Assembly (NCBI GenBank): GCA_030427065.1
Contig: JAUHWU010000008.1
Span: forward strand, 1-51,635
Source: Gammaproteobacteria bacterium
GTDB lineage: Bacteria > Pseudomonadota > Gammaproteobacteria > Pseudomonadales > Pseudohongiellaceae
Length of the DNA: 51,635 nt
Reading direction: 5' to 3'
This document shows, in pieces, positions 1 to 51,635 of the stretch. How positions within the stretch are numbered: the first letter of the stretch is position 1; every line of letters starts with the position of its first letter. The notes beneath the pieces are model-generated. The model ran no database searches. It saw only the letters and a program-made list of their open reading frames with translations, and had not been told where the DNA came from. Made by a program: the position numbers and the translations under genes.

Positions 1-92
1 GGTAAGCCGGTGCAGGTAGCTGCAAGCAGGAATAATTGAAAGGCTGTGATAAAAAAATGTTTCATTTTCTGCTGCTCCAGCAGGAGAAAAAA

Positions 93-1310
93 TTATTCCT
101 CGAAACGTTCAAACACCAGTGTGGCATTGGTGCCACCAAAACCAAAGCTGTTGGACATGATGCTGTTGAGCGTAACATTATCCTGGCGTGATCTCACCAC
201 AGGTACACCTTCTATAGCCTCATCCAGGTTATCAATATTGGCCGATTCACAAATGAAATTGTTCTCCATCATGATCAGGCTGTAAATAGCTTCCTGAACA
301 CCGGCAGCGCCCAGTGAGTGACCGGAAAGTGACTTGGTAGAATTAATGGCCGGGATATTATCGCCAAACATTTGTTTCACTGCGCCGATCTCGGTGACAT
401 CACCTACGGGGGTGCTGGTACCGTGCGCATTGATGTAATCCACCGGCTTGTTTGCAGTGGCCATTGCCATCTGCATACAGCGTACTGCGCCTTCCCCTGA
501 AGGAGCGACCATGTCATAACCGTCAGAGGTTGCGCCATAGCCGGTAATTTCTGCATAAATTTTCGCGCCACGGGCCTTGGCGTGCTCCAGTTCTTCGATC
601 ACAAGTACACCACCACCGCCGGCAATAACAAAGCCATCACGATCAGCATCATAGGCCCGTGAAGCTTTGGCTGGTGTGTCATTATACTTTGTGGAAAGGG
701 CTCCCATGGCATCAAACATACAGCTTAAGGTCCAGTGTTCTGCTTCTGCTCCACCGGCAAAGATAACGTCCTGCTTGCCAAGCTGAATAAGTTCTACGGC
801 ATTACCTATGCAGTGCGCACTGGTAGAGCAGGCAGATGAGATGGAATAGTTCACGCCCTTGATTTTGAAAGGGGTCGCCAGGCAGGCGGAAGCGGTACTT
901 CCCATGGTTCGGGTGACGCGGTAGGGACCAACTCTTTTCAGGCCTTTTTCCCGCAGTATGTCAGCGGTTTCTACAATGTCTTCGGTTGAGGAGCCGCCAG
1001 CACCGATAATGATGCCGGTGCGGAAATTTGAAACGTCGGTTTCTTCAAGCCCGGAATCCTTGATAGCCTGGTCCATGGCGATATAACCAAAACCCGCCGC
1101 GTCGCCCATGAAGCGCAGGGTCTTGCGGTCGATATACTCGGACAAATCAATATCCACAGCACCGGCGACGTGGCTGCGCATGCCCATTTCCTCGTAGGCA
1201 GGACGATGCACAATCCCGCTACGTGCCTGCTGCAGTGATTCCAGTACTGTTTGTTTGTCCAGTCCCAGGCATGAGACGATACCCATACCTGTTACGACAG
1301 CTCGCCGCAT
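93..1310 (-). CDS. fabB: 3-oxoacyl-ACP synthase I (FabB)
   Basis: Condensing enzyme of type II fatty acid synthesis. It elongates acyl-ACP with malonyl-ACP and is needed for the unsaturated branch. The 405-residue length matches the family. The nucleophile sits in [10 protein letters not shown] at Cys161, the first catalytic His in [11 protein letters not shown] near residue 295 and the second in GHSLGAAG near residue 331, giving the C-H-H set of KAS I/II enzymes. The start is supported by AGGGG just upstream of the ATG. It lies 98 bp downstream of fabA on the same strand, the usual fabAB operon order, which separates it from FabF. Cytoplasmic. No defect was seen. Confidence 0.97.
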
Positions 1311-1408
1311 AATCTTGCCCCTAAAATTGCATACTGCAAACGTTTTCCGGTTTGCCAGGATGTCTGTTTTGATGATCGATCAAGAAGAATCTTACCGGTT
1401 ATAAGGGG

Positions 1409-1945
1409 TTATGCACCCAGCTTTTCATCCGGTTTGAACAGGCCTACTTTGAGCCCTTTTGCAGTATAAATGACCTTGCCATCAACTGAAACCTTGCCGT
1501 CGGCTATGCCCATGATGAGCTTGCGTTCAATAAGGCGTTTGATGTTGAGTTCATAAACCACTTTCTTGTTGTGCGGCAGAATTTCACCGGTAAATTTTAC
1601 GTCGCCGCAACCCAGTGCGCGACCTTTGCCGGGGTTTCCGCGCCAGCCAAGATAAAAGCCAACCAGTTGCCACATGGCATCCAGGCCAAGACAGCCTGGC
1701 ATGACCGGATCGCCCTTGAAATGACAATCAAAAAACCACAGGTCGGCATTGATATCGAGTTCGGCAATAATATGCCCCTTGCCTTCACTGCCGCCGTCAG
1801 ACGAGATTTCCAGAATACGGTCAAACATCAGCATATTGTCAGTAGGCAGCTTTGCGTTGCCCGGACCAAACATATCGCCATGGCCACAGGCGATTAAGTC
1901 ATCTTTTTCGTAACTGCTTTTAGGTGTAAAGAAGGCTGAAGACAT
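1409..1945 (-). CDS. fabA: 3-hydroxydecanoyl-ACP dehydratase/isomerase (FabA)
   Basis: Introduces the double bond of unsaturated fatty acids by dehydrating 3-hydroxydecanoyl-ACP and isomerising trans-2 to cis-3-decenoyl-ACP. It is 178 residues long, close to the usual ~171. The active-site His is in [15 protein letters not shown] (His75) and the catalytic Asp in [10 protein letters not shown] (Asp89). The product feeds FabB, encoded next downstream. A good -10 hexamer lies about 45 bp upstream of the start. The FabA rather than FabZ assignment rests on length, the [11 protein letters not shown] signature and the fabB neighbour. Confidence 0.97.
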
Positions 1946-1989
1946 TTGATATTACCGGCTCTAACCGGGTTCCCTGCAAAAAACTGGCT

Positions 1990-1995
1990 ATTATA
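1990..1995 (-). promoter_or_regulatory. Putative -10 element of the fabA promoter
   Basis: On the minus strand this reads TATAAT, 45 bp from the fabA start codon. The matching -35 region is poor, which would fit regulation by an activator or repressor, but no FabR or FadR operator could be recognised with confidence. Confidence 0.45.
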
Positions 1996-2095
1996 GAGAT
2001 ATCTGTTTTGAAACCCTAGAGTCTATTGCGCTTATTTGATTTTTTCATTTATGGCCTAAAATGTCATAGAACCTGATTATTTGCCTGAATGCCTT

Positions 2096-2101
2096 TATAA
2101 T
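2096..2101 (+). promoter_or_regulatory. Putative -10 element of the manC promoter
   Basis: TATAAT at consensus, about 87 bp upstream of manC, with a weak -35 candidate (CTGATT) about 17 bp upstream. It diverges from the fabA promoter in the same intergenic region. Confidence 0.45.
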
Positions 2102-2187
2102 CGCGCATTTCTTGAAATTGCAGCGCAATAGCAAATTGTCAGTGAAAGTGCTTAATGAAAAGCGTCTGGCTTTAAACTGGAGTAGAA

Positions 2188-3627
2188 ATGATAAGACCGG
2201 TCATTATGGCGGGTGGCGTCGGGTCAAGGTTGTGGCCGGTCTCGCGCAAGCTGTACCCCAAGCAGTTTGTCTCTTTTCAGCCTGGCTCACCTTCGCTTTT
2301 CCAGCAAAGTCTCACGCGTCTGCAGGGGCTGGCGAATATTGGTCCCGCCATTGTCGTTTGCAATCATGAGCATCGCTTTCTTGTGGCGGAACAATTACGT
2401 GCCATTGATCTCGACTACGACCCGGCAGACGTCACCATCATTCTCGAGCCTGAAGGCAAAAATACAGCGCCGGCGGTTGCCCTTGCGGCCCTGGCGGCAG
2501 CCAGCGAGAAACTCGATGAGGCAGATGATGCGACATTACTGGTGCTGGCGGCAGATCATGTCATAGGGAATATCCCGGCCTTCCATCAAGCCATTGCCAA
2601 GGGGGCAGAGCAGGCCGCTGCCGGAGCTCTGGTCACTTTTGGAATTGTGCCGGAGAAACCCGAAACCGGTTATGGCTATATCAGGCGTGGCGCGGTTGCT
2701 GGAGATGGCTTCAGAATCGACCGCTTTGTGGAAAAACCCGATCTGGAGACGGCGAAGGCTTACCTTGAAAGCGGCGAATATTACTGGAATAGCGGGATGT
2801 TCATGTTTACCGCCGCTACCTATCTGACAGCTCTGAAAACTCACGCTGGCGAAATCCTTCAGGTTTGCGAAGAGGCCTGGCAACAGTGTATGGATGATCT
2901 TGATTTCAAGCGTATTGCAAAGGAAATTTTCCAGCAGTGTCCGGCGGATTCCATTGATTATGCGGTGATGGAACATACCCGGGACGGCGAAATGATTCCG
3001 CTGGAGGCGGGCTGGAATGATCTGGGCGCATGGTCGGCCCTTTGGGAGCATGGTGAAGGTGATGGGCAGGGCAATGTCAGCCAGGGTGATGTCATTCTGA
3101 AAGATGTCAGTGGCTCCTATATCCATGCAGAATCGCGACTGGTGTCGGTGATTGGCATGGAAGATGCTGTAGTCATAGAAACACCGGATGTGGTACTGGT
3201 CTCGGCAAAAGACCGGGTCCAGGAAGTTAAGGATATTGTTGATATCATCAAGCAGGCTGGCAGGCCTGAAACTGACAGTCATGTCAGGGTTTACCGCCCC
3301 TGGGGTTCCTATGAATCACTGGCCGATGGCAACTGTTTTCAGGTCAAGCGCCTGCGGGTTAATCCCGGTGCAGCACTGTCATTGCAATTGCACCATAAGC
3401 GTGCAGAACACTGGATTGTGGTAGAGGGTAAAGCGTTGGTGACCGTGGGCGAAAAAGAAGTCGTCCTGCTACAGAACCAATCCACTTATATTCCGATTGG
3501 CACAAAGCATCGTCTGGAAAATCGTGAAGCTGATGAATTGGTGTTGATTGAAGTGCAATGTGGTGAGTATCTTGGTGAAGATGATATTGTAAGGTTTGAT
3601 GATGTGTATGGACGCGTACAGACTTAA
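2188..3627 (+). CDS. manC: Bifunctional mannose-1-phosphate guanylyltransferase / mannose-6-phosphate isomerase
   Basis: Makes GDP-mannose from GTP and mannose-1-phosphate; the C-terminal cupin is of the type II phosphomannose isomerase class. It is 479 residues long, typical for ManC/AlgA/CpsB. The N-terminal nucleotidyltransferase (about 1-340) has GGVGSRLWPVSRKLYPKQF and the later FVEKP motif. The C-terminal domain starts at RPWGSYESL and carries cupin residues in LQLHHKRAEHW and IPIGTKHRLEN. It is followed by galU and phosphomannomutase on the same strand, so the three form a sugar-nucleotide block for exopolysaccharide or O-antigen. The start has a weak but acceptable leader (GGAGTAGAA). 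Confidence 0.95.
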   Translation: MIRPVIMAGGVGSRLWPVSRKLYPKQFVSFQPGSPSLFQQSLTRLQGLANIGPAIVVCNHEHRFLVAEQLRAIDLDYDPADVTIILEPEGKNTAPAVALAALAAASEKLDEADDATLLVLAADHVIGNIPAFHQAIAKGAEQAAAGALVTFGIVPEKPETGYGYIRRGAVAGDGFRIDRFVEKPDLETAKAYLESGEYYWNSGMFMFTAATYLTALKTHAGEILQVCEEAWQQCMDDLDFKRIAKEIFQQCPADSIDYAVMEHTRDGEMIPLEAGWNDLGAWSALWEHGEGDGQGNVSQGDVILKDVSGSYIHAESRLVSVIGMEDAVVIETPDVVLVSAKDRVQEVKDIVDIIKQAGRPETDSHVRVYRPWGSYESLADGNCFQVKRLRVNPGAALSLQLHHKRAEHWIVVEGKALVTVGEKEVVLLQNQSTYIPIGTKHRLENREADELVLIEVQCGEYLGEDDIVRFDDVYGRVQT

Positions 3628-3632
3628 CAACA

Positions 3633-3727
3633 GATAAAGGATAAAAGAAAAAGGATAAAGGCAAGCAGGTTCAGGGTAGTCTGAAAGTTTACCTCTTTTA
3701 TCTTTTATCCTTTTTCCTTTATCCCCT
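3633..3727 (+). repeat. Purine/pyrimidine-rich imperfect inverted repeat
   Basis: The left arm (3633-3661) is made of AAAGGATAAA-type words. The right arm (3693-3727) is their approximate reverse complement, and about 30 bp separate them. A transcript could fold into a long imperfect hairpin between manC and galU. Similar purine words occur at 12211-12247. Function unknown; it may weaken read-through into galU. Confidence 0.6.
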
Positions 3728-3778
3728 TTAGAGAAGAAACAGAAACGTTAATTTTTAAAAAATATTGAAAAGGAAAAC

Positions 3779-4615
3779 ATGTCTGATTCCCCAATAAAGA
3801 AATGCCTGTTCCCGGCAGCCGGTTATGGCACGCGTTTTTTGCCTACCACCAAATCCATGCCGAAGGAAATGATGCCTATCGTAAACAAGCCTCTGATTCA
3901 GTATGGGGTGGAAGAAGCGATGGACGCAGGGATGGATGTTATGGCCATTATTACCGGCCGCGGCAAGCGCGCGCTGGCAGATCATTTCGATATCAACTAT
4001 GAACTGGAGCATCAGATCGCAGGCACAGACAAGGAAGAGTTGCTTGAGCGGATTCGGCATGTCATCGATAACTGTACCTTTTCCTATACTCGCCAAATCG
4101 AGATGAAAGGGCTGGGGCATGCCATTCTCACCGGTGAAACCCTGATTGGTGATCAGCCTTTTGCCGTCGTGCTGGCAGATGATTTGTGTTATTCCCCGGA
4201 TCAGGGTGTATTGTCGCAGATGGTAGAGCTGTATAAAAAGCATCGCTGCAGCATTGTTGCCATAGAGGAAGTACCAAAGGATGAAACCCATAAGTACGGG
4301 GTTATTGCCGGCGATGAAATAGAACCCGGCCTGATTAAAATCACCGATATGGTGGAAAAGCCTGATCCTGCCGATGCACCCAGTAACCTGGCTATCATCG
4401 GGCGTTATATTTTAACGCCGGATATTTTTGACATTATTCGTGACACGCCACCAGGCAGAAATAACGAAGTGCAAATTACGGATGCATTGCTGACCCAGGC
4501 CACCCGGGGCGCTGGTGTGTTGGGGTATAAATTCAAAGGCCGGCGTTTTGACTGTGGTTCAGTGCCGGGTTTTATGAAAGCCAGCAAGTTTTATTTTGAG
4601 AATAATCTGTATTAA
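3779..4615 (+). CDS. galU: UTP--glucose-1-phosphate uridylyltransferase
   Basis: Forms UDP-glucose from UTP and glucose-1-phosphate, the donor for polysaccharide and glycolipid synthesis and the precursor of UDP-galactose and UDP-glucuronate. It has 278 residues, as in bacterial GalU. The signature AAGYGTRFLPTTKSMPKEM opens the protein, and VEKP and the FDCGSVPGFMKA end motif are present. The start is preceded by AAAAGGAAAAC, a good ribosome-binding site. It lies between manC and manB, with a 151 bp repeat-bearing spacer before it and 49 bp after. Confidence 0.97.
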   Translation: MSDSPIKKCLFPAAGYGTRFLPTTKSMPKEMMPIVNKPLIQYGVEEAMDAGMDVMAIITGRGKRALADHFDINYELEHQIAGTDKEELLERIRHVIDNCTFSYTRQIEMKGLGHAILTGETLIGDQPFAVVLADDLCYSPDQGVLSQMVELYKKHRCSIVAIEEVPKDETHKYGVIAGDEIEPGLIKITDMVEKPDPADAPSNLAIIGRYILTPDIFDIIRDTPPGRNNEVQITDALLTQATRGAGVLGYKFKGRRFDCGSVPGFMKASKFYFENNLY

Positions 4616-4664
4616 TACGTTGACCAGACGCTTATCTGTTGTAAGTAAAAGGGAGCAGTAAACC

Positions 4665-6011
4665 TTGCAAAGCATTACCTGTTTTAAAGCCTATGATGTG
4701 CGTGGGCGAATACCGGACCAGTTGAACGAAGAGGTCGCCTATCGGATTGGTCAGGCTTATGCGGCTTTTATCAAGCCCAAGGAAGTGGTGGTGGGCTATG
4801 ACATACGTCTGAGCAGCCAGGCTTTATGTGCGGCGCTGACCCGTGGTCTTACGGATTCCGGCGTTGATGTTTCCAATATAGGCCAGTGTGGTACCGAAGA
4901 AATCTACTTCGCCACCAGTTTTCTCGGTGTGGACGGTGGTATTGTTGTTACTGCCAGTCATAACCCCAAGGATTACAATGGCATAAAGTTTGTTCGCGAG
5001 AACTCCAAACCTATTAGCGCAGATACTGGGCTTGAGGATATTCGCAAACTGGCAGAGCTTAACAAATTCGACATGGCGCCTGTGAAAGGCAGTAACTCCC
5101 AGGTGGATGTAAAGAAGGATTATATCAAGCATCTGCTCTCCTATATCGATGTTGATAAACTGAAACCGCTTAAAGTGCTGTGTAATGCGGGCAATGGCGG
5201 CGCCGGGCCGGTAATCGATTTGCTTGAACCGCATTTACCGTTTGAGTTTATCAAGATGTATCACGAACCGGATGGGCATTTTCCCAATGGCATTCCCAAC
5301 CCCCTGTTACAGGACAATCGTCAGCCTACTACGGATAGGTTGCTGAAAGAGGGAGCTGATGTGGCAATCGCCTGGGATGGGGACTTTGATCGTTGTTTCT
5401 TTTTTGACGAAAAAGGCGGGTTTATTGAGGGCTACTACATTGTTGGATTGCTGGCCGAAGCCTTTCTGAAGAAACAGCCGGGCAGCAAGATCGTCCATGA
5501 TCCACGTCTGGTATGGAATACCCGGGCGGTAGTGGAAGCCAATGGAGGCGAGACTGTCCAGTGCAAGTCCGGTCATGCCTTCATCAAGGAAAAAATGCGT
5601 GAGGTGGATGCTGTCTATGGCGGAGAAATGAGTGCGCACCATTATTTCCGGGATTTTTATTACTGCGACAGTGGCATGGTGCCCTGGTTATTGGTACTGG
5701 AAATAATGAGTGAGTCTGGCAAGCCACTTTCGCAACTGGTAGAGGAGTGTATCCAGCGCTTTCCCGCCAGTGGTGAAATCAATCGTGAAGTGAGCGATGC
5801 CAGGGCAGTGATCGACAAGGTATTAGACCACTATAAAGACGATGCCGAAGATATCGATTATACCGATGGTGTCGGTGTCAGCTTTGCACAGTGGCGCTTT
5901 AATTTACGCATGTCCAATACAGAACCCGTGGTACGCCTCAACGTTGAATCCCGCGGAGATATTGCCTTGATGGAAGCGAAGACGAAAGAAATTCTCGACC
6001 TGATGGCTTGA
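4665..6011 (+). CDS. manB: Phosphomannomutase (CpsG/ManB type)
   Basis: Interconverts mannose-6-phosphate and mannose-1-phosphate, the substrate of ManC encoded two genes upstream. It has 448 residues, normal for the alpha-D-phosphohexomutase family. The phosphoserine loop is [11 protein letters not shown] (Ser98), the metal loop is DGDFDRC, the sugar-binding loop is GGEMSAHH, and the C-terminal phosphate-binding part has [13 protein letters not shown]. The start is TTG, chosen because GGGAGCAG lies just upstream and the protein begins with the family's [10 protein letters not shown]. The N-terminus resembles E. coli ManB more than AlgC. Confidence 0.93.
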
Positions 6012-6045
6012 ACAAAGTTACAAGTCACAAGCTTTAAAACATTTC

Positions 6046-6082
6046 GTAGGTCGGATAAGGCTTGCAAAGCCGCCATCCGACA
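6046..6082 (+). repeat. REP-like palindrome, copy 1
   Basis: GTAGGTCGGATAAG, a short variable loop with its own inverted repeat, then CCATCCGACA. It sits between the convergent manB and the NHL gene and could act as a bidirectional terminator. Four more copies occur at 34061-34091, 34174-34207, 34291-34321 and 41104-41140. Confidence 0.85.
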
Positions 6083-6112
6083 AAATATGCAGGTTTATAA
6101 GGAACTTAAGCT

Positions 6113-7030
6113 TTACCGGTCTTTCGGGGTGAGCTTATATACATTCATGCGCGAAGCGCCGGAAGTATAAATGCTGCCGTCAGAATCAACGGCTAAACCG
6201 TGGGCTCTTGGTGCGTAGGCGGTATCCAGCAATTCGCCGTCCCTGACAATGCTTACCCTGCCTTCATTAACATCGCTGATATATACCACATCATCCTCCC
6301 GCACCTCGATGCCACCTCTTGAAGGATAGGGCCAGCTCTCCACGTAGTTTCCCGCCTTGTCGAAAACATTGACGCGAAAGTTCTCGCTATCGTTAATCAG
6401 AATATTGCCTTTGGAATCCAGCGCCACGCCGTGCACGGCCTTGAATTCGCCGGGGCCGCTGCCTTTGATGCCGCCGATGCTGCGAATGAATTCTCCTGAG
6501 GGATTGAAATGCACGACACGGGAATTTACATAGCCGTCTGAAATATAGATATCGCCATTGTCAGCGATATAGACATGATTGGGCTGATTGAATTTGTCCT
6601 GTGAGCTGTTGTCACCGGCTTCATCGGCTGTACCCAGCGTCATCAGCAAATCACCGTCTGTGTTGTACTTGCGAATGACATGGCGCGCGGAATCGCTGAT
6701 CCAGGCGTTATCTTCCTTATCAATGGTGATGCTGTGTGCACTGCCGAGTTCTTCTGAGCCACTCCATGAACGCAGAAATGTGCCGTCACGATTGAAGAGG
6801 CGCACGTAGGGTTTGATTCGCACCAGCACATAGATTTGGCCTTTGCCGTCGCTGGTAACCCAGGAGGTGGAACCGTCCCATGCGCCAGCAGATGCCTGTC
6901 CCCATTGATTATCCTGGCGATAGTTCTGTTCAGGATTCTGGTTGGGGCTGTCTTCAGGCTGGGCTATGACGTCACTGACACATAGAAAAAGTAAAAGGGT
7001 GGTAACAAGTTTTAACTGGTGGCAGTTCAT
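6113..7030 (-). CDS. Exported NHL-repeat propeller, PAL-like
   Basis: A secreted 305-residue protein with a signal peptide (MNCHQLKLVTTLLLFLCVSDVIA, cut near QPED) followed by NHL repeats. Typical repeat words are HSITIDKEDNAWISDSA, PNHVYIADNGDIYISDG and HGVALDSKGNILINDS. The GEF and SRVVHF pattern resembles peptidyl-alpha-hydroxyglycine amidating lyase-like domains, but no such reaction can be claimed for a bacterium from this alone. Divergent from the sulfatase gene, with 149 bp between them. Probably periplasmic; substrate unknown. Confidence 0.75.
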   Translation of the reverse strand: MNCHQLKLVTTLLLFLCVSDVIAQPEDSPNQNPEQNYRQDNQWGQASAGAWDGSTSWVTSDGKGQIYVLVRIKPYVRLFNRDGTFLRSWSGSEELGSAHSITIDKEDNAWISDSARHVIRKYNTDGDLLMTLGTADEAGDNSSQDKFNQPNHVYIADNGDIYISDGYVNSRVVHFNPSGEFIRSIGGIKGSGPGEFKAVHGVALDSKGNILINDSENFRVNVFDKAGNYVESWPYPSRGGIEVREDDVVYISDVNEGRVSIVRDGELLDTAYAPRAHGLAVDSDGSIYTSGASRMNVYKLTPKDR

Positions 7031-7179
7031 GCGGTATTCCTCTTAATGGAAACTTGATTGGGTGAAAGTATAGTTTTTGCTGTCGGCCCTGTATATGCAT
7101 CACACAGGCTGGATTATGCCTGACGGGCTCCATATACTGCATTTTAGTTCGCATATAATAATAACGACGGGGCGTTTTC

Positions 7180-8802
7180 ATGAATGGACGTTTAGTTAAA
7201 CTATTACCGATACTGGTGTTGCTGACAGCCTGTTCAGAGCCTGAGCAGCTTGCACTGGATGTGCATGCAGATAAAGCCAGTCCAGCCGCGCCCAATATCC
7301 TGCTGATTATTTCCGATGACATCGGCATGGATGTGACCACGGGTATGGCCCCCTCAATGGTCGATGATCTGATGGAGCAGTATGGACCAAACGGTCTCAA
7401 TCATCCGGCTTATCAGTCCATCGCCGGCAGTCCCGCCTCAACCCCGGTACTGGATACCTTTGCGCAGCAAGGCATGCTGTTTGCCAATGTCTGGGCCCAT
7501 CCTTTCTGTTCTCCCACGCGGGCTTCAATACTGACCGGTCTTTACTCCGCTACTCATGTTTTTACCTATGCCGATCCCCTGTCGCAGAACCATAACTCTT
7601 TTGTAAAAATGCTGAAAGAAGAAGGCGGTTACAGTACCGCAGTATTTGGTAAATGGCATATGGCGGGACTGCCTGGTCAGGAAGTGAATTACCCGGGCAT
7701 GAAACCGAAGCAGGCCGGCTTTGATTTATTCAAGGGCAATATGCACGCGGCCCTGAATACCTTCTGGGATTACGACTATGAAATTCAGGACAACTCTACC
7801 GCAGATGATGAGTGGCGCGCCGAAGCTCCTCCACAACGATCACTCCCCGGTATTGCGCCGACCACCTTCGCGCCGGTGGTGAAGGTCGCCGATACCATTG
7901 ACTGGATCAGCGCCAATGAAGAAGCTGATCCGGACAAGCCCTGGTTTGCCTGGGTCGCCTTTAATCTGTCCCACGCTACCCGAAGCAGCCAGCCTACCCA
8001 GATGGCGGTGCCCGATCGCGATACCCTCGATGCGGACACTCTGGCAGAAATTGAAGCCTGTGGTGGGCAGTTCGGCACCCAGAACACCGGTACCTGCAGT
8101 GGTGAAGCCCAGATGCGGGCCATGACCAATGCCCTGGATACAGTAGTGGGTAAATTGTTTGCGGCGGTGGAGGAGATCGATCCCAATACCTATATTATTT
8201 ACATCGGTGATAACGGCACGCCAATGTATGGCCGGCCCAATCTGGATTTCATTGACAACATGTATCTGACCCGAACCGGGCGCGGTAAAGGGACCGCCTA
8301 TGAAAGCGGTGTGCGCGTACCGATGATTGTCAAAGGGCCGGGTATTACCCCGGGCAGCAGTCACGAATTTGCCAGTGCAGCGGATGTGTTTCCCACGTCG
8401 CTATCCCTGGCCGGCCTTGCTACGCCTGCTGAAGTCTCAAACAGTGAAGGTACCGGCATGTTGCCACTGGATTCGGTTTCACTGACGCCGATACTGCAGG
8501 GGCAGGCGGATCATGTCCGTGATCCCGACGCCGGTTACCTGTTGACGGAAACCTCTAACCTGATGACCGGGGGCACTTTGCATCTGGGCGCACGTAATGC
8601 CAGCCACAAGATTGTCTGTATCGGTGTTGTTAATTCCGAAGCCTGTGAGTTTTATGACCTTGAGGCTGACCCGCTGGAAGAGTTTCCGCTGCTTATACCG
8701 CAATCCTGTGAAGCCTATGAAAACGGTACCTGGACATCAGCATATGAAGCCTGGCATTACTGCCGCTTGACGGAAGTAGTGGCAGACCATTCCTTTATGT
8801 AA
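7180..8802 (+). CDS. Lipoprotein type I sulfatase (arylsulfatase family)
   Basis: Hydrolyses a sulfate ester in the periplasm or at the outer membrane. It is 540 residues long. A lipobox (LLTAC, Cys18) follows a short hydrophobic stretch. Metal ligands lie in NILLIISDDIGMD (Asp46-Asp47). The formylglycine motif CSPTR is at Cys110, followed by ASILTGLYS; GKWHMAG and YIGDNGTP complete the active site. Maturation requires formylglycine-generating enzyme, not encoded in this window. It heads a plus-strand run with NIPSNAP, SnoaL-like and dienelactone hydrolase genes. The substrate cannot be named. Confidence 0.92.
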   Translation: MNGRLVKLLPILVLLTACSEPEQLALDVHADKASPAAPNILLIISDDIGMDVTTGMAPSMVDDLMEQYGPNGLNHPAYQSIAGSPASTPVLDTFAQQGMLFANVWAHPFCSPTRASILTGLYSATHVFTYADPLSQNHNSFVKMLKEEGGYSTAVFGKWHMAGLPGQEVNYPGMKPKQAGFDLFKGNMHAALNTFWDYDYEIQDNSTADDEWRAEAPPQRSLPGIAPTTFAPVVKVADTIDWISANEEADPDKPWFAWVAFNLSHATRSSQPTQMAVPDRDTLDADTLAEIEACGGQFGTQNTGTCSGEAQMRAMTNALDTVVGKLFAAVEEIDPNTYIIYIGDNGTPMYGRPNLDFIDNMYLTRTGRGKGTAYESGVRVPMIVKGPGITPGSSHEFASAADVFPTSLSLAGLATPAEVSNSEGTGMLPLDSVSLTPILQGQADHVRDPDAGYLLTETSNLMTGGTLHLGARNASHKIVCIGVVNSEACEFYDLEADPLEEFPLLIPQSCEAYENGTWTSAYEAWHYCRLTEVVADHSFM

Positions 8803-8830
8803 ACAATATTTCAATTTTTGGAGAATGAAT

Positions 8831-9349
8831 ATGAACAGAAAAATTCTTGCAGGCGCAGGCTTTGTCTGTGCTGCAGGTATGCTCGCCATCCTGAATAGTG
8901 TGGTGCTACCAGATCGAATCATGGCCGCCCAGAATGATGCGCCGCTGTCAGCCTGTGGTCCCCGTGGTCAGTTACCGGCTGAGGTGGCCAGCAATGTTGA
9001 TATTAATGCCCGCTGCTTCGAGCTGCGCATGTATACCGTTGATACGGAACGTGTCGGCACTGGTGATTTTAACGGCGGCATTGATGCCCTGCATCAGCGC
9101 TTTCGGGAAGAGGAAGTGGCTATCTTTGAAAGAAACGGTGCGGAAATTATCGGTGCCTGGCAGGATGTCGAAAGCCCCAATACCCTGGTTTATATGCTGG
9201 CCTACCGCGACCGTGCTCACCGCGAGGAAGTATGGCAGGGATTTGCAGCTGACCCGGCCTGGCAGTCCCTGCGTTTGAAATATAATGTACCCCTGCAGCG
9301 GCCGCAGGTTTTCATGCTGAGTAATACCGACTATTCAGCATTGAAGTGA
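8831..9349 (+). CDS. Exported NIPSNAP-family protein
   Basis: A small protein of 172 residues with a hydrophobic N-terminus that looks like a signal or anchor, then a dimeric ferredoxin-like NIPSNAP domain. The domain begins at ARCFELRMYTVD and ends with the ADPAWQSLRLKYN motif. NIPSNAP proteins have no well-defined bacterial reaction. The ATG at 8831 is preferred over one 6 bp earlier because GGAG then has a 7-nt spacing. It starts 28 bp after the sulfatase stop, so the two are probably cotranscribed. Confidence 0.85.
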   Translation: MNRKILAGAGFVCAAGMLAILNSVVLPDRIMAAQNDAPLSACGPRGQLPAEVASNVDINARCFELRMYTVDTERVGTGDFNGGIDALHQRFREEEVAIFERNGAEIIGAWQDVESPNTLVYMLAYRDRAHREEVWQGFAADPAWQSLRLKYNVPLQRPQVFMLSNTDYSALK

Positions 9350-9444
9350 ATAAAATCTGCAAGGGCTGTGTTTCCAGACTGATGGATTTTGCAGGCTGAC
9401 TCAGGTTACCCTGATTCACACTAAAAACCCGAAGAGACAAGATT

Positions 9445-9936
9445 ATGAGATCATTGTTCAAAATTACCTGTTCAATAATGCTGGCGATTATCGTGACGGC
9501 CTTTTATCCGCTGCAAAGTATTGGTGCTGAGGACATGACAGATTCCCGCGCCAAAGACTATGCGGCCATTCAGACACTGATTGTTAAATATGCTCATGTT
9601 TATGACTCCCGTAATGTCGAAGGCTATGTCAGTGTCTTTGCCGATGATGCGGTGTTCAGCTTTACCGGCGCTACACTGAATGGTCGCAAGGAAATCAGGG
9701 AGTTTATTACCCGAGTGGCGAACTCGCCGGAACCGGCGCTGAAAAGTTATCACTCCATCTCCAACACCTTGATTGAGTTTGATAGCGATACGCAGGCCCG
9801 CCACCGTTCCTACTGGCAGATCGTTACTGGTCCTTCAGGAGGTCCTTTCAACGTTACCAATATGGGCTATTATGATGATGTTATCGTCAAGAAAAACGGC
9901 CAGTGGCTGATTCAAACGCGCAATATTCCAAACTAG
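9445..9936 (+). CDS. Exported SnoaL-like / NTF2-fold protein
   Basis: 163 residues: a signal peptide ending near SIGAED, then a cone-shaped NTF2-like domain of the SnoaL_4 type (DYAAIQTLIVKYAHVYDSRN, then DDAVFSF and GRKEIREFI). Many relatives are hydrolases, isomerases or carriers of hydrophobic small molecules. The paired His and Asp positions are present in the usual places, but the substrate is unknown. Third gene of the sulfatase-led run, 95 bp after NIPSNAP. Confidence 0.8.
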   Translation: MRSLFKITCSIMLAIIVTAFYPLQSIGAEDMTDSRAKDYAAIQTLIVKYAHVYDSRNVEGYVSVFADDAVFSFTGATLNGRKEIREFITRVANSPEPALKSYHSISNTLIEFDSDTQARHRSYWQIVTGPSGGPFNVTNMGYYDDVIVKKNGQWLIQTRNIPN

Positions 9937-10044
9937 CACATGCGCGGGCATAATCGGGAAGTCAGAGTCGTATGTTGCTGATGAGCTGGCTTGCGCTGTT
10001 AGATTGGAACAATTATTTGTTAGAAAAAAATGGAGTAATAAACC

Positions 10045-10983
10045 ATGTCAGTTAAAGATTCAGGAAAAGAAACACGCAAGGAAAGGCGTACCGTCCCCCC
10101 CGAAGCAGTGCAGCTTTATGACCAGTTTATTCATGGTGAGATCAATCGCCGCAGTTTTCTCAATGGCGTGAAAAAGTTTGCCGTGGCCGGATTGACTGCC
10201 GGGGCCATCGTTGACGCCCTCATGCCGGATTATGCGATGGGGCAGCAGATCGCTCGCGATGACGAACGCATCCGCGCCGATTACGTCACTTTGCCGTCCC
10301 CTGAAGGTCATGGCTTTATTCGTGGCTATCTGGTGCGTCCCTATAGCGCTGACAGCCGTTCTGCCGAACCGGCAAAATTACCGGGAATCGTGGTGGTGCA
10401 TGAAAATCGCGGTCTTAATCCCCATACCGAAGATGTAGCACGGCGTCTTGCGCTGGCCAACTTCATGGCCTTTGCGCCTGATGTACTGACTTCTGTGGGC
10501 GGTTATCCTGGCGATGATTATCAGGGTGGACAACTGTTCAGCGGCCTGGATCCTGACAAGCGTTTTGAAGACATCGTGGCCAGCGCCCTGTGGCTGAAAA
10601 ACCGTGCTGACTGTACCGGCAAGATCGGTATCACCGGTTTCTGCTATGGCGGCAGCGTTTCCAATCAAATGGCTGTGCGTCTTGGTTCTGATCTGGCGGC
10701 CGCTGTGCCTTTTTATGGGGGTGGAGCACCACTGGATCAGGTAGCAAACATCAGGGCTGCCATTCAGGTGCAGCATGGCGCGCTGGACGCCCGTCTGGTT
10801 GGCGCCTGGCCGGCTTATCAACAGGCTATGGCGGATGCCGGTGTTACCCATGAAGGCCATATCCATGAAAACTCGGTCCATGGTTTCTTTAATGACGCCA
10901 CACCGGAGCGTTATAACGAAACGGCAGCGACCAGGGCATGGGAACAAATGCTGGGCTGGTTTAATACTTACGTCAGGGCTTAG
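10045..10983 (+). CDS. Tat-exported dienelactone hydrolase family protein
   Basis: An alpha/beta hydrolase of 312 residues. A twin-arginine signal (NRRSFLNGVKKF, Arg35-Arg36, followed by a hydrophobic stretch) suggests folded export. The DLH catalytic set is visible: Glu120 in VVHENRG, the nucleophile Cys200 in GFCYGGS, Asp249 in HGALDARL and His279 in SVHGFF. GGAG precedes the ATG. It follows the SnoaL-like gene by 108 bp. Together these genes look like an extracytoplasmic catabolic or detoxification set, but the substrate is not evident. Confidence 0.9.
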   Translation: MSVKDSGKETRKERRTVPPEAVQLYDQFIHGEINRRSFLNGVKKFAVAGLTAGAIVDALMPDYAMGQQIARDDERIRADYVTLPSPEGHGFIRGYLVRPYSADSRSAEPAKLPGIVVVHENRGLNPHTEDVARRLALANFMAFAPDVLTSVGGYPGDDYQGGQLFSGLDPDKRFEDIVASALWLKNRADCTGKIGITGFCYGGSVSNQMAVRLGSDLAAAVPFYGGGAPLDQVANIRAAIQVQHGALDARLVGAWPAYQQAMADAGVTHEGHIHENSVHGFFNDATPERYNETAATRAWEQMLGWFNTYVRA

Positions 10984-11052
10984 GTGGACGCGAAAAAAAA
11001 GCCTGGCTTTAATAGCCGGATTATTACAACCATTGGATTATTGGAGTAAGAG

Positions 11053-11535
11053 TTGAATATCGATAAAGACAGCGTAGTCAGGTTTCACTATACCCTGAAA
11101 GATGACAGCGGCGAGTTATTGGACAGTGCCGATGAATCCAGTCCCATGACCTATCTACATGGTCATGGTAGCCTGATGCCCGGGTTGGAAAGCGCGCTGG
11201 TTGGCAAAACCACAGGGGATCAGGTGGAAGTCAAGCTGAGCGCTGCCGAGGCATTTGGCGAACGGGAGGAGAATGCTGAACAGCGCGTTCCCCTGAAACA
11301 CCTGGGTGGGGCCCGTGCATGGAAACCGGGCATGACTGCCGTCGTGCATACTCAACAGGGGCAGCGTCAGGTAACGGTACTTAAGGTAGGACATACCATG
11401 GCGACTGTGGATACCAATCATCCGCTGGCAGGCAAGGCGCTAAATTTCAATGTCGAAATTGTCGAGGTACGCCCGGCCAGCGCGGAAGAGCTCAGCCATG
11501 GTCATGCCCATGGTCCGGGTGGTCATCATCACTGA
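11053..11535 (+). CDS. slyD: FKBP-type peptidyl-prolyl isomerase, SlyD-like
   Basis: A cytoplasmic prolyl isomerase and chaperone, 160 residues. The FKBP part begins DSVVRFHYTLKDDSGELLDSA and is interrupted by the insert-in-flap region (about 70-125). The tail is short and His-rich (LSHGHAHGPGGHHH), a reduced version of the metal-binding tail of E. coli SlyD. The start is TTG with GGAG upstream. It follows the DLH gene by 69 bp. Whether it serves nickel delivery as in E. coli is not shown. Confidence 0.88.
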   Translation: MNIDKDSVVRFHYTLKDDSGELLDSADESSPMTYLHGHGSLMPGLESALVGKTTGDQVEVKLSAAEAFGEREENAEQRVPLKHLGGARAWKPGMTAVVHTQQGQRQVTVLKVGHTMATVDTNHPLAGKALNFNVEIVEVRPASAEELSHGHAHGPGGHHH

Positions 11536-11566
11536 AGTTTAGCGTATTGGATAACTGGCAATGGAG

Positions 11567-12172
11567 TCAGTTAGTTGGCCGATACCAGAATTCGGCATGG
11601 CAACCCTGGCAGGAATTGTTAATGGCAGCGCCGGTTTCCATCAGACCAATTAAATCTTTTTCTTCAATGGCCTCAAGGGTGTTTTTCGTAAAAAACTGCA
11701 TTTCCTTGATATAAGCACGCCAGTTCTCTGCATCGGATTCTACCAGCGCCTGAATCTCTTCAGGCCGGTACTGGTAGTCAGGGTAATCCGGATCAATTGG
11801 TTCATTGTCCATCACGCGACCGGGTATCAACAGTGAATTGCCCACTTCTATCAGGCTGATAGCGCTGGCCTGCAAGCGAAACCAGTCCGCATCGGTTTGC
11901 GGGCGGATATCCTCTTCAACACCCTCTGCTGTGACCACATAACGGACCGCCTGCCAAAGCTCCAGAGCACTGGGCTGAATAATGGCATTCATCAGGGTGA
12001 GGACACTGGTGTCGGTGTCGAAATATTCATCAGGAATGGTGTTTTCAACAGGCGTCTGATTATCGGGTTGATTAATATCGGACACCACTGTCAAGGATGT
12101 TTCACAAGGGGGCTGTTCTGCTGAGCAGGCCATAAGCAGCGCTAGTGTGGCAATTGAAATTATGATTTTCAT
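11567..12172 (-). CDS. Type-II (c'/c556-like) cytochrome c lipoprotein
   Basis: A 201-residue lipoprotein with a lipobox at LLMAC (Cys16). The single haem motif CQGCH (Cys188-His192) lies 10 residues from the C-terminus. A C-terminal CxxCH after a long helical stretch is the hallmark of four-helix cytochromes c' and c556. The axial ligand on the other side cannot be assigned securely. It is a periplasmic or membrane-anchored electron carrier or gas sensor. Last gene of a minus-strand group that includes the NYN gene. Confidence 0.8.
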   Translation of the reverse strand: MKIIISIATLALLMACSAEQPPCETSLTVVSDINQPDNQTPVENTIPDEYFDTDTSVLTLMNAIIQPSALELWQAVRYVVTAEGVEEDIRPQTDADWFRLQASAISLIEVGNSLLIPGRVMDNEPIDPDYPDYQYRPEEIQALVESDAENWRAYIKEMQFFTKNTLEAIEEKDLIGLMETGAAINNSCQGCHAEFWYRPTN

Positions 12173-12210
12173 ATTTCGAAGAAACCCTTTCTGTAAAAGA
12201 TTCTAAATGG

Positions 12211-12247
12211 GAATAAAGGATTAAGGATAAAAGATAAAGGAAAAAAG
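12211..12247. repeat. Purine-rich tract of AAAGGATAAA words
   Basis: Four overlapping AT-rich purine words (ATAAAGGATTAAGGATAAAA and neighbours) between the NYN and cytochrome genes. It is the same vocabulary as the inverted repeat after manC, here without a clear complementary arm. Confidence 0.55.
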
Positions 12248-12301
12248 TGACAGCTACCTGGTTATGCAGGGAAACATTCTTCCCGGGTGACTGAAAAATA
12301 G

Positions 12302-12778
12302 TCAAAGCAGCAAGTGTTCAGTAATAGGATGAAACGCCGTGGCAGACTGTTGTAAGGAGGTTGCCGTCAGGGAAGGCACGCCATAAACCTCGGCGCTGAC
12401 ATGACAGTCCTTGATAATTTTATCCAGTAACTGATCAAAATCGCCGTCGCCGGAGAGCAGCACCACGGTGTCGACATCATTCGCGGCATCCAGTACATCA
12501 ATAGTAATGCCTACATCCCAGTCACCTTTTGCAGAACCATCACTGCGCTGGATATAGGGTTTGAGTCTAAGCGTAAAGCCGATATGTTTCAGGGCGCTTT
12601 GAAATTTAAGCTGGCCTTCATCCCCGCGATGGGTGGCATAGGCTTTGGCAACGACAATTTCACCCCGTTGGCTTAACTGTTGCCAAAAGGCACGGTAATT
12701 GAATTGGCGACCATAGGCTTCACGGGTGGTGTAGTAGATGTTCTGGACATCGACGAAGACGGCTATTTTATTTGCGAT
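12302..12778 (-). CDS. NYN (LabA/DUF88) domain nuclease-like protein, apparent AUC start
   Basis: An open frame of 158 codons not found by ATG/GTG/TTG scanning. It begins KIAVFVDVQNIYYT and has the full PIN-like NYN acidic set: Asp10, Asp86 and Asp88 in KGDWDVG, and Asp111/113/115 in LLSGDGDFD. This family includes RNases and LabA-type proteins. In frame, a TGA lies five codons before codon 1. No ATG, GTG or TTG occurs before codon 105, and the first CTG is at codon 63, beyond the conserved start. GAGGGAG (12786-12792) sits 7 nt from an ATC codon, so AUC is the best start. AUA at codon 5 is the alternative. Confidence 0.85.
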   Translation of the reverse strand: MANKIAVFVDVQNIYYTTREAYGRQFNYRAFWQQLSQRGEIVVAKAYATHRGDEGQLKFQSALKHIGFTLRLKPYIQRSDGSAKGDWDVGITIDVLDAANDVDTVVLLSGDGDFDQLLDKIIKDCHVSAEVYGVPSLTATSLQQSATAFHPITEHLLL

Positions 12779-12818
12779 AAGGTATCTCCCTCAAGATCAT
12801 CAGTTTTATTGGCAAGTA

Positions 12819-13370
12819 TCAATCGGGATTCACGGAGTACTCTATGGTGAAACTGTAATCATCCTCCACGATAGTGTTCTCAAGCTCGGGATAGGGGGAT
12901 GCTTCAAGTAATCTGAAAGTATAATCCTGCGTTTTGATGTTCGCGCCGGGTAGATCCCCGTTTCCTTCCAATGTCAGTTCCATCAGGGTAATGGCATTGG
13001 TGTTGTGGTCCTGCAACTGCAGTCCAATAGTGACCTCACCGGCTACTATGCATTGGGCGTCTTGCGGGCATCGTGAATCCTGGATATCCAGCAGGGTCAG
13101 GGTGTCGTTGGTAAATAATATTGCAGGGGCTGCTGAGGATAATTTCGCGGTTTGGGGGCCCACTGCTTCGATATCAGTCTTGCTGGCGGACATGATGCTG
13201 AATTTTCCTGTCTTGCTGTCCAGGGTGATGGAGACATCTTCATAATACACCGACCCGTTAATGACCAGTAAAGGAACGGTCAGTGTGTTATCACTGGTAG
13301 AAAAAGTAGCCACTTCTGCAACGACGGTTGTGCAACACAGTGTCAGTAAAAGCGCATAAACTGTTTTCAT
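12819..13370 (-). CDS. Exported hypothetical protein
   Basis: 183 residues with a signal peptide (MKTVYALLLTLCCTTVVA). The mature part is beta-rich and has DSRCPQDAQCIVAGEVTIGL, a Cys-containing pattern found in many uncharacterised periplasmic proteins, where the two Cys may form a disulfide. It lies between an SGNH hydrolase upstream (47 bp) and the NYN gene downstream (40 bp), probably one transcript. Function not recognised. Confidence 0.7.
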   Translation of the reverse strand: MKTVYALLLTLCCTTVVAEVATFSTSDNTLTVPLLVINGSVYYEDVSITLDSKTGKFSIMSASKTDIEAVGPQTAKLSSAAPAILFTNDTLTLLDIQDSRCPQDAQCIVAGEVTIGLQLQDHNTNAITLMELTLEGNGDLPGANIKTQDYTFRLLEASPYPELENTIVEDDYSFTIEYSVNPD

Positions 13371-13417
13371 GGCAGACTCCTGTCTATCTTCTGCATATCA
13401 ATTGTCAGTTTGTCAGA

Positions 13418-14140
13418 TCAGTCTTTTAAAGCGGCTTCATGTCGAGCTTCAAGAGGCATCAGGGCTGCCCGGATGCTTGCGCCCCAGATCAGATTGCCCA
13501 TGGTATTAAGATGCAGATCGTCTGCGACGAAAATGTCATCCATCACTGTACCATCCTGCTGCAGAAAAGGATTGGCCACATCAACGTAATGGACCAGGGG
13601 GTCGTTTGCAGCAATCATGCGGTAGCCGGCATTCACCAGTTGTGCGTTTTGCCAGATGTTTTTCCTCAGGATGCTAGGCTTTACGGAAAGTACGTAAATG
13701 CGCGATTGGGGTAACTCCTCGTGAACGCGGCTGATAATCTGCTGCAACTGCTCAAGAATGGTTTCTGCAGGTACACCATAGGCGGTATCGTTGTCACCTT
13801 CATAGATCAGAATGGCCCGAGGTTGGTACTTCAGTACTGCGCGATCCAGATGAAACAATACATCCCCCATCACGCTGCCACCGAAGCCTCTCGGGATCAC
13901 GGTCAGTGGAGACAGGGCTGCAGCAGCCTGATCATTCCAGCGCGCAATGCTGGAGCTCCCGGTGAGCACAATAGCCCCCTGTGGGGGTGGATCAAGCTCA
14001 TCCTGGCGTTGAAATGCCTGCATATCATTTTCCCAACGGGTCGGGTCGATTTCAGGTTGCGCACCGACAGCCACTGTAAACAGGGCAAGGGTCAGTAAAG
14101 CGATAAAGCGGGTAACAGGTTTCCTGCAGGGACTATTCAT
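13418..14140 (-). CDS. Secreted SGNH/GDSL hydrolase
   Basis: A 240-residue esterase-like protein with a signal peptide ending near AVGAQPE. The SGNH blocks are visible: block I VLTGSSSIARW (GSSS replacing GDS, nucleophile near Ser63), block II RGFGGSVMGD, block III YEGDNDTAYG, and block V DDLHLN with the catalytic Asp-His pair. Likely acts on an ester or acetyl group in the periplasm; substrate unknown. First gene of the minus-strand set running through the NYN protein. Confidence 0.88.
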   Translation of the reverse strand: MNSPCRKPVTRFIALLTLALFTVAVGAQPEIDPTRWENDMQAFQRQDELDPPPQGAIVLTGSSSIARWNDQAAAALSPLTVIPRGFGGSVMGDVLFHLDRAVLKYQPRAILIYEGDNDTAYGVPAETILEQLQQIISRVHEELPQSRIYVLSVKPSILRKNIWQNAQLVNAGYRMIAANDPLVHYVDVANPFLQQDGTVMDDIFVADDLHLNTMGNLIWGASIRAALMPLEARHEAALKD

Positions 14141-14227
14141 CTTTAAATTCCATGGTTTTCTGTCATTCTAATATTTAATGGAAGTAACTAAAAACCGATT
14201 AAACACCATTCAAAGATAAACCAGGTG

Positions 14228-14332
14228 TCAGAAACCCAATAATGCCAGTACACTCCCGGTCAGTAAAATCACAATCACATTTATCAAGATATGCAGGTGT
14301 GGATTTGCAGTGCCCGGGCTGGTTTTATCCAT
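14228..14332 (-). CDS. Possible 34-residue single-span membrane protein
   Basis: A short frame, MDKTSPGTANPHLHI followed by a hydrophobic segment, INVIVILLTGSVLALLGF, that runs to the stop. The composition fits a small membrane protein, but the ribosome-binding site is weak and no family is recognised. It lies in the otherwise empty 14141-14474 stretch, where nothing else was seen. Low confidence. Confidence 0.25.
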   Translation of the reverse strand: MDKTSPGTANPHLHILINVIVILLTGSVLALLGF

Positions 14333-14474
14333 AAAGTGTTTAATGGTGAAATGATGTAAATCAACATGATAACATCGCGCCAAGGTTACTATTTACCACA
14401 TCAGATTTACCCGTCAGATAATCAATATAAAGATTTTTTTTACAGAGCCAGAAGTAAGCTCATAAGGAGACAAT

Positions 14475-14711
14475 ATGTCAATTGAACACCATGATCTACA
14501 CCATGAATTTCCCGAACTGAACGATAAAATTCATGAAATGAAGACAACTAATAACCATTTTCGACGACTGTTTGATGAATATCATGAGCTGACAACAGAG
14601 GTAGAGAAGATGGAGAGCGAGGTTACACCGGTGTCTTCCATGACTGAAGAAGAAGCCAAGAAACGCCGCTTGCATTTAAAAGACGAGCTTTACGCCATGC
14701 TTACCAAGTAA
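14475..14711 (+). CDS. YdcH-like DUF465 family protein
   Basis: 78 residues forming a helical hairpin: HDLHHEFPELNDKIHEMKT, then HFRRLFDEYHELTTEVEKME, and a basic-acidic C-terminal helix (KRRLHLKDELYAML). This pattern defines the YdcH/DUF465 family of small cytoplasmic proteins, of unclear function. AAGGAGA precedes the ATG at good spacing, and an intrinsic terminator follows directly, so it is a single-gene transcript. Confidence 0.92.
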   Translation: MSIEHHDLHHEFPELNDKIHEMKTTNNHFRRLFDEYHELTTEVEKMESEVTPVSSMTEEEAKKRRLHLKDELYAMLTK

Positions 14712-14736
14712 TAATGGTGAATAAAACCTGATAGGA

Positions 14737-14763
14737 AAAACCAGCCTTTTGGCTGGTTTTTTT
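14737..14763 (+). terminator. Intrinsic terminator after the YdcH-like gene
   Basis: Perfect 10-bp stem AAAACCAGCC/GGCTGGTTTT with a TTTT loop and a seven-T tract, 25 bp after the stop. Confidence 0.93.
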
Positions 14764-14811
14764 GCCTTGAATTTTATAGCCAGGCAATCTCAATAAATTC
14801 CTGAAAATAGT

Positions 14812-15621
14812 CTATTGCCACTCTGCCGGATTCAACGCGTAATATTTTTTCAGCACCTCGAATAATTCCGGATGCTTTTCCCTGAGCTTCTCGGGTTTTT
14901 CAAAAAAGGTTTCTGTCGCTACGGCAAAAAATTCGGCGGGATTGGTGGCGCCATAGTAATCCATGACTGATTTGTGATGATGGCTAAAATCCTTGTTCAA
15001 TTCCTCAAATTCTTTCGACAGAATATTTGCCCAGATGGCATAGCTGTTGCTGTGTAAAACCGGTGCGCCATTGGCTGAGCCGGATTCACTGTCCAGCTGG
15101 TGAGAAAACTCATGCAGCACCACATTTTGCCCGTCCTGGAAATTCCTGATGCCTTTTTCGACATCATCCCAGGACAGGATAATCTTGCCATAATGCCATG
15201 ACTCACCCAGTAGGCCACGTTCACCAGAAGCTACTGTGCCATCAGGGCTATGCCGGTCATGGCTGACCCGAAAAGCATAGGGATAGACCAAAATGTGTTT
15301 GAGGCGGGAATAGATTCCGGTTTTCCGGTTTAGCAGTAACAGACAGGCTTGAGCTGCAATAGTAACCCTTATCTCGTCATTCATCTCAAGCCCGTCACAG
15401 CCATAGAATGTTTTACCGGCGATAAACAACTTCACCATGTCCTTAAGCTGTTGTTGTTCAGAGGCATTCAACTTATGAAAAAAGGGCAGGCGCTGATCAA
15501 TAATGGATTGCCAGCTTGCAGGAAATGGCTTGCTGAGGATTCTTTTTTGGCGCCACCCTGGATAGGTAATGCCAACAAAAATGACAAGAAAAACCATAAA
15601 CAGGATTACATAGGCGGTCAT
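14812..15621 (-). CDS. mtfA: Zinc peptidase MtfA (M90 family)
   Basis: 269 residues with an N-terminal membrane segment (about 4-20) and a cytoplasmic or periplasmic peptidase domain. The zinc motif HEFSH (170-174) is followed by QLDSESGSANGAPVL, characteristic of MtfA, and by the later ATETFFEKP segment that supplies the third ligand. In E. coli, MtfA binds the Mlc repressor and links to glucose PTS control; here no mlc is in view, so the target is open. It starts 3 bp after uup, so the two are cotranscribed. Confidence 0.9.
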   Translation of the reverse strand: MTAYVILFMVFLVIFVGITYPGWRQKRILSKPFPASWQSIIDQRLPFFHKLNASEQQQLKDMVKLFIAGKTFYGCDGLEMNDEIRVTIAAQACLLLLNRKTGIYSRLKHILVYPYAFRVSHDRHSPDGTVASGERGLLGESWHYGKIILSWDDVEKGIRNFQDGQNVVLHEFSHQLDSESGSANGAPVLHSNSYAIWANILSKEFEELNKDFSHHHKSVMDYYGATNPAEFFAVATETFFEKPEKLREKHPELFEVLKKYYALNPAEWQ

Positions 15622-15624
15622 GAA

Positions 15625-17529
15625 CTATTGCTGACCCTGTTCTATTTCTTCCCAGCGCGCGTAGAGTTTTTCCAGGCTCTCCTGGGTGACGGAGAACTGT
15701 TTCAGCACGTCGTCGATTCTGGATTGTTCATTCTGGTAGAACTCGGGATTGGAGATAGTCTCTTCCAGCTGTCTTAGCGCTGTTTCGGCCTCTTCAATTT
15801 TTCCGGGTAACTGGTCAAGCTCGCGTTGCAGCATGTAGGAAAGTTTGCGTGGCTGGCTTAGCTGTGGTTTTTGTGGTTTCGCCTGTTCTGCATTTTCCCG
15901 GGGCGGCGCCGGTTTTTTTTCAGCGCGGACTTCGCTGTTAAATGAGCCACCATGATCAATCCAGTCCTGATAACCACCAACATAATGATTCACTTCACCA
16001 TCACCTTCAAACACGATGGAGCTGGTGACGACGTTGTCGAGAAAGGCGCGGTCATGACTGACCAGTAACAGGGTGCCTTCAAATGACAGCAGTATTTCCT
16101 CAAGCAATTCCAGGGTTTCCATGTCCAGATCATTGGTGGGTTCATCCAAAACCAGCATGTTGGCGGGCTTGCTGAAAAGGCGGGCAAGAATCAGGCGGTT
16201 TTGTTCGCCGCCTGAAAGTGATTTCACCGGCTGGCGGATGCGATCAGGAGTAAACAGGAAATCCTGCAGGTAACTGATGACATGGACGTCGCGACCATTA
16301 ATGGTGACAAAATCTCCACCATCAGCAAGGTTTTCCTGAACCGTTTTTTCCAGCTCAAGTTGCTCCCTGAGCTGGTCAAAGTAGGCAATTTCGATTCGTG
16401 TGCCGATTTTTACCTTGCCGTGGTCAGGGGTAAGTTGTCCCAGTAATATTTTCAACAGAGTGGTTTTACCGGTGCCGTTGGGACCAATCAGGCCAATACG
16501 GTCGCCGCGCATAATGGTAATGGAAAAGTCCCTGACCAGTTTTTTGTCATCATAGCCATGCTTGATGCCCAGCGCTTCAATCACGATCTTGCCGGAGGCA
16601 TCGCTTTTATTAAGGGAGATTCTGGCATTACCCTGAAGATTGCGGCGCGCCTTTAATTCATTGCGCATTTTTTCCAGAGCGCGAACGCGGCCTTCATTAC
16701 GTGTGCGTCGGGCCTTGATGCCCTGACGAATCCAGACTTCTTCTCTGGCCAGTTTCTTGTCAAATTCAGAGTGGGTTTTCGCTTCTGCGGCCAGTTGCTG
16801 ATCTCGATGAACCAGAAAGCCTTCGTAATCATGCTGCCAGTAAATAAGGTGGCCACGGTCAAGCTCCATAATACGATTCGAGACTTTTTGCAGAAAGGTT
16901 CGGTCATGGGTAATAAGAACAATGGCGCCGCGAAAATCCAGCAACAGTTTTTCCAGCCATTCGATAGCAGGAATATCCAGATGGTTGGTGGGTTCATCCA
17001 GCAGCAAAATATCCGGCTCCAGCACCAGCGCTCTTGCCAGTGCTGCCCGCCTGGACCAGCCGCCGGAGAGACTCGACATCAGGCTGTCACTGGGCAGATC
17101 CAGTTGGCTGATAACGGTTTCGACTTTCTGCTGAATTTTCCAGCCATCAATGGCATCGATTTCTGTTTGCAGTCTTGACAGCTTATCCATGTCCACAGTG
17201 CCTTCTGTCAGCACTGTGAGCTGATGATATTCCTTTAACAGGCGGCCCCCTTTTTCCAGGCCGCCGGCGATAAATTCATAGACAGTTTCTTCTGCCTGGA
17301 AGGGAAGTTCCTGTTCCAGTGCGGCGATGCGCATGCCCGGACTTACCCAGCGTTCACCACTGTCCGGTTTATTCTCGCCGATCAGAATCTTCAGCAGGGA
17401 GGTCTTGCCAACTCCGTTACGCCCGAGCAGGCCGATGATGTCGCCAGACTCAATGGTCATCGCTTCCTTTTCAAGCAATACCTGGGGACCATAGGCGAGA
17501 TGAATATCTTTCAGGGTAAGTAAGGGCAT
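15625..17529 (-). CDS. uup: ABC-F ATPase Uup
   Basis: A 634-residue ribosome-associated ABC-F protein with two ATPase domains. The first has Walker A GLLGRNGVGKTS, signature LSGGWSRRAALARAL and DEPTNHLD. The second has GLIGPNGTGKTTLLK, LSGGEQNRLILARLF and DEPTNDLD. A charged linker lies between them. The C-terminal coiled coil (about 565-634, rich in Glu, Gln and Leu) is the DNA/RNA-binding domain that marks Uup. No membrane segments. It lies between a MATE gene (16 bp upstream) and mtfA (3 bp downstream). Confidence 0.95.
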   Translation of the reverse strand: MPLLTLKDIHLAYGPQVLLEKEAMTIESGDIIGLLGRNGVGKTSLLKILIGENKPDSGERWVSPGMRIAALEQELPFQAEETVYEFIAGGLEKGGRLLKEYHQLTVLTEGTVDMDKLSRLQTEIDAIDGWKIQQKVETVISQLDLPSDSLMSSLSGGWSRRAALARALVLEPDILLLDEPTNHLDIPAIEWLEKLLLDFRGAIVLITHDRTFLQKVSNRIMELDRGHLIYWQHDYEGFLVHRDQQLAAEAKTHSEFDKKLAREEVWIRQGIKARRTRNEGRVRALEKMRNELKARRNLQGNARISLNKSDASGKIVIEALGIKHGYDDKKLVRDFSITIMRGDRIGLIGPNGTGKTTLLKILLGQLTPDHGKVKIGTRIEIAYFDQLREQLELEKTVQENLADGGDFVTINGRDVHVISYLQDFLFTPDRIRQPVKSLSGGEQNRLILARLFSKPANMLVLDEPTNDLDMETLELLEEILLSFEGTLLLVSHDRAFLDNVVTSSIVFEGDGEVNHYVGGYQDWIDHGGSFNSEVRAEKKPAPPRENAEQAKPQKPQLSQPRKLSYMLQRELDQLPGKIEEAETALRQLEETISNPEFYQNEQSRIDDVLKQFSVTQESLEKLYARWEEIEQGQQ

Positions 17530-17545
17530 GGTAAAACGTTTTATC

Positions 17546-18916
17546 TCAGGTTGGCGCAGTAACAGGCATTGCAGGGGTCTGCATGCCTGACAGTTTCAAT
17601 TTCATTTCTCTTTGAATCAGGAGGAAGCTGATTACTGCTTGCAGGGTGACGGACAATACCGAGACATACCAGATCTGGTTTTCTGTAAAGCCGTCCTGTT
17701 TGCTCATCCACACCGCAATGGGAATAAAGATGATCAGGCGGCTGGCAGAACTGAGCATGGCCGGCCTGGTATTACCCAGCCCCTGAAACATGCCGGAACA
17801 GGTAAAAATAATACCCTGGGCAACGAAGTTCCAGGAAATGATTTGCAGGAATCCGGCACCGACGCTAATCACTTCAGCTTCTTCGGTAAAGCAGGCAATG
17901 ATGGTTTCCGGGTGAAATTGTAACACCAGGGTAACCACCAACATGACTATGGCACTGAGCATAATGCCCTTGTAACAGACTTCGCGGACCCGATCGCCAT
18001 GTCCGGCACCGAAGTTTTGGCCGGCAATTGGCCCCACAGCAAAGGCAATGGCCATGGTTGGCATGAAGATGGATTGCATGATGCGCCCGCCGATACTGAA
18101 GCCCGCCTGGGAGGCCTCACCGAAATCCTGGATCAGCCAGTAGACGATGGCAAAATAACCAAACATAAGCAGCATCTCACCCCCTGCCGGCAGCCCAATA
18201 TTCAGCATTCTCCCCCAGATAGCAAAGTGCGGTTTCCAAAGAGTGGGCTGAAAAGACACGTATTTTTCCAGCTTGATGAAGTAGGTCAGCAGTAAAATAA
18301 CACCGATCGCACTGGAGATTGTGGTGGCCAGGCCTGCCCCCATGACACCAAGCGCCGGGCCCGGACCCCAGCCGGCAATGAGCATGGGAGCCAGAATAAT
18401 ATTGAGAATGATTGTTATGACCTGAATCATCATGGTGGGTTTAACGATGCCGGTGGCACGCAGGGTAGAGCCCATCCCCATGATGGCGAACTGCATACCC
18501 ATGGCAGGCAGAAACCAGTTCAGAAAAATAACACCCTGACGCTGGGCATCCCCAGCGGCAATGGTGGCCATGAATTGATCCGAGAGCGTGTAGCCACCTA
18601 CCAGGGTGATAATGGCGCACATGGCTGCCAGCACCATGGATTGGTTGAAGACAAGATTCGCATAATCCTGATCCTTGCGTCCTACCGCCTGTGATATCAG
18701 GGCTACAGCACTTACGCCCAGCACCTGGCTTAGCGCCATGACAACAAAGAATAAGGTGCCAGCGGCGCCAACACCGGCAATGGCCGCATCACCCAGGGCA
18801 GAGACAAAATAAAGATCTATTAACAGGTACAGGGTCTGGAAAATCATACCGGCAGCCACGGGCGCCGCCATGGTCAATATGGTACGAATAATAGAGCCCT
18901 GAGTGAGATCTTTCAT
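17546..18916 (-). CDS. MATE-family multidrug/cation antiporter
   Basis: A 456-residue polytopic protein with about 12 membrane spans in two related halves, opening with GSIIRTILTMAAPVAAGMIFQ and containing VSALGDAAIAGVGAAGTLFF, both typical of MatE domains. It probably exports cationic or flavonoid-like drugs using Na+ or H+. Subfamily (NorM, DinF or VmrA) was not assigned. It is followed by uup after 16 bp, suggesting one transcript. Confidence 0.92.
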   Translation of the reverse strand: MKDLTQGSIIRTILTMAAPVAAGMIFQTLYLLIDLYFVSALGDAAIAGVGAAGTLFFVVMALSQVLGVSAVALISQAVGRKDQDYANLVFNQSMVLAAMCAIITLVGGYTLSDQFMATIAAGDAQRQGVIFLNWFLPAMGMQFAIMGMGSTLRATGIVKPTMMIQVITIILNIILAPMLIAGWGPGPALGVMGAGLATTISSAIGVILLLTYFIKLEKYVSFQPTLWKPHFAIWGRMLNIGLPAGGEMLLMFGYFAIVYWLIQDFGEASQAGFSIGGRIMQSIFMPTMAIAFAVGPIAGQNFGAGHGDRVREVCYKGIMLSAIVMLVVTLVLQFHPETIIACFTEEAEVISVGAGFLQIISWNFVAQGIIFTCSGMFQGLGNTRPAMLSSASRLIIFIPIAVWMSKQDGFTENQIWYVSVLSVTLQAVISFLLIQREMKLKLSGMQTPAMPVTAPT

Positions 18917-18994
18917 GGCATTTGCTCCAGGCAGGAAAAGACGCGAGTTTACAGGAATAAAACCAGCTCTGGCAGGATGTTTTCAGGACTTTTT

Positions 18995-19405
18995 TTACAG
19001 AGGGTCCAGAAAGTCACCGGACCTGATCAGCCGGTCTTCAGCGACCGGCAAATTGTAGAAATACACCCAGGCGGAATAGACAGAACCATCCGGCAATTCA
19101 ATGGTTTCCCGGCTGCGGGTATATAGATGCGGTTGCGGTGAATGAGCGGCACATTCTTCATACTCATCCAGCCCCGCAAGCGCGGATTCTCCATCACTGA
19201 ATGCATACAATTCCCCGACAACCTTTTCATGTGTGTTTTTTGCTCGCAGCAAGCCCGGGTAATCCGTGATCAAATAAAGTCTGCCGGCTACCGTGGCACG
19301 ATCTACCAGTGTGAACCCGGGAGCAATGAGCCTGTGATAGTGCTCGGAGTCGGAATCACTGCGCAGGGTGCCGTAAACAAAAATATAATCGCTTTGGTCT
19401 GACAT
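18995..19405 (-). CDS. Gamma-glutamylcyclotransferase-like (GGCT/AIG2) protein
   Basis: 136 residues. The family loop is YIFVYGTLRSDSDS near the N-terminus. A catalytic acidic region is seen in LAGLDEYEECAAH, and AWVYFYN near the end. GGCT-like enzymes release 5-oxoproline from gamma-glutamyl compounds; the exact substrate is unknown. It precedes the MATE gene by 78 bp on the same strand and diverges from the SLC13 transporter. Confidence 0.88.
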   Translation of the reverse strand: MSDQSDYIFVYGTLRSDSDSEHYHRLIAPGFTLVDRATVAGRLYLITDYPGLLRAKNTHEKVVGELYAFSDGESALAGLDEYEECAAHSPQPHLYTRSRETIELPDGSVYSAWVYFYNLPVAEDRLIRSGDFLDPL

Positions 19406-19484
19406 GAATATTCAGGAGTGTCCTTTTAGCTCAGCTATGGTTTAGTATTGGGGGCTTGTCGAGCGGCAGCAGTATACCGGAATT

Positions 19485-21317
19485 ATGCCGATAGAATTAT
19501 CTCTTAATCCTCATGCTACAGGTGTGCTGGTACTTACAGTGATCGCGCTGGTTCTTTTTACCCGCGATAAAATCCCGCTGGAAACTTCCAGTCTGTTTGT
19601 GCTGGTGACGCTGACGGCAGGTTTTGAATTTTTTCCCTACAGCCATGACGGCCAGACACTCCACGCCCTGGACTTTTTTTCCGGTTTTGGCCATGAGGCC
19701 CTGGTGGCTGTTACCGCGCTCATGATCGTCGGGCACAGCCTGGCACGTACCGGTGCCCTGGAACCCATCGGCAGGATGCTGGCGCGGTTCTGGGAAATTT
19801 CCCCGCAACTGTCTTTTCTGCTTACTCTGGTGGTAGGCGCAGGGCTCAGTGCCTTTGTTAATAATGTTCCTATCGTTATTCTGCTTTTACCCATACTGAC
19901 CAGCGTCTCCCTGAAAACCCAGACACCTGCTTCGCGCATACTCATGCCGATGGGCTTTTCCACGCTCATTGGTGGCATGGGGACCACCATAGGTACCTCC
20001 ACCAATCTGCTGGTAGTTTCGGTTGCGGTGAGCATGGGCATGGAAAGCTTTACCATGTTTGAATTTCTGGCACCGGTAGCCATTACCAGTACCCTGGCCA
20101 TTGCCTACCTGTGGTTGATTGCGCCGCGCATCCTGCCGGAACGGGAATCGGAATTGAAGGACTCCTCCCCGCGTATTTATTCAGCGGCATTGAATATTAA
20201 CGAAGAGGGCGCTGCCGATGGACTCACCTTGAAGGAAGCGGTAGAAAAAACCGATGACGAAATCAAGGTGCTCTATGTGAAGCGGGCAGGCAGCGACTAT
20301 CTGTCTGTCCCCCATGGCAGTATTAAGCTGGGTGCTGGCGATCAGTTGCTGGTTCGCGATACCCCTGACAACCTTAAAACCTTCGAGAAACTGCTGGGCG
20401 CGGAACTTTATAGCAGTGATAACCGGGTGGATGAAGATCACCCCTTACAGGCGCAAGGGCAGCAGATGGCAGAAGTCATTGTGACCCAGAACTCACCGCT
20501 GCTGGGCAGGACACTGGCCAATATGCGCTTTGCAGATCGTTACCAGTTGGCGACGCTGGCACTGCATCGGGCCGGTTCACAGAATCGAAAATTGATGTCC
20601 GACATGGCGAATATACCCCTGCAGATTGGTGATGTACTGCTGGTTCAGGGCGCCAGCGAAAAGATCGGCGAGTTGAAAAAGGGTGGCAGAATCCTGGTGC
20701 TTGATGGTACAGCGGATCTGCCTCATTCCAAAAAAGCACCCGTTGCTTTAGGCATCATGGTGCTGGTGGTTGCTGTGGCAGCTTTCGGTTTGTTGCCCAT
20801 CGCCATCAGTTCCGTGCTCGGGGTGTTGCTGCTGATAGTCAGTGGTTGCCTGGGCTGGCGCGATGTCGGGGAAGCGGTGAATACCCAGATAGTATTGATT
20901 GTCGCGGCTTCCCTTGCCCTGGGCGTGGCCATGCTGAATACCGGTGCTGCCGCTGTCATGGCGGGACAGTTTGTCCGTCTCACCGCAGATTCCTCCATTA
21001 CCCTCCAACTTAGTGGATTAATGTTGCTGATGGCTATTCTGACAAATATTGTTTCCAATAATGCGGCCGCCGTGATCGGTACACCGATTGCCATGAGCAT
21101 TGCTCAGCAGCAGGGGCTGGCAGTGGAGCCTTTTGTTCTGGCGGTACTGTTTGGTGCCAACATGAGTTATGCCACTCCCATGGCATACAAAACCAACTTG
21201 CTGGTCATGACGGTCGGTGGCTATTCCTTTAATGACTTTCTCAAGGTGGGCATACCCCTGACCTTGATCATGTGGGTAAGTCTGAGTTTTATGATTCCGA
21301 TATTTTTTCCGGTCTAG
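19485..21317 (+). CDS. SLC13-family permease with TrkA-C domains
   Basis: A 610-residue sodium/dicarboxylate- or sulfate-type transporter. The N-terminal half has hairpin motifs FVNNVPIVILLLP and GGMGTTIGTSTNLLV. A cytosolic middle contains two RCK-C (TrkA-C) domains around residues 215-305 and 320-400, seen as TLKEAVEKTDDEIKVLYVKR and PLLGRTLANMRFADRYQLA. The C-terminal half repeats the fold, with IVSNNAAAVIGTPIA. This arrangement is common in YbiR/SAC1-like permeases. The ion cannot be named from sequence. Confidence 0.9.
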   Translation: MPIELSLNPHATGVLVLTVIALVLFTRDKIPLETSSLFVLVTLTAGFEFFPYSHDGQTLHALDFFSGFGHEALVAVTALMIVGHSLARTGALEPIGRMLARFWEISPQLSFLLTLVVGAGLSAFVNNVPIVILLLPILTSVSLKTQTPASRILMPMGFSTLIGGMGTTIGTSTNLLVVSVAVSMGMESFTMFEFLAPVAITSTLAIAYLWLIAPRILPERESELKDSSPRIYSAALNINEEGAADGLTLKEAVEKTDDEIKVLYVKRAGSDYLSVPHGSIKLGAGDQLLVRDTPDNLKTFEKLLGAELYSSDNRVDEDHPLQAQGQQMAEVIVTQNSPLLGRTLANMRFADRYQLATLALHRAGSQNRKLMSDMANIPLQIGDVLLVQGASEKIGELKKGGRILVLDGTADLPHSKKAPVALGIMVLVVAVAAFGLLPIAISSVLGVLLLIVSGCLGWRDVGEAVNTQIVLIVAASLALGVAMLNTGAAAVMAGQFVRLTADSSITLQLSGLMLLMAILTNIVSNNAAAVIGTPIAMSIAQQQGLAVEPFVLAVLFGANMSYATPMAYKTNLLVMTVGGYSFNDFLKVGIPLTLIMWVSLSFMIPIFFPV

Positions 21318-21387
21318 TTCACTAGCCCAAAATCAGGATTGGACAAACAGCCGGGAAAGGTTCGTTACACAACAAGAAAATTCATAA

Positions 21388-21429
21388 CAGCAGACTCAAC
21401 CGGGACACTGAGTCCGGAAAAGTCTGCTG
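21388..21429. terminator. Composite hairpin between convergent genes
   Basis: A perfect 9-bp outer stem CAGCAGACT/AGTCTGCTG encloses an inner hairpin CCGGGAC/GTCCGG. It lies just before the stop of the molybdopterin subunit on the minus strand and 70 bp after the SLC13 stop. No T tract, so terminator activity is inferred from position. Confidence 0.45.
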
Positions 21430-21446
21430 TGAGCAGGATTTGCATG

Positions 21447-23612
21447 TCAGGCGAGGCTGAAACCATGATGTTTTAGTGGCAGAGACCTGACACGGGTACC
21501 AGTGGCGGCATAAATGGCGTTACAAAAAGCAGGCAGGATGGGGGCCTGGCCGGGTTCGCCAACACCGCCCCAGAAACCGCCGGTTGCTTCCAGAACTGTT
21601 TCTATCACTGGCATTTCTGCCATGCGCAGGAGACGGTAGTTATGGAAATTACTTTCCTGAACCTGGCCTTCCTCCAGCGTGATCTCCCCCCACATGGCGG
21701 CGCTGATGGCCCATACTGTGGCGCCTTCCAGCTGCGCCCGAACATTGTCCGGATTAACCATATGGCCGGTATTAATACCCTGGATGACACGATGAATTTT
21801 AATGGCACCGGCATCATTGACTGATAGCTCCACAGCCGCAGCGGTAAAGCTGCCGTAAGGTTCGGTGGTGGCAATACCGCGGTAGATGCCCGCAGCAGGT
21901 GCCTCATCCCAGCCGATGGCCTGCGCCACCTTTTCCATAATATGGCGTGACAGTTCATCTTCCGCCATATGCTTCAGCCGGAAATGGTAGGGATCTTCGC
22001 CAGCAGCCACGGCCAGTTCATCAATAAACTGCTCCCGGGCGAATGGTGTTTGTGACCAGCCAACGGTGCGCCAGAAACCCAGCGGCACGTGAGTAGGCGT
22101 CAGTTTAAAGTCCTGAAACTGGTCGGGTATCTGATAAGGCAGACGGGTAAAGCCTTCCACTGCGGTGAAATCAACACCACCACGCAGGGGCACACCACGC
22201 ATCTGGTTAAGGATGGAGCCACTGGCAATTCTTGTTTTCCAACCTGAAATATTGCCATTGCTATCCAGTCCTGCTTTGAGCCGATACATGGCCAGCGGTC
22301 GGTAGAAATCATGCTGGGTATCTTCTTCACGAGTCCAGAGTAATTTCACCGGGGTGCCCTCGGGCAGCTGTGCGGCGATCAGCGCGGCAGAGCGGGCATA
22401 GTCACTGGAACCACCGCGACGGCCAAAGCCACCACCGGCCTGGACTCGATGGGCATAGACATTTTCCTGTGCCACGCCCAGTGCATTGACCAGCTCTGAC
22501 ACCAGGCCTTCCGGCGCCTGGGTGGAAGCCCAGATATCCACCCGGTCAGAGTTGATGCGAACGGTGGCGCCCATGGGCTCCATGGGGGAATGACTCAGGA
22601 AAGGCGTGAAGTATTCAGCTTCCAGAACCTGCTCTGCATTGGCCAGAGCCTGATCAGCATCGCCGCTGTTATTAGGCAGCAGTGCCGCATCAGTGGCATC
22701 CAGGCTGGCCTTGAACGTCGACAGGATGTCTTCACTGCTGACATTGCCATTACCATTGCTGTCCCATTGAATTTCAATTTCCTGCAGGGCCTTGTTGGCG
22801 CGCCACCAGTTGTCAGCAACCACCGCCACAGAATTGTCATCGATACTCATGATATCAATGACTCCCCTGCGCGATCTGGCCTTGCTGGCATCAAAGGATT
22901 TGAGAGTGCCGCCAAACACCGGGCATTGTCTGATGGAAGCATAGACCATGCCGGGTAACTCGATATCAACGCCATAAATCTGGGTACCGTCCACGGAAGG
23001 CGGAATATCGACGCGCGGGAAAGGCTGGCCGATGATATGCCAGTCTGCGGGGTCTTTCAGGGTGACCGTTTCCGGCACTGCCTGTGCTGAGGCTGCGGCA
23101 GCCAGAGCGCCAAATCCACTTTCCCGACCACTGCCAGCATGGCTGATTATGCCGTTGTTTACGTCTATTTCCGAGGCATTCACACCCCATTCTTCAGCGG
23201 CGGCAGCCACCAGCATGGCACGGGCAGTTGCGCCGGCATTGCGCAGGTATTCCTGGGAATTCCGAATGGTCTGGCTGCCCACGGTGACCATATCGCCCCA
23301 GGCACGGTTCATGCGGATATGTTCGTTGACATCCACGTATTCGATGTTGACCTGTTCCCAATTGGCATCCAGTTCATCAGCCACTATTTGTGGCGCAGAC
23401 GTCATGCTGCCCTGGCCCATTTCGCAACGGGCGTATTTGATTGTAACCATATCATCAGGGCTGATTTGTACCCAGATATTAATATCACTGCCGCCATCTG
23501 TGGCCATCTGGGCTTTAGTGGGTAACTGCAGGCCGAGGGCAAAACCACCGCCAACAGTCGCAGAGGTCAGAATGAAACGGCGTCGTGCCTGATTAATCGG
23601 TGTCTTTTTCAT
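21447..23612 (-). CDS. Molybdopterin-binding aldehyde/isoquinoline oxidoreductase large subunit, Tat-exported
   Basis: 721 residues of the xanthine dehydrogenase family, IorB type. It opens with a twin-arginine signal (ARRRFILTSATVGGGFALG), so the complex works in the periplasm. Visible are GGFGRRGGSSDYARSA in the cofactor region and WGGVGEPGQAPILPAFCNA, whose Glu is the usual base. The ATG at 23612 has AAGGAG 6 bp away; a longer frame to 23705 overlaps the upstream gene and lacks a site. It needs molybdenum cofactor from MoeA (34.4 kb). Its partner is the 2Fe-2S subunit just upstream. Confidence 0.92.
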   Translation of the reverse strand: MKKTPINQARRRFILTSATVGGGFALGLQLPTKAQMATDGGSDINIWVQISPDDMVTIKYARCEMGQGSMTSAPQIVADELDANWEQVNIEYVDVNEHIRMNRAWGDMVTVGSQTIRNSQEYLRNAGATARAMLVAAAAEEWGVNASEIDVNNGIISHAGSGRESGFGALAAAASAQAVPETVTLKDPADWHIIGQPFPRVDIPPSVDGTQIYGVDIELPGMVYASIRQCPVFGGTLKSFDASKARSRRGVIDIMSIDDNSVAVVADNWWRANKALQEIEIQWDSNGNGNVSSEDILSTFKASLDATDAALLPNNSGDADQALANAEQVLEAEYFTPFLSHSPMEPMGATVRINSDRVDIWASTQAPEGLVSELVNALGVAQENVYAHRVQAGGGFGRRGGSSDYARSAALIAAQLPEGTPVKLLWTREEDTQHDFYRPLAMYRLKAGLDSNGNISGWKTRIASGSILNQMRGVPLRGGVDFTAVEGFTRLPYQIPDQFQDFKLTPTHVPLGFWRTVGWSQTPFAREQFIDELAVAAGEDPYHFRLKHMAEDELSRHIMEKVAQAIGWDEAPAAGIYRGIATTEPYGSFTAAAVELSVNDAGAIKIHRVIQGINTGHMVNPDNVRAQLEGATVWAISAAMWGEITLEEGQVQESNFHNYRLLRMAEMPVIETVLEATGGFWGGVGEPGQAPILPAFCNAIYAATGTRVRSLPLKHHGFSLA

Positions 23613-23622
23613 GATCCGCTCC

Positions 23623-24096
23623 TTATGCTTCGTAGGCCAGTGTGGTTTCAGGATTATTACCGGCCACATCATGGATGGCATCGCGGATACGTTTGTAAGT
23701 GCCACAACGGCAAAGATTGGTCATAGCGGCATTGATATCGGCATCGGTAGGCTGGGGTTTTTTCGCCAACAAAGACACGGCAGTCATGATCTGGCCTGAC
23801 TGGCAATAACCACACTGGGGTACCTGGTGTTTAACCCAGGCCTGCTGTACGGGATGAGATGCATCCGCTGACAGCCCTTCGATGGTGGTGATTGCCTTTC
23901 CTTCTGCGGCAGAGGCCGGGTAGGAGCAGGAACGCACCGGTTCGCCGTCAACATGAACAGTGCAGGCACCACATTGTGAAATGCCACAGCCAAACTTGGT
24001 ACCCTTGAGATTCAGAATATCCCGTAACACCCAAAGCAAGGGCATATCTGCTTCTACATCTACGTCATGAACTTCGTTGTTGATTTGTAATTCCAT
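23623..24096 (-). CDS. 2Fe-2S small subunit of the molybdenum hydroxylase (IorA type)
   Basis: 157 residues with two [2Fe-2S] sites. The plant-ferredoxin cluster uses Cys37, Cys42 and Cys45 in [10 protein letters not shown] plus Cys57. The second uses QCGYCQSGQ and NLCRCGTY. It passes electrons from the molybdenum site to an acceptor, likely a cytochrome as no FAD subunit is seen. The ATG at 24096 has AGGGG upstream. Its stop lies 10 bp before the large-subunit start, in the same order as in iorAB. No Tat signal, so it would be carried by the partner. Confidence 0.93.
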
Positions 24097-24225
24097 AGTC
24101 TTTCCCCTGTTACTCAATCTGATCGTTGCTGGCACAAAACATTACAGCAATGTGGTCATTATATGAAGCATGAAATAGCGATTTACCGGCCTCAAGCCAG
24201 TCGCTTTTCGCTGCACGACGCTGCT

Positions 24226-25164
24226 TTATCCGGGTTTCTTAATGGTCCTGCCCTGACTGATGATATACAGCCCGCTCAGGATAATCACGGCGATGCCAAT
24301 CCAGGTCACCGAATCCGGTAATTCTCCCCAGAATAAAAAGCCCAGGGCCAGCGTCCAGATGATACGTGAATAATCAAAGGGCGTTACCTTTGCCGGGCTG
24401 GCGCAATGCACGGCCTTGGTAATCGACAACAGGGCAAGTGTGGCAAAAAAGGCCACACCAAACAGCATCGCCAGCGATTGGAGGTCGGGTGTAACCCAGT
24501 CGCGCCAGGCAAACCAGGCACCGGCGATAATGGTGGCAGGGTAGATATAGAAATTAAGGGTTAACGCAGACTCGGTTTTTACCAGTGCTCGTGCTGAAAT
24601 ACTCAGATAGGCAGAGGACAGCACAAACCCCAGCATCACCAGGTGGGCAATATGGAAATGGTCCGGGGTGGGCCTGACGACAATAATGACACCAACCAGT
24701 CCCAGTATGATTGCCATCAGCATCCCTTTGCTCATGGGTTCACGCAGTACGGTAATACTGTATACCGCAACAACAAGAGGCGTGGCGAAGACCAGCGAAG
24801 TGACTTCCGCCAGCGGAATATACTTCAGCCCCACCAGGATGCAGACTGTCATACTGATTCCCACCAGGGAGCGAATCACATGATTGAGCGGGCGAGTGGT
24901 TTTAAAGTCTCCGGGTTTACCGTTGGCCAGAATAACCAGAGCAATCAACATAAGACCGAATACACTGCGCAGCCAGACCACCTGAGACAATGGGTAGCCC
25001 TGGGTCACCAATTTTCCCAGCGCATCGGCAATGGCAAACAGTACAGAGCCGGTCATCATAAACGCGATTCCCTTGCCCAGATGCTGCTGGCCTTGTTGGG
25101 AGGTATTCAGCGCAGGGGCAGACTGCTCCTGTACGGGATTATTTTCAGCACTTGTTGGGGGCAT
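24226..25164 (-). CDS. EamA/DMT-family transporter
   Basis: 312 residues with about 10 membrane spans. Two EamA repeats begin at GIAFMMTGSVLFAIADALGK and near VMLGFVLSSAYLSISARAL; ends such as PLAEVTSLVFATPLVVAVY and TPFDYSRIIWTLALGF are typical of drug/metabolite exporters of the S-adenosylmethionine-like group. Function is inferred only at family level. Divergent from the TonB receptor. Confidence 0.9.
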   Translation of the reverse strand: MPPTSAENNPVQEQSAPALNTSQQGQQHLGKGIAFMMTGSVLFAIADALGKLVTQGYPLSQVVWLRSVFGLMLIALVILANGKPGDFKTTRPLNHVIRSLVGISMTVCILVGLKYIPLAEVTSLVFATPLVVAVYSITVLREPMSKGMLMAIILGLVGVIIVVRPTPDHFHIAHLVMLGFVLSSAYLSISARALVKTESALTLNFYIYPATIIAGAWFAWRDWVTPDLQSLAMLFGVAFFATLALLSITKAVHCASPAKVTPFDYSRIIWTLALGFLFWGELPDSVTWIGIAVIILSGLYIISQGRTIKKPG

Positions 25165-25274
25165 TGAATGACTATTGCTCAGCGTTGTAATAGACAGAAT
25201 TAGTTCGCATGGTTTCGAACAGCATTGTATTTGAAAAGCGTCCGCGATGGCATTCTTCTAAAAAAGTCTGCGAC

Positions 25275-25291
25275 TGCGACAATTTGTCACA
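25275..25291. promoter_or_regulatory. Palindromic operator candidate upstream of the TonB receptor
   Basis: TGCGACAATTTGTCACA, nearly perfect around a central T (GACAA/TTGTC core). It lies 22 bp upstream of a consensus TATAAT (25314-25319) that has no good -35, so a transcription factor could bind here. The regulator is unknown; the spacing differs by one from the CRP/FNR consensus. Confidence 0.4.
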
Positions 25292-25313
25292 TCTGCACAG
25301 GGGCTCATTTTTC

Positions 25314-25319
25314 TATAAT
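25314..25319 (+). promoter_or_regulatory. Putative -10 element of the TonB receptor promoter
   Basis: TATAAT, 38 bp upstream of the receptor start; the -35 is poor. Confidence 0.45.
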
Positions 25320-25357
25320 GCCTGCACAATCAATGACCACAAGTGTAGCCCAATCCC

Positions 25358-27553
25358 ATGTCATCCAAGCCAGCGCTATTTGTTACTGAAGCTCCCTTTC
25401 ATTTGAATGGAAAAAAACTTGCCCTGAGATCACTCATGTCAGCGGCATTGTTATTACCTGTGTTGTTGCCGGTTAATTCCCGGGCCCAGAATGGCGAGCC
25501 TGAAATCCAGGAAATTGTGATTACCTCGGTAAGAGACACCAGTGTGTTAATGACCGATGAAACCCTGGTCGCGCCCCCTGATAGCGCGCAATTACTGCGT
25601 ATGATGCCCGGCGCCAACCTGAATAAAAATGGCGAGCTTACCGGTATTGCCCAATACCGCGGCATGTACGGAGACCGCATCAATATCAGTATCAATGGTT
25701 CACGCATCAGTTCTGCCGGACCCAACGCCATGGATGCACCGCTGCATTATGCGCCGGTGGCGATTCTTGAATCCCTGACCGTACAGCGCGGGATCGCACC
25801 GGTGAGCAGTGGTCAGGAAACTATCGGTGGCAGCATGGAAGCCAAAACCCATTCCGGCAATTTTACCAATAGCGGTGATTTCAGTCTGGCAGGGCGTGTT
25901 TATACCGGCTTGCAAACCATCAATTCAGGCAATGTCGCCAGCGCCGCGTTGGCTATCGCAAACGATACGCATTTGTTCAGCACGTCACTGATGACAGAAA
26001 GCGCCGATGACGCAGAGTTTGCCGGTGGCAACATCACACCTTCCGAATATGAACGTGAACGTATTGACCTGCGCTATGGCTATCAGGACAGCCGGCAACA
26101 ATTCAGTGTCAGTGTCGCCATGAACAACACCGGTAACGCCGGCACGCCGGCATTGCCAATGGATATTCAGTCCATCGATGGCAAACACCTTGACCTTGAT
26201 TATCGTCGGGAAATGGGCAGCTTTAATCTGGTTTCCTCTTTTTCCCTTAACAGTATCGAACACTGGATGACGAATTTTCACCTGCGCCGTCCGCCCCAGG
26301 ACAACATGATGACGGCGGGTGCCATGCGTTTTCGACAAACCTTTGCGGCCAGTGACAACGCCAGCTTTTCCCTGCAACTGGAGCAGCCCCTTGAAAATGG
26401 CTTGCGTCGCTTCGGGGTTGATGGACACTGGAGCGGTCATGATGCCGATATCAGCAATCCCAACGCCATGATGTTTGGCATCAACAATTTCTCTGATGTT
26501 GAAAGGGATATTGTCGGCATTTTCCTGGAACAGGAAATAAGTATAGGCAGCAAAGTCGGTCTGGAAGCAGGCCTGCGGATTAACCAGGTGTCCATGGATG
26601 CCGGTAATGTCGGCGCGAATCTTAATCCCATGGGAATGATGATGGGCATGCCGGTGATGATGGATAATATGGCTGCCATGCTGGCCAATAGATTCAATAA
26701 CCAGCAATTAGCGCAGGATGATACCAATGTGGACTGGTTCACCAGGCTCAGTGTTGAGACGTCTGCCGCTACTACCTGGTATATGGGGGCTGCCAGGAAA
26801 ATGCGCGCCCCGTCCTATCAGGAGCGTTACCTGTGGCTGCCAATGGAATCTGCCGGCGGTCTGGCCGACGGGATTACCTATATTGGTAATGTCGCGCTGG
26901 ATTCGGAAACCTCCCATGAAGTGGAGGCAGGGTTTGACTACAACTCTGCGGGCTTTGCGTTTTATCCACGGGTTTTTTACAAAAAGGTTGATGACTACAT
27001 TCAGGGTACGCCCGCCACTGATACGACTGCTAACCAGTTTGCCATGATGATGGTGAATATGGGGATGGGGTCGCCAAACCCCTTACAGTTTAATAATGTC
27101 GATGCCAGGCTCTATGGTGTTGATCTGGAGTCACGCTACCAGATCAACGAGCGTCTCAGTCTGCAGGCGAATCTGAGCATGGTCAGGGGAGAGCGACGCG
27201 ATATTGATGACAACCTTTACCGTATCGCCCCGGACAATTTCCTGCTGGCACTTAACTGGACCGGGGGCAATTGGTCGGCCAGTCTGGAAAATATTACCTA
27301 TGCCGGTCAGGACAGGATATCCGCCACCAATCGCGAGCTCACCACTGGTGGCTACAGCCTGCTGAATCTGAACACGCGTTTTTACCCTCAGGAAAATCTG
27401 GAGATAGGTCTGGGTATCAATAATATGCTGGACCGCGAATACCGTGATCACCTGGCGGGGTACAACCGGGCATTCAATCCTGATATCGCTTTACGTGACA
27501 GGCTTCCTGGCCTGGGCAGAAATCTTTACGGACGTTTGATCTGGCAGTTCTAG
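25358..27553 (+). CDS. TonB-dependent receptor with methionine-rich loops
   Basis: An outer-membrane 731-residue receptor. A signal peptide (LRSLMSAALLLPVLLPVNSRA) precedes a plug domain (about 45-170, with ITGIAQYRGMYGDRINIS-like words and VQRGIAPVSSGQETIGG). A 22-strand barrel follows, ending in LYGRLIWQF with a terminal aromatic. Methionine clusters occur in NPMGMMMGMPVMMDNM (about 425-445) and MMMVNMGMGS (about 561-570), unusual for this family and suggesting a soft metal or a Met-bound ligand. The ligand cannot be named. The start lacks a strong ribosome site; the next in-frame ATG at 25436 is a weaker choice. Confidence 0.9.
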   Translation: MSSKPALFVTEAPFHLNGKKLALRSLMSAALLLPVLLPVNSRAQNGEPEIQEIVITSVRDTSVLMTDETLVAPPDSAQLLRMMPGANLNKNGELTGIAQYRGMYGDRINISINGSRISSAGPNAMDAPLHYAPVAILESLTVQRGIAPVSSGQETIGGSMEAKTHSGNFTNSGDFSLAGRVYTGLQTINSGNVASAALAIANDTHLFSTSLMTESADDAEFAGGNITPSEYERERIDLRYGYQDSRQQFSVSVAMNNTGNAGTPALPMDIQSIDGKHLDLDYRREMGSFNLVSSFSLNSIEHWMTNFHLRRPPQDNMMTAGAMRFRQTFAASDNASFSLQLEQPLENGLRRFGVDGHWSGHDADISNPNAMMFGINNFSDVERDIVGIFLEQEISIGSKVGLEAGLRINQVSMDAGNVGANLNPMGMMMGMPVMMDNMAAMLANRFNNQQLAQDDTNVDWFTRLSVETSAATTWYMGAARKMRAPSYQERYLWLPMESAGGLADGITYIGNVALDSETSHEVEAGFDYNSAGFAFYPRVFYKKVDDYIQGTPATDTTANQFAMMMVNMGMGSPNPLQFNNVDARLYGVDLESRYQINERLSLQANLSMVRGERRDIDDNLYRIAPDNFLLALNWTGGNWSASLENITYAGQDRISATNRELTTGGYSLLNLNTRFYPQENLEIGLGINNMLDREYRDHLAGYNRAFNPDIALRDRLPGLGRNLYGRLIWQF

Positions 27554-27573
27554 ACTAAAATATCTGGCCGTAT

Positions 27574-28185
27574 TTATTGATCGCTGTCGTCAAGGCGCTC
27601 ATAGCTTTCCAGGCGCTGTTTGGTTTCGACAAACTCGATGAGAGCTTTTTGAAATTCCGGGTTTTCCCGGGCCAGTGTCTGCATTTTCAGCTGCAGTTCT
27701 TTTTGCTGCATGGGAACGGAAAATTGTTGCGGGACAGCTATGCCGCCCGATACAGACCCTGATGGGAGTTCGCCCGCCTGGCCTGTAGTAGTTCGCCACA
27801 TCGCCATATGGTCCTGCGCTTCCGCTCTGGTAGCCTGCCGCTCAAATTCAGGTTTGCATTCCCGATAATTAAACAGGGAATTGCTTCGCTTTTCAGTGCC
27901 GCAGGTAATCCTGAAGCGTTTTTCATCCACCAGGTCATTAAACAGATCATAGACTTTGTCTTCTGCTTCTATAGTCATCTCCCTGAGTCGATACAGTGGC
28001 AGCTGTTCGGTGACCGTGATTTCTTCGGTGGGTCTTTCTCTGGCAGGGGCTATTGTGGCTGAACTATTGGCCACGGGCTGGTCTGTCTCAGGGGCAGAAT
28101 CGGCCTGGGCAAATGAGACTTGAGAAAGACAGCTGACCAGCAGTAAGGACAGGAGTTGGCGTGATAAAACGATAATCTTTTCCAT
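27574..28185 (-). CDS. Exported hypothetical protein, conserved-looking
   Basis: 203 residues with a signal peptide (cut near SFAQADS). The central part (LYRLREMTIEAEDKVYDLFN, then RFRITCGTEKR and YRECKPEFERQA) resembles a group of uncharacterised exported proteins seen in marine gammaproteobacteria. Two Cys there may form a disulfide. A Gln/Lys-rich helical tail follows. Convergent with the TonB receptor, 20 bp apart. Function unknown. Confidence 0.7.
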   Translation of the reverse strand: MEKIIVLSRQLLSLLLVSCLSQVSFAQADSAPETDQPVANSSATIAPARERPTEEITVTEQLPLYRLREMTIEAEDKVYDLFNDLVDEKRFRITCGTEKRSNSLFNYRECKPEFERQATRAEAQDHMAMWRTTTGQAGELPSGSVSGGIAVPQQFSVPMQQKELQLKMQTLARENPEFQKALIEFVETKQRLESYERLDDSDQ

Positions 28186-28343
28186 AAAATTATTTCTTTT
28201 TTACCAATGTGCGGGCTCTTTTGTAATAAATATTCCAGTTATTGTCCAGTTTTCCGATGCAATAATCTCTAAAAAGGTAAAAAAATCTGCATCCAGCGAA
28301 GAGCTACGCTATTTACCAGGATTATTAACCCGCAGGGAGAGGT

Positions 28344-28405
28344 AAAAATCCTGGCAATAAGTCAGGCCTGAAGTAAAAAATATTTGCTCAGGCCAGGATT
28401 TTTTT
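28344..28405 (-). terminator. Intrinsic terminator overlapping the end of uvrA
   Basis: In the minus direction the arms AAAAATCCTGGC and GCCAGGATTTTT (12 bp) enclose a loop holding a TCAGGCCTGA palindrome, and a T tract follows. The first arm includes the last uvrA codons and abuts the stop codon. Confidence 0.8.
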
Positions 28406-31252
28406 CAGGAAGTGACCGGTATGGCTGCCTTTGACTTTGGCCACTTGCTCCGGGGTGCCGGTGGCAATAATCTGGCCGCCTTCGTCGCCGCCTTCAGGAC
28501 CAAGATCCACAATCCAGTCAGCGGTCTTGATGACATCCAGATTGTGCTCGATAACGACAATGGTATTGCCATGATCGCGCAGGCGGTGCAGCACGTTTAA
28601 TAACTGCTTGATATCGTGGAAATGCAAACCGGTGGTGGGCTCATCGAGAATATACAGGGTTTGGCCGGTATCGCGTTTGGATAATTCCCTGGCCAGCTTC
28701 ACGCGCTGGGCTTCCCCACCGGACAGGGTGGTGGCGGACTGACCCAGTCGGATATAGGAAAGCCCGACTTCCATCAGGGTTTGCAGCTTGCGCGCAATCT
28801 GGGGCACCGGGTCGAAAAACTCCCGCGCATCCTCAATGGTCATATCCAGGACTTCATGAATATTTTTGCCTTTGTATTTTACTTCCAGGGTTTCGCGGTT
28901 ATAGCGTTTACCCTTGCAGATATCACACATCACATAGATGTCCGGCAGGAAATGCATTTCCACTTTCACCAGGCCGTCGCCCTGACAGGCTTCGCAGCGC
29001 CCACCCTTGACGTTGAAACTGAAACGTCCGGGTTTGTAACCGCGGGAACGGGATTCCTGGGTAGCTGAAAACAGCTCGCGCACCGGCGTAAAAATACCGG
29101 TATAGGTGGCCGGGTTGGAACGTGGCGTGCGCCCGATCGGGCTTTGATCAATATCCACCACCTTGTCCAGTTGCTGCAGGCCGTCCAGTTTGTCATAGGG
29201 CGCCGCATCCAGTGTGGAGGCACGATTTAGCAGGGTCGCTGCCAGCGGATAGAGGGTATTGTTGATCAAAGTGGATTTACCGGAACCCGAGACACCAGTG
29301 ATACAGGTCATCAGGCCAAGGGGAATTTCCAGCGTCACATTTTTCAGGTTGTTGCCGCGTGCACCACTAAGCACCAGCTGTTTTTTCGGGTCGTTTTCAA
29401 CACGCTGATCAGGAATTTCGATGCGTTCCTTGCCGGACAGATAGCGACCGGTCAGGGAGTTCTTGTTCTTGATAATCTGTTCCACCGTGCCCTGGGCAAC
29501 CACTTCACCGCCATGAACACCGGCGCCGGGACCAATATCAATAACATGGTCAGCGGTGTAAATCGCGTCTTCATCATGTTCGACAACAATGACGGTATTA
29601 CCAATATCACGCAGATGTTTCAGGGTTTTTAGCAGACGGTCGTTGTCCCGTTGATGCAAGCCAATGGAGGGTTCATCCAGTATATACATCACGCCCACCA
29701 GTCCTGCACCGATCTGGCTGGCCAGACGAATACGCTGGGCTTCGCCGCCGGATAAGGTATCCGCACTACGATTCAGGGTCAGGTAGTTCAATCCCACATC
29801 AATCAGAAAGCGCAGGCGGTCATCAATTTCCTTGAGAATCTTTTCAGCGATACTGGCTTTCTTGCCGCGAAATTTCAGGCCATTGAAATAGGCAGCAGCC
29901 CCGGCAATGGTCATCGCGGTAATTTCGGGTAAAGCGTGTTTATCAATAAAGACATGACGGGCATCCCTTCGCAGGCGTGTGCCCTGGCAGTCCGGGCAAT
30001 GTTGCGAGCTCAGGTATTTTGAGAATTCTTCTCGTACCGTGTTGGAATCGGTTTCCCGGTAGCGGCGTTCCATGTTCGGTAATATGCCCTCAAACGGATG
30101 ACTGCGGGTAAAGTTATCGCCGCGTTCATTAACAAAGGTGAAATCGACTTTCTCTGTGCCGCTGCCATGGAGAATGATTTTCTGGAATTTTTTCGGCAGC
30201 TTTTTCCATGGTGTCTCCAGGGAAAAGTCATAATGCTCGGCCAGTGAACACAGTAACTGGAAATAATAAATATTGCGGCGATCCCAGCGTCGAATAGCGC
30301 CCTCGGCGAGACTCAGACTGTCGTCGACGATCACTCTTTTTTCATCAAAAAACTGTTTCAGGCCCAGTCCGTCACAGGTTTCACAGGCGCCGGCCGGGTT
30401 ATTAAAGGAAAACAGCCTGGGCTCCAGTTCGGTAATGCTGTGGCCGCAGACGGGGCAGGCAAACAGGGAAGAGAAAACCAGATCAGCGGGTTTTTTCGCG
30501 CCCTTATTGCCCTTGCTCTTCTCATCTTCAGCGTCGTCATCCATAAAACTGGCAATCGCAATGCCGCTGGCAATTTGCAGGGCCGTTTCAAAGGATTCCG
30601 CCAGACGTTGTTCCATATCGGGTCTTACCTTGAAGCGATCAATAACCGCCTCAATGGTGTGTTTCTTGTTTTTGTCCAGTGCCGGCGGGTATTCCAGTTC
30701 AGTGACAATGCCATTGACGCGGGCCCTGATGAAACCACTGGTCTTTAGCTCATTAAAGACATGCACATGCTCGCCCTTACGTTCCCGAACAATAGGCGCG
30801 AGCAACATGATGCGGCTGCCTTCCGGCAGGGCCAGCACCTGGTCCACCATCTGGCTGACGGTTTGGGCCTCGAGTTTTTTGTGGTGATCAGGGCAATAGG
30901 GGTCGCCAACCCTGGCAAACAACAGGCGCAGATAGTCATAGATTTCCGTGATTGTGCCCACGGTAGAGCGCGGATTGTGGGAGGTGGACTTCTGCTCGAT
31001 GGAGATTGCCGGGGACAGCCCGGAGATCTGATCCATATCCGGTTTGTCCATCATCGACAGGAATTGCCTGGCATAGGTGGACAGGGATTCCACATAGCGG
31101 CGCTGGCCTTCAGCGTAAAGGGTGTCAAAAGCGAGAGAAGATTTGCCTGAGCCTGAGATACCGGTGATGACTACCAGTTTGTCCCGGGGGATGGTCAGAT
31201 CAATATTTTTCAGGTTATGGGTGCGAGCCCCCCTGACGATGATGTTATCCAT
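28388..31252 (-). CDS. uvrA: Excinuclease ABC subunit A (UvrA)
   Basis: Damage-recognition ATPase of nucleotide excision repair; it dimerises and loads UvrB. Visible are Walker [10 protein letters not shown] and GVSGSGKST, zinc-finger CxxC pairs ([27 protein letters not shown]) and two ABC signatures ([21 protein letters not shown]). The start at 31252 begins [16 protein letters not shown], matching the family's usual N-terminus, and gives 954 residues. A TTG-initiated extension to 31339 adds 29 unconserved residues without a ribosome site. It diverges from ssb, as in many gammaproteobacteria. Confidence 0.97.
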
Positions 31253-31488
31253 GTGGCTGATAGTGGGTACCTTTTTTCCTTTATTGTCTGTCTTGGTTAA
31301 ATAGTGAGTGGTCGTTTGTGTTACTTGTTCGGCTTGCAAGCGCTATTGGATGTTTTAATCACAGGTTCCCTGGGCGAAAGGAAAAATCAAACCCGCAATT
31401 ATACTCCGGAAAGCTATTTATGATCGAATTTTTTCAGAAGCATGCTAGACTTGATGTATAAGTTATTATTCATTTCCTGGAGGGTGTT

Positions 31489-31980
31489 GTGGCGAGTAGA
31501 GGTATCAATAAAGTAATTCTGGTCGGTAATGTCGGGGGAGACCCGGAAACACGTTATATGCCCAACGGCAATGCCGTCACTAATATTACCCTGGCCACAA
31601 GTGAGACCTGGAAAGACAAAAACACCGGTGAGCAACAGGAACGCACGGAATGGCACAGAATCACTTTTTACCAGCGCCTGGCAGAAATTGTTGCCGAATA
31701 TGTCCGCAAAGGGTCGAAACTTTATGTCGAAGGCAGACTGCAGACCCGTTCCTGGGAACAGGATGGAGTCAAACGTTATGCCACAGATATTATTGCCAAT
31801 GAGGTGCAGATGCTGGACAGCCGTGGTGGAAATGCCGGCGCTGGTGGCGGCGGTTACCAGGCCCAGCCTTCAGGTTCCTCGCAAGCGCCTGCCCGTTCTC
31901 CAGCACAACAGGGTGGCGGAGCTGCACCGCAGCAGGCTCCTGCTGATATGGATAGCTTTGACGACGATATTCCTTTCTAG
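31489..31980 (+). CDS. ssb: Single-stranded DNA-binding protein
   Basis: An OB-fold protein of 163 residues with the typical start [22 protein letters not shown] Gly/Gln/Pro-rich linker follows, and the acidic tail ends [10 protein letters not shown], the tip that binds partner proteins such as RecQ and PriA. The start is GTG, preceded by CTGGAGGG. It acts at replication forks and in repair. Divergent from uvrA; the 236 bp between them holds no clear LexA box. Confidence 0.97.
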
Positions 31981-32224
31981 GAATATCGTTTCAGGCCTGA
32001 GGCACCGATTGATTGCTGCAGGCCATAATATTGTTCCATTCACTGGTCATCGTTTTTCTTATTGCCAGGGTTCCCGGGATTTACTCTGGCACTATTGCAA
32101 AAGTGAAATTCATCATTCAGTTAAATCTCTGCAAAACCCTTTTCAGGTTAAGCCGGATATTTCCCTGTTACGTGGAAAGTCCGGTAAGCTATCGCATAAT
32201 TCATTTCAAGAGTTTTCATAAGCC

Positions 32225-33268
32225 GTGAAGTTACTAGTATTTGGCGCCAATAGTCAGCTTGGTCAGGAATTGGTCCGGCTATTGACCGATGCACAGATCG
32301 AGTTTTCTGCTCTGAATACTGACCAGCTTGATGTGCTGAAGCCGAAGGAAGTGGTTAAAGCGGTCAGTCGAATCAATCCCACTCAGTTGATTAACGTATC
32401 GACCTACTCAAATCTGCAAAAAGCGGAAAGTGACCCCGAAGCGGCAAAAAGATGCGACCTGATCAATACCGATGGCGTTACTGCCCTGGCGCGGGTTTGC
32501 AAGCAGCTTAATATCCCCATCATCCACCACTCCTCCAGTTATGTCTTTGATGGGCAGAAAAAAGAAACCTATGACGAGGAAGATGAAGCCAATCCGGTTT
32601 GCAGTTATGGCAAAAGTAAATGGTATGGAGAACGCACCCTCAGAGAGGAAACGCAGAAGCATATTATCCTGCGCACAGACTGGCTTTTCAGTGCCCACCG
32701 CAATAAATATTTTCTCAACCTGATTGATTCCTGCAAGAAAAATGCAGGCAAGATCAGTATCGTGGACAACCGCTTCAGCCCCACCCATGCAGGCGATGCG
32801 GCGCGGGTGATTCTAGGCATGGTCAAGCAAGTGGATTGTAATGCTGAAGTATGGGGAACCTACCATTACAACGCCATGCAACCGGTTAATCAGGACCAGT
32901 TTGTGATGCATGTGCTGGAAGAAGCGGCCAGGCTGGATCCGGCGCTTGATAAGGTATTGCCTTCTCTGGAGATAGAGTTGCTGCCGGTGGAGCGTCCCTA
33001 TATTCGTAATTCTGCTCTCAACGTCAGGAAAATTATGGGCACATTTGGCATTAAGCAGCATTCGCGGGGTCCTGGTATTACCGCTGTGCTGGAAGAAATT
33101 TACGGGATCGAAAAAGAAAAGCCGCCAGCTCAAAGCAATCATGCTGTTGTAGCAGACGACAAGGAAAACCAGGCCAGGACAACAACCAGGGCAAAGCGTA
33201 AAAAAAACCCGGCTAAAAAACCAGGACAGTCGTCGCCGCCCGCCAAAAAAGCCGCAAAGCAAAAATAG
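32225..33268 (+). CDS. RmlD-family NAD(P)-dependent reductase with lysine-rich tail
   Basis: 347 residues. The N-terminus is a short-chain Rossmann fold with GANSQLGQEL, a YGKSK active-site motif (YxxxK) and NVSTYSNLQKAE, as in dTDP-4-dehydrorhamnose reductase. Residues past about 300 form a basic tail (AKRKKNPAKKPGQSSPPAKK) absent from ordinary RmlD. The other rml genes are not nearby, so rhamnose synthesis is unproved and the reaction may differ. The start is GTG with little upstream signal. Its end overlaps the convergent TauE gene by 56 bp. Confidence 0.8.
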   Translation: MKLLVFGANSQLGQELVRLLTDAQIEFSALNTDQLDVLKPKEVVKAVSRINPTQLINVSTYSNLQKAESDPEAAKRCDLINTDGVTALARVCKQLNIPIIHHSSSYVFDGQKKETYDEEDEANPVCSYGKSKWYGERTLREETQKHIILRTDWLFSAHRNKYFLNLIDSCKKNAGKISIVDNRFSPTHAGDAARVILGMVKQVDCNAEVWGTYHYNAMQPVNQDQFVMHVLEEAARLDPALDKVLPSLEIELLPVERPYIRNSALNVRKIMGTFGIKQHSRGPGITAVLEEIYGIEKEKPPAQSNHAVVADDKENQARTTTRAKRKKNPAKKPGQSSPPAKKAAKQK

Positions 33269-33959
33269 TCACCATTGCCTTGATCAGGCGCCGGAAAAAA
33301 ATATCCGGCATAAGATTCAGCGAATATTTTCCCACTGTCGTGCCAGCAATCCCGGTAAGCCATGAAAGCAGAATGACTGGCAGCCATGTCAGGTAATCAA
33401 AGCCTGCCAGGAAATAGCCCGCCGTCTTGAATACTGACATTGCCAGTAAGGTACCGGCAATGGTGGCGACAATACTTTCCTTCGGCAATTTACTGTTAAC
33501 CATTAATGACTGCAGCAAGCCGCCGGCGCCTGAAACCGTCGACAAAAAGGTATGGATAATGCCGATCCAGAAATAAGGCTGCGGAATTTTGTCAGCCAAC
33601 ATCCTGGAGCCCTTGCTGCTCGGTACCCAACTGAACCAGAGCATGACAGTACCAAGCATTAGTGCGATGGCAGTTTCAGGCAGGCTGAAGTAAATCAATG
33701 TTCCCAGCAAGGCACCGATCACGGAGCCTGGAATAAAGGGCAGTGTGATATGCCAGGCAATGTGGCGATGAAACTGAAGCGTTCGTGTCACCTGGCCGGC
33801 AAACACAAAAACACCATTTAATGGAATTACGATGCTGATGGGCATGATTTGGGAGCAGCTTGCCAGAATCAACAGCCCACCGCCCATACCGGCGACGGTG
33901 GACAGGTAAGCACCCGCAAAGCAGATGGCAGGGACGAGGAAGATTAAATAATCACTCAC
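33213..33959 (-). CDS. TauE/SafE-family sulfite/anion exporter
   Basis: 248 residues with about 8 membrane spans; the family motif GMGGGLLILASC lies in the first loop, and GAGGLLQSLMV in the second half. Members carry sulfonates, sulfite or related anions across the inner membrane. The substrate is not shown. Its C-terminal codons overlap the last 56 bp of the RmlD-family gene on the other strand. Confidence 0.87.
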   Translation of the reverse strand: MSDYLIFLVPAICFAGAYLSTVAGMGGGLLILASCSQIMPISIVIPLNGVFVFAGQVTRTLQFHRHIAWHITLPFIPGSVIGALLGTLIYFSLPETAIALMLGTVMLWFSWVPSSKGSRMLADKIPQPYFWIGIIHTFLSTVSGAGGLLQSLMVNSKLPKESIVATIAGTLLAMSVFKTAGYFLAGFDYLTWLPVILLSWLTGIAGTTVGKYSLNLMPDIFFRRLIKAMVTIFALRLFWRAATTVLVF

Positions 33960-34010
33960 GGGGGACAGGCCTGGGGGAATGAGGGGGGCATTTTACATGA
34001 AAAATAGAGG

Positions 34011-34031
34011 CAAGAGACAAGAGACAAGAGA
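34011..34031 (+). repeat. Three tandem CAAGAGA heptamers
   Basis: CAAGAGA repeated three times without interruption, just upstream of the REP cluster, in a non-coding stretch. Confidence 0.8.
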
Positions 34032-34060
34032 CCCCGCTTTCCGGCTTCAATGGGTTTTCT

Positions 34061-34091
34061 GTAGGTCGGATAAGCGAAGCGCGATCCGACA
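34061..34091 (+). repeat. REP-like palindrome, copy 2
   Basis: GTAGGTCGGATAAGCGAAGCGCGATCCGACA: same arms as copy 1, with a shorter GCGAAGCGC core. Confidence 0.85.
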
Positions 34092-34173
34092 AAATACTGT
34101 TCCGCAAATATCTTCAGGTAAAAACTCACCCAACGAGCAAAACGTAATATGTAAGATACTTTCCAGGATAAAG

Positions 34174-34207
34174 AGGTCGGATAAGGACCGCAGGGACGCA
34201 TCCGACA
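34174..34207 (+). repeat. REP-like palindrome, copy 3
   Basis: AGGTCGGATAAGGACC...GGACGCATCCGACA between copies 2 and 4 in the same intergenic stretch. Confidence 0.75.
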
Positions 34208-34290
34208 GGGCGATCTTAGATCGCCTTTTTTGAGACTTGAGGGTTCTCTGCTGATACTGGTCATGCAAAATCTTCCCTGAATGAACGAGC

Positions 34291-34321
34291 TGTCGGATGG
34301 CGCCACGCTTATCCGACCTAC
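34291..34321 (-). repeat. REP-like palindrome, copy 4 (opposite orientation)
   Basis: TGTCGGATGGCGCCACGCTTATCCGACCTAC, the reverse orientation of copy 2. Copies 2-4 fill much of the 33960-34383 gene-free region upstream of moeA, in which no other feature was recognised. Confidence 0.85.
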
Positions 34322-34383
34322 AATTTGTGACTTGCCACCGGCGACCGTTGTAGAATAACGATCTCGTTTTCAGGATGTATTTT

Positions 34384-35598
34384 ATGTCTTCCGCCTTGAT
34401 TCCAATCGACAAAGCCCTGGATTTTTTGATGTCCGTTGCTGAAGAAAATCCCGATGTCATTACTGTAGCCTTGCCGCAGGCGCTGGGTTGTGTGCTGGCG
34501 GATTCCCAGCACGCCGCTTTTGATGTACCTGATTTTGATAACAGTGCCATGGATGGTTATGCCATCAATACGGCTGATATTCCTGAATCCGGTGTGACTC
34601 TTGATGTCTCACAGACCATTGCTGCTGGCCATGTAGGTTCACCGCTCAAATCAGGTACCGCCGCGCGAATTTTCACCGGCGGCAAGATTCCGCAAGGGGC
34701 GGATGCCGTCGTTATTCAGGAAAACACGCGAGCAGAAAATGGCCAGGTGACGATCTTGGGAATACCTGCAAAAGGCGAAAATATTCGCCTGCAGGGTCAT
34801 GACATTGAAAAAGGCAGTGAAGTATTAACCCGGGGCCATCAGCTGCGCGCGCAGGATCTTGGCATGCTTGCTTCACTGGGTATAGCCAGCGTATCGGTAA
34901 AGCGCCCATTGCGTGTGGCGATTATCAACACCGGTGATGAAGTGATTGCACCGGGCCAGCCCCTGGGTCCTGGCCAGATTTATGATTCCAACAGTTTTAC
35001 CCTTGAAGGCCTGCTCACAGGCATGGGCATGCAGGTTATCAAGAAGGGTATCGTCGAAGATTCATTGGCGAGCACCGAGGTAGCCCTGAAATCAGCGGCA
35101 AGCGATGCCGACTGTATTATTTCTACCGGTGGTGTATCCGTGGGAGATGAGGATCATGTGCGCCAGGCGGTGGAAAATCTCGGGGAATTGGGATTATGGA
35201 AGCTTGCCATAAAACCGGGCAAGCCTTTTTCCTATGGCAGGGTTGCAGGGGTTCCATTTTTTGGTTTGCCGGGGAATCCGGTTGCTGTGTTCGTGACCTT
35301 TTCCATGCTGGTCAGGCCCTACCTTTTAAAAATCCAGGGTTGCAGGACGCTGGCACCGCCATCACTACAGATTAAATCCGGGTTCTCTCTGGCGTCTGCT
35401 AACAGCCGGCTGGAATTCGTGCGTGTCAGGCTGCAAACCAATGCAAAGGGTGAACAGGTGTTGGAGGCGTTTGGCAACCAGGGCTCCAGTATCATGACCT
35501 CCCTGTCCTGGGCAGATGGGCTGGCTGAAATTCCCCTCGGTGAAACCGTTGCCTTGGATCAGTACCTGAAATTTATTCCCTTTAACGGCCTTCTATAA
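34384..35598 (+). CDS. moeA: Molybdopterin molybdenumtransferase
   Basis: Inserts molybdate into molybdopterin-AMP. It is 404 residues, normal for MoeA. Visible are FDNSAMDGYA, INTGDEVIAPG, DCIISTGGVSVGDEDHV and FGLPGNPVAVFVTF, which together cover the active-site region and the cofactor loop, and the C-terminal MoeA domain. It supplies the cofactor for the IorAB-type enzyme at 21.4-24.1 kb. The ATG at 34384 fits an AGG at 9 nt; one at 34375 is possible. No moaA-type genes are seen here. Confidence 0.95.
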   Translation: MSSALIPIDKALDFLMSVAEENPDVITVALPQALGCVLADSQHAAFDVPDFDNSAMDGYAINTADIPESGVTLDVSQTIAAGHVGSPLKSGTAARIFTGGKIPQGADAVVIQENTRAENGQVTILGIPAKGENIRLQGHDIEKGSEVLTRGHQLRAQDLGMLASLGIASVSVKRPLRVAIINTGDEVIAPGQPLGPGQIYDSNSFTLEGLLTGMGMQVIKKGIVEDSLASTEVALKSAASDADCIISTGGVSVGDEDHVRQAVENLGELGLWKLAIKPGKPFSYGRVAGVPFFGLPGNPVAVFVTFSMLVRPYLLKIQGCRTLAPPSLQIKSGFSLASANSRLEFVRVRLQTNAKGEQVLEAFGNQGSSIMTSLSWADGLAEIPLGETVALDQYLKFIPFNGLL

Positions 35599-35606
35599 TT
35601 AGTGAA

Positions 35607-36353
35607 ATGTTGAACAACGTAAACAAGACCGGGTTTGTCTGCGTACTGCTGGTGATTATGCTGGCTTCCTGTGCTGGTAATGAAAGCGCAAGCATAGTTT
35701 ATTCCGGCAGTAATGAAAGCAAGCCGGATGCCACTGACAGCGATACCCAGGGGGGGGCATCCCTGGAAGGACCGCTGAGCAATATCAGTGATCCCTTTGT
35801 TCGTCAGCGTATTCTCGCTGACATGCTTTATGAAGCGCGCCTGGCCTATGAGGATAATCGCCTGATGTCGCCTGCCGGAAGTAATGCCTATGACGGCTTC
35901 AAGGCTATTCTCGATTTTGAACCTGACAATGAAGTCGCCTTGCAGGGGATTCGTGATATTGTAATGCGCTATACCGAGCTGGCAGATGCGGCAACCAGGC
36001 TAGGTCAGTATGACAGTGCCCAAAGCTATCTCAATCGGGCTGCAGGAATCGGGGTAAACACGGGAGTTATAGCAGATGCCCGCCAGCGACTGGAGCAGGC
36101 CAGAGAAACCAGGATGGAAATCTTCGACCTCGACCCGGACGCCCTGACCAGCCGCAGCCTGGAAATGATGGTCGAACTTGGTGATATAGGCCAGCATATA
36201 CGCAATATAGAAGCAGTTTTTTTAATCAACGCGCGTACCGATGAAGAAGGCCGCTGGATCTATAAAATTATGCGCGAAGCGGTCGGGGGTTCGCGTTTGC
36301 GGGGCAACATTGGTATTGCCAGTGAGCCGAGCATTCAAGTGGTAATTCCATAG
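35607..36353 (+). CDS. Lipoprotein with TPR-like region, function unknown
   Basis: 248 residues with a lipobox (IMLASCAGN). A low-complexity Ser/Asp linker is followed by helical TPR-like content (LADMLYEARLAYEDNRL, then QYDSAQSYLNRAAGIGV). The C-terminus (SRLRGNIGIASEPSIQV) is not recognised. It begins 8 bp after moeA, so it may be cotranscribed. Confidence 0.7.
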   Translation: MLNNVNKTGFVCVLLVIMLASCAGNESASIVYSGSNESKPDATDSDTQGGASLEGPLSNISDPFVRQRILADMLYEARLAYEDNRLMSPAGSNAYDGFKAILDFEPDNEVALQGIRDIVMRYTELADAATRLGQYDSAQSYLNRAAGIGVNTGVIADARQRLEQARETRMEIFDLDPDALTSRSLEMMVELGDIGQHIRNIEAVFLINARTDEEGRWIYKIMREAVGGSRLRGNIGIASEPSIQVVIP

Positions 36354-36426
36354 CGAGAGGTGTTGATAGGCAAAACTGACACAGGCCAAAAATTTTCTGG
36401 TACTTATCGATAAGAGAACTGAAGAA

Positions 36427-36876
36427 ATGCAAAAATCATTGTTGGTATTTATTCTGCTACTGGGGCAAATCTCCGGAGCTGATGTTGCCATGGCGGCAGC
36501 TAATCCGGAGCTTCATGTTTCCAATGCCTATGTGCGGGGATTGCCTCCCGGTGTTGCCAATACTGCAGCCTATATGACACTGGAGAATAACTCTGATACG
36601 GATATTGTGCTCACTGGTGCCGAGACATCAGCATCAAAGTCTGCCTCCCTTCATGAAACGATAAATCGTAATGGTGGAATGACAATGGAGCACGTGATGT
36701 CTGCCACAATTCCGGCAAAAGGGAAGCTGGAATTAAAAACGGGTGGCTTGCATCTTATGCTGATGGGACTGAAACGCCCGTTGGGAAGTGGTGATACGGT
36801 AAGCCTGACCTTGAAGTTCGAAGGAGGTTTCGTAAAAACGATGGAAGTCCCTGTTATCAGTGTGCTTGATGAATAA
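36427..36876 (+). CDS. PCu(A)C-type periplasmic copper chaperone
   Basis: 149 residues, signal peptide ending near VAMAA. The copper site is His76, then ten residues to Met87, twenty-one to His109, then Met111: the exact H-x10-M-x21-H-x-M spacing of PCuAC. These proteins deliver Cu(I) to cytochrome oxidase and related enzymes in the periplasm. The gene sits 73 bp after the lipoprotein and is convergent with a small membrane protein, 2 bp apart. Confidence 0.93.
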   Translation: MQKSLLVFILLLGQISGADVAMAAANPELHVSNAYVRGLPPGVANTAAYMTLENNSDTDIVLTGAETSASKSASLHETINRNGGMTMEHVMSATIPAKGKLELKTGGLHLMLMGLKRPLGSGDTVSLTLKFEGGFVKTMEVPVISVLDE

Positions 36877-36878
36877 AT

Positions 36879-37178
36879 TTATTCTGCTTGCTCAGGGTAG
36901 TATCCCAGCGAGACGCTTTTGTTTACCGGGTGCTTGATGTTGATATAGGTCATAGTCCCGTAAGACATAAAAAAACCCGATACCGCACCCCAGTAACCCT
37001 GGATTAGAAGCAACTGGATAGCCGCAGAAATTAAAAACGTTAATAAGCCCCACAACAATCCACGCCGTTTTTCCAGTTCGGCAATCTGTGCCATGCAAAC
37101 GCTGAATAATAATGTCAGCACTTCAGTAAAAACCCGCTTTATGTTTTCTTCACCACAGTATACCGGCATTGTTTGCAC
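36879..37178 (-). CDS. Small membrane protein, start uncertain
   Basis: Up to 99 residues, with two or three hydrophobic spans (EVLTLLFSVCMAQIAELEKRR, then LLWGLLTFLISAAIQLLL). The first ATG/GTG lies upstream of a TATACT-like promoter word, so the true start may be the internal Met at 37094. No function is recognised. Confidence 0.5.
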   Translation of the reverse strand: MQTMPVYCGEENIKRVFTEVLTLLFSVCMAQIAELEKRRGLLWGLLTFLISAAIQLLLIQGYWGAVSGFFMSYGTMTYINIKHPVNKSVSLGYYPEQAE

Positions 37179-37318
37179 TGAGCTAAGGTCATTCGTAACA
37201 TCAGAAAATCAGCAATGAAGAAATTACTTTCGATGCCCAGCTGCGGGGAGTCATCAGTTATGCATATTCTACAAATGCGCGAAGCGCTGAATGTTTGTGT
37301 TCCACTTTGGGTTGAATA

Positions 37319-38242
37319 GTGAATTTTATTACGCGCCTGTTTCCATTGCTGGCCATTATGTCGGCTGCCATTGCCTATGTTTTTCCACAGCTTTTTACGC
37401 CTCTGGCAGGTTTTATTGTTCCGCTGCTGACGCTCATCATGTTTGCCATGGGCATGACCTTGAGACTGGAAAATTTTAAACAGGTACTGATCAGGCCGCA
37501 GGTCATTATGTTGGGGACCGGACTGCAGTTCCTGCTTATGCCATTATTTGCCTATATCCTGACCCATGTTTTTAGCATTTCCGGTGACCTGGCCATTGGC
37601 CTGATCCTGGTGGGCTGCTGCCCGGGCGGCACAGCGTCCAATGTGGTGTGTTACCTGGCAAAGGGCAACCTGGCCCTGTCTATTTCCCTGACTATGGTGT
37701 CCACCTTGTTGTCCGTGGTGGCGACGCCTTTTCTGACCTGGCTGTATATAGGACAGGCCATTGACGTGCCAATTACTGACATGATGCTAAGTATTCTGCA
37801 GATTGTCATTGTGCCGGTAATGTCGGGCCTGTTTATTAACACCTGGCTGGGCTCCAGGCTGGGCAAGTTGAATCCGCTGTTTCCGGCTGTTTCGGTGATA
37901 GCCATTGTTCTTATCATCGGTATCGTTGTCGCCTTGAACAGCAGTAACCTGATCACCATCAGCGTACTGCTTATCGTAGCAGTTCTTCTCCATAACCTGT
38001 TTGGTATTGGCAGTGCTTATGGTCTGTGCAAACTTTTACAGCTGGATGAAAGCACCTGTCGTACTATTGCCATAGAAGTTGGTATGCAGAATTCCGGCCT
38101 TGGCGTTGCACTGGCAACACAGTTTTACAGTGCTACGGCTGCTTTGCCGGGCGCGGTATTCAGTTTGTGGCATAACCTGTCCGGGTCTGTGTTGGCGGGA
38201 GCTTGGGGTAAACAGCAAAGCAGGGAGACAAATCATGGATAA
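37319..38242 (+). CDS. Bile acid:sodium symporter family (SBF) transporter
   Basis: 307 residues with about ten membrane spans. SBF motifs are visible: LIMFAMGMTLRLENF, GCCPGGTASNVVCYLAKGN and, near the end, IAIEVGMQNSGLGVALA. Sodium-coupled uptake of organic anions is the family activity; the substrate is unknown. GTG start. The last 8 bp overlap the cupin gene, indicating translational coupling. Confidence 0.93.
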   Translation: MNFITRLFPLLAIMSAAIAYVFPQLFTPLAGFIVPLLTLIMFAMGMTLRLENFKQVLIRPQVIMLGTGLQFLLMPLFAYILTHVFSISGDLAIGLILVGCCPGGTASNVVCYLAKGNLALSISLTMVSTLLSVVATPFLTWLYIGQAIDVPITDMMLSILQIVIVPVMSGLFINTWLGSRLGKLNPLFPAVSVIAIVLIIGIVVALNSSNLITISVLLIVAVLLHNLFGIGSAYGLCKLLQLDESTCRTIAIEVGMQNSGLGVALATQFYSATAALPGAVFSLWHNLSGSVLAGAWGKQQSRETNHG

Positions 38243-38624
38243 CGCCGGGGAGACAAACAGGCCGGATAATATTTTGGCCGGGATTCCTGAATCCCTGCCG
38301 GAAGAACTGGAACAGGTTCTGGCAGAAAATGAACATGTCAGTATCAGGCGTATCCTCTCCAGGGGACATTGTGCTCCGGCGCAGGGTTGGTATGAGCAGC
38401 AAGACAATGAATGGGTGCTGGTACTGAAAGGGGAAGCAATTCTTGAATTTACTAATAACAGCGAGCGACATATGCGCGCAGGCGACTACTGCTTTATTCC
38501 TGCACTGAAAAAGCACCGCGTGAAATGGACCCCGCAGCAAGAAGTCACGGTCTGGCTTGCCATTCATTTTCCAGTTCAGCAGCAGGATCAGGACGTGATC
38601 TCGGATGAGGAAGAACAATCATGA
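38235..38624 (+). CDS. Cupin-domain protein
   Basis: 129 residues. One cupin barrel, with [31 protein letters not shown] and [10 protein letters not shown]; the HRV and surrounding residues supply possible metal ligands. The ATG lies inside the end of the symporter gene, and the stop overlaps yaiI by 4 bp (ATGA), so the three genes are coupled. Function unknown. Confidence 0.87.
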
Positions 38625-39073
38625 AAATCTGGATAGATGCTGATGCCTGTCCGGTCGTAATAAAAGAAATTTTGTTCAAGGCTGCCAGGCGTACCGGCTT
38701 TCAACTTACCCTGGTGGCAAATCAGGCAATGCAGACACCGCCGGATAAAAACATTACCTCACTGCAGGTTCCCCAGGGATTTGATGTGGCCGATGATGAG
38801 ATTGTGAAACTGGTTGAGGCAGGAGATCTCGTTATCACTGCGGATATCCCTCTGGCAGCTGAAGTGATTGAGAAAGGCGCGCTGGCTCTGAGTCCGCGCG
38901 GTGAGCTTTTTACGCCAAACAATATCAAGGGACGACTTAATATGCGCGATTTCCTGGACACTATGCGTGGTAGTGGTATTAATACAGGTGGGCCGCCACC
39001 GTTAAACCAACAGGATCGGCAGGCCTTTGCCAATCATCTGGACAGACTACTGGCTGCTGCCGCTAGCAGGTAA
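38621..39073 (+). CDS. yaiI: YaiI/YqxD family (DUF188) protein
   Basis: 150 residues, starting [17 protein letters not shown] and containing VANQAM and [18 protein letters not shown], the well-known DUF188 PIN-like fold signatures. The reaction is uncharacterised; nuclease function has been proposed from the fold. The start overlaps the cupin stop (ATGA). Confidence 0.95.
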
Positions 39074-39219
39074 TATCGCAGGCAAGTAAGCAGCAATTAA
39101 GACGACAGCAGTCAGTTTAATCAATACAGAGATCGAATATGCCTGGCCTCATTCGACATGACGTCTGTATCACCCTGAAACTACAGGGGAATAATTACCC
39201 TCAAAGGGGTAAAAAATTC

Positions 39220-39248
39220 TTGTACGAAAACCCAACTGGCAGTATAAA
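39220..39248 (+). promoter_or_regulatory. Strong promoter candidate upstream of the SET gene
   Basis: TTGTAC (39220-39225), a 17-bp spacer, then TATAAA (39243-39248). Transcription would begin near 39255, directly before a terminator hairpin. Confidence 0.65.
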
Positions 39249-39260
39249 GCGCGTCAGAAA

Positions 39261-39299
39261 CGGTCCGAAACTCTGATTCCCAGAGACGGATCGTTTTTT
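39261..39299 (+). terminator. Intrinsic terminator in the leader of the SET gene
   Basis: Stem CGGTCCG/CGGATCG (with one G-T pair) plus an inner CTCTG/CAGAG stem, then six T. It sits between the promoter above and the SET start (39333), so it may attenuate that gene or end a roughly 45-nt RNA. Confidence 0.75.
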
Positions 39300-39332
39300 G
39301 TTTGTTTACCCCTTACTGGAGATCTAAAAAGA

Positions 39333-39845
39333 ATGCTTTATCCACAAACTTTTGGAAACAATCCTTTGTTCCCCCAAGCATGTGATTTTGCAGTCGTCCC
39401 GAAAGATAATAACTCGGGATTTGGTGTTATCACTTACCGTTCTTTTAAAGCAGGTGAATTACTGGCGCAGGTCAGTGGTGAAATTGTGCCTGATATCAGA
39501 CAGCATACCCTTCAGGTTTCTGAAGGAAGACATATGTACGACCCATATTTTACCGGTTATTTGCTGCACTCCTGTGAGCCTAACGTATCTTTGGATATGC
39601 AAAGAAAAACGTTGACCGCATTAACAGACATTCCCATCGGCAGTTACCTGTTTATGGATTATGCCGAAACTGAAGACACGCTGTTCAAACAATTTAGCTG
39701 CTGTTGTGGCAGTGAGTCCTGTCGTGGCTGGATTACCGGCCGCAAGGAAGTTGGCTATCATCTTGTTCTGGAGCAATTCATGGACAATATCCTGGAAAAC
39801 CAGGACAAGAAACGACTCCAGTTAGCAGAACATGAGTCAGAGTAA
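39333..39845 (+). CDS. SET-domain lysine methyltransferase-like protein
   Basis: 170 residues, a compact SET domain. The SET signature lies in HSCEPN (79-84), and the catalytic-Tyr region is MDYAETED (Tyr110); a post-SET Cys cluster (CCCGSESC, 123-130) should bind zinc. Bacterial SET proteins methylate lysines of ribosomal or other proteins. Its last 14 bp overlap the PLP gene, which suggests a linked function. The target is unknown. Confidence 0.85.
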   Translation: MLYPQTFGNNPLFPQACDFAVVPKDNNSGFGVITYRSFKAGELLAQVSGEIVPDIRQHTLQVSEGRHMYDPYFTGYLLHSCEPNVSLDMQRKTLTALTDIPIGSYLFMDYAETEDTLFKQFSCCCGSESCRGWITGRKEVGYHLVLEQFMDNILENQDKKRLQLAEHESE

Positions 39846-41046
39846 ACCCATGCACTGGTGGCAAAGGGAAGACCTTTGCTACCAGGACGGCGTGCTTTTT
39901 TTTGCCGGGCAATCCGTGGCAGACCTGGTCCGTGAAGTTGGCACACCGGGCTTTGTGTATTCCATGGGGCGAGTTCTGCAAAATCTTGATCGTCTGCATA
40001 ACGCACTTGATGATGCCGACCTGAATGGACGGCACAGTGTCCTGTATGCCATGAAAGCCAACCGCTTTGCGCCCCTGCTGGCAGCCCTCAAGCAGTCTGG
40101 CAAGTGCGGTATAGATGCCTGCTCTCCCCGCGAAGTCGAACATGCAATCAGTTGCGGCTTCAATGCCAATGAGATTTCCTTTACTGCTGGCAGTCTTTCG
40201 CGTCGTGATTACCGCTTGTTATCACGTTATGAAGGTCTGTTTTTTGATGCCGATTCCATTCATGGCATCCGTGCGTGGGGTGAAATGTTTTCCGGCACGG
40301 AAATAGGTATTCGTGTTAACCCCGGCATGGGTATCAGCCGTGATGGTAATGAACGGCTTCAGTATGCCGGTGATGTCACTACCAAGTTTGGTATTTACAG
40401 GGAGCAGTTTCATGAAGCTCTGGCTGCGGCCAGGGATTATGGCCTGGACGTCACCAAGATACATTTTCACACCGGCTGTGGATTCCTTACGCCCCAGTTA
40501 CCCATCTGGGAAAGTATCATTGAACAATGTCAGTGGTTCATTGAACAATGCGATTCGGTGACCCGGGTTAATGTGGGTGGTGGTCTTGGCGTTCCCCATG
40601 TGGAGAGTGACCAGGCTCTGGACCTTCAGCTTTGGGCACAGGCGCTGGCGCGTCAGTTCGGTGACAAGGGCTTGCATGTGGAAATAGAACCAGGGGATTA
40701 CCTGGTAAAGGATGCCGGTCTGTTATTGCTGGAAAAGACATACCTGGAGCGTAAACGCGATGTCATGTTCCTGGGGGTTGATGCCGGCTTTAATATTGCT
40801 CCGGAACCGGCCAATTATAATCTGCCGTTTCAACCGGTCCCGGTGTTTTACCAGGATGAGCCACTGCAGACTTATCACGTGGTGGGGAATATTAATGAGG
40901 CGCTGGATGTCTGGTATGAAAATGCCCGGCTCCCGGATATGGACGAAGAGGATTTCCTGGTGCTGATTAATGCGGGGGGCTATTCCTCATCCATGGCGTC
41001 CAATCATTGTATGCGCGGTGAGTTTAAGGAAAGGTTGCTGGGCTAG
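39832..41046 (+). CDS. Fold-type III PLP-dependent enzyme, diaminopimelate decarboxylase-like
   Basis: 404 residues. The PLP lysine is Lys75 in LYAMKANRF. Visible are IGIRVNPGMG, KFGIYREQF, IHFHTGCGF and the glycine-rich VNVGGGLGVP. Against diaminopimelate and ornithine decarboxylases, HIGSQ is replaced by HTGCG, and the CDxxD/CESxD loop by NINEALD, losing the Cys. So an amino-acid decarboxylase or related activity is likely, but not lysA. The start overlaps the SET gene by 14 bp. Confidence 0.8.
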   Translation: MSQSKPMHWWQREDLCYQDGVLFFAGQSVADLVREVGTPGFVYSMGRVLQNLDRLHNALDDADLNGRHSVLYAMKANRFAPLLAALKQSGKCGIDACSPREVEHAISCGFNANEISFTAGSLSRRDYRLLSRYEGLFFDADSIHGIRAWGEMFSGTEIGIRVNPGMGISRDGNERLQYAGDVTTKFGIYREQFHEALAAARDYGLDVTKIHFHTGCGFLTPQLPIWESIIEQCQWFIEQCDSVTRVNVGGGLGVPHVESDQALDLQLWAQALARQFGDKGLHVEIEPGDYLVKDAGLLLLEKTYLERKRDVMFLGVDAGFNIAPEPANYNLPFQPVPVFYQDEPLQTYHVVGNINEALDVWYENARLPDMDEEDFLVLINAGGYSSSMASNHCMRGEFKERLLG

Positions 41047-41103
41047 GAAATTCAAAACGGTTGTGTAAAAATCTTCAGGCAAATTCCCATATCCCTGTGA
41101 AAA

Positions 41104-41140
41104 CGTCGGATGACGGCTCTGCGAGCCTTATCCGACCTAC
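41104..41140 (-). repeat. REP-like palindrome, copy 5
   Basis: CGTCGGATGACGGCTC...GAGCCTTATCCGACCTAC, between the convergent PLP and deacylase genes, in the same arrangement as copy 1. Confidence 0.85.
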
Positions 41141-41159
41141 ACCACAAGCCGGTTTTGAC

Positions 41160-42236
41160 TCAGGCAGTGTGCACGGTCCAGACCGGTTTGTCGTCATTAC
41201 CCGCTTTCTCACCCATGCCGATCAAATAACGTTCCATGACGTAGCACAGACAATCCTGTCGAATAATATGTTCTTCCAGGGTGAGCATCGCCGGCATCAG
41301 GGTTTTCAGATTAACCAGCTTATGGTCGTTAATCTCGAATAACTGATGAGTGATATCTTCGCCATCCTCATTTAATACCAGTATGGGGGCGGAGACTTCA
41401 TTGCTTATTGTGGCTATGGACGTACCGGGCGGAATTTCCTCGAAATTCAGTGTCTCTATACCCTGAATAAACTGAATATCCGCAGCGCTGCCATCAAAAC
41501 TGAAGCTTACCATCTCGGGTATTTTTATCACCGCCAGCGTATGGAACAGGTCAATATCCTGATCAGTGACTTCATCCTGCGGTATAGTTTCAAGATTTAA
41601 CACCTGGTCGACAAAGTGGGTGGCCAGCTGTATACCGAACTCATCCCCCACCTTGCCGCACTCCAGAGTGACGGAAGGACACAAATGCGAAAAGGCCTTG
41701 CTCTGTACCCCGCCGGGCTGCACAAAATAAATCATGGTTGTGGAAAACAGACGTGACAGATTTAAAAATTGTGGCGTCAGTTTGTTTACGCAACCGTAAT
41801 GGGGATTGATACCGGTATTATTATGAATATCTATTGAGGCAAATAAGGGCAGGCGTGCCATCTCATGGAGTAATTCAGCAATGTCATGGTGTATCGCAGA
41901 TTCCTTGTCCAGTTTTCCTTCCAGCCAGATTCGATTGAAATCAGGCTGGTCGTCCAGACGTCTTAAACCTTTGCTGGCGGCCTTTACGTTGCCAATGAAC
42001 AAAAGGATGGAGCGGGGCAGTTGAGTTTCCTGATACTGTTTCAGTATGTTTTGTGCGACAACCAGGCCAGTAGGCTCATTGCCATGCAGCAGTACCGATA
42101 AAAACAGCGGCTCTTTTCTATTTCCATCCAGGGAGATGAGTGTGCTGTCAGGAATGATCCTGTGTAAATGTTCTGCAGAACAAGTGAGAAAACCTTCGGG
42201 AAGTTTATTTATGCGCCTGATCATTTGGTAAGTCAT
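41160..42236 (-). CDS. M14-type succinylglutamate desuccinylase/aspartoacylase family protein
   Basis: 358 residues. The zinc site is HGNEPTG (His51, Glu54) with a further His in SIDIHNNTG; a catalytic Glu lies in TLECGKVGDE. These define AstE/AspA-like amidohydrolases. It starts 13 bp after the GCS2-like gene, a pair that suggests making and trimming of an amide-linked product. Whether the substrate is an N-acyl amino acid or a peptide is unknown. Confidence 0.85.
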   Translation of the reverse strand: MTYQMIRRINKLPEGFLTCSAEHLHRIIPDSTLISLDGNRKEPLFLSVLLHGNEPTGLVVAQNILKQYQETQLPRSILLFIGNVKAASKGLRRLDDQPDFNRIWLEGKLDKESAIHHDIAELLHEMARLPLFASIDIHNNTGINPHYGCVNKLTPQFLNLSRLFSTTMIYFVQPGGVQSKAFSHLCPSVTLECGKVGDEFGIQLATHFVDQVLNLETIPQDEVTDQDIDLFHTLAVIKIPEMVSFSFDGSAADIQFIQGIETLNFEEIPPGTSIATISNEVSAPILVLNEDGEDITHQLFEINDHKLVNLKTLMPAMLTLEEHIIRQDCLCYVMERYLIGMGEKAGNDDKPVWTVHTA

Positions 42237-42249
42237 GCTAGCAGGTCAT

Positions 42250-43668
42250 TTATTCCAGAGTCCATTCATGGACGGGCTGTTCAGTCTGTTGAAGTTCATA
42301 GTAGCGATTAACCATAGCCTGCATGTCATGGCCGTGTTTGGCTACCCAGGCGCGTTGCCAGATGGCACCATTTTGCCGGTTCTCGGCTCTCCCCTGAATA
42401 ATGCCCAGCCAATGTTTGATACTGCTTTCATCAATCCCGAGATCCTCCAGACCTTGAGTAGCTAGGGTAATTAATTCATTGATGATGAGATCGCCAACCT
42501 TGAGCTCGCGGCCACCAGTCCATATTACAGAGGCATTGAGCCCGAAGCGGGCACATTCGTAAAAGTTGTTTTTGGCGACATCGAAAGCAATACAGTCAGA
42601 CACTTTTTCATGGCGCAGGGTCAGCCCGTGACTCAGGCCATAATAAAACGCAGCATTGGCAAAGCTATCACGAATAGTTGGACCAGCCGGCACGACTCGA
42701 TGTTCGATTCGAAGATGGGCTTTATTGTTTTTATCAAAGTCGATCAGGGGGCGGTTCCAGCGCCATATGGTGCCATTATGGAATTTAAGATGGGCCAGTT
42801 TTTCGGCAGGGGCATCATTTACCAGGGGCAGCAGAGCAGGGTACTGGACCAGGTTTTCCGCAAAACACTCCATCAGGGAATCCTGCAAATACCCGTAGCC
42901 AAAAGAAACCCTGCGTTTCCCCGGGGCACCGATTTCGACACTTTGCTCAAACAGGGGAATACGGGTTTCATCCCAGAGATCCTTGCCAAACAGGTAGGGT
43001 GAGTTGGCTGAAATGGCCACCATCGGTGCTGATGCCAGCAAGGTCGCGTTAAAGACATTGACCGATTCCTCCATGGGAATCTGGAAATGAATCTGAAATG
43101 AAGTGGTCGCCGCTTCCAGCATCACATCATTCTTAAGCGTGTCCATTTCATCCTTGCCATTGATATGTAAATGCAGGGGTTTGAAACCACGCATTTTCAG
43201 AATTTGATGATTCAGGGCTTTATAGCGTGACAGGGAGGACATGTTGTCCATGTTCAGATCGCTTTCACGCAGATGAGGCAGGATGCCGACCATGAGGATT
43301 TTTTCATCACGGCTGCTGGCCGCCGCAGCACAATGACGCCAGGTCTTTAACAGATCCTGATACATTCGCTCCAGCGCATTATCGGTCAGAATGGTGGCGT
43401 CCCCATTGACTTCAAAATTAAAGGTGGCAAGCTCGGGCACCACATTTTTGTCATTGAGACTGGCCAGGAAAGCATCGTTATCCGGCGCGGCATGGTTGCT
43501 GCTGTCAAGCAACCAGGCCTCTAGCTCAAAACCCGCTTTATAGCCCTGCTTGGAGAAAAGGGACTGGTCAAAATAGCTCTCCAGCAGCCTGGTTTCCTCG
43601 GTTAACTGCTGCTTGAACCTTGCCAGTTCAGCGTTGGAAAAATCGCTGGATTCAATTTCCTGGCCCAT
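42250..43668 (-). CDS. Glutamate--cysteine ligase-like (GCS2) amidoligase
   Basis: 472 residues. The glutamate-binding start is AGFELEAWLLD; HFQIPM and HLRIEHRVVPAGPT are typical glutamate-cysteine ligase/GCS2 core words. It differs from E. coli GshA in length and N-terminus. It probably forms a gamma- or alpha-amide bond using ATP; glutathione synthesis is possible but not shown, since the next gene is a deacylase rather than gshB. No upstream partner was found. Confidence 0.82.
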   Translation of the reverse strand: MGQEIESSDFSNAELARFKQQLTEETRLLESYFDQSLFSKQGYKAGFELEAWLLDSSNHAAPDNDAFLASLNDKNVVPELATFNFEVNGDATILTDNALERMYQDLLKTWRHCAAAASSRDEKILMVGILPHLRESDLNMDNMSSLSRYKALNHQILKMRGFKPLHLHINGKDEMDTLKNDVMLEAATTSFQIHFQIPMEESVNVFNATLLASAPMVAISANSPYLFGKDLWDETRIPLFEQSVEIGAPGKRRVSFGYGYLQDSLMECFAENLVQYPALLPLVNDAPAEKLAHLKFHNGTIWRWNRPLIDFDKNNKAHLRIEHRVVPAGPTIRDSFANAAFYYGLSHGLTLRHEKVSDCIAFDVAKNNFYECARFGLNASVIWTGGRELKVGDLIINELITLATQGLEDLGIDESSIKHWLGIIQGRAENRQNGAIWQRAWVAKHGHDMQAMVNRYYELQQTEQPVHEWTLE

Positions 43669-43869
43669 ATACCCTCTTAAAGTTTGCTATTTTCAAAATT
43701 GATCTGTGAACTCTAAAAATTCTTCAAAGCCCATAATCATTAAAACACAGGTGGATTAAAGGAAAATACCCGGAAACACTGGAAAAGCGGCGTTAATCTT
43801 AGTAGGATTGCGGCCTTCGAAAATCCGGCTGTGTCCTGCGGTCGTATATTCGATGTCAATTCACATTAC

Positions 43870-43944
43870 TGGGGTGTAGCCAAGCGGTAAGGCAACGGAC
43901 TCTGGTCATGCGTCAAGAGAGGCGAATCTGCAAGGGATTCGTGG
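43870..43944 (+). pseudogene. Truncated tRNA-Gln duplicate
   Basis: The first 35 nt match the functional tRNA-Gln at 43959 (both preceded by TTACT, giving a 39-bp direct repeat), then ACTCC is missing, GTCATGCGT returns, and the T-arm and 3' acceptor arm are replaced by unrelated sequence that cannot pair with the 5' strand. No CCA end. Not functional. Confidence 0.85.
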
Positions 43945-43958
43945 TTAAACAGTTTTAC

Positions 43959-44033
43959 TGGGGTGTAGCCAAGCGGTAAGGCAACGGACTCTGACTCCGT
44001 CATGCGTAGGTTCGAATCCTACCACCCCAGCCA
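43959..44033 (+). tRNA. tRNA-Gln (CUG)
   Basis: 75 nt with encoded CCA. Acceptor TGGGGTG pairs with CACCCCA; anticodon stem ACGGA/TCCGT with loop CTCTGAC gives CUG; T-arm GTAGGTTCGAATCCTAC is canonical. Confidence 0.96.
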
Positions 44034-44154
44034 TTTTCTCCTCTTTTTATCATTTCCATCAGGATGCTTGCATGCACACGGGTGGACTGTTCCAATATGT
44101 CTGTTGGCTCTACTTTCTTTCATTCCTCTTACTATTCGATTATGGATATTGAAC

Positions 44155-44691
44155 ATGCTTGAAAATACCTCCAATAAGTGGGGACTCCCGATACGGGTCA
44201 TGCATGGCATTGGCATGGTACTGGTTTTAATTCTTATTATTCACGGTTGGTGGATGACGGAATTTGCGCCCCGGGAAAGCCGCTTTAATCAATATGCCTG
44301 GCATGCGTCGTTTGGTTATGCCTTGTTGCTTCTTACGGCTCTGCGTATAACGTGGCGTGGACTTTATAAAGCGCCCGAGCCTCCCGCAGACTCCCTGAAA
44401 TGGGAGCGTAATCTGGCAGCGCTGGGACATATTGCCCTGTATGTGTTTGTGCTGTGTTGCGCAATTTTAGGCTGGGCTCTGGCCGGCACCTTCAGCCAGC
44501 CCCTGGATGCAAAATTACTGGGCTTTATTCCGATGCCGATGATTATGTCAGGTAATGAATTACATGGGTTATTGGAAGAAAATCATGGTTTATTTGCATG
44601 GGTGTTGGCAGCGCTCGTGGTATTTCATCTCATCGCAACGGCTTATCACCAGTTTTACAAAAAAGATAAATTACTGCAGCGTATGTTTTGA
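44155..44691 (+). CDS. Cytochrome b561-type membrane protein
   Basis: 178 residues with four membrane helices and histidines placed for haem b: MHGIGM, WHASFG, GHIALYV and FHLIATAYHQF. The bacterial b561/YodB type passes electrons between membrane quinol and periplasmic partners. The ATG at 44155 was chosen because the longer frame begins inside tRNA-Gln. Upstream signal is weak. Confidence 0.88.
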   Translation: MLENTSNKWGLPIRVMHGIGMVLVLILIIHGWWMTEFAPRESRFNQYAWHASFGYALLLLTALRITWRGLYKAPEPPADSLKWERNLAALGHIALYVFVLCCAILGWALAGTFSQPLDAKLLGFIPMPMIMSGNELHGLLEENHGLFAWVLAALVVFHLIATAYHQFYKKDKLLQRMF

Positions 44692-44768
44692 AAATCAGTG
44701 ATTTTTTAGACAGGCACCTGGCATAGTTGATGGCAAAGAGTGGTTTGTTCTGATGCTAGGCTATGAAA

Positions 44769-45194
44769 TTATGGAGCCTCATAAAGTGAGACCAAAAAGT
44801 CATGAAGTTGCTTGTGATGTCTCTTTGTTTTCTCAAGATCCTCTTCTTTTCTTATGGCAAAAAGAGGGAACTTTTCTTTAATTTCAATTTCTGTATAGAG
44901 TTGGTATCCCATCGACCAATCAGGAAAATTACGACTTGTAGATTCATTGTCTTCCAAAATTGCGAAATAGCTATTGCGTTTATCATTTTGAATATTGAGA
45001 AGTAGTTGCTCAATTTCCTTTTCCTCACCTTCGATATATTGCACGAATCGACCGAAAAAAAAGATCAGGATCCCGGTTATATTGTGTTGAGTGTTATTTA
45101 ATTGTGATTCCTGGAGTAAATCCAGAATATCATTTTCTGATAAAGGGGTGGTCGCAAGACTGGTGTAAATAACCTGGCGCTTTTAATGATCCAT
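44769..45194 (-). pseudogene. BLUF-domain photoreceptor pseudogene 1
   Basis: In one frame from MDH at 45194 to the stop at 44769: the flavin-binding Tyr in QVIYTSLATT, Asn in QHNITG, Gln in RFVQYIEG and Trp in FPDWSMG are all present. A TAA at 45183-45185 follows the third codon; the aligned start codon of the tandem copy is TTG, here AAG. So the frame lacks a usable start for the BLUF fold. Rich in A and T. Remnant of a blue-light sensor. Confidence 0.75.
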
Positions 45195-45506
45195 TCGAGG
45201 ATTTTCAATTCTTTTTCCAGACTCTATTATGGACTAACGGTATGCGGGCATATTGATATCAATCAAGCTGTAATGTCCTGAGTCGGATTTACTCAGTATC
45301 TTTTAGACAGGGTGATGTTTTAATAATTGTGAAGAGTTATTTGCTAAAGGCTTTGGTGATATTCGTTTTGAAGTCATGCTGAAAATGTATCTGTAGTCTT
45401 CTGGTTTACTCTCCTGTCAGAAGTCGATATTTCTTTATTATTTTTTATACCTTGAAGCTTTCTTTAATTTTTTAAAATCGAATAGCAGGTAGATTTTAAT
45501 CAGGTA
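45195..45506. other. Gene-free AT-rich stretch between BLUF copies
   Basis: No open frame, RNA gene or repeat was recognised here. Confidence 0.6.
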
Positions 45507-45923
45507 TCAGTAAGGCGACTTATAAAGGGATGTAAGGTAACTATGCATTTCCTGATGTTGATTGCTAATAAAGCCCAGGTTCTGCTCTGACTTTATATCA
45601 AAAAAAGGATGTTCTTCCTTAAGTTGATTTTCCTCGTATCTGAGAAATCCCATGGACCAGTCGGGGAAGTTTTGTTTTTGTATCTGACGATCAATTAAAA
45701 TAGTGAAGTCAGTATTTCTTTTATCACTCTTGATATTGGTAATCAGCTGTTCTATGGCTGAATCTTCACCTTCAATACATTGAATAAACTGATTGTTAAA
45801 AAAAACGAGCACACCGGTGATATGATTTTTTTTATTGTTTATTCGAGACTTTCTTAATAAAGCAAAAAGATTTTCATCATCTTATGATTTGGTAGCAAGA
45901 CTGCAATACATGAACTGACGCAA
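45507..45923 (-). pseudogene. BLUF-domain photoreceptor pseudogene 2
   Basis: From a TTG at 45923 (preceded by AAAAGGA at 7 nt) the frame reads RQFMYCSLATKS, then TAA at 45882-45884, then DDENLFALLRKS and the rest of a BLUF domain: HITGVL, FIQCIEGED and FPDWSMGF. The stop cuts the FAD-binding part after 13 codons. Paralogous to copy 1. Confidence 0.75.
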
Positions 45924-46148
45924 TTTGAGATCCTTTTCTGAATGTTCTTAGGTAGTCTGCATGCCTTGAAAAAAAGTGAATTATCAAAGCAACCAAAGTT
46001 GTTAATAGGTAAAACATGACCGTCTTGCCAGCTGAAGCTGTATTTTTCTTCAGTATTCCCCCTATACTATGAAAGCAATAGAACAATTATTATAAAAAAA
46101 TAAATACAACTAACGATCATTTGCAAAATTAATTCACAAAGGATGTAC

Positions 46149-48254
46149 ATGTTGGATATCGGAAACATTCGTAAACTATTCGTTTTCATCCTGGCACAAT
46201 TATTGCCGATAGACGTGGCTGCGCAAGATGGCATTGATAGCTGGACATCCATCTCCGATCAGCGTCTTCATACTCCCGAGCCGGGTGACTGGATGAATTA
46301 TCGACGCAGCTATGATGTTACCGGGTTCAGTCCGCTGGATGAGATTAACCGCCGCAATGTGGATGACCTGCGCATGGTCTGGAGCTATTCCATGCGCGAT
46401 GGCAGTCGCTGGCTGGCTACCCCGATTGTTGCCAATGGTCTTATGTATGTCGGTGAAGGCACGGGTCGCATCATGGCGCTGGATGCGGTGACTGGTGAGT
46501 TGGAGTGGAGTCATACCCGAACCTTTCCTGCCGACATAGCGCTGTCAGAGGCCAACCGCCGTTTTCGCGGGGTGTCCATTTATGGCGATACCATCTACTG
46601 GGGTACCTCGGACAGTTACCTGGTGGCATTGAATGCCCGTACCGGTGATCAACTGTGGGAGGCAAAGACAGCGGATTATCGTGATGGTGAAGGCCATGCC
46701 CATCCGCCATTGATTGCCAATGGCAAAGTATTTCTTGGCATGTCTGGCGGGGATTTTGCGGCGCGCGGCAGTCTCAAGGCGCTGGACGCAGAAAGCGGAG
46801 AGATACTCTGGACTTTCTATACCATTCCCGGCCCTGATGATCCGGGCGCTGAAAGCTGGGACTGGGATACCGAGTATCCTCCCGCCGGTGCGGCTACCTG
46901 GAATACCCTCAGTTATGATCCTGAACTCAATCTTGTTTACGCGCCAACGGGCCAGCCTGCTCCCTGGACCACCACACCGGAAGGGCATGGCGATGCGCTT
47001 TATGCCAACAGTGTCATCGCGATTGATGCCGATAGTGGCGAATTGCGCTGGCATTATCAATTGGTGCCCGAGGATAACTGGGACCGCGCCACCTATGAAA
47101 GCATGCTGGTGGACCTTGAAATTGATGGCCGTATGCGCAAAGCACTTATTCAGCATGGCAAGATCGGCTGGGCGGTTGTACTGGACCGTGCTACCGGAGA
47201 GTTTCTGCATGCCTTTCGAACCGCTTACGACAATACCATTACTGGCTGGAATGAAAGCGGCAGCCCAATCTATAACCCGGAGACGGTTCCGCAACCTGCG
47301 GATGTAGATTCCGGAAAAGTGTTTCAGGTGTGCCCACATCCCCATGGTGCCCGCAACCTCAATGCCCCGAGCTATAGCGCTGAAACCGGTCTGTATTATC
47401 TGGGAGTCAATAACTCCTGCATGAATGCCATTGTCGTTACGCCAGTCAGACATAGTCGCTTTGGTTTGACCGGGACTACCTATACTCCCTCTCTGGCACC
47501 GGGTTATGACTTTGTGGGTGAGTTTGTTGCCTTCGATCCGGTGGCGGGTACCCGCGAATGGGTTTGGCGTCCCGAGAGTGGTGCGCCCATGACGGCATCA
47601 GCCCTGTCCACCGCTGGCGGTATTGTTTTCGGTGGTTCTGCAGACCGGCAATTCTTCGCTTTGAATGACGAGAATGGTCGGCTGTTATGGCAAACAAGAC
47701 TTAATGGGGATGTTTCCGGTGCGCCAATTTCCTATGAGATAGAGGGTAAACAATATATCGCCATTACTGCCGGAGGGCTTGCGGCACAAACCGGCACACT
47801 GGGCCGATTGGTTGATGTTGATGTCACCCAGGGCTCCGGCGTGATCTGGGTGTTTGCCTTGCCTGAACGCACACCCTCCCAGGTACCGCGACCGGAAAGA
47901 GCCAATGTGCCAACACGTTCAGTGGCCGCAGGCGTTTTCAGCCCGGCACAGGTTGCCCGGGGAGAACAGGTGTTTACGCAGAATTGCATTCAATGTCACA
48001 CGGCAGAAAATTTTTCCGGACAAAGCCTGCAGGCTAAATGGGGCAGTTTTACCCTGGGGGATATCTATCGTGATATTTCCATCGCCATGCCGCCACAAAA
48101 TCCAGCTGGTCTTGCTTCGGAAGATTACGCCAGTATTGTGGCGTATCTGCTCAGCAAATCAGGGTATCTGCCGGGAGATTCCAATACTCAATTACCGGGT
48201 GACAGATTTCAATTACAACGTTTTGTCATTGATGTGCCGGGTATGGCCTACTGA
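46149..48254 (+). CDS. PQQ-dependent quinohaemoprotein dehydrogenase
   Basis: 701 residues with a signal peptide (cut near DVAAQ). An eight-blade PQQ propeller has repeats such as LMYVGEGTGRIMALDAVTGE, YLVALNARTGDQLWE and FFALNDENGRLLW. The C-terminal cytochrome c domain carries CIQCH, so electrons pass through haem to a periplasmic acceptor. The vicinal Cys pair of methanol dehydrogenase is absent (no Cys before CPHPHG), and GGD replaces the usual GAE Ca-ligand word. The ATG at 46149 has AAAGGA at 5 nt, better than the one at 46143. Likely an alcohol or aldehyde dehydrogenase; substrate unknown. Confidence 0.88.
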   Translation: MLDIGNIRKLFVFILAQLLPIDVAAQDGIDSWTSISDQRLHTPEPGDWMNYRRSYDVTGFSPLDEINRRNVDDLRMVWSYSMRDGSRWLATPIVANGLMYVGEGTGRIMALDAVTGELEWSHTRTFPADIALSEANRRFRGVSIYGDTIYWGTSDSYLVALNARTGDQLWEAKTADYRDGEGHAHPPLIANGKVFLGMSGGDFAARGSLKALDAESGEILWTFYTIPGPDDPGAESWDWDTEYPPAGAATWNTLSYDPELNLVYAPTGQPAPWTTTPEGHGDALYANSVIAIDADSGELRWHYQLVPEDNWDRATYESMLVDLEIDGRMRKALIQHGKIGWAVVLDRATGEFLHAFRTAYDNTITGWNESGSPIYNPETVPQPADVDSGKVFQVCPHPHGARNLNAPSYSAETGLYYLGVNNSCMNAIVVTPVRHSRFGLTGTTYTPSLAPGYDFVGEFVAFDPVAGTREWVWRPESGAPMTASALSTAGGIVFGGSADRQFFALNDENGRLLWQTRLNGDVSGAPISYEIEGKQYIAITAGGLAAQTGTLGRLVDVDVTQGSGVIWVFALPERTPSQVPRPERANVPTRSVAAGVFSPAQVARGEQVFTQNCIQCHTAENFSGQSLQAKWGSFTLGDIYRDISIAMPPQNPAGLASEDYASIVAYLLSKSGYLPGDSNTQLPGDRFQLQRFVIDVPGMAY

Positions 48255-48279
48255 TCTCAATCCATGACGATATTGAGAT

Positions 48280-49190
48280 TCATTGCTTTTTTTTGGTAAT
48301 GGTCTGCATGGTGAGCTGGTAAGCCTCATAATATTTTCCACCAAGTTTTATGGCTTTTCCTGCATGAGATTTTGCAGCAGCCATGTCGCCGATTTCAAAC
48401 TGCACCTGTGCCAGGTTGTTGCAGGCGGGAGCGTAGTCCGGATATTTCGAAATAAGCGTAGAATACAGTTGTTTGCCTTTGCCTGTTCCCGGCAGCGTAG
48501 TTTAAATTGGCATATCCCATGAGCAGATCCCGGTCATCGGGCCAGCGCTGCAGTCCACTTTTACAGGCCGGCATTACAACGTATAAAGGATTATGGGGCT
48601 CCAATGCCACCACGGCATGAAAATAAAATGCAGGATCAGCGGAGACAGGGACAAGACCCGATTCAACGACCAGCAGACGACAATACTGACTGCGTGCCAA
48701 GGTGTTTTAAAATGCGCGCAGTGAAACCTCGTAGTTTTCAAGGGGTCCGGAGTTCAGGATTATTTTTCCCCGTTCCAGGTCATAACCCCTACCACCGCGA
48801 AATGCCATTTCTGGTACCAGGACATACCGAGATTTTGCAGTACCAGAACCGGATGCCCGGCATTATTCTCCAATAACAGTGTGTCGAGTGACGGGCTTAT
48901 CTGGCAAGCCAGTCTGCCGGCGCTTCGCGTAACCGCTACCATTTCAATCTGGAAGGATCCCTTTCTTGCAGGCACATAAACCAGAGGCATGAGTTCCTCA
49001 GGTGACACGGAAATACCACTGGCTGTCAGCATCGTAGCAAGTGTTGCCGGTCCACACTGGTAGATATCCTGCGGAAAAAACGGGATATCTTCCAATATCA
49101 CAGGATTGGCAAAAGCCGCGGGGATATCGCTGATCATCCTGCCGGTATGACAGCGCCAACAAGAGTATTACGCTTATTGGTGGCGCCCAG
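48280..49190 (-). pseudogene. PA2778-type C39-like peptidase/TPR pseudogene
   Basis: Fragments in several frames join into one protein: IPFFPQDIYQCGPATLATML (the C39-like Cys) and HPVLVLQNLGMSWYQKWHFAVV (His), then KIILNSGPLENYEVSLRAF, a TAA near 48708, HNPLYVVMPACKSGLQRWPDD, and after a frameshift near 48490 YPDYAPACNNLAQVQFEIGD and a final AGKAIKLGG TPR. At least two frameshifts and one stop are seen, and the leader is also out of frame. Assignment rests on family recall. Confidence 0.7.
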
Positions 49191-49412
49191 GCAAAAAATA
49201 TATTCTGGCAGGTGGCAGGGCAGGTAAGCATAGGTGCGGATGCCCACTTCGAAGGTATTATCCTGTCAAAACCGCGATTACATTGCAGACTGGCGCTACC
49301 ATGAACGGCAGGGCCCCCGCTCAAACCATGGTCGCTCTGGACAGTGCAACGGTCACCAAACCAGTGCTCTGATTATTGAATCAACGGTTGTTTCAATGAC
49401 AGTGTTGTCATG

Positions 49413-49449
49413 AAAAAAACCGGCAAGGTTTATGTTGCCGGGTTTTTTC
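49413..49449 (-). terminator. Bidirectional intrinsic terminator
   Basis: Stem ACCGGCAA/TTGCCGGG with flanking A7/T6 and loop GGTTTATG, downstream of pldA on the minus strand and at the head of the decayed peptidase gene. Confidence 0.85.
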
Positions 49450-49527
49450 TTGTTTGTATTTTCAATGGCGAAGTATTATTCATGGCAATACAGGATGGCA
49501 GATAATCCTATTGATTTCAGTGTCAGC

Positions 49528-50604
49528 CTAGCGGTTAAATTCAAATCCCACGCCCCAGCTATTGGTGTACTTGTAGTAATTTACCATGTCACTGTTATAA
49601 CCACTGCGGGCCCACAAGTAGAATGGCAGGCCGGCAAAGTTGGTGGTGAGTTCTATCTGGGTAGTATTGTTTTCAAACGGTTTGGCATAGCCGGTTTGCT
49701 GAATCAGTTCGACTTTATCAAAACAAAGCAGATCATTACATTCAGTATTTCTCAGGTTATATTGCAGTGAAAACATCAGTCCGTTGTAATTTCTGCGGGG
49801 TCTGTTTTGAATTCCATCCCCTTCCCACTCATTGTATTCTTCCGGTTTACCCTGGAATACACCGTCGCCAAGATAATGACGGTACTCAATATGGGTTTCA
49901 GTACGACCATCCAGGTCAAACAATAATGGCGTATTCCACTGTTTATGCCAGTCAACAGACAGGTAGTCCCAGCCGCGGCTGATGCCTTCGCGGGCCGAGA
50001 TGTCGGGCAGGCCATCCGCTCGTGCATTCTCCAGAGCCTGTTTAAAGGCCAGTGCATTGGTTATACGTTGCCCATTGGACTCATGGCCATAGCCAAAGTC
50101 CCAGTAACTGGGATTGGTCCGATCCAGAACGCCATCACGCCAGACCCGCATAAACATCTCCGGATTGTAACGCCTGGCAACAACAGGCGCTGAGGGGCGG
50201 GAGCCGATGTACTGGGAAAAACGCGTGGTAAAGGCAAGATAGAGTCGCGGAATATTCCTGTCCTGGTCGATATCAAACATTTTGGCCAGTTCATCCACCA
50301 CGGGAGACAGCACCGGGTGTTTCACCGACAGCGTGGCATCAAGATAAAACTCACTGTCATCCTGGGAATCGGTACGACCAAGTAATTTGTTGGCCTCATG
50401 ACTGGTCAGACCATCGATACCAAAGCCAAACAAGGGTTCATAGCCGCTGTTGATCTGCGGGGCATAGCTGTCGAAGCAGGCCAGTCGTGACGCCGTATCT
50501 GAAATAGCCGGGCAGGTTGAATAGGCCTCATCATAGTCGGCAGCAATTACCTGACCAGACAGTAGCAGGATGGCAATGACAAAAATATATGCGGTTCTGA
50601 GCAT
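49528..50604 (-). CDS. pldA: Outer-membrane phospholipase A (PldA family)
   Basis: 358 residues: a signal peptide (VIAADY cut), an N-terminal extension, then a 12-strand barrel. The active site is visible in FGYGHESNGQR (His174, Ser176) with an Asn in the following ITNALAF strand, as in OmpLA. The protein hydrolyses outer-membrane phospholipids when it dimerises on damage. The end YKYTNSWGVGFEFNR is a barrel-terminal strand. Confidence 0.92.
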   Translation of the reverse strand: MLRTAYIFVIAILLLSGQVIAADYDEAYSTCPAISDTASRLACFDSYAPQINSGYEPLFGFGIDGLTSHEANKLLGRTDSQDDSEFYLDATLSVKHPVLSPVVDELAKMFDIDQDRNIPRLYLAFTTRFSQYIGSRPSAPVVARRYNPEMFMRVWRDGVLDRTNPSYWDFGYGHESNGQRITNALAFKQALENARADGLPDISAREGISRGWDYLSVDWHKQWNTPLLFDLDGRTETHIEYRHYLGDGVFQGKPEEYNEWEGDGIQNRPRRNYNGLMFSLQYNLRNTECNDLLCFDKVELIQQTGYAKPFENNTTQIELTTNFAGLPFYLWARSGYNSDMVNYYKYTNSWGVGFEFNR

Positions 50605-50667
50605 GGAGAATTACTCTTTTCTGGAAATTGCGGGGTCAGTGGAGGGCACAGAATATCCGGGGAGTTA

Positions 50668-51096
50668 TTAATCCGCCGATTGCAGACTGACCAACATGAT
50701 GATTGATTCGACAAGCTCGAATTCGGCATCACGATATTTCGGTGGGCCAAAGCGGGGCACGACATTATTGGAAACAGCTACCTTCTCTTTGGGGATGCCG
50801 AGAAATCCGGTTTTCAATTCGCCATTGCTGTCTTCATCATGGATTACTGAAAACGCATAGTTGCCAGCAGGCAGATCAGCAATGACAAAACGGGCGCGAC
50901 CTTCGCTATCAATTTTCAGTGTTTGCGAAAGAATTGGCTGGTCCAGGAAATTGTCTTTGGAATCGAACAGATCGAAAATAGCCTGTCCCTCATTGGCACC
51001 GGCACCGGAGACTTCTACGGTAAGTGTGAGCTGCTGTTGCTGGGAAAAACTGTGAAAGGCAAGTCCACATAAACACAGAAAGATAAAAATTTTCAT
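50668..51096 (-). CDS. DUF2141-domain periplasmic protein
   Basis: 142 residues with a signal peptide (SFSQQQ). The beta-sandwich words ANEGQAIFDLFDSKDNF, FVIADLPAGNYAFSVIHDEDSNGELKTG and GPPKYRDAEFEL are those of DUF2141 proteins, which are uncharacterised. Its stop is 63 bp upstream of pldA's start on the same strand, possibly one transcript. Confidence 0.9.
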   Translation of the reverse strand: MKIFIFLCLCGLAFHSFSQQQQLTLTVEVSGAGANEGQAIFDLFDSKDNFLDQPILSQTLKIDSEGRARFVIADLPAGNYAFSVIHDEDSNGELKTGFLGIPKEKVAVSNNVVPRFGPPKYRDAEFELVESIIMLVSLQSAD

Positions 51097-51267
51097 CTGA
51101 TTTTCCTATGCTAATCAGGGGGCGGTAGAACGGAAGTGTTATACCCGAAAATAGTTGCAGTTTTCCAATTTTTTACATCAATACTGAGTTGATGAAGTGT
51201 AAACCAACACTATCAGATTATGAGGGTATCAGTAACCCGTGTTGATCAGAAAAGAAGGGGAAGGTGT

Positions 51268-51635
51268 TTATTGATTGTTAAATCGGTCAGGGGTCTTCAA
51301 CGGGATATCCTGGAAAGGCTCTCTTATCTCAAGAATTTCAGGGACCCAAAAGCGGAACACTTTTTCTTCCTTTTTTAGTATTCCCCACATTATGCGTTCA
51401 TCAGTGGAGCGATCCCATGCGATGCCCTGGCCTTCAATCCACGGAACATTTACCGTTGCCAGCCAATGTACCTGACTGCCCTGGTCGGGAATCTGTAGAA
51501 CATAGACTTCAGGATGGTCATGACCGGTAATATAGAGAAATCCATCTGCGCCCCAGGAACCACCGGAATTGCTCATGGGGGTAAAGCGTTCATGCAGGGC
51601 TGAGGGGAAAAGCCAGCGTTCGAGAATCGTAAAGT
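51268..51635 (-). CDS. C-terminal part of an unrecognised protein, cut by the window edge
   Basis: 122 codons are visible, and the frame stays open to the window edge. Readable words are RWLFPSALHERFTPMSNS, GADGFLYITGHDHPEVYVL and GQGIAWDRSTDERIMWGIL, suggestive of beta-propeller-like strands. The internal Met at 51576 is not the start, as the frame continues upstream. Function not recognised. Confidence 0.6.
   Translation of the reverse strand, partial: FTILERWLFPSALHERFTPMSNSGGSWGADGFLYITGHDHPEVYVLQIPDQGSQVHWLATVNVPWIEGQGIAWDRSTDERIMWGILKKEEKVFRFWVPEILEIREPFQDIPLKTPDRFNNQ

Follow-up and report, generated by a model that had tools for sequence, protein, structure and literature searches.

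How is a gene translated when no standard start codon lies between the stop codon upstream of its frame and its essential coding sequence? The question is raised by a reading frame in the window, the whole 51,635-nucleotide stretch of DNA that was analysed, for which the original prediction had proposed an NYN nuclease gene initiated at AUC. The frame was compared between the window species (G000), its sister species (G002) and the other members of the set of congeners designated G001 to G005. Judged from the sequences, translation of this gene very probably starts at the AUC at positions 12776-12778. This represents a known mechanism, noncanonical initiation, in a new gene.

The reading frame and its predicted product

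The reading frame is as follows.

12302..12778, minus strand: NYN-domain coding sequence of 158 codons plus TGA, with a proposed ATC start (open frame; dN/dS 0.04 against G002)

The product matched the Pfam NYN profile (PF01936) over residues 4-152 with an E value of 3.6e-39 and a score of 135 bits, against a gathering cut-off of 24.2, and the match spans profile positions 1-144 of 145, which makes it a full-length domain. PDB entry 2QIP matched residues 3-157 (E 3.5e-47); this is the NYN protein VPA0982 of Vibrio parahaemolyticus, deposited as a protein of unknown function. The residues of the PIN-like active site (D10, N13, D86, D88, D94, D111 and D113) were each present in 100% of 104 homologues. 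Both the coordinates of the frame and the claim that it carries all NYN acidic residues were borne out. The product is a 2QIP-like (LabA-type) NYN protein and a putative ribonuclease. Because the gene is present as one copy in the genome of the window species, there is no second copy to compensate for it. Within the genus it was found in four of six genomes, while the near-complete congeners G001 and G003 gave no NYN match; going by the two genomes without it, the gene would be either dispensable in the genus or lost in G001 and G003.

The start region in two species

The following features define the start region.

12776..12778, minus strand: proposed ATC start codon, identical in the sister species G002
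12786..12792, minus strand: Shine-Dalgarno sequence GAGGGAG (AAGGGAG in G002), 7 nt 5′ of the ATC (anti-Shine-Dalgarno duplex computed)
12791..12793, minus strand: in-frame TGA stop codon, five codons 5′ of the ATC (TAA in G002), from the sequence
12464..12466, minus strand: GTG at codon 105, the first standard in-frame start in the window genome, from reading of the frame

The TGA five codons upstream, the absence of ATG, GTG and TTG before codon 105 and the 7-nt spacer between GAGGGAG and ATC were all recovered as first described. In the window species the TGA is followed by GGG AGA TAC CTT and then by ATC GCA AAT AAA ATA GCC, and no ATG, GTG or TTG occurs in the NYN frame from the upstream stop to codon 105. 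No in-frame start further upstream is possible because of the TGA, and a start at the GTG of codon 105 would yield 54 amino acids that do not include Asp10, Asp86, Asp88 or Asp94. The corresponding region of G002 reads TAA GGG AGA TAT CCT ATC GCG AAT AAA ATT GCC. Here the ATC is at the identical place, 7 nt behind AAGGGAG, with no standard start upstream, and the first standard codon is at position 11, past Asp10. A search of close relatives for the same codon had been suggested as a check, and the ATC, the Shine-Dalgarno sequence and the spacing do recur in G002. The computed duplex of the Shine-Dalgarno sequence with the anti-Shine-Dalgarno was about -8.5 kcal/mol in the window species and -8.4 kcal/mol in G002. 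The ATC is the only in-frame near-cognate codon at Shine-Dalgarno distance that the two species have in common (TAC CTT ATC and TAT CCT ATC), and among the relatives a shared near-cognate codon behind the Shine-Dalgarno sequence was found for G000 and G002 only.

Several of these features taken singly are common. In 40 sampled stretches of the window genome, ATH was located 5-8 nt downstream of 22% of the GGAG sites, and the combination of a Shine-Dalgarno sequence with ATH alone is not rare; neither is a long run without internal ATG, GTG or TTG among the homologues. The leaders of G000 and G002 differ at nine of 43 sites, and by our own estimate the chance that GGGAG and ATC would both be untouched given this divergence is roughly 15%. 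Since only two species show the ATC, its conservation as such carries limited statistical weight. The feature that is not due to chance is an intact, selected gene without a standard start in two species. An Rfam search at the locus gave no match, and scans of the locus for promoters and terminators gave chance-level results only.

Constraint on the frame and alternatives to AUC initiation

The G002 and window NYN proteins share 95% amino acid identity, and the coding sequences share 88% nucleotide identity. Over the coding sequence dS was about 0.65 and dN 0.025, which gives a dN/dS of 0.039. The ratio was 0.025 over codons 2-104 and 0.067 over codons 105-158, and codons 2-30 contained nine synonymous and zero nonsynonymous changes. 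Codons 2-104, which precede the window genome's only standard start and could not be expressed from codon 105, are thus constrained at least as much as the remainder. Together with the upstream stops, this constraint indicates that initiation occurs most likely at or very near codon 1, within a short interval. The purifying selection, and the recurrence of the ATC, Shine-Dalgarno sequence and spacing in the assembly of an independent species, support the AUC initiation that had been proposed.

The use of another start codon is improbable, although it fares better than the other alternatives. The candidates are the isoleucine codon 5 (ATA or ATT), which is near-cognate in both species, the GTG at codon 11 of G002 and the GTG at codon 105. 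Codon 5 sits 19 nt from the Shine-Dalgarno sequence. The window species has GTC at codon 11, and initiation at this position in G002 would delete the first strand together with Asp10, which is invariant in the 104 homologues. A start at codon 105 would drop most of the domain, even though the codons before it are conserved no less strongly than those after it.

The region between the NYN gene and its upstream neighbour contains two further frames that bear on how ribosomes might enter the gene.

12768..12815, minus strand: out-of-frame small ORF (TTG...TAA) overlapping the ATC, from codon-by-codon reading of the G002 alignment
12819..13370, minus strand: upstream gene of 183 amino acids without a Pfam or NCBIfam match (frame list; profile search)

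Entry by ribosomal frameshifting is very unlikely, whether it were to start in the small ORF (TTG/ATG ... CGC AAA TAA) or in the upstream gene. The TTG-initiated frame is open over the Shine-Dalgarno sequence and the ATC in both species, but this TTG has no evident Shine-Dalgarno sequence of its own, the ATG of the small ORF is ACG in G002, and its final sense codon differs between the two (AAA against GAA), so that a slippery site is not kept. The codon changes of the small ORF relative to G002 are mostly nonsynonymous, which leaves it unsupported as a coding sequence or frameshift leader. Readthrough from or fusion with the upstream gene was considered and rejected, since the frame is offset, more stops intervene and the two genes are non-adjacent in G004 and G005.

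It is equally hard to regard the NYN gene as a young pseudogene that has lost its start. The standard start is missing and two of the six genus genomes lack the gene, but the low dN/dS at a dS of 0.65 has accumulated since the split from G002 with both lineages lacking a standard start, the acidic residues are all intact, and the frame contains no stops or frameshifts. The constraint on codons 2-104 and the ATC in G002 together form a strong argument against decay and also against sequencing or assembly error, the least credible alternative: a one-base change from ATC to ATG would restore an ordinary gene and the genomes are fragmented drafts (262 contigs for G000), but the misreading that had been named as a possible refutation would need to have happened twice, in assemblies that differ by 12%, the second from a separate species with the same ATC amid different flanking bases.

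Survey of homologues and genomes

In 100 of the 104 homologues a standard start was found in the interval from nine codons upstream to six codons downstream of the ATC position. The remaining four were G000, G002, L022 and L102. L102 is masked with N in the start region, and L022 was rejected as a second startless case because an in-frame GTG is located somewhat further upstream, just past the stop of the previous gene. Only G000 and G002 are therefore truly without a nearby standard start, and the loss is specific to their lineage. In the relatives the NYN start is usually ATG, GTG or TTG one codon after the ATC position. Standard starts in relatives combined with decay of this frame had been named as evidence that would count against the AUC start; the former were found, mostly one codon downstream, whereas no decay was seen.

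A codon-usage scan was applied to 464 kb of the window genome, with 275 coding ORFs above threshold. For seven of these, no standard start lay close to the coding segment; of the seven, just two, the NYN gene and a YcaQ-like gene, showed strong coding signal ahead of the first standard codon. The YcaQ-like ORF in L143 was rejected as a startless gene, since it is one reading frame interrupted by an internal in-frame TAG. This mid-frame TAG (L143:4844-5632 and upstream, on G000 contig C1) marks either a nonsense pseudogene or an error. The same scan over 237 kb of G002 returned none of 151; the sample covers the NYN locus, which the GTG at codon 11 hides from this test. Noncanonical starts that are soon followed by an internal standard codon escape the scan, which therefore sets no rate for them.

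Upstream context and possible origin of the proposed start

The stop of the upstream gene is 40 nt before the ATC, and in G002 the tail of this gene is kept as far as the contig reaches. Termination-reinitiation coupling reportedly requires overlaps or very short gaps (PMC10666635), so that the 40-nt gap makes coupling to the upstream gene improbable here. The upstream gene occurs in only some congeners. In G005 a transglutaminase-like gene (identified by eye) lies directly before the NYN gene, with a GDSL-lipase gene ahead of it; in the window species and G002 the NYN gene is instead preceded by the end of the gene at 12819..13370, whose G004 homologue is on a different contig from NYN. These differences in context make an upstream rearrangement in the genus likely. 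On the other side of NYN, the downstream gene (11567-12172) contains a CxxCH motif (cytochrome c-like) and had no Pfam match at the threshold used; its G004 homologue has an internal TAA.

The starts of the congeners read CCT GTG AAA AAA ATA in G005 and TTT GTG AAT AAA ATC in G004, with the GTG at codon 2, one codon downstream of the ATC position. Codon 2 of G002 is GCG, one transition from GTG. On this sequence comparison, loss of the standard start could date from the upstream rearrangement or stem from a point change from GTG to GCG. Before the window species and G002 split, a standard start codon would have changed to GCR, possibly when the NYN gene landed behind the new upstream gene, and initiation would then have shifted one codon upstream, to AUC. 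The ATC itself appears to be the codon used: the initiator tRNA-fMet would decode AUC with a third-position mismatch, aided by a good Shine-Dalgarno sequence at normal spacing. Given the codon, translation from this start is probably weak, with a low yield, and IF3 plausibly discriminates against it. It is possible, but doubtful, that the AUC was kept because it places an RNase-fold protein under IF3 control, such that its synthesis tracks the initiation state in parallel to infC in the same cells.

Annotation restricted to ATG, GTG and TTG would truncate or drop this complete gene, and the case illustrates how complete genes are overlooked by pipelines limited to these codons. It provides a very probable natural AUC start in a gene other than infC, seen in two species and backed by evidence of selection at the level of codons; the close relatives that keep GTG one codon away offer a clean before-and-after pair for the effect of AUC on expression.

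Comparison with known noncanonical starts

The textbook non-AUG gene is infC, from which AUC starts are mainly known already; pcnB of E. coli starts at AUU, and infC, pcnB and sigR are genes against whose starts IF3 discriminates. As in infC, the proposed start of the NYN gene is a near-cognate ATY codon with GGAG 6-7 nt in front of it. The two genes differ in that infC is essential and its product regulates its own synthesis, whereas the NYN gene is missing from some congeners and is not known to be linked to initiation. The NYN gene resembles E. coli pcnB as a non-infC gene of RNA metabolism with an ATY start, its RNase role being predicted. An ATT start of pcnB was looked for in the genus and is seemingly not used; in contrast to E. 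coli, ATG or TTG codons appear upstream of the conserved region.

E. coli infC begins with ATT and its Streptomyces counterpart with ATC, and Streptomyces sigR starts at GTC and is repressed by IF3 (PMC5472188). Like sigR, the NYN gene is a case other than infC in which a strong Shine-Dalgarno sequence precedes a noncanonical start that is conserved. The sigR start, however, is GTC in 32 of 34 species and GTT in two and was shown experimentally (PMC5472188), while that proposed for NYN is ATC, in two species. Reporter measurements of all 64 codons, as cited in a 2025 study (PMC12350097), rank AUC as one of the seven strongest initiation codons in E. coli.

As a positive control for near-cognate starts, infC of the genus was used. 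The arrangement GGAG-6 nt-ATT was found in G000, G002 and G004, and G001 and G003 have a comparable ATT; in G005 (L126) the gene reads GGAG-6 nt-ATC, immediately 3′ of an in-frame TAA. ATC therefore serves as the start of a translated gene inside the genus. Five species thus have ATT at the infC start where G005 has ATC, an ATT/ATC exchange within one genus.
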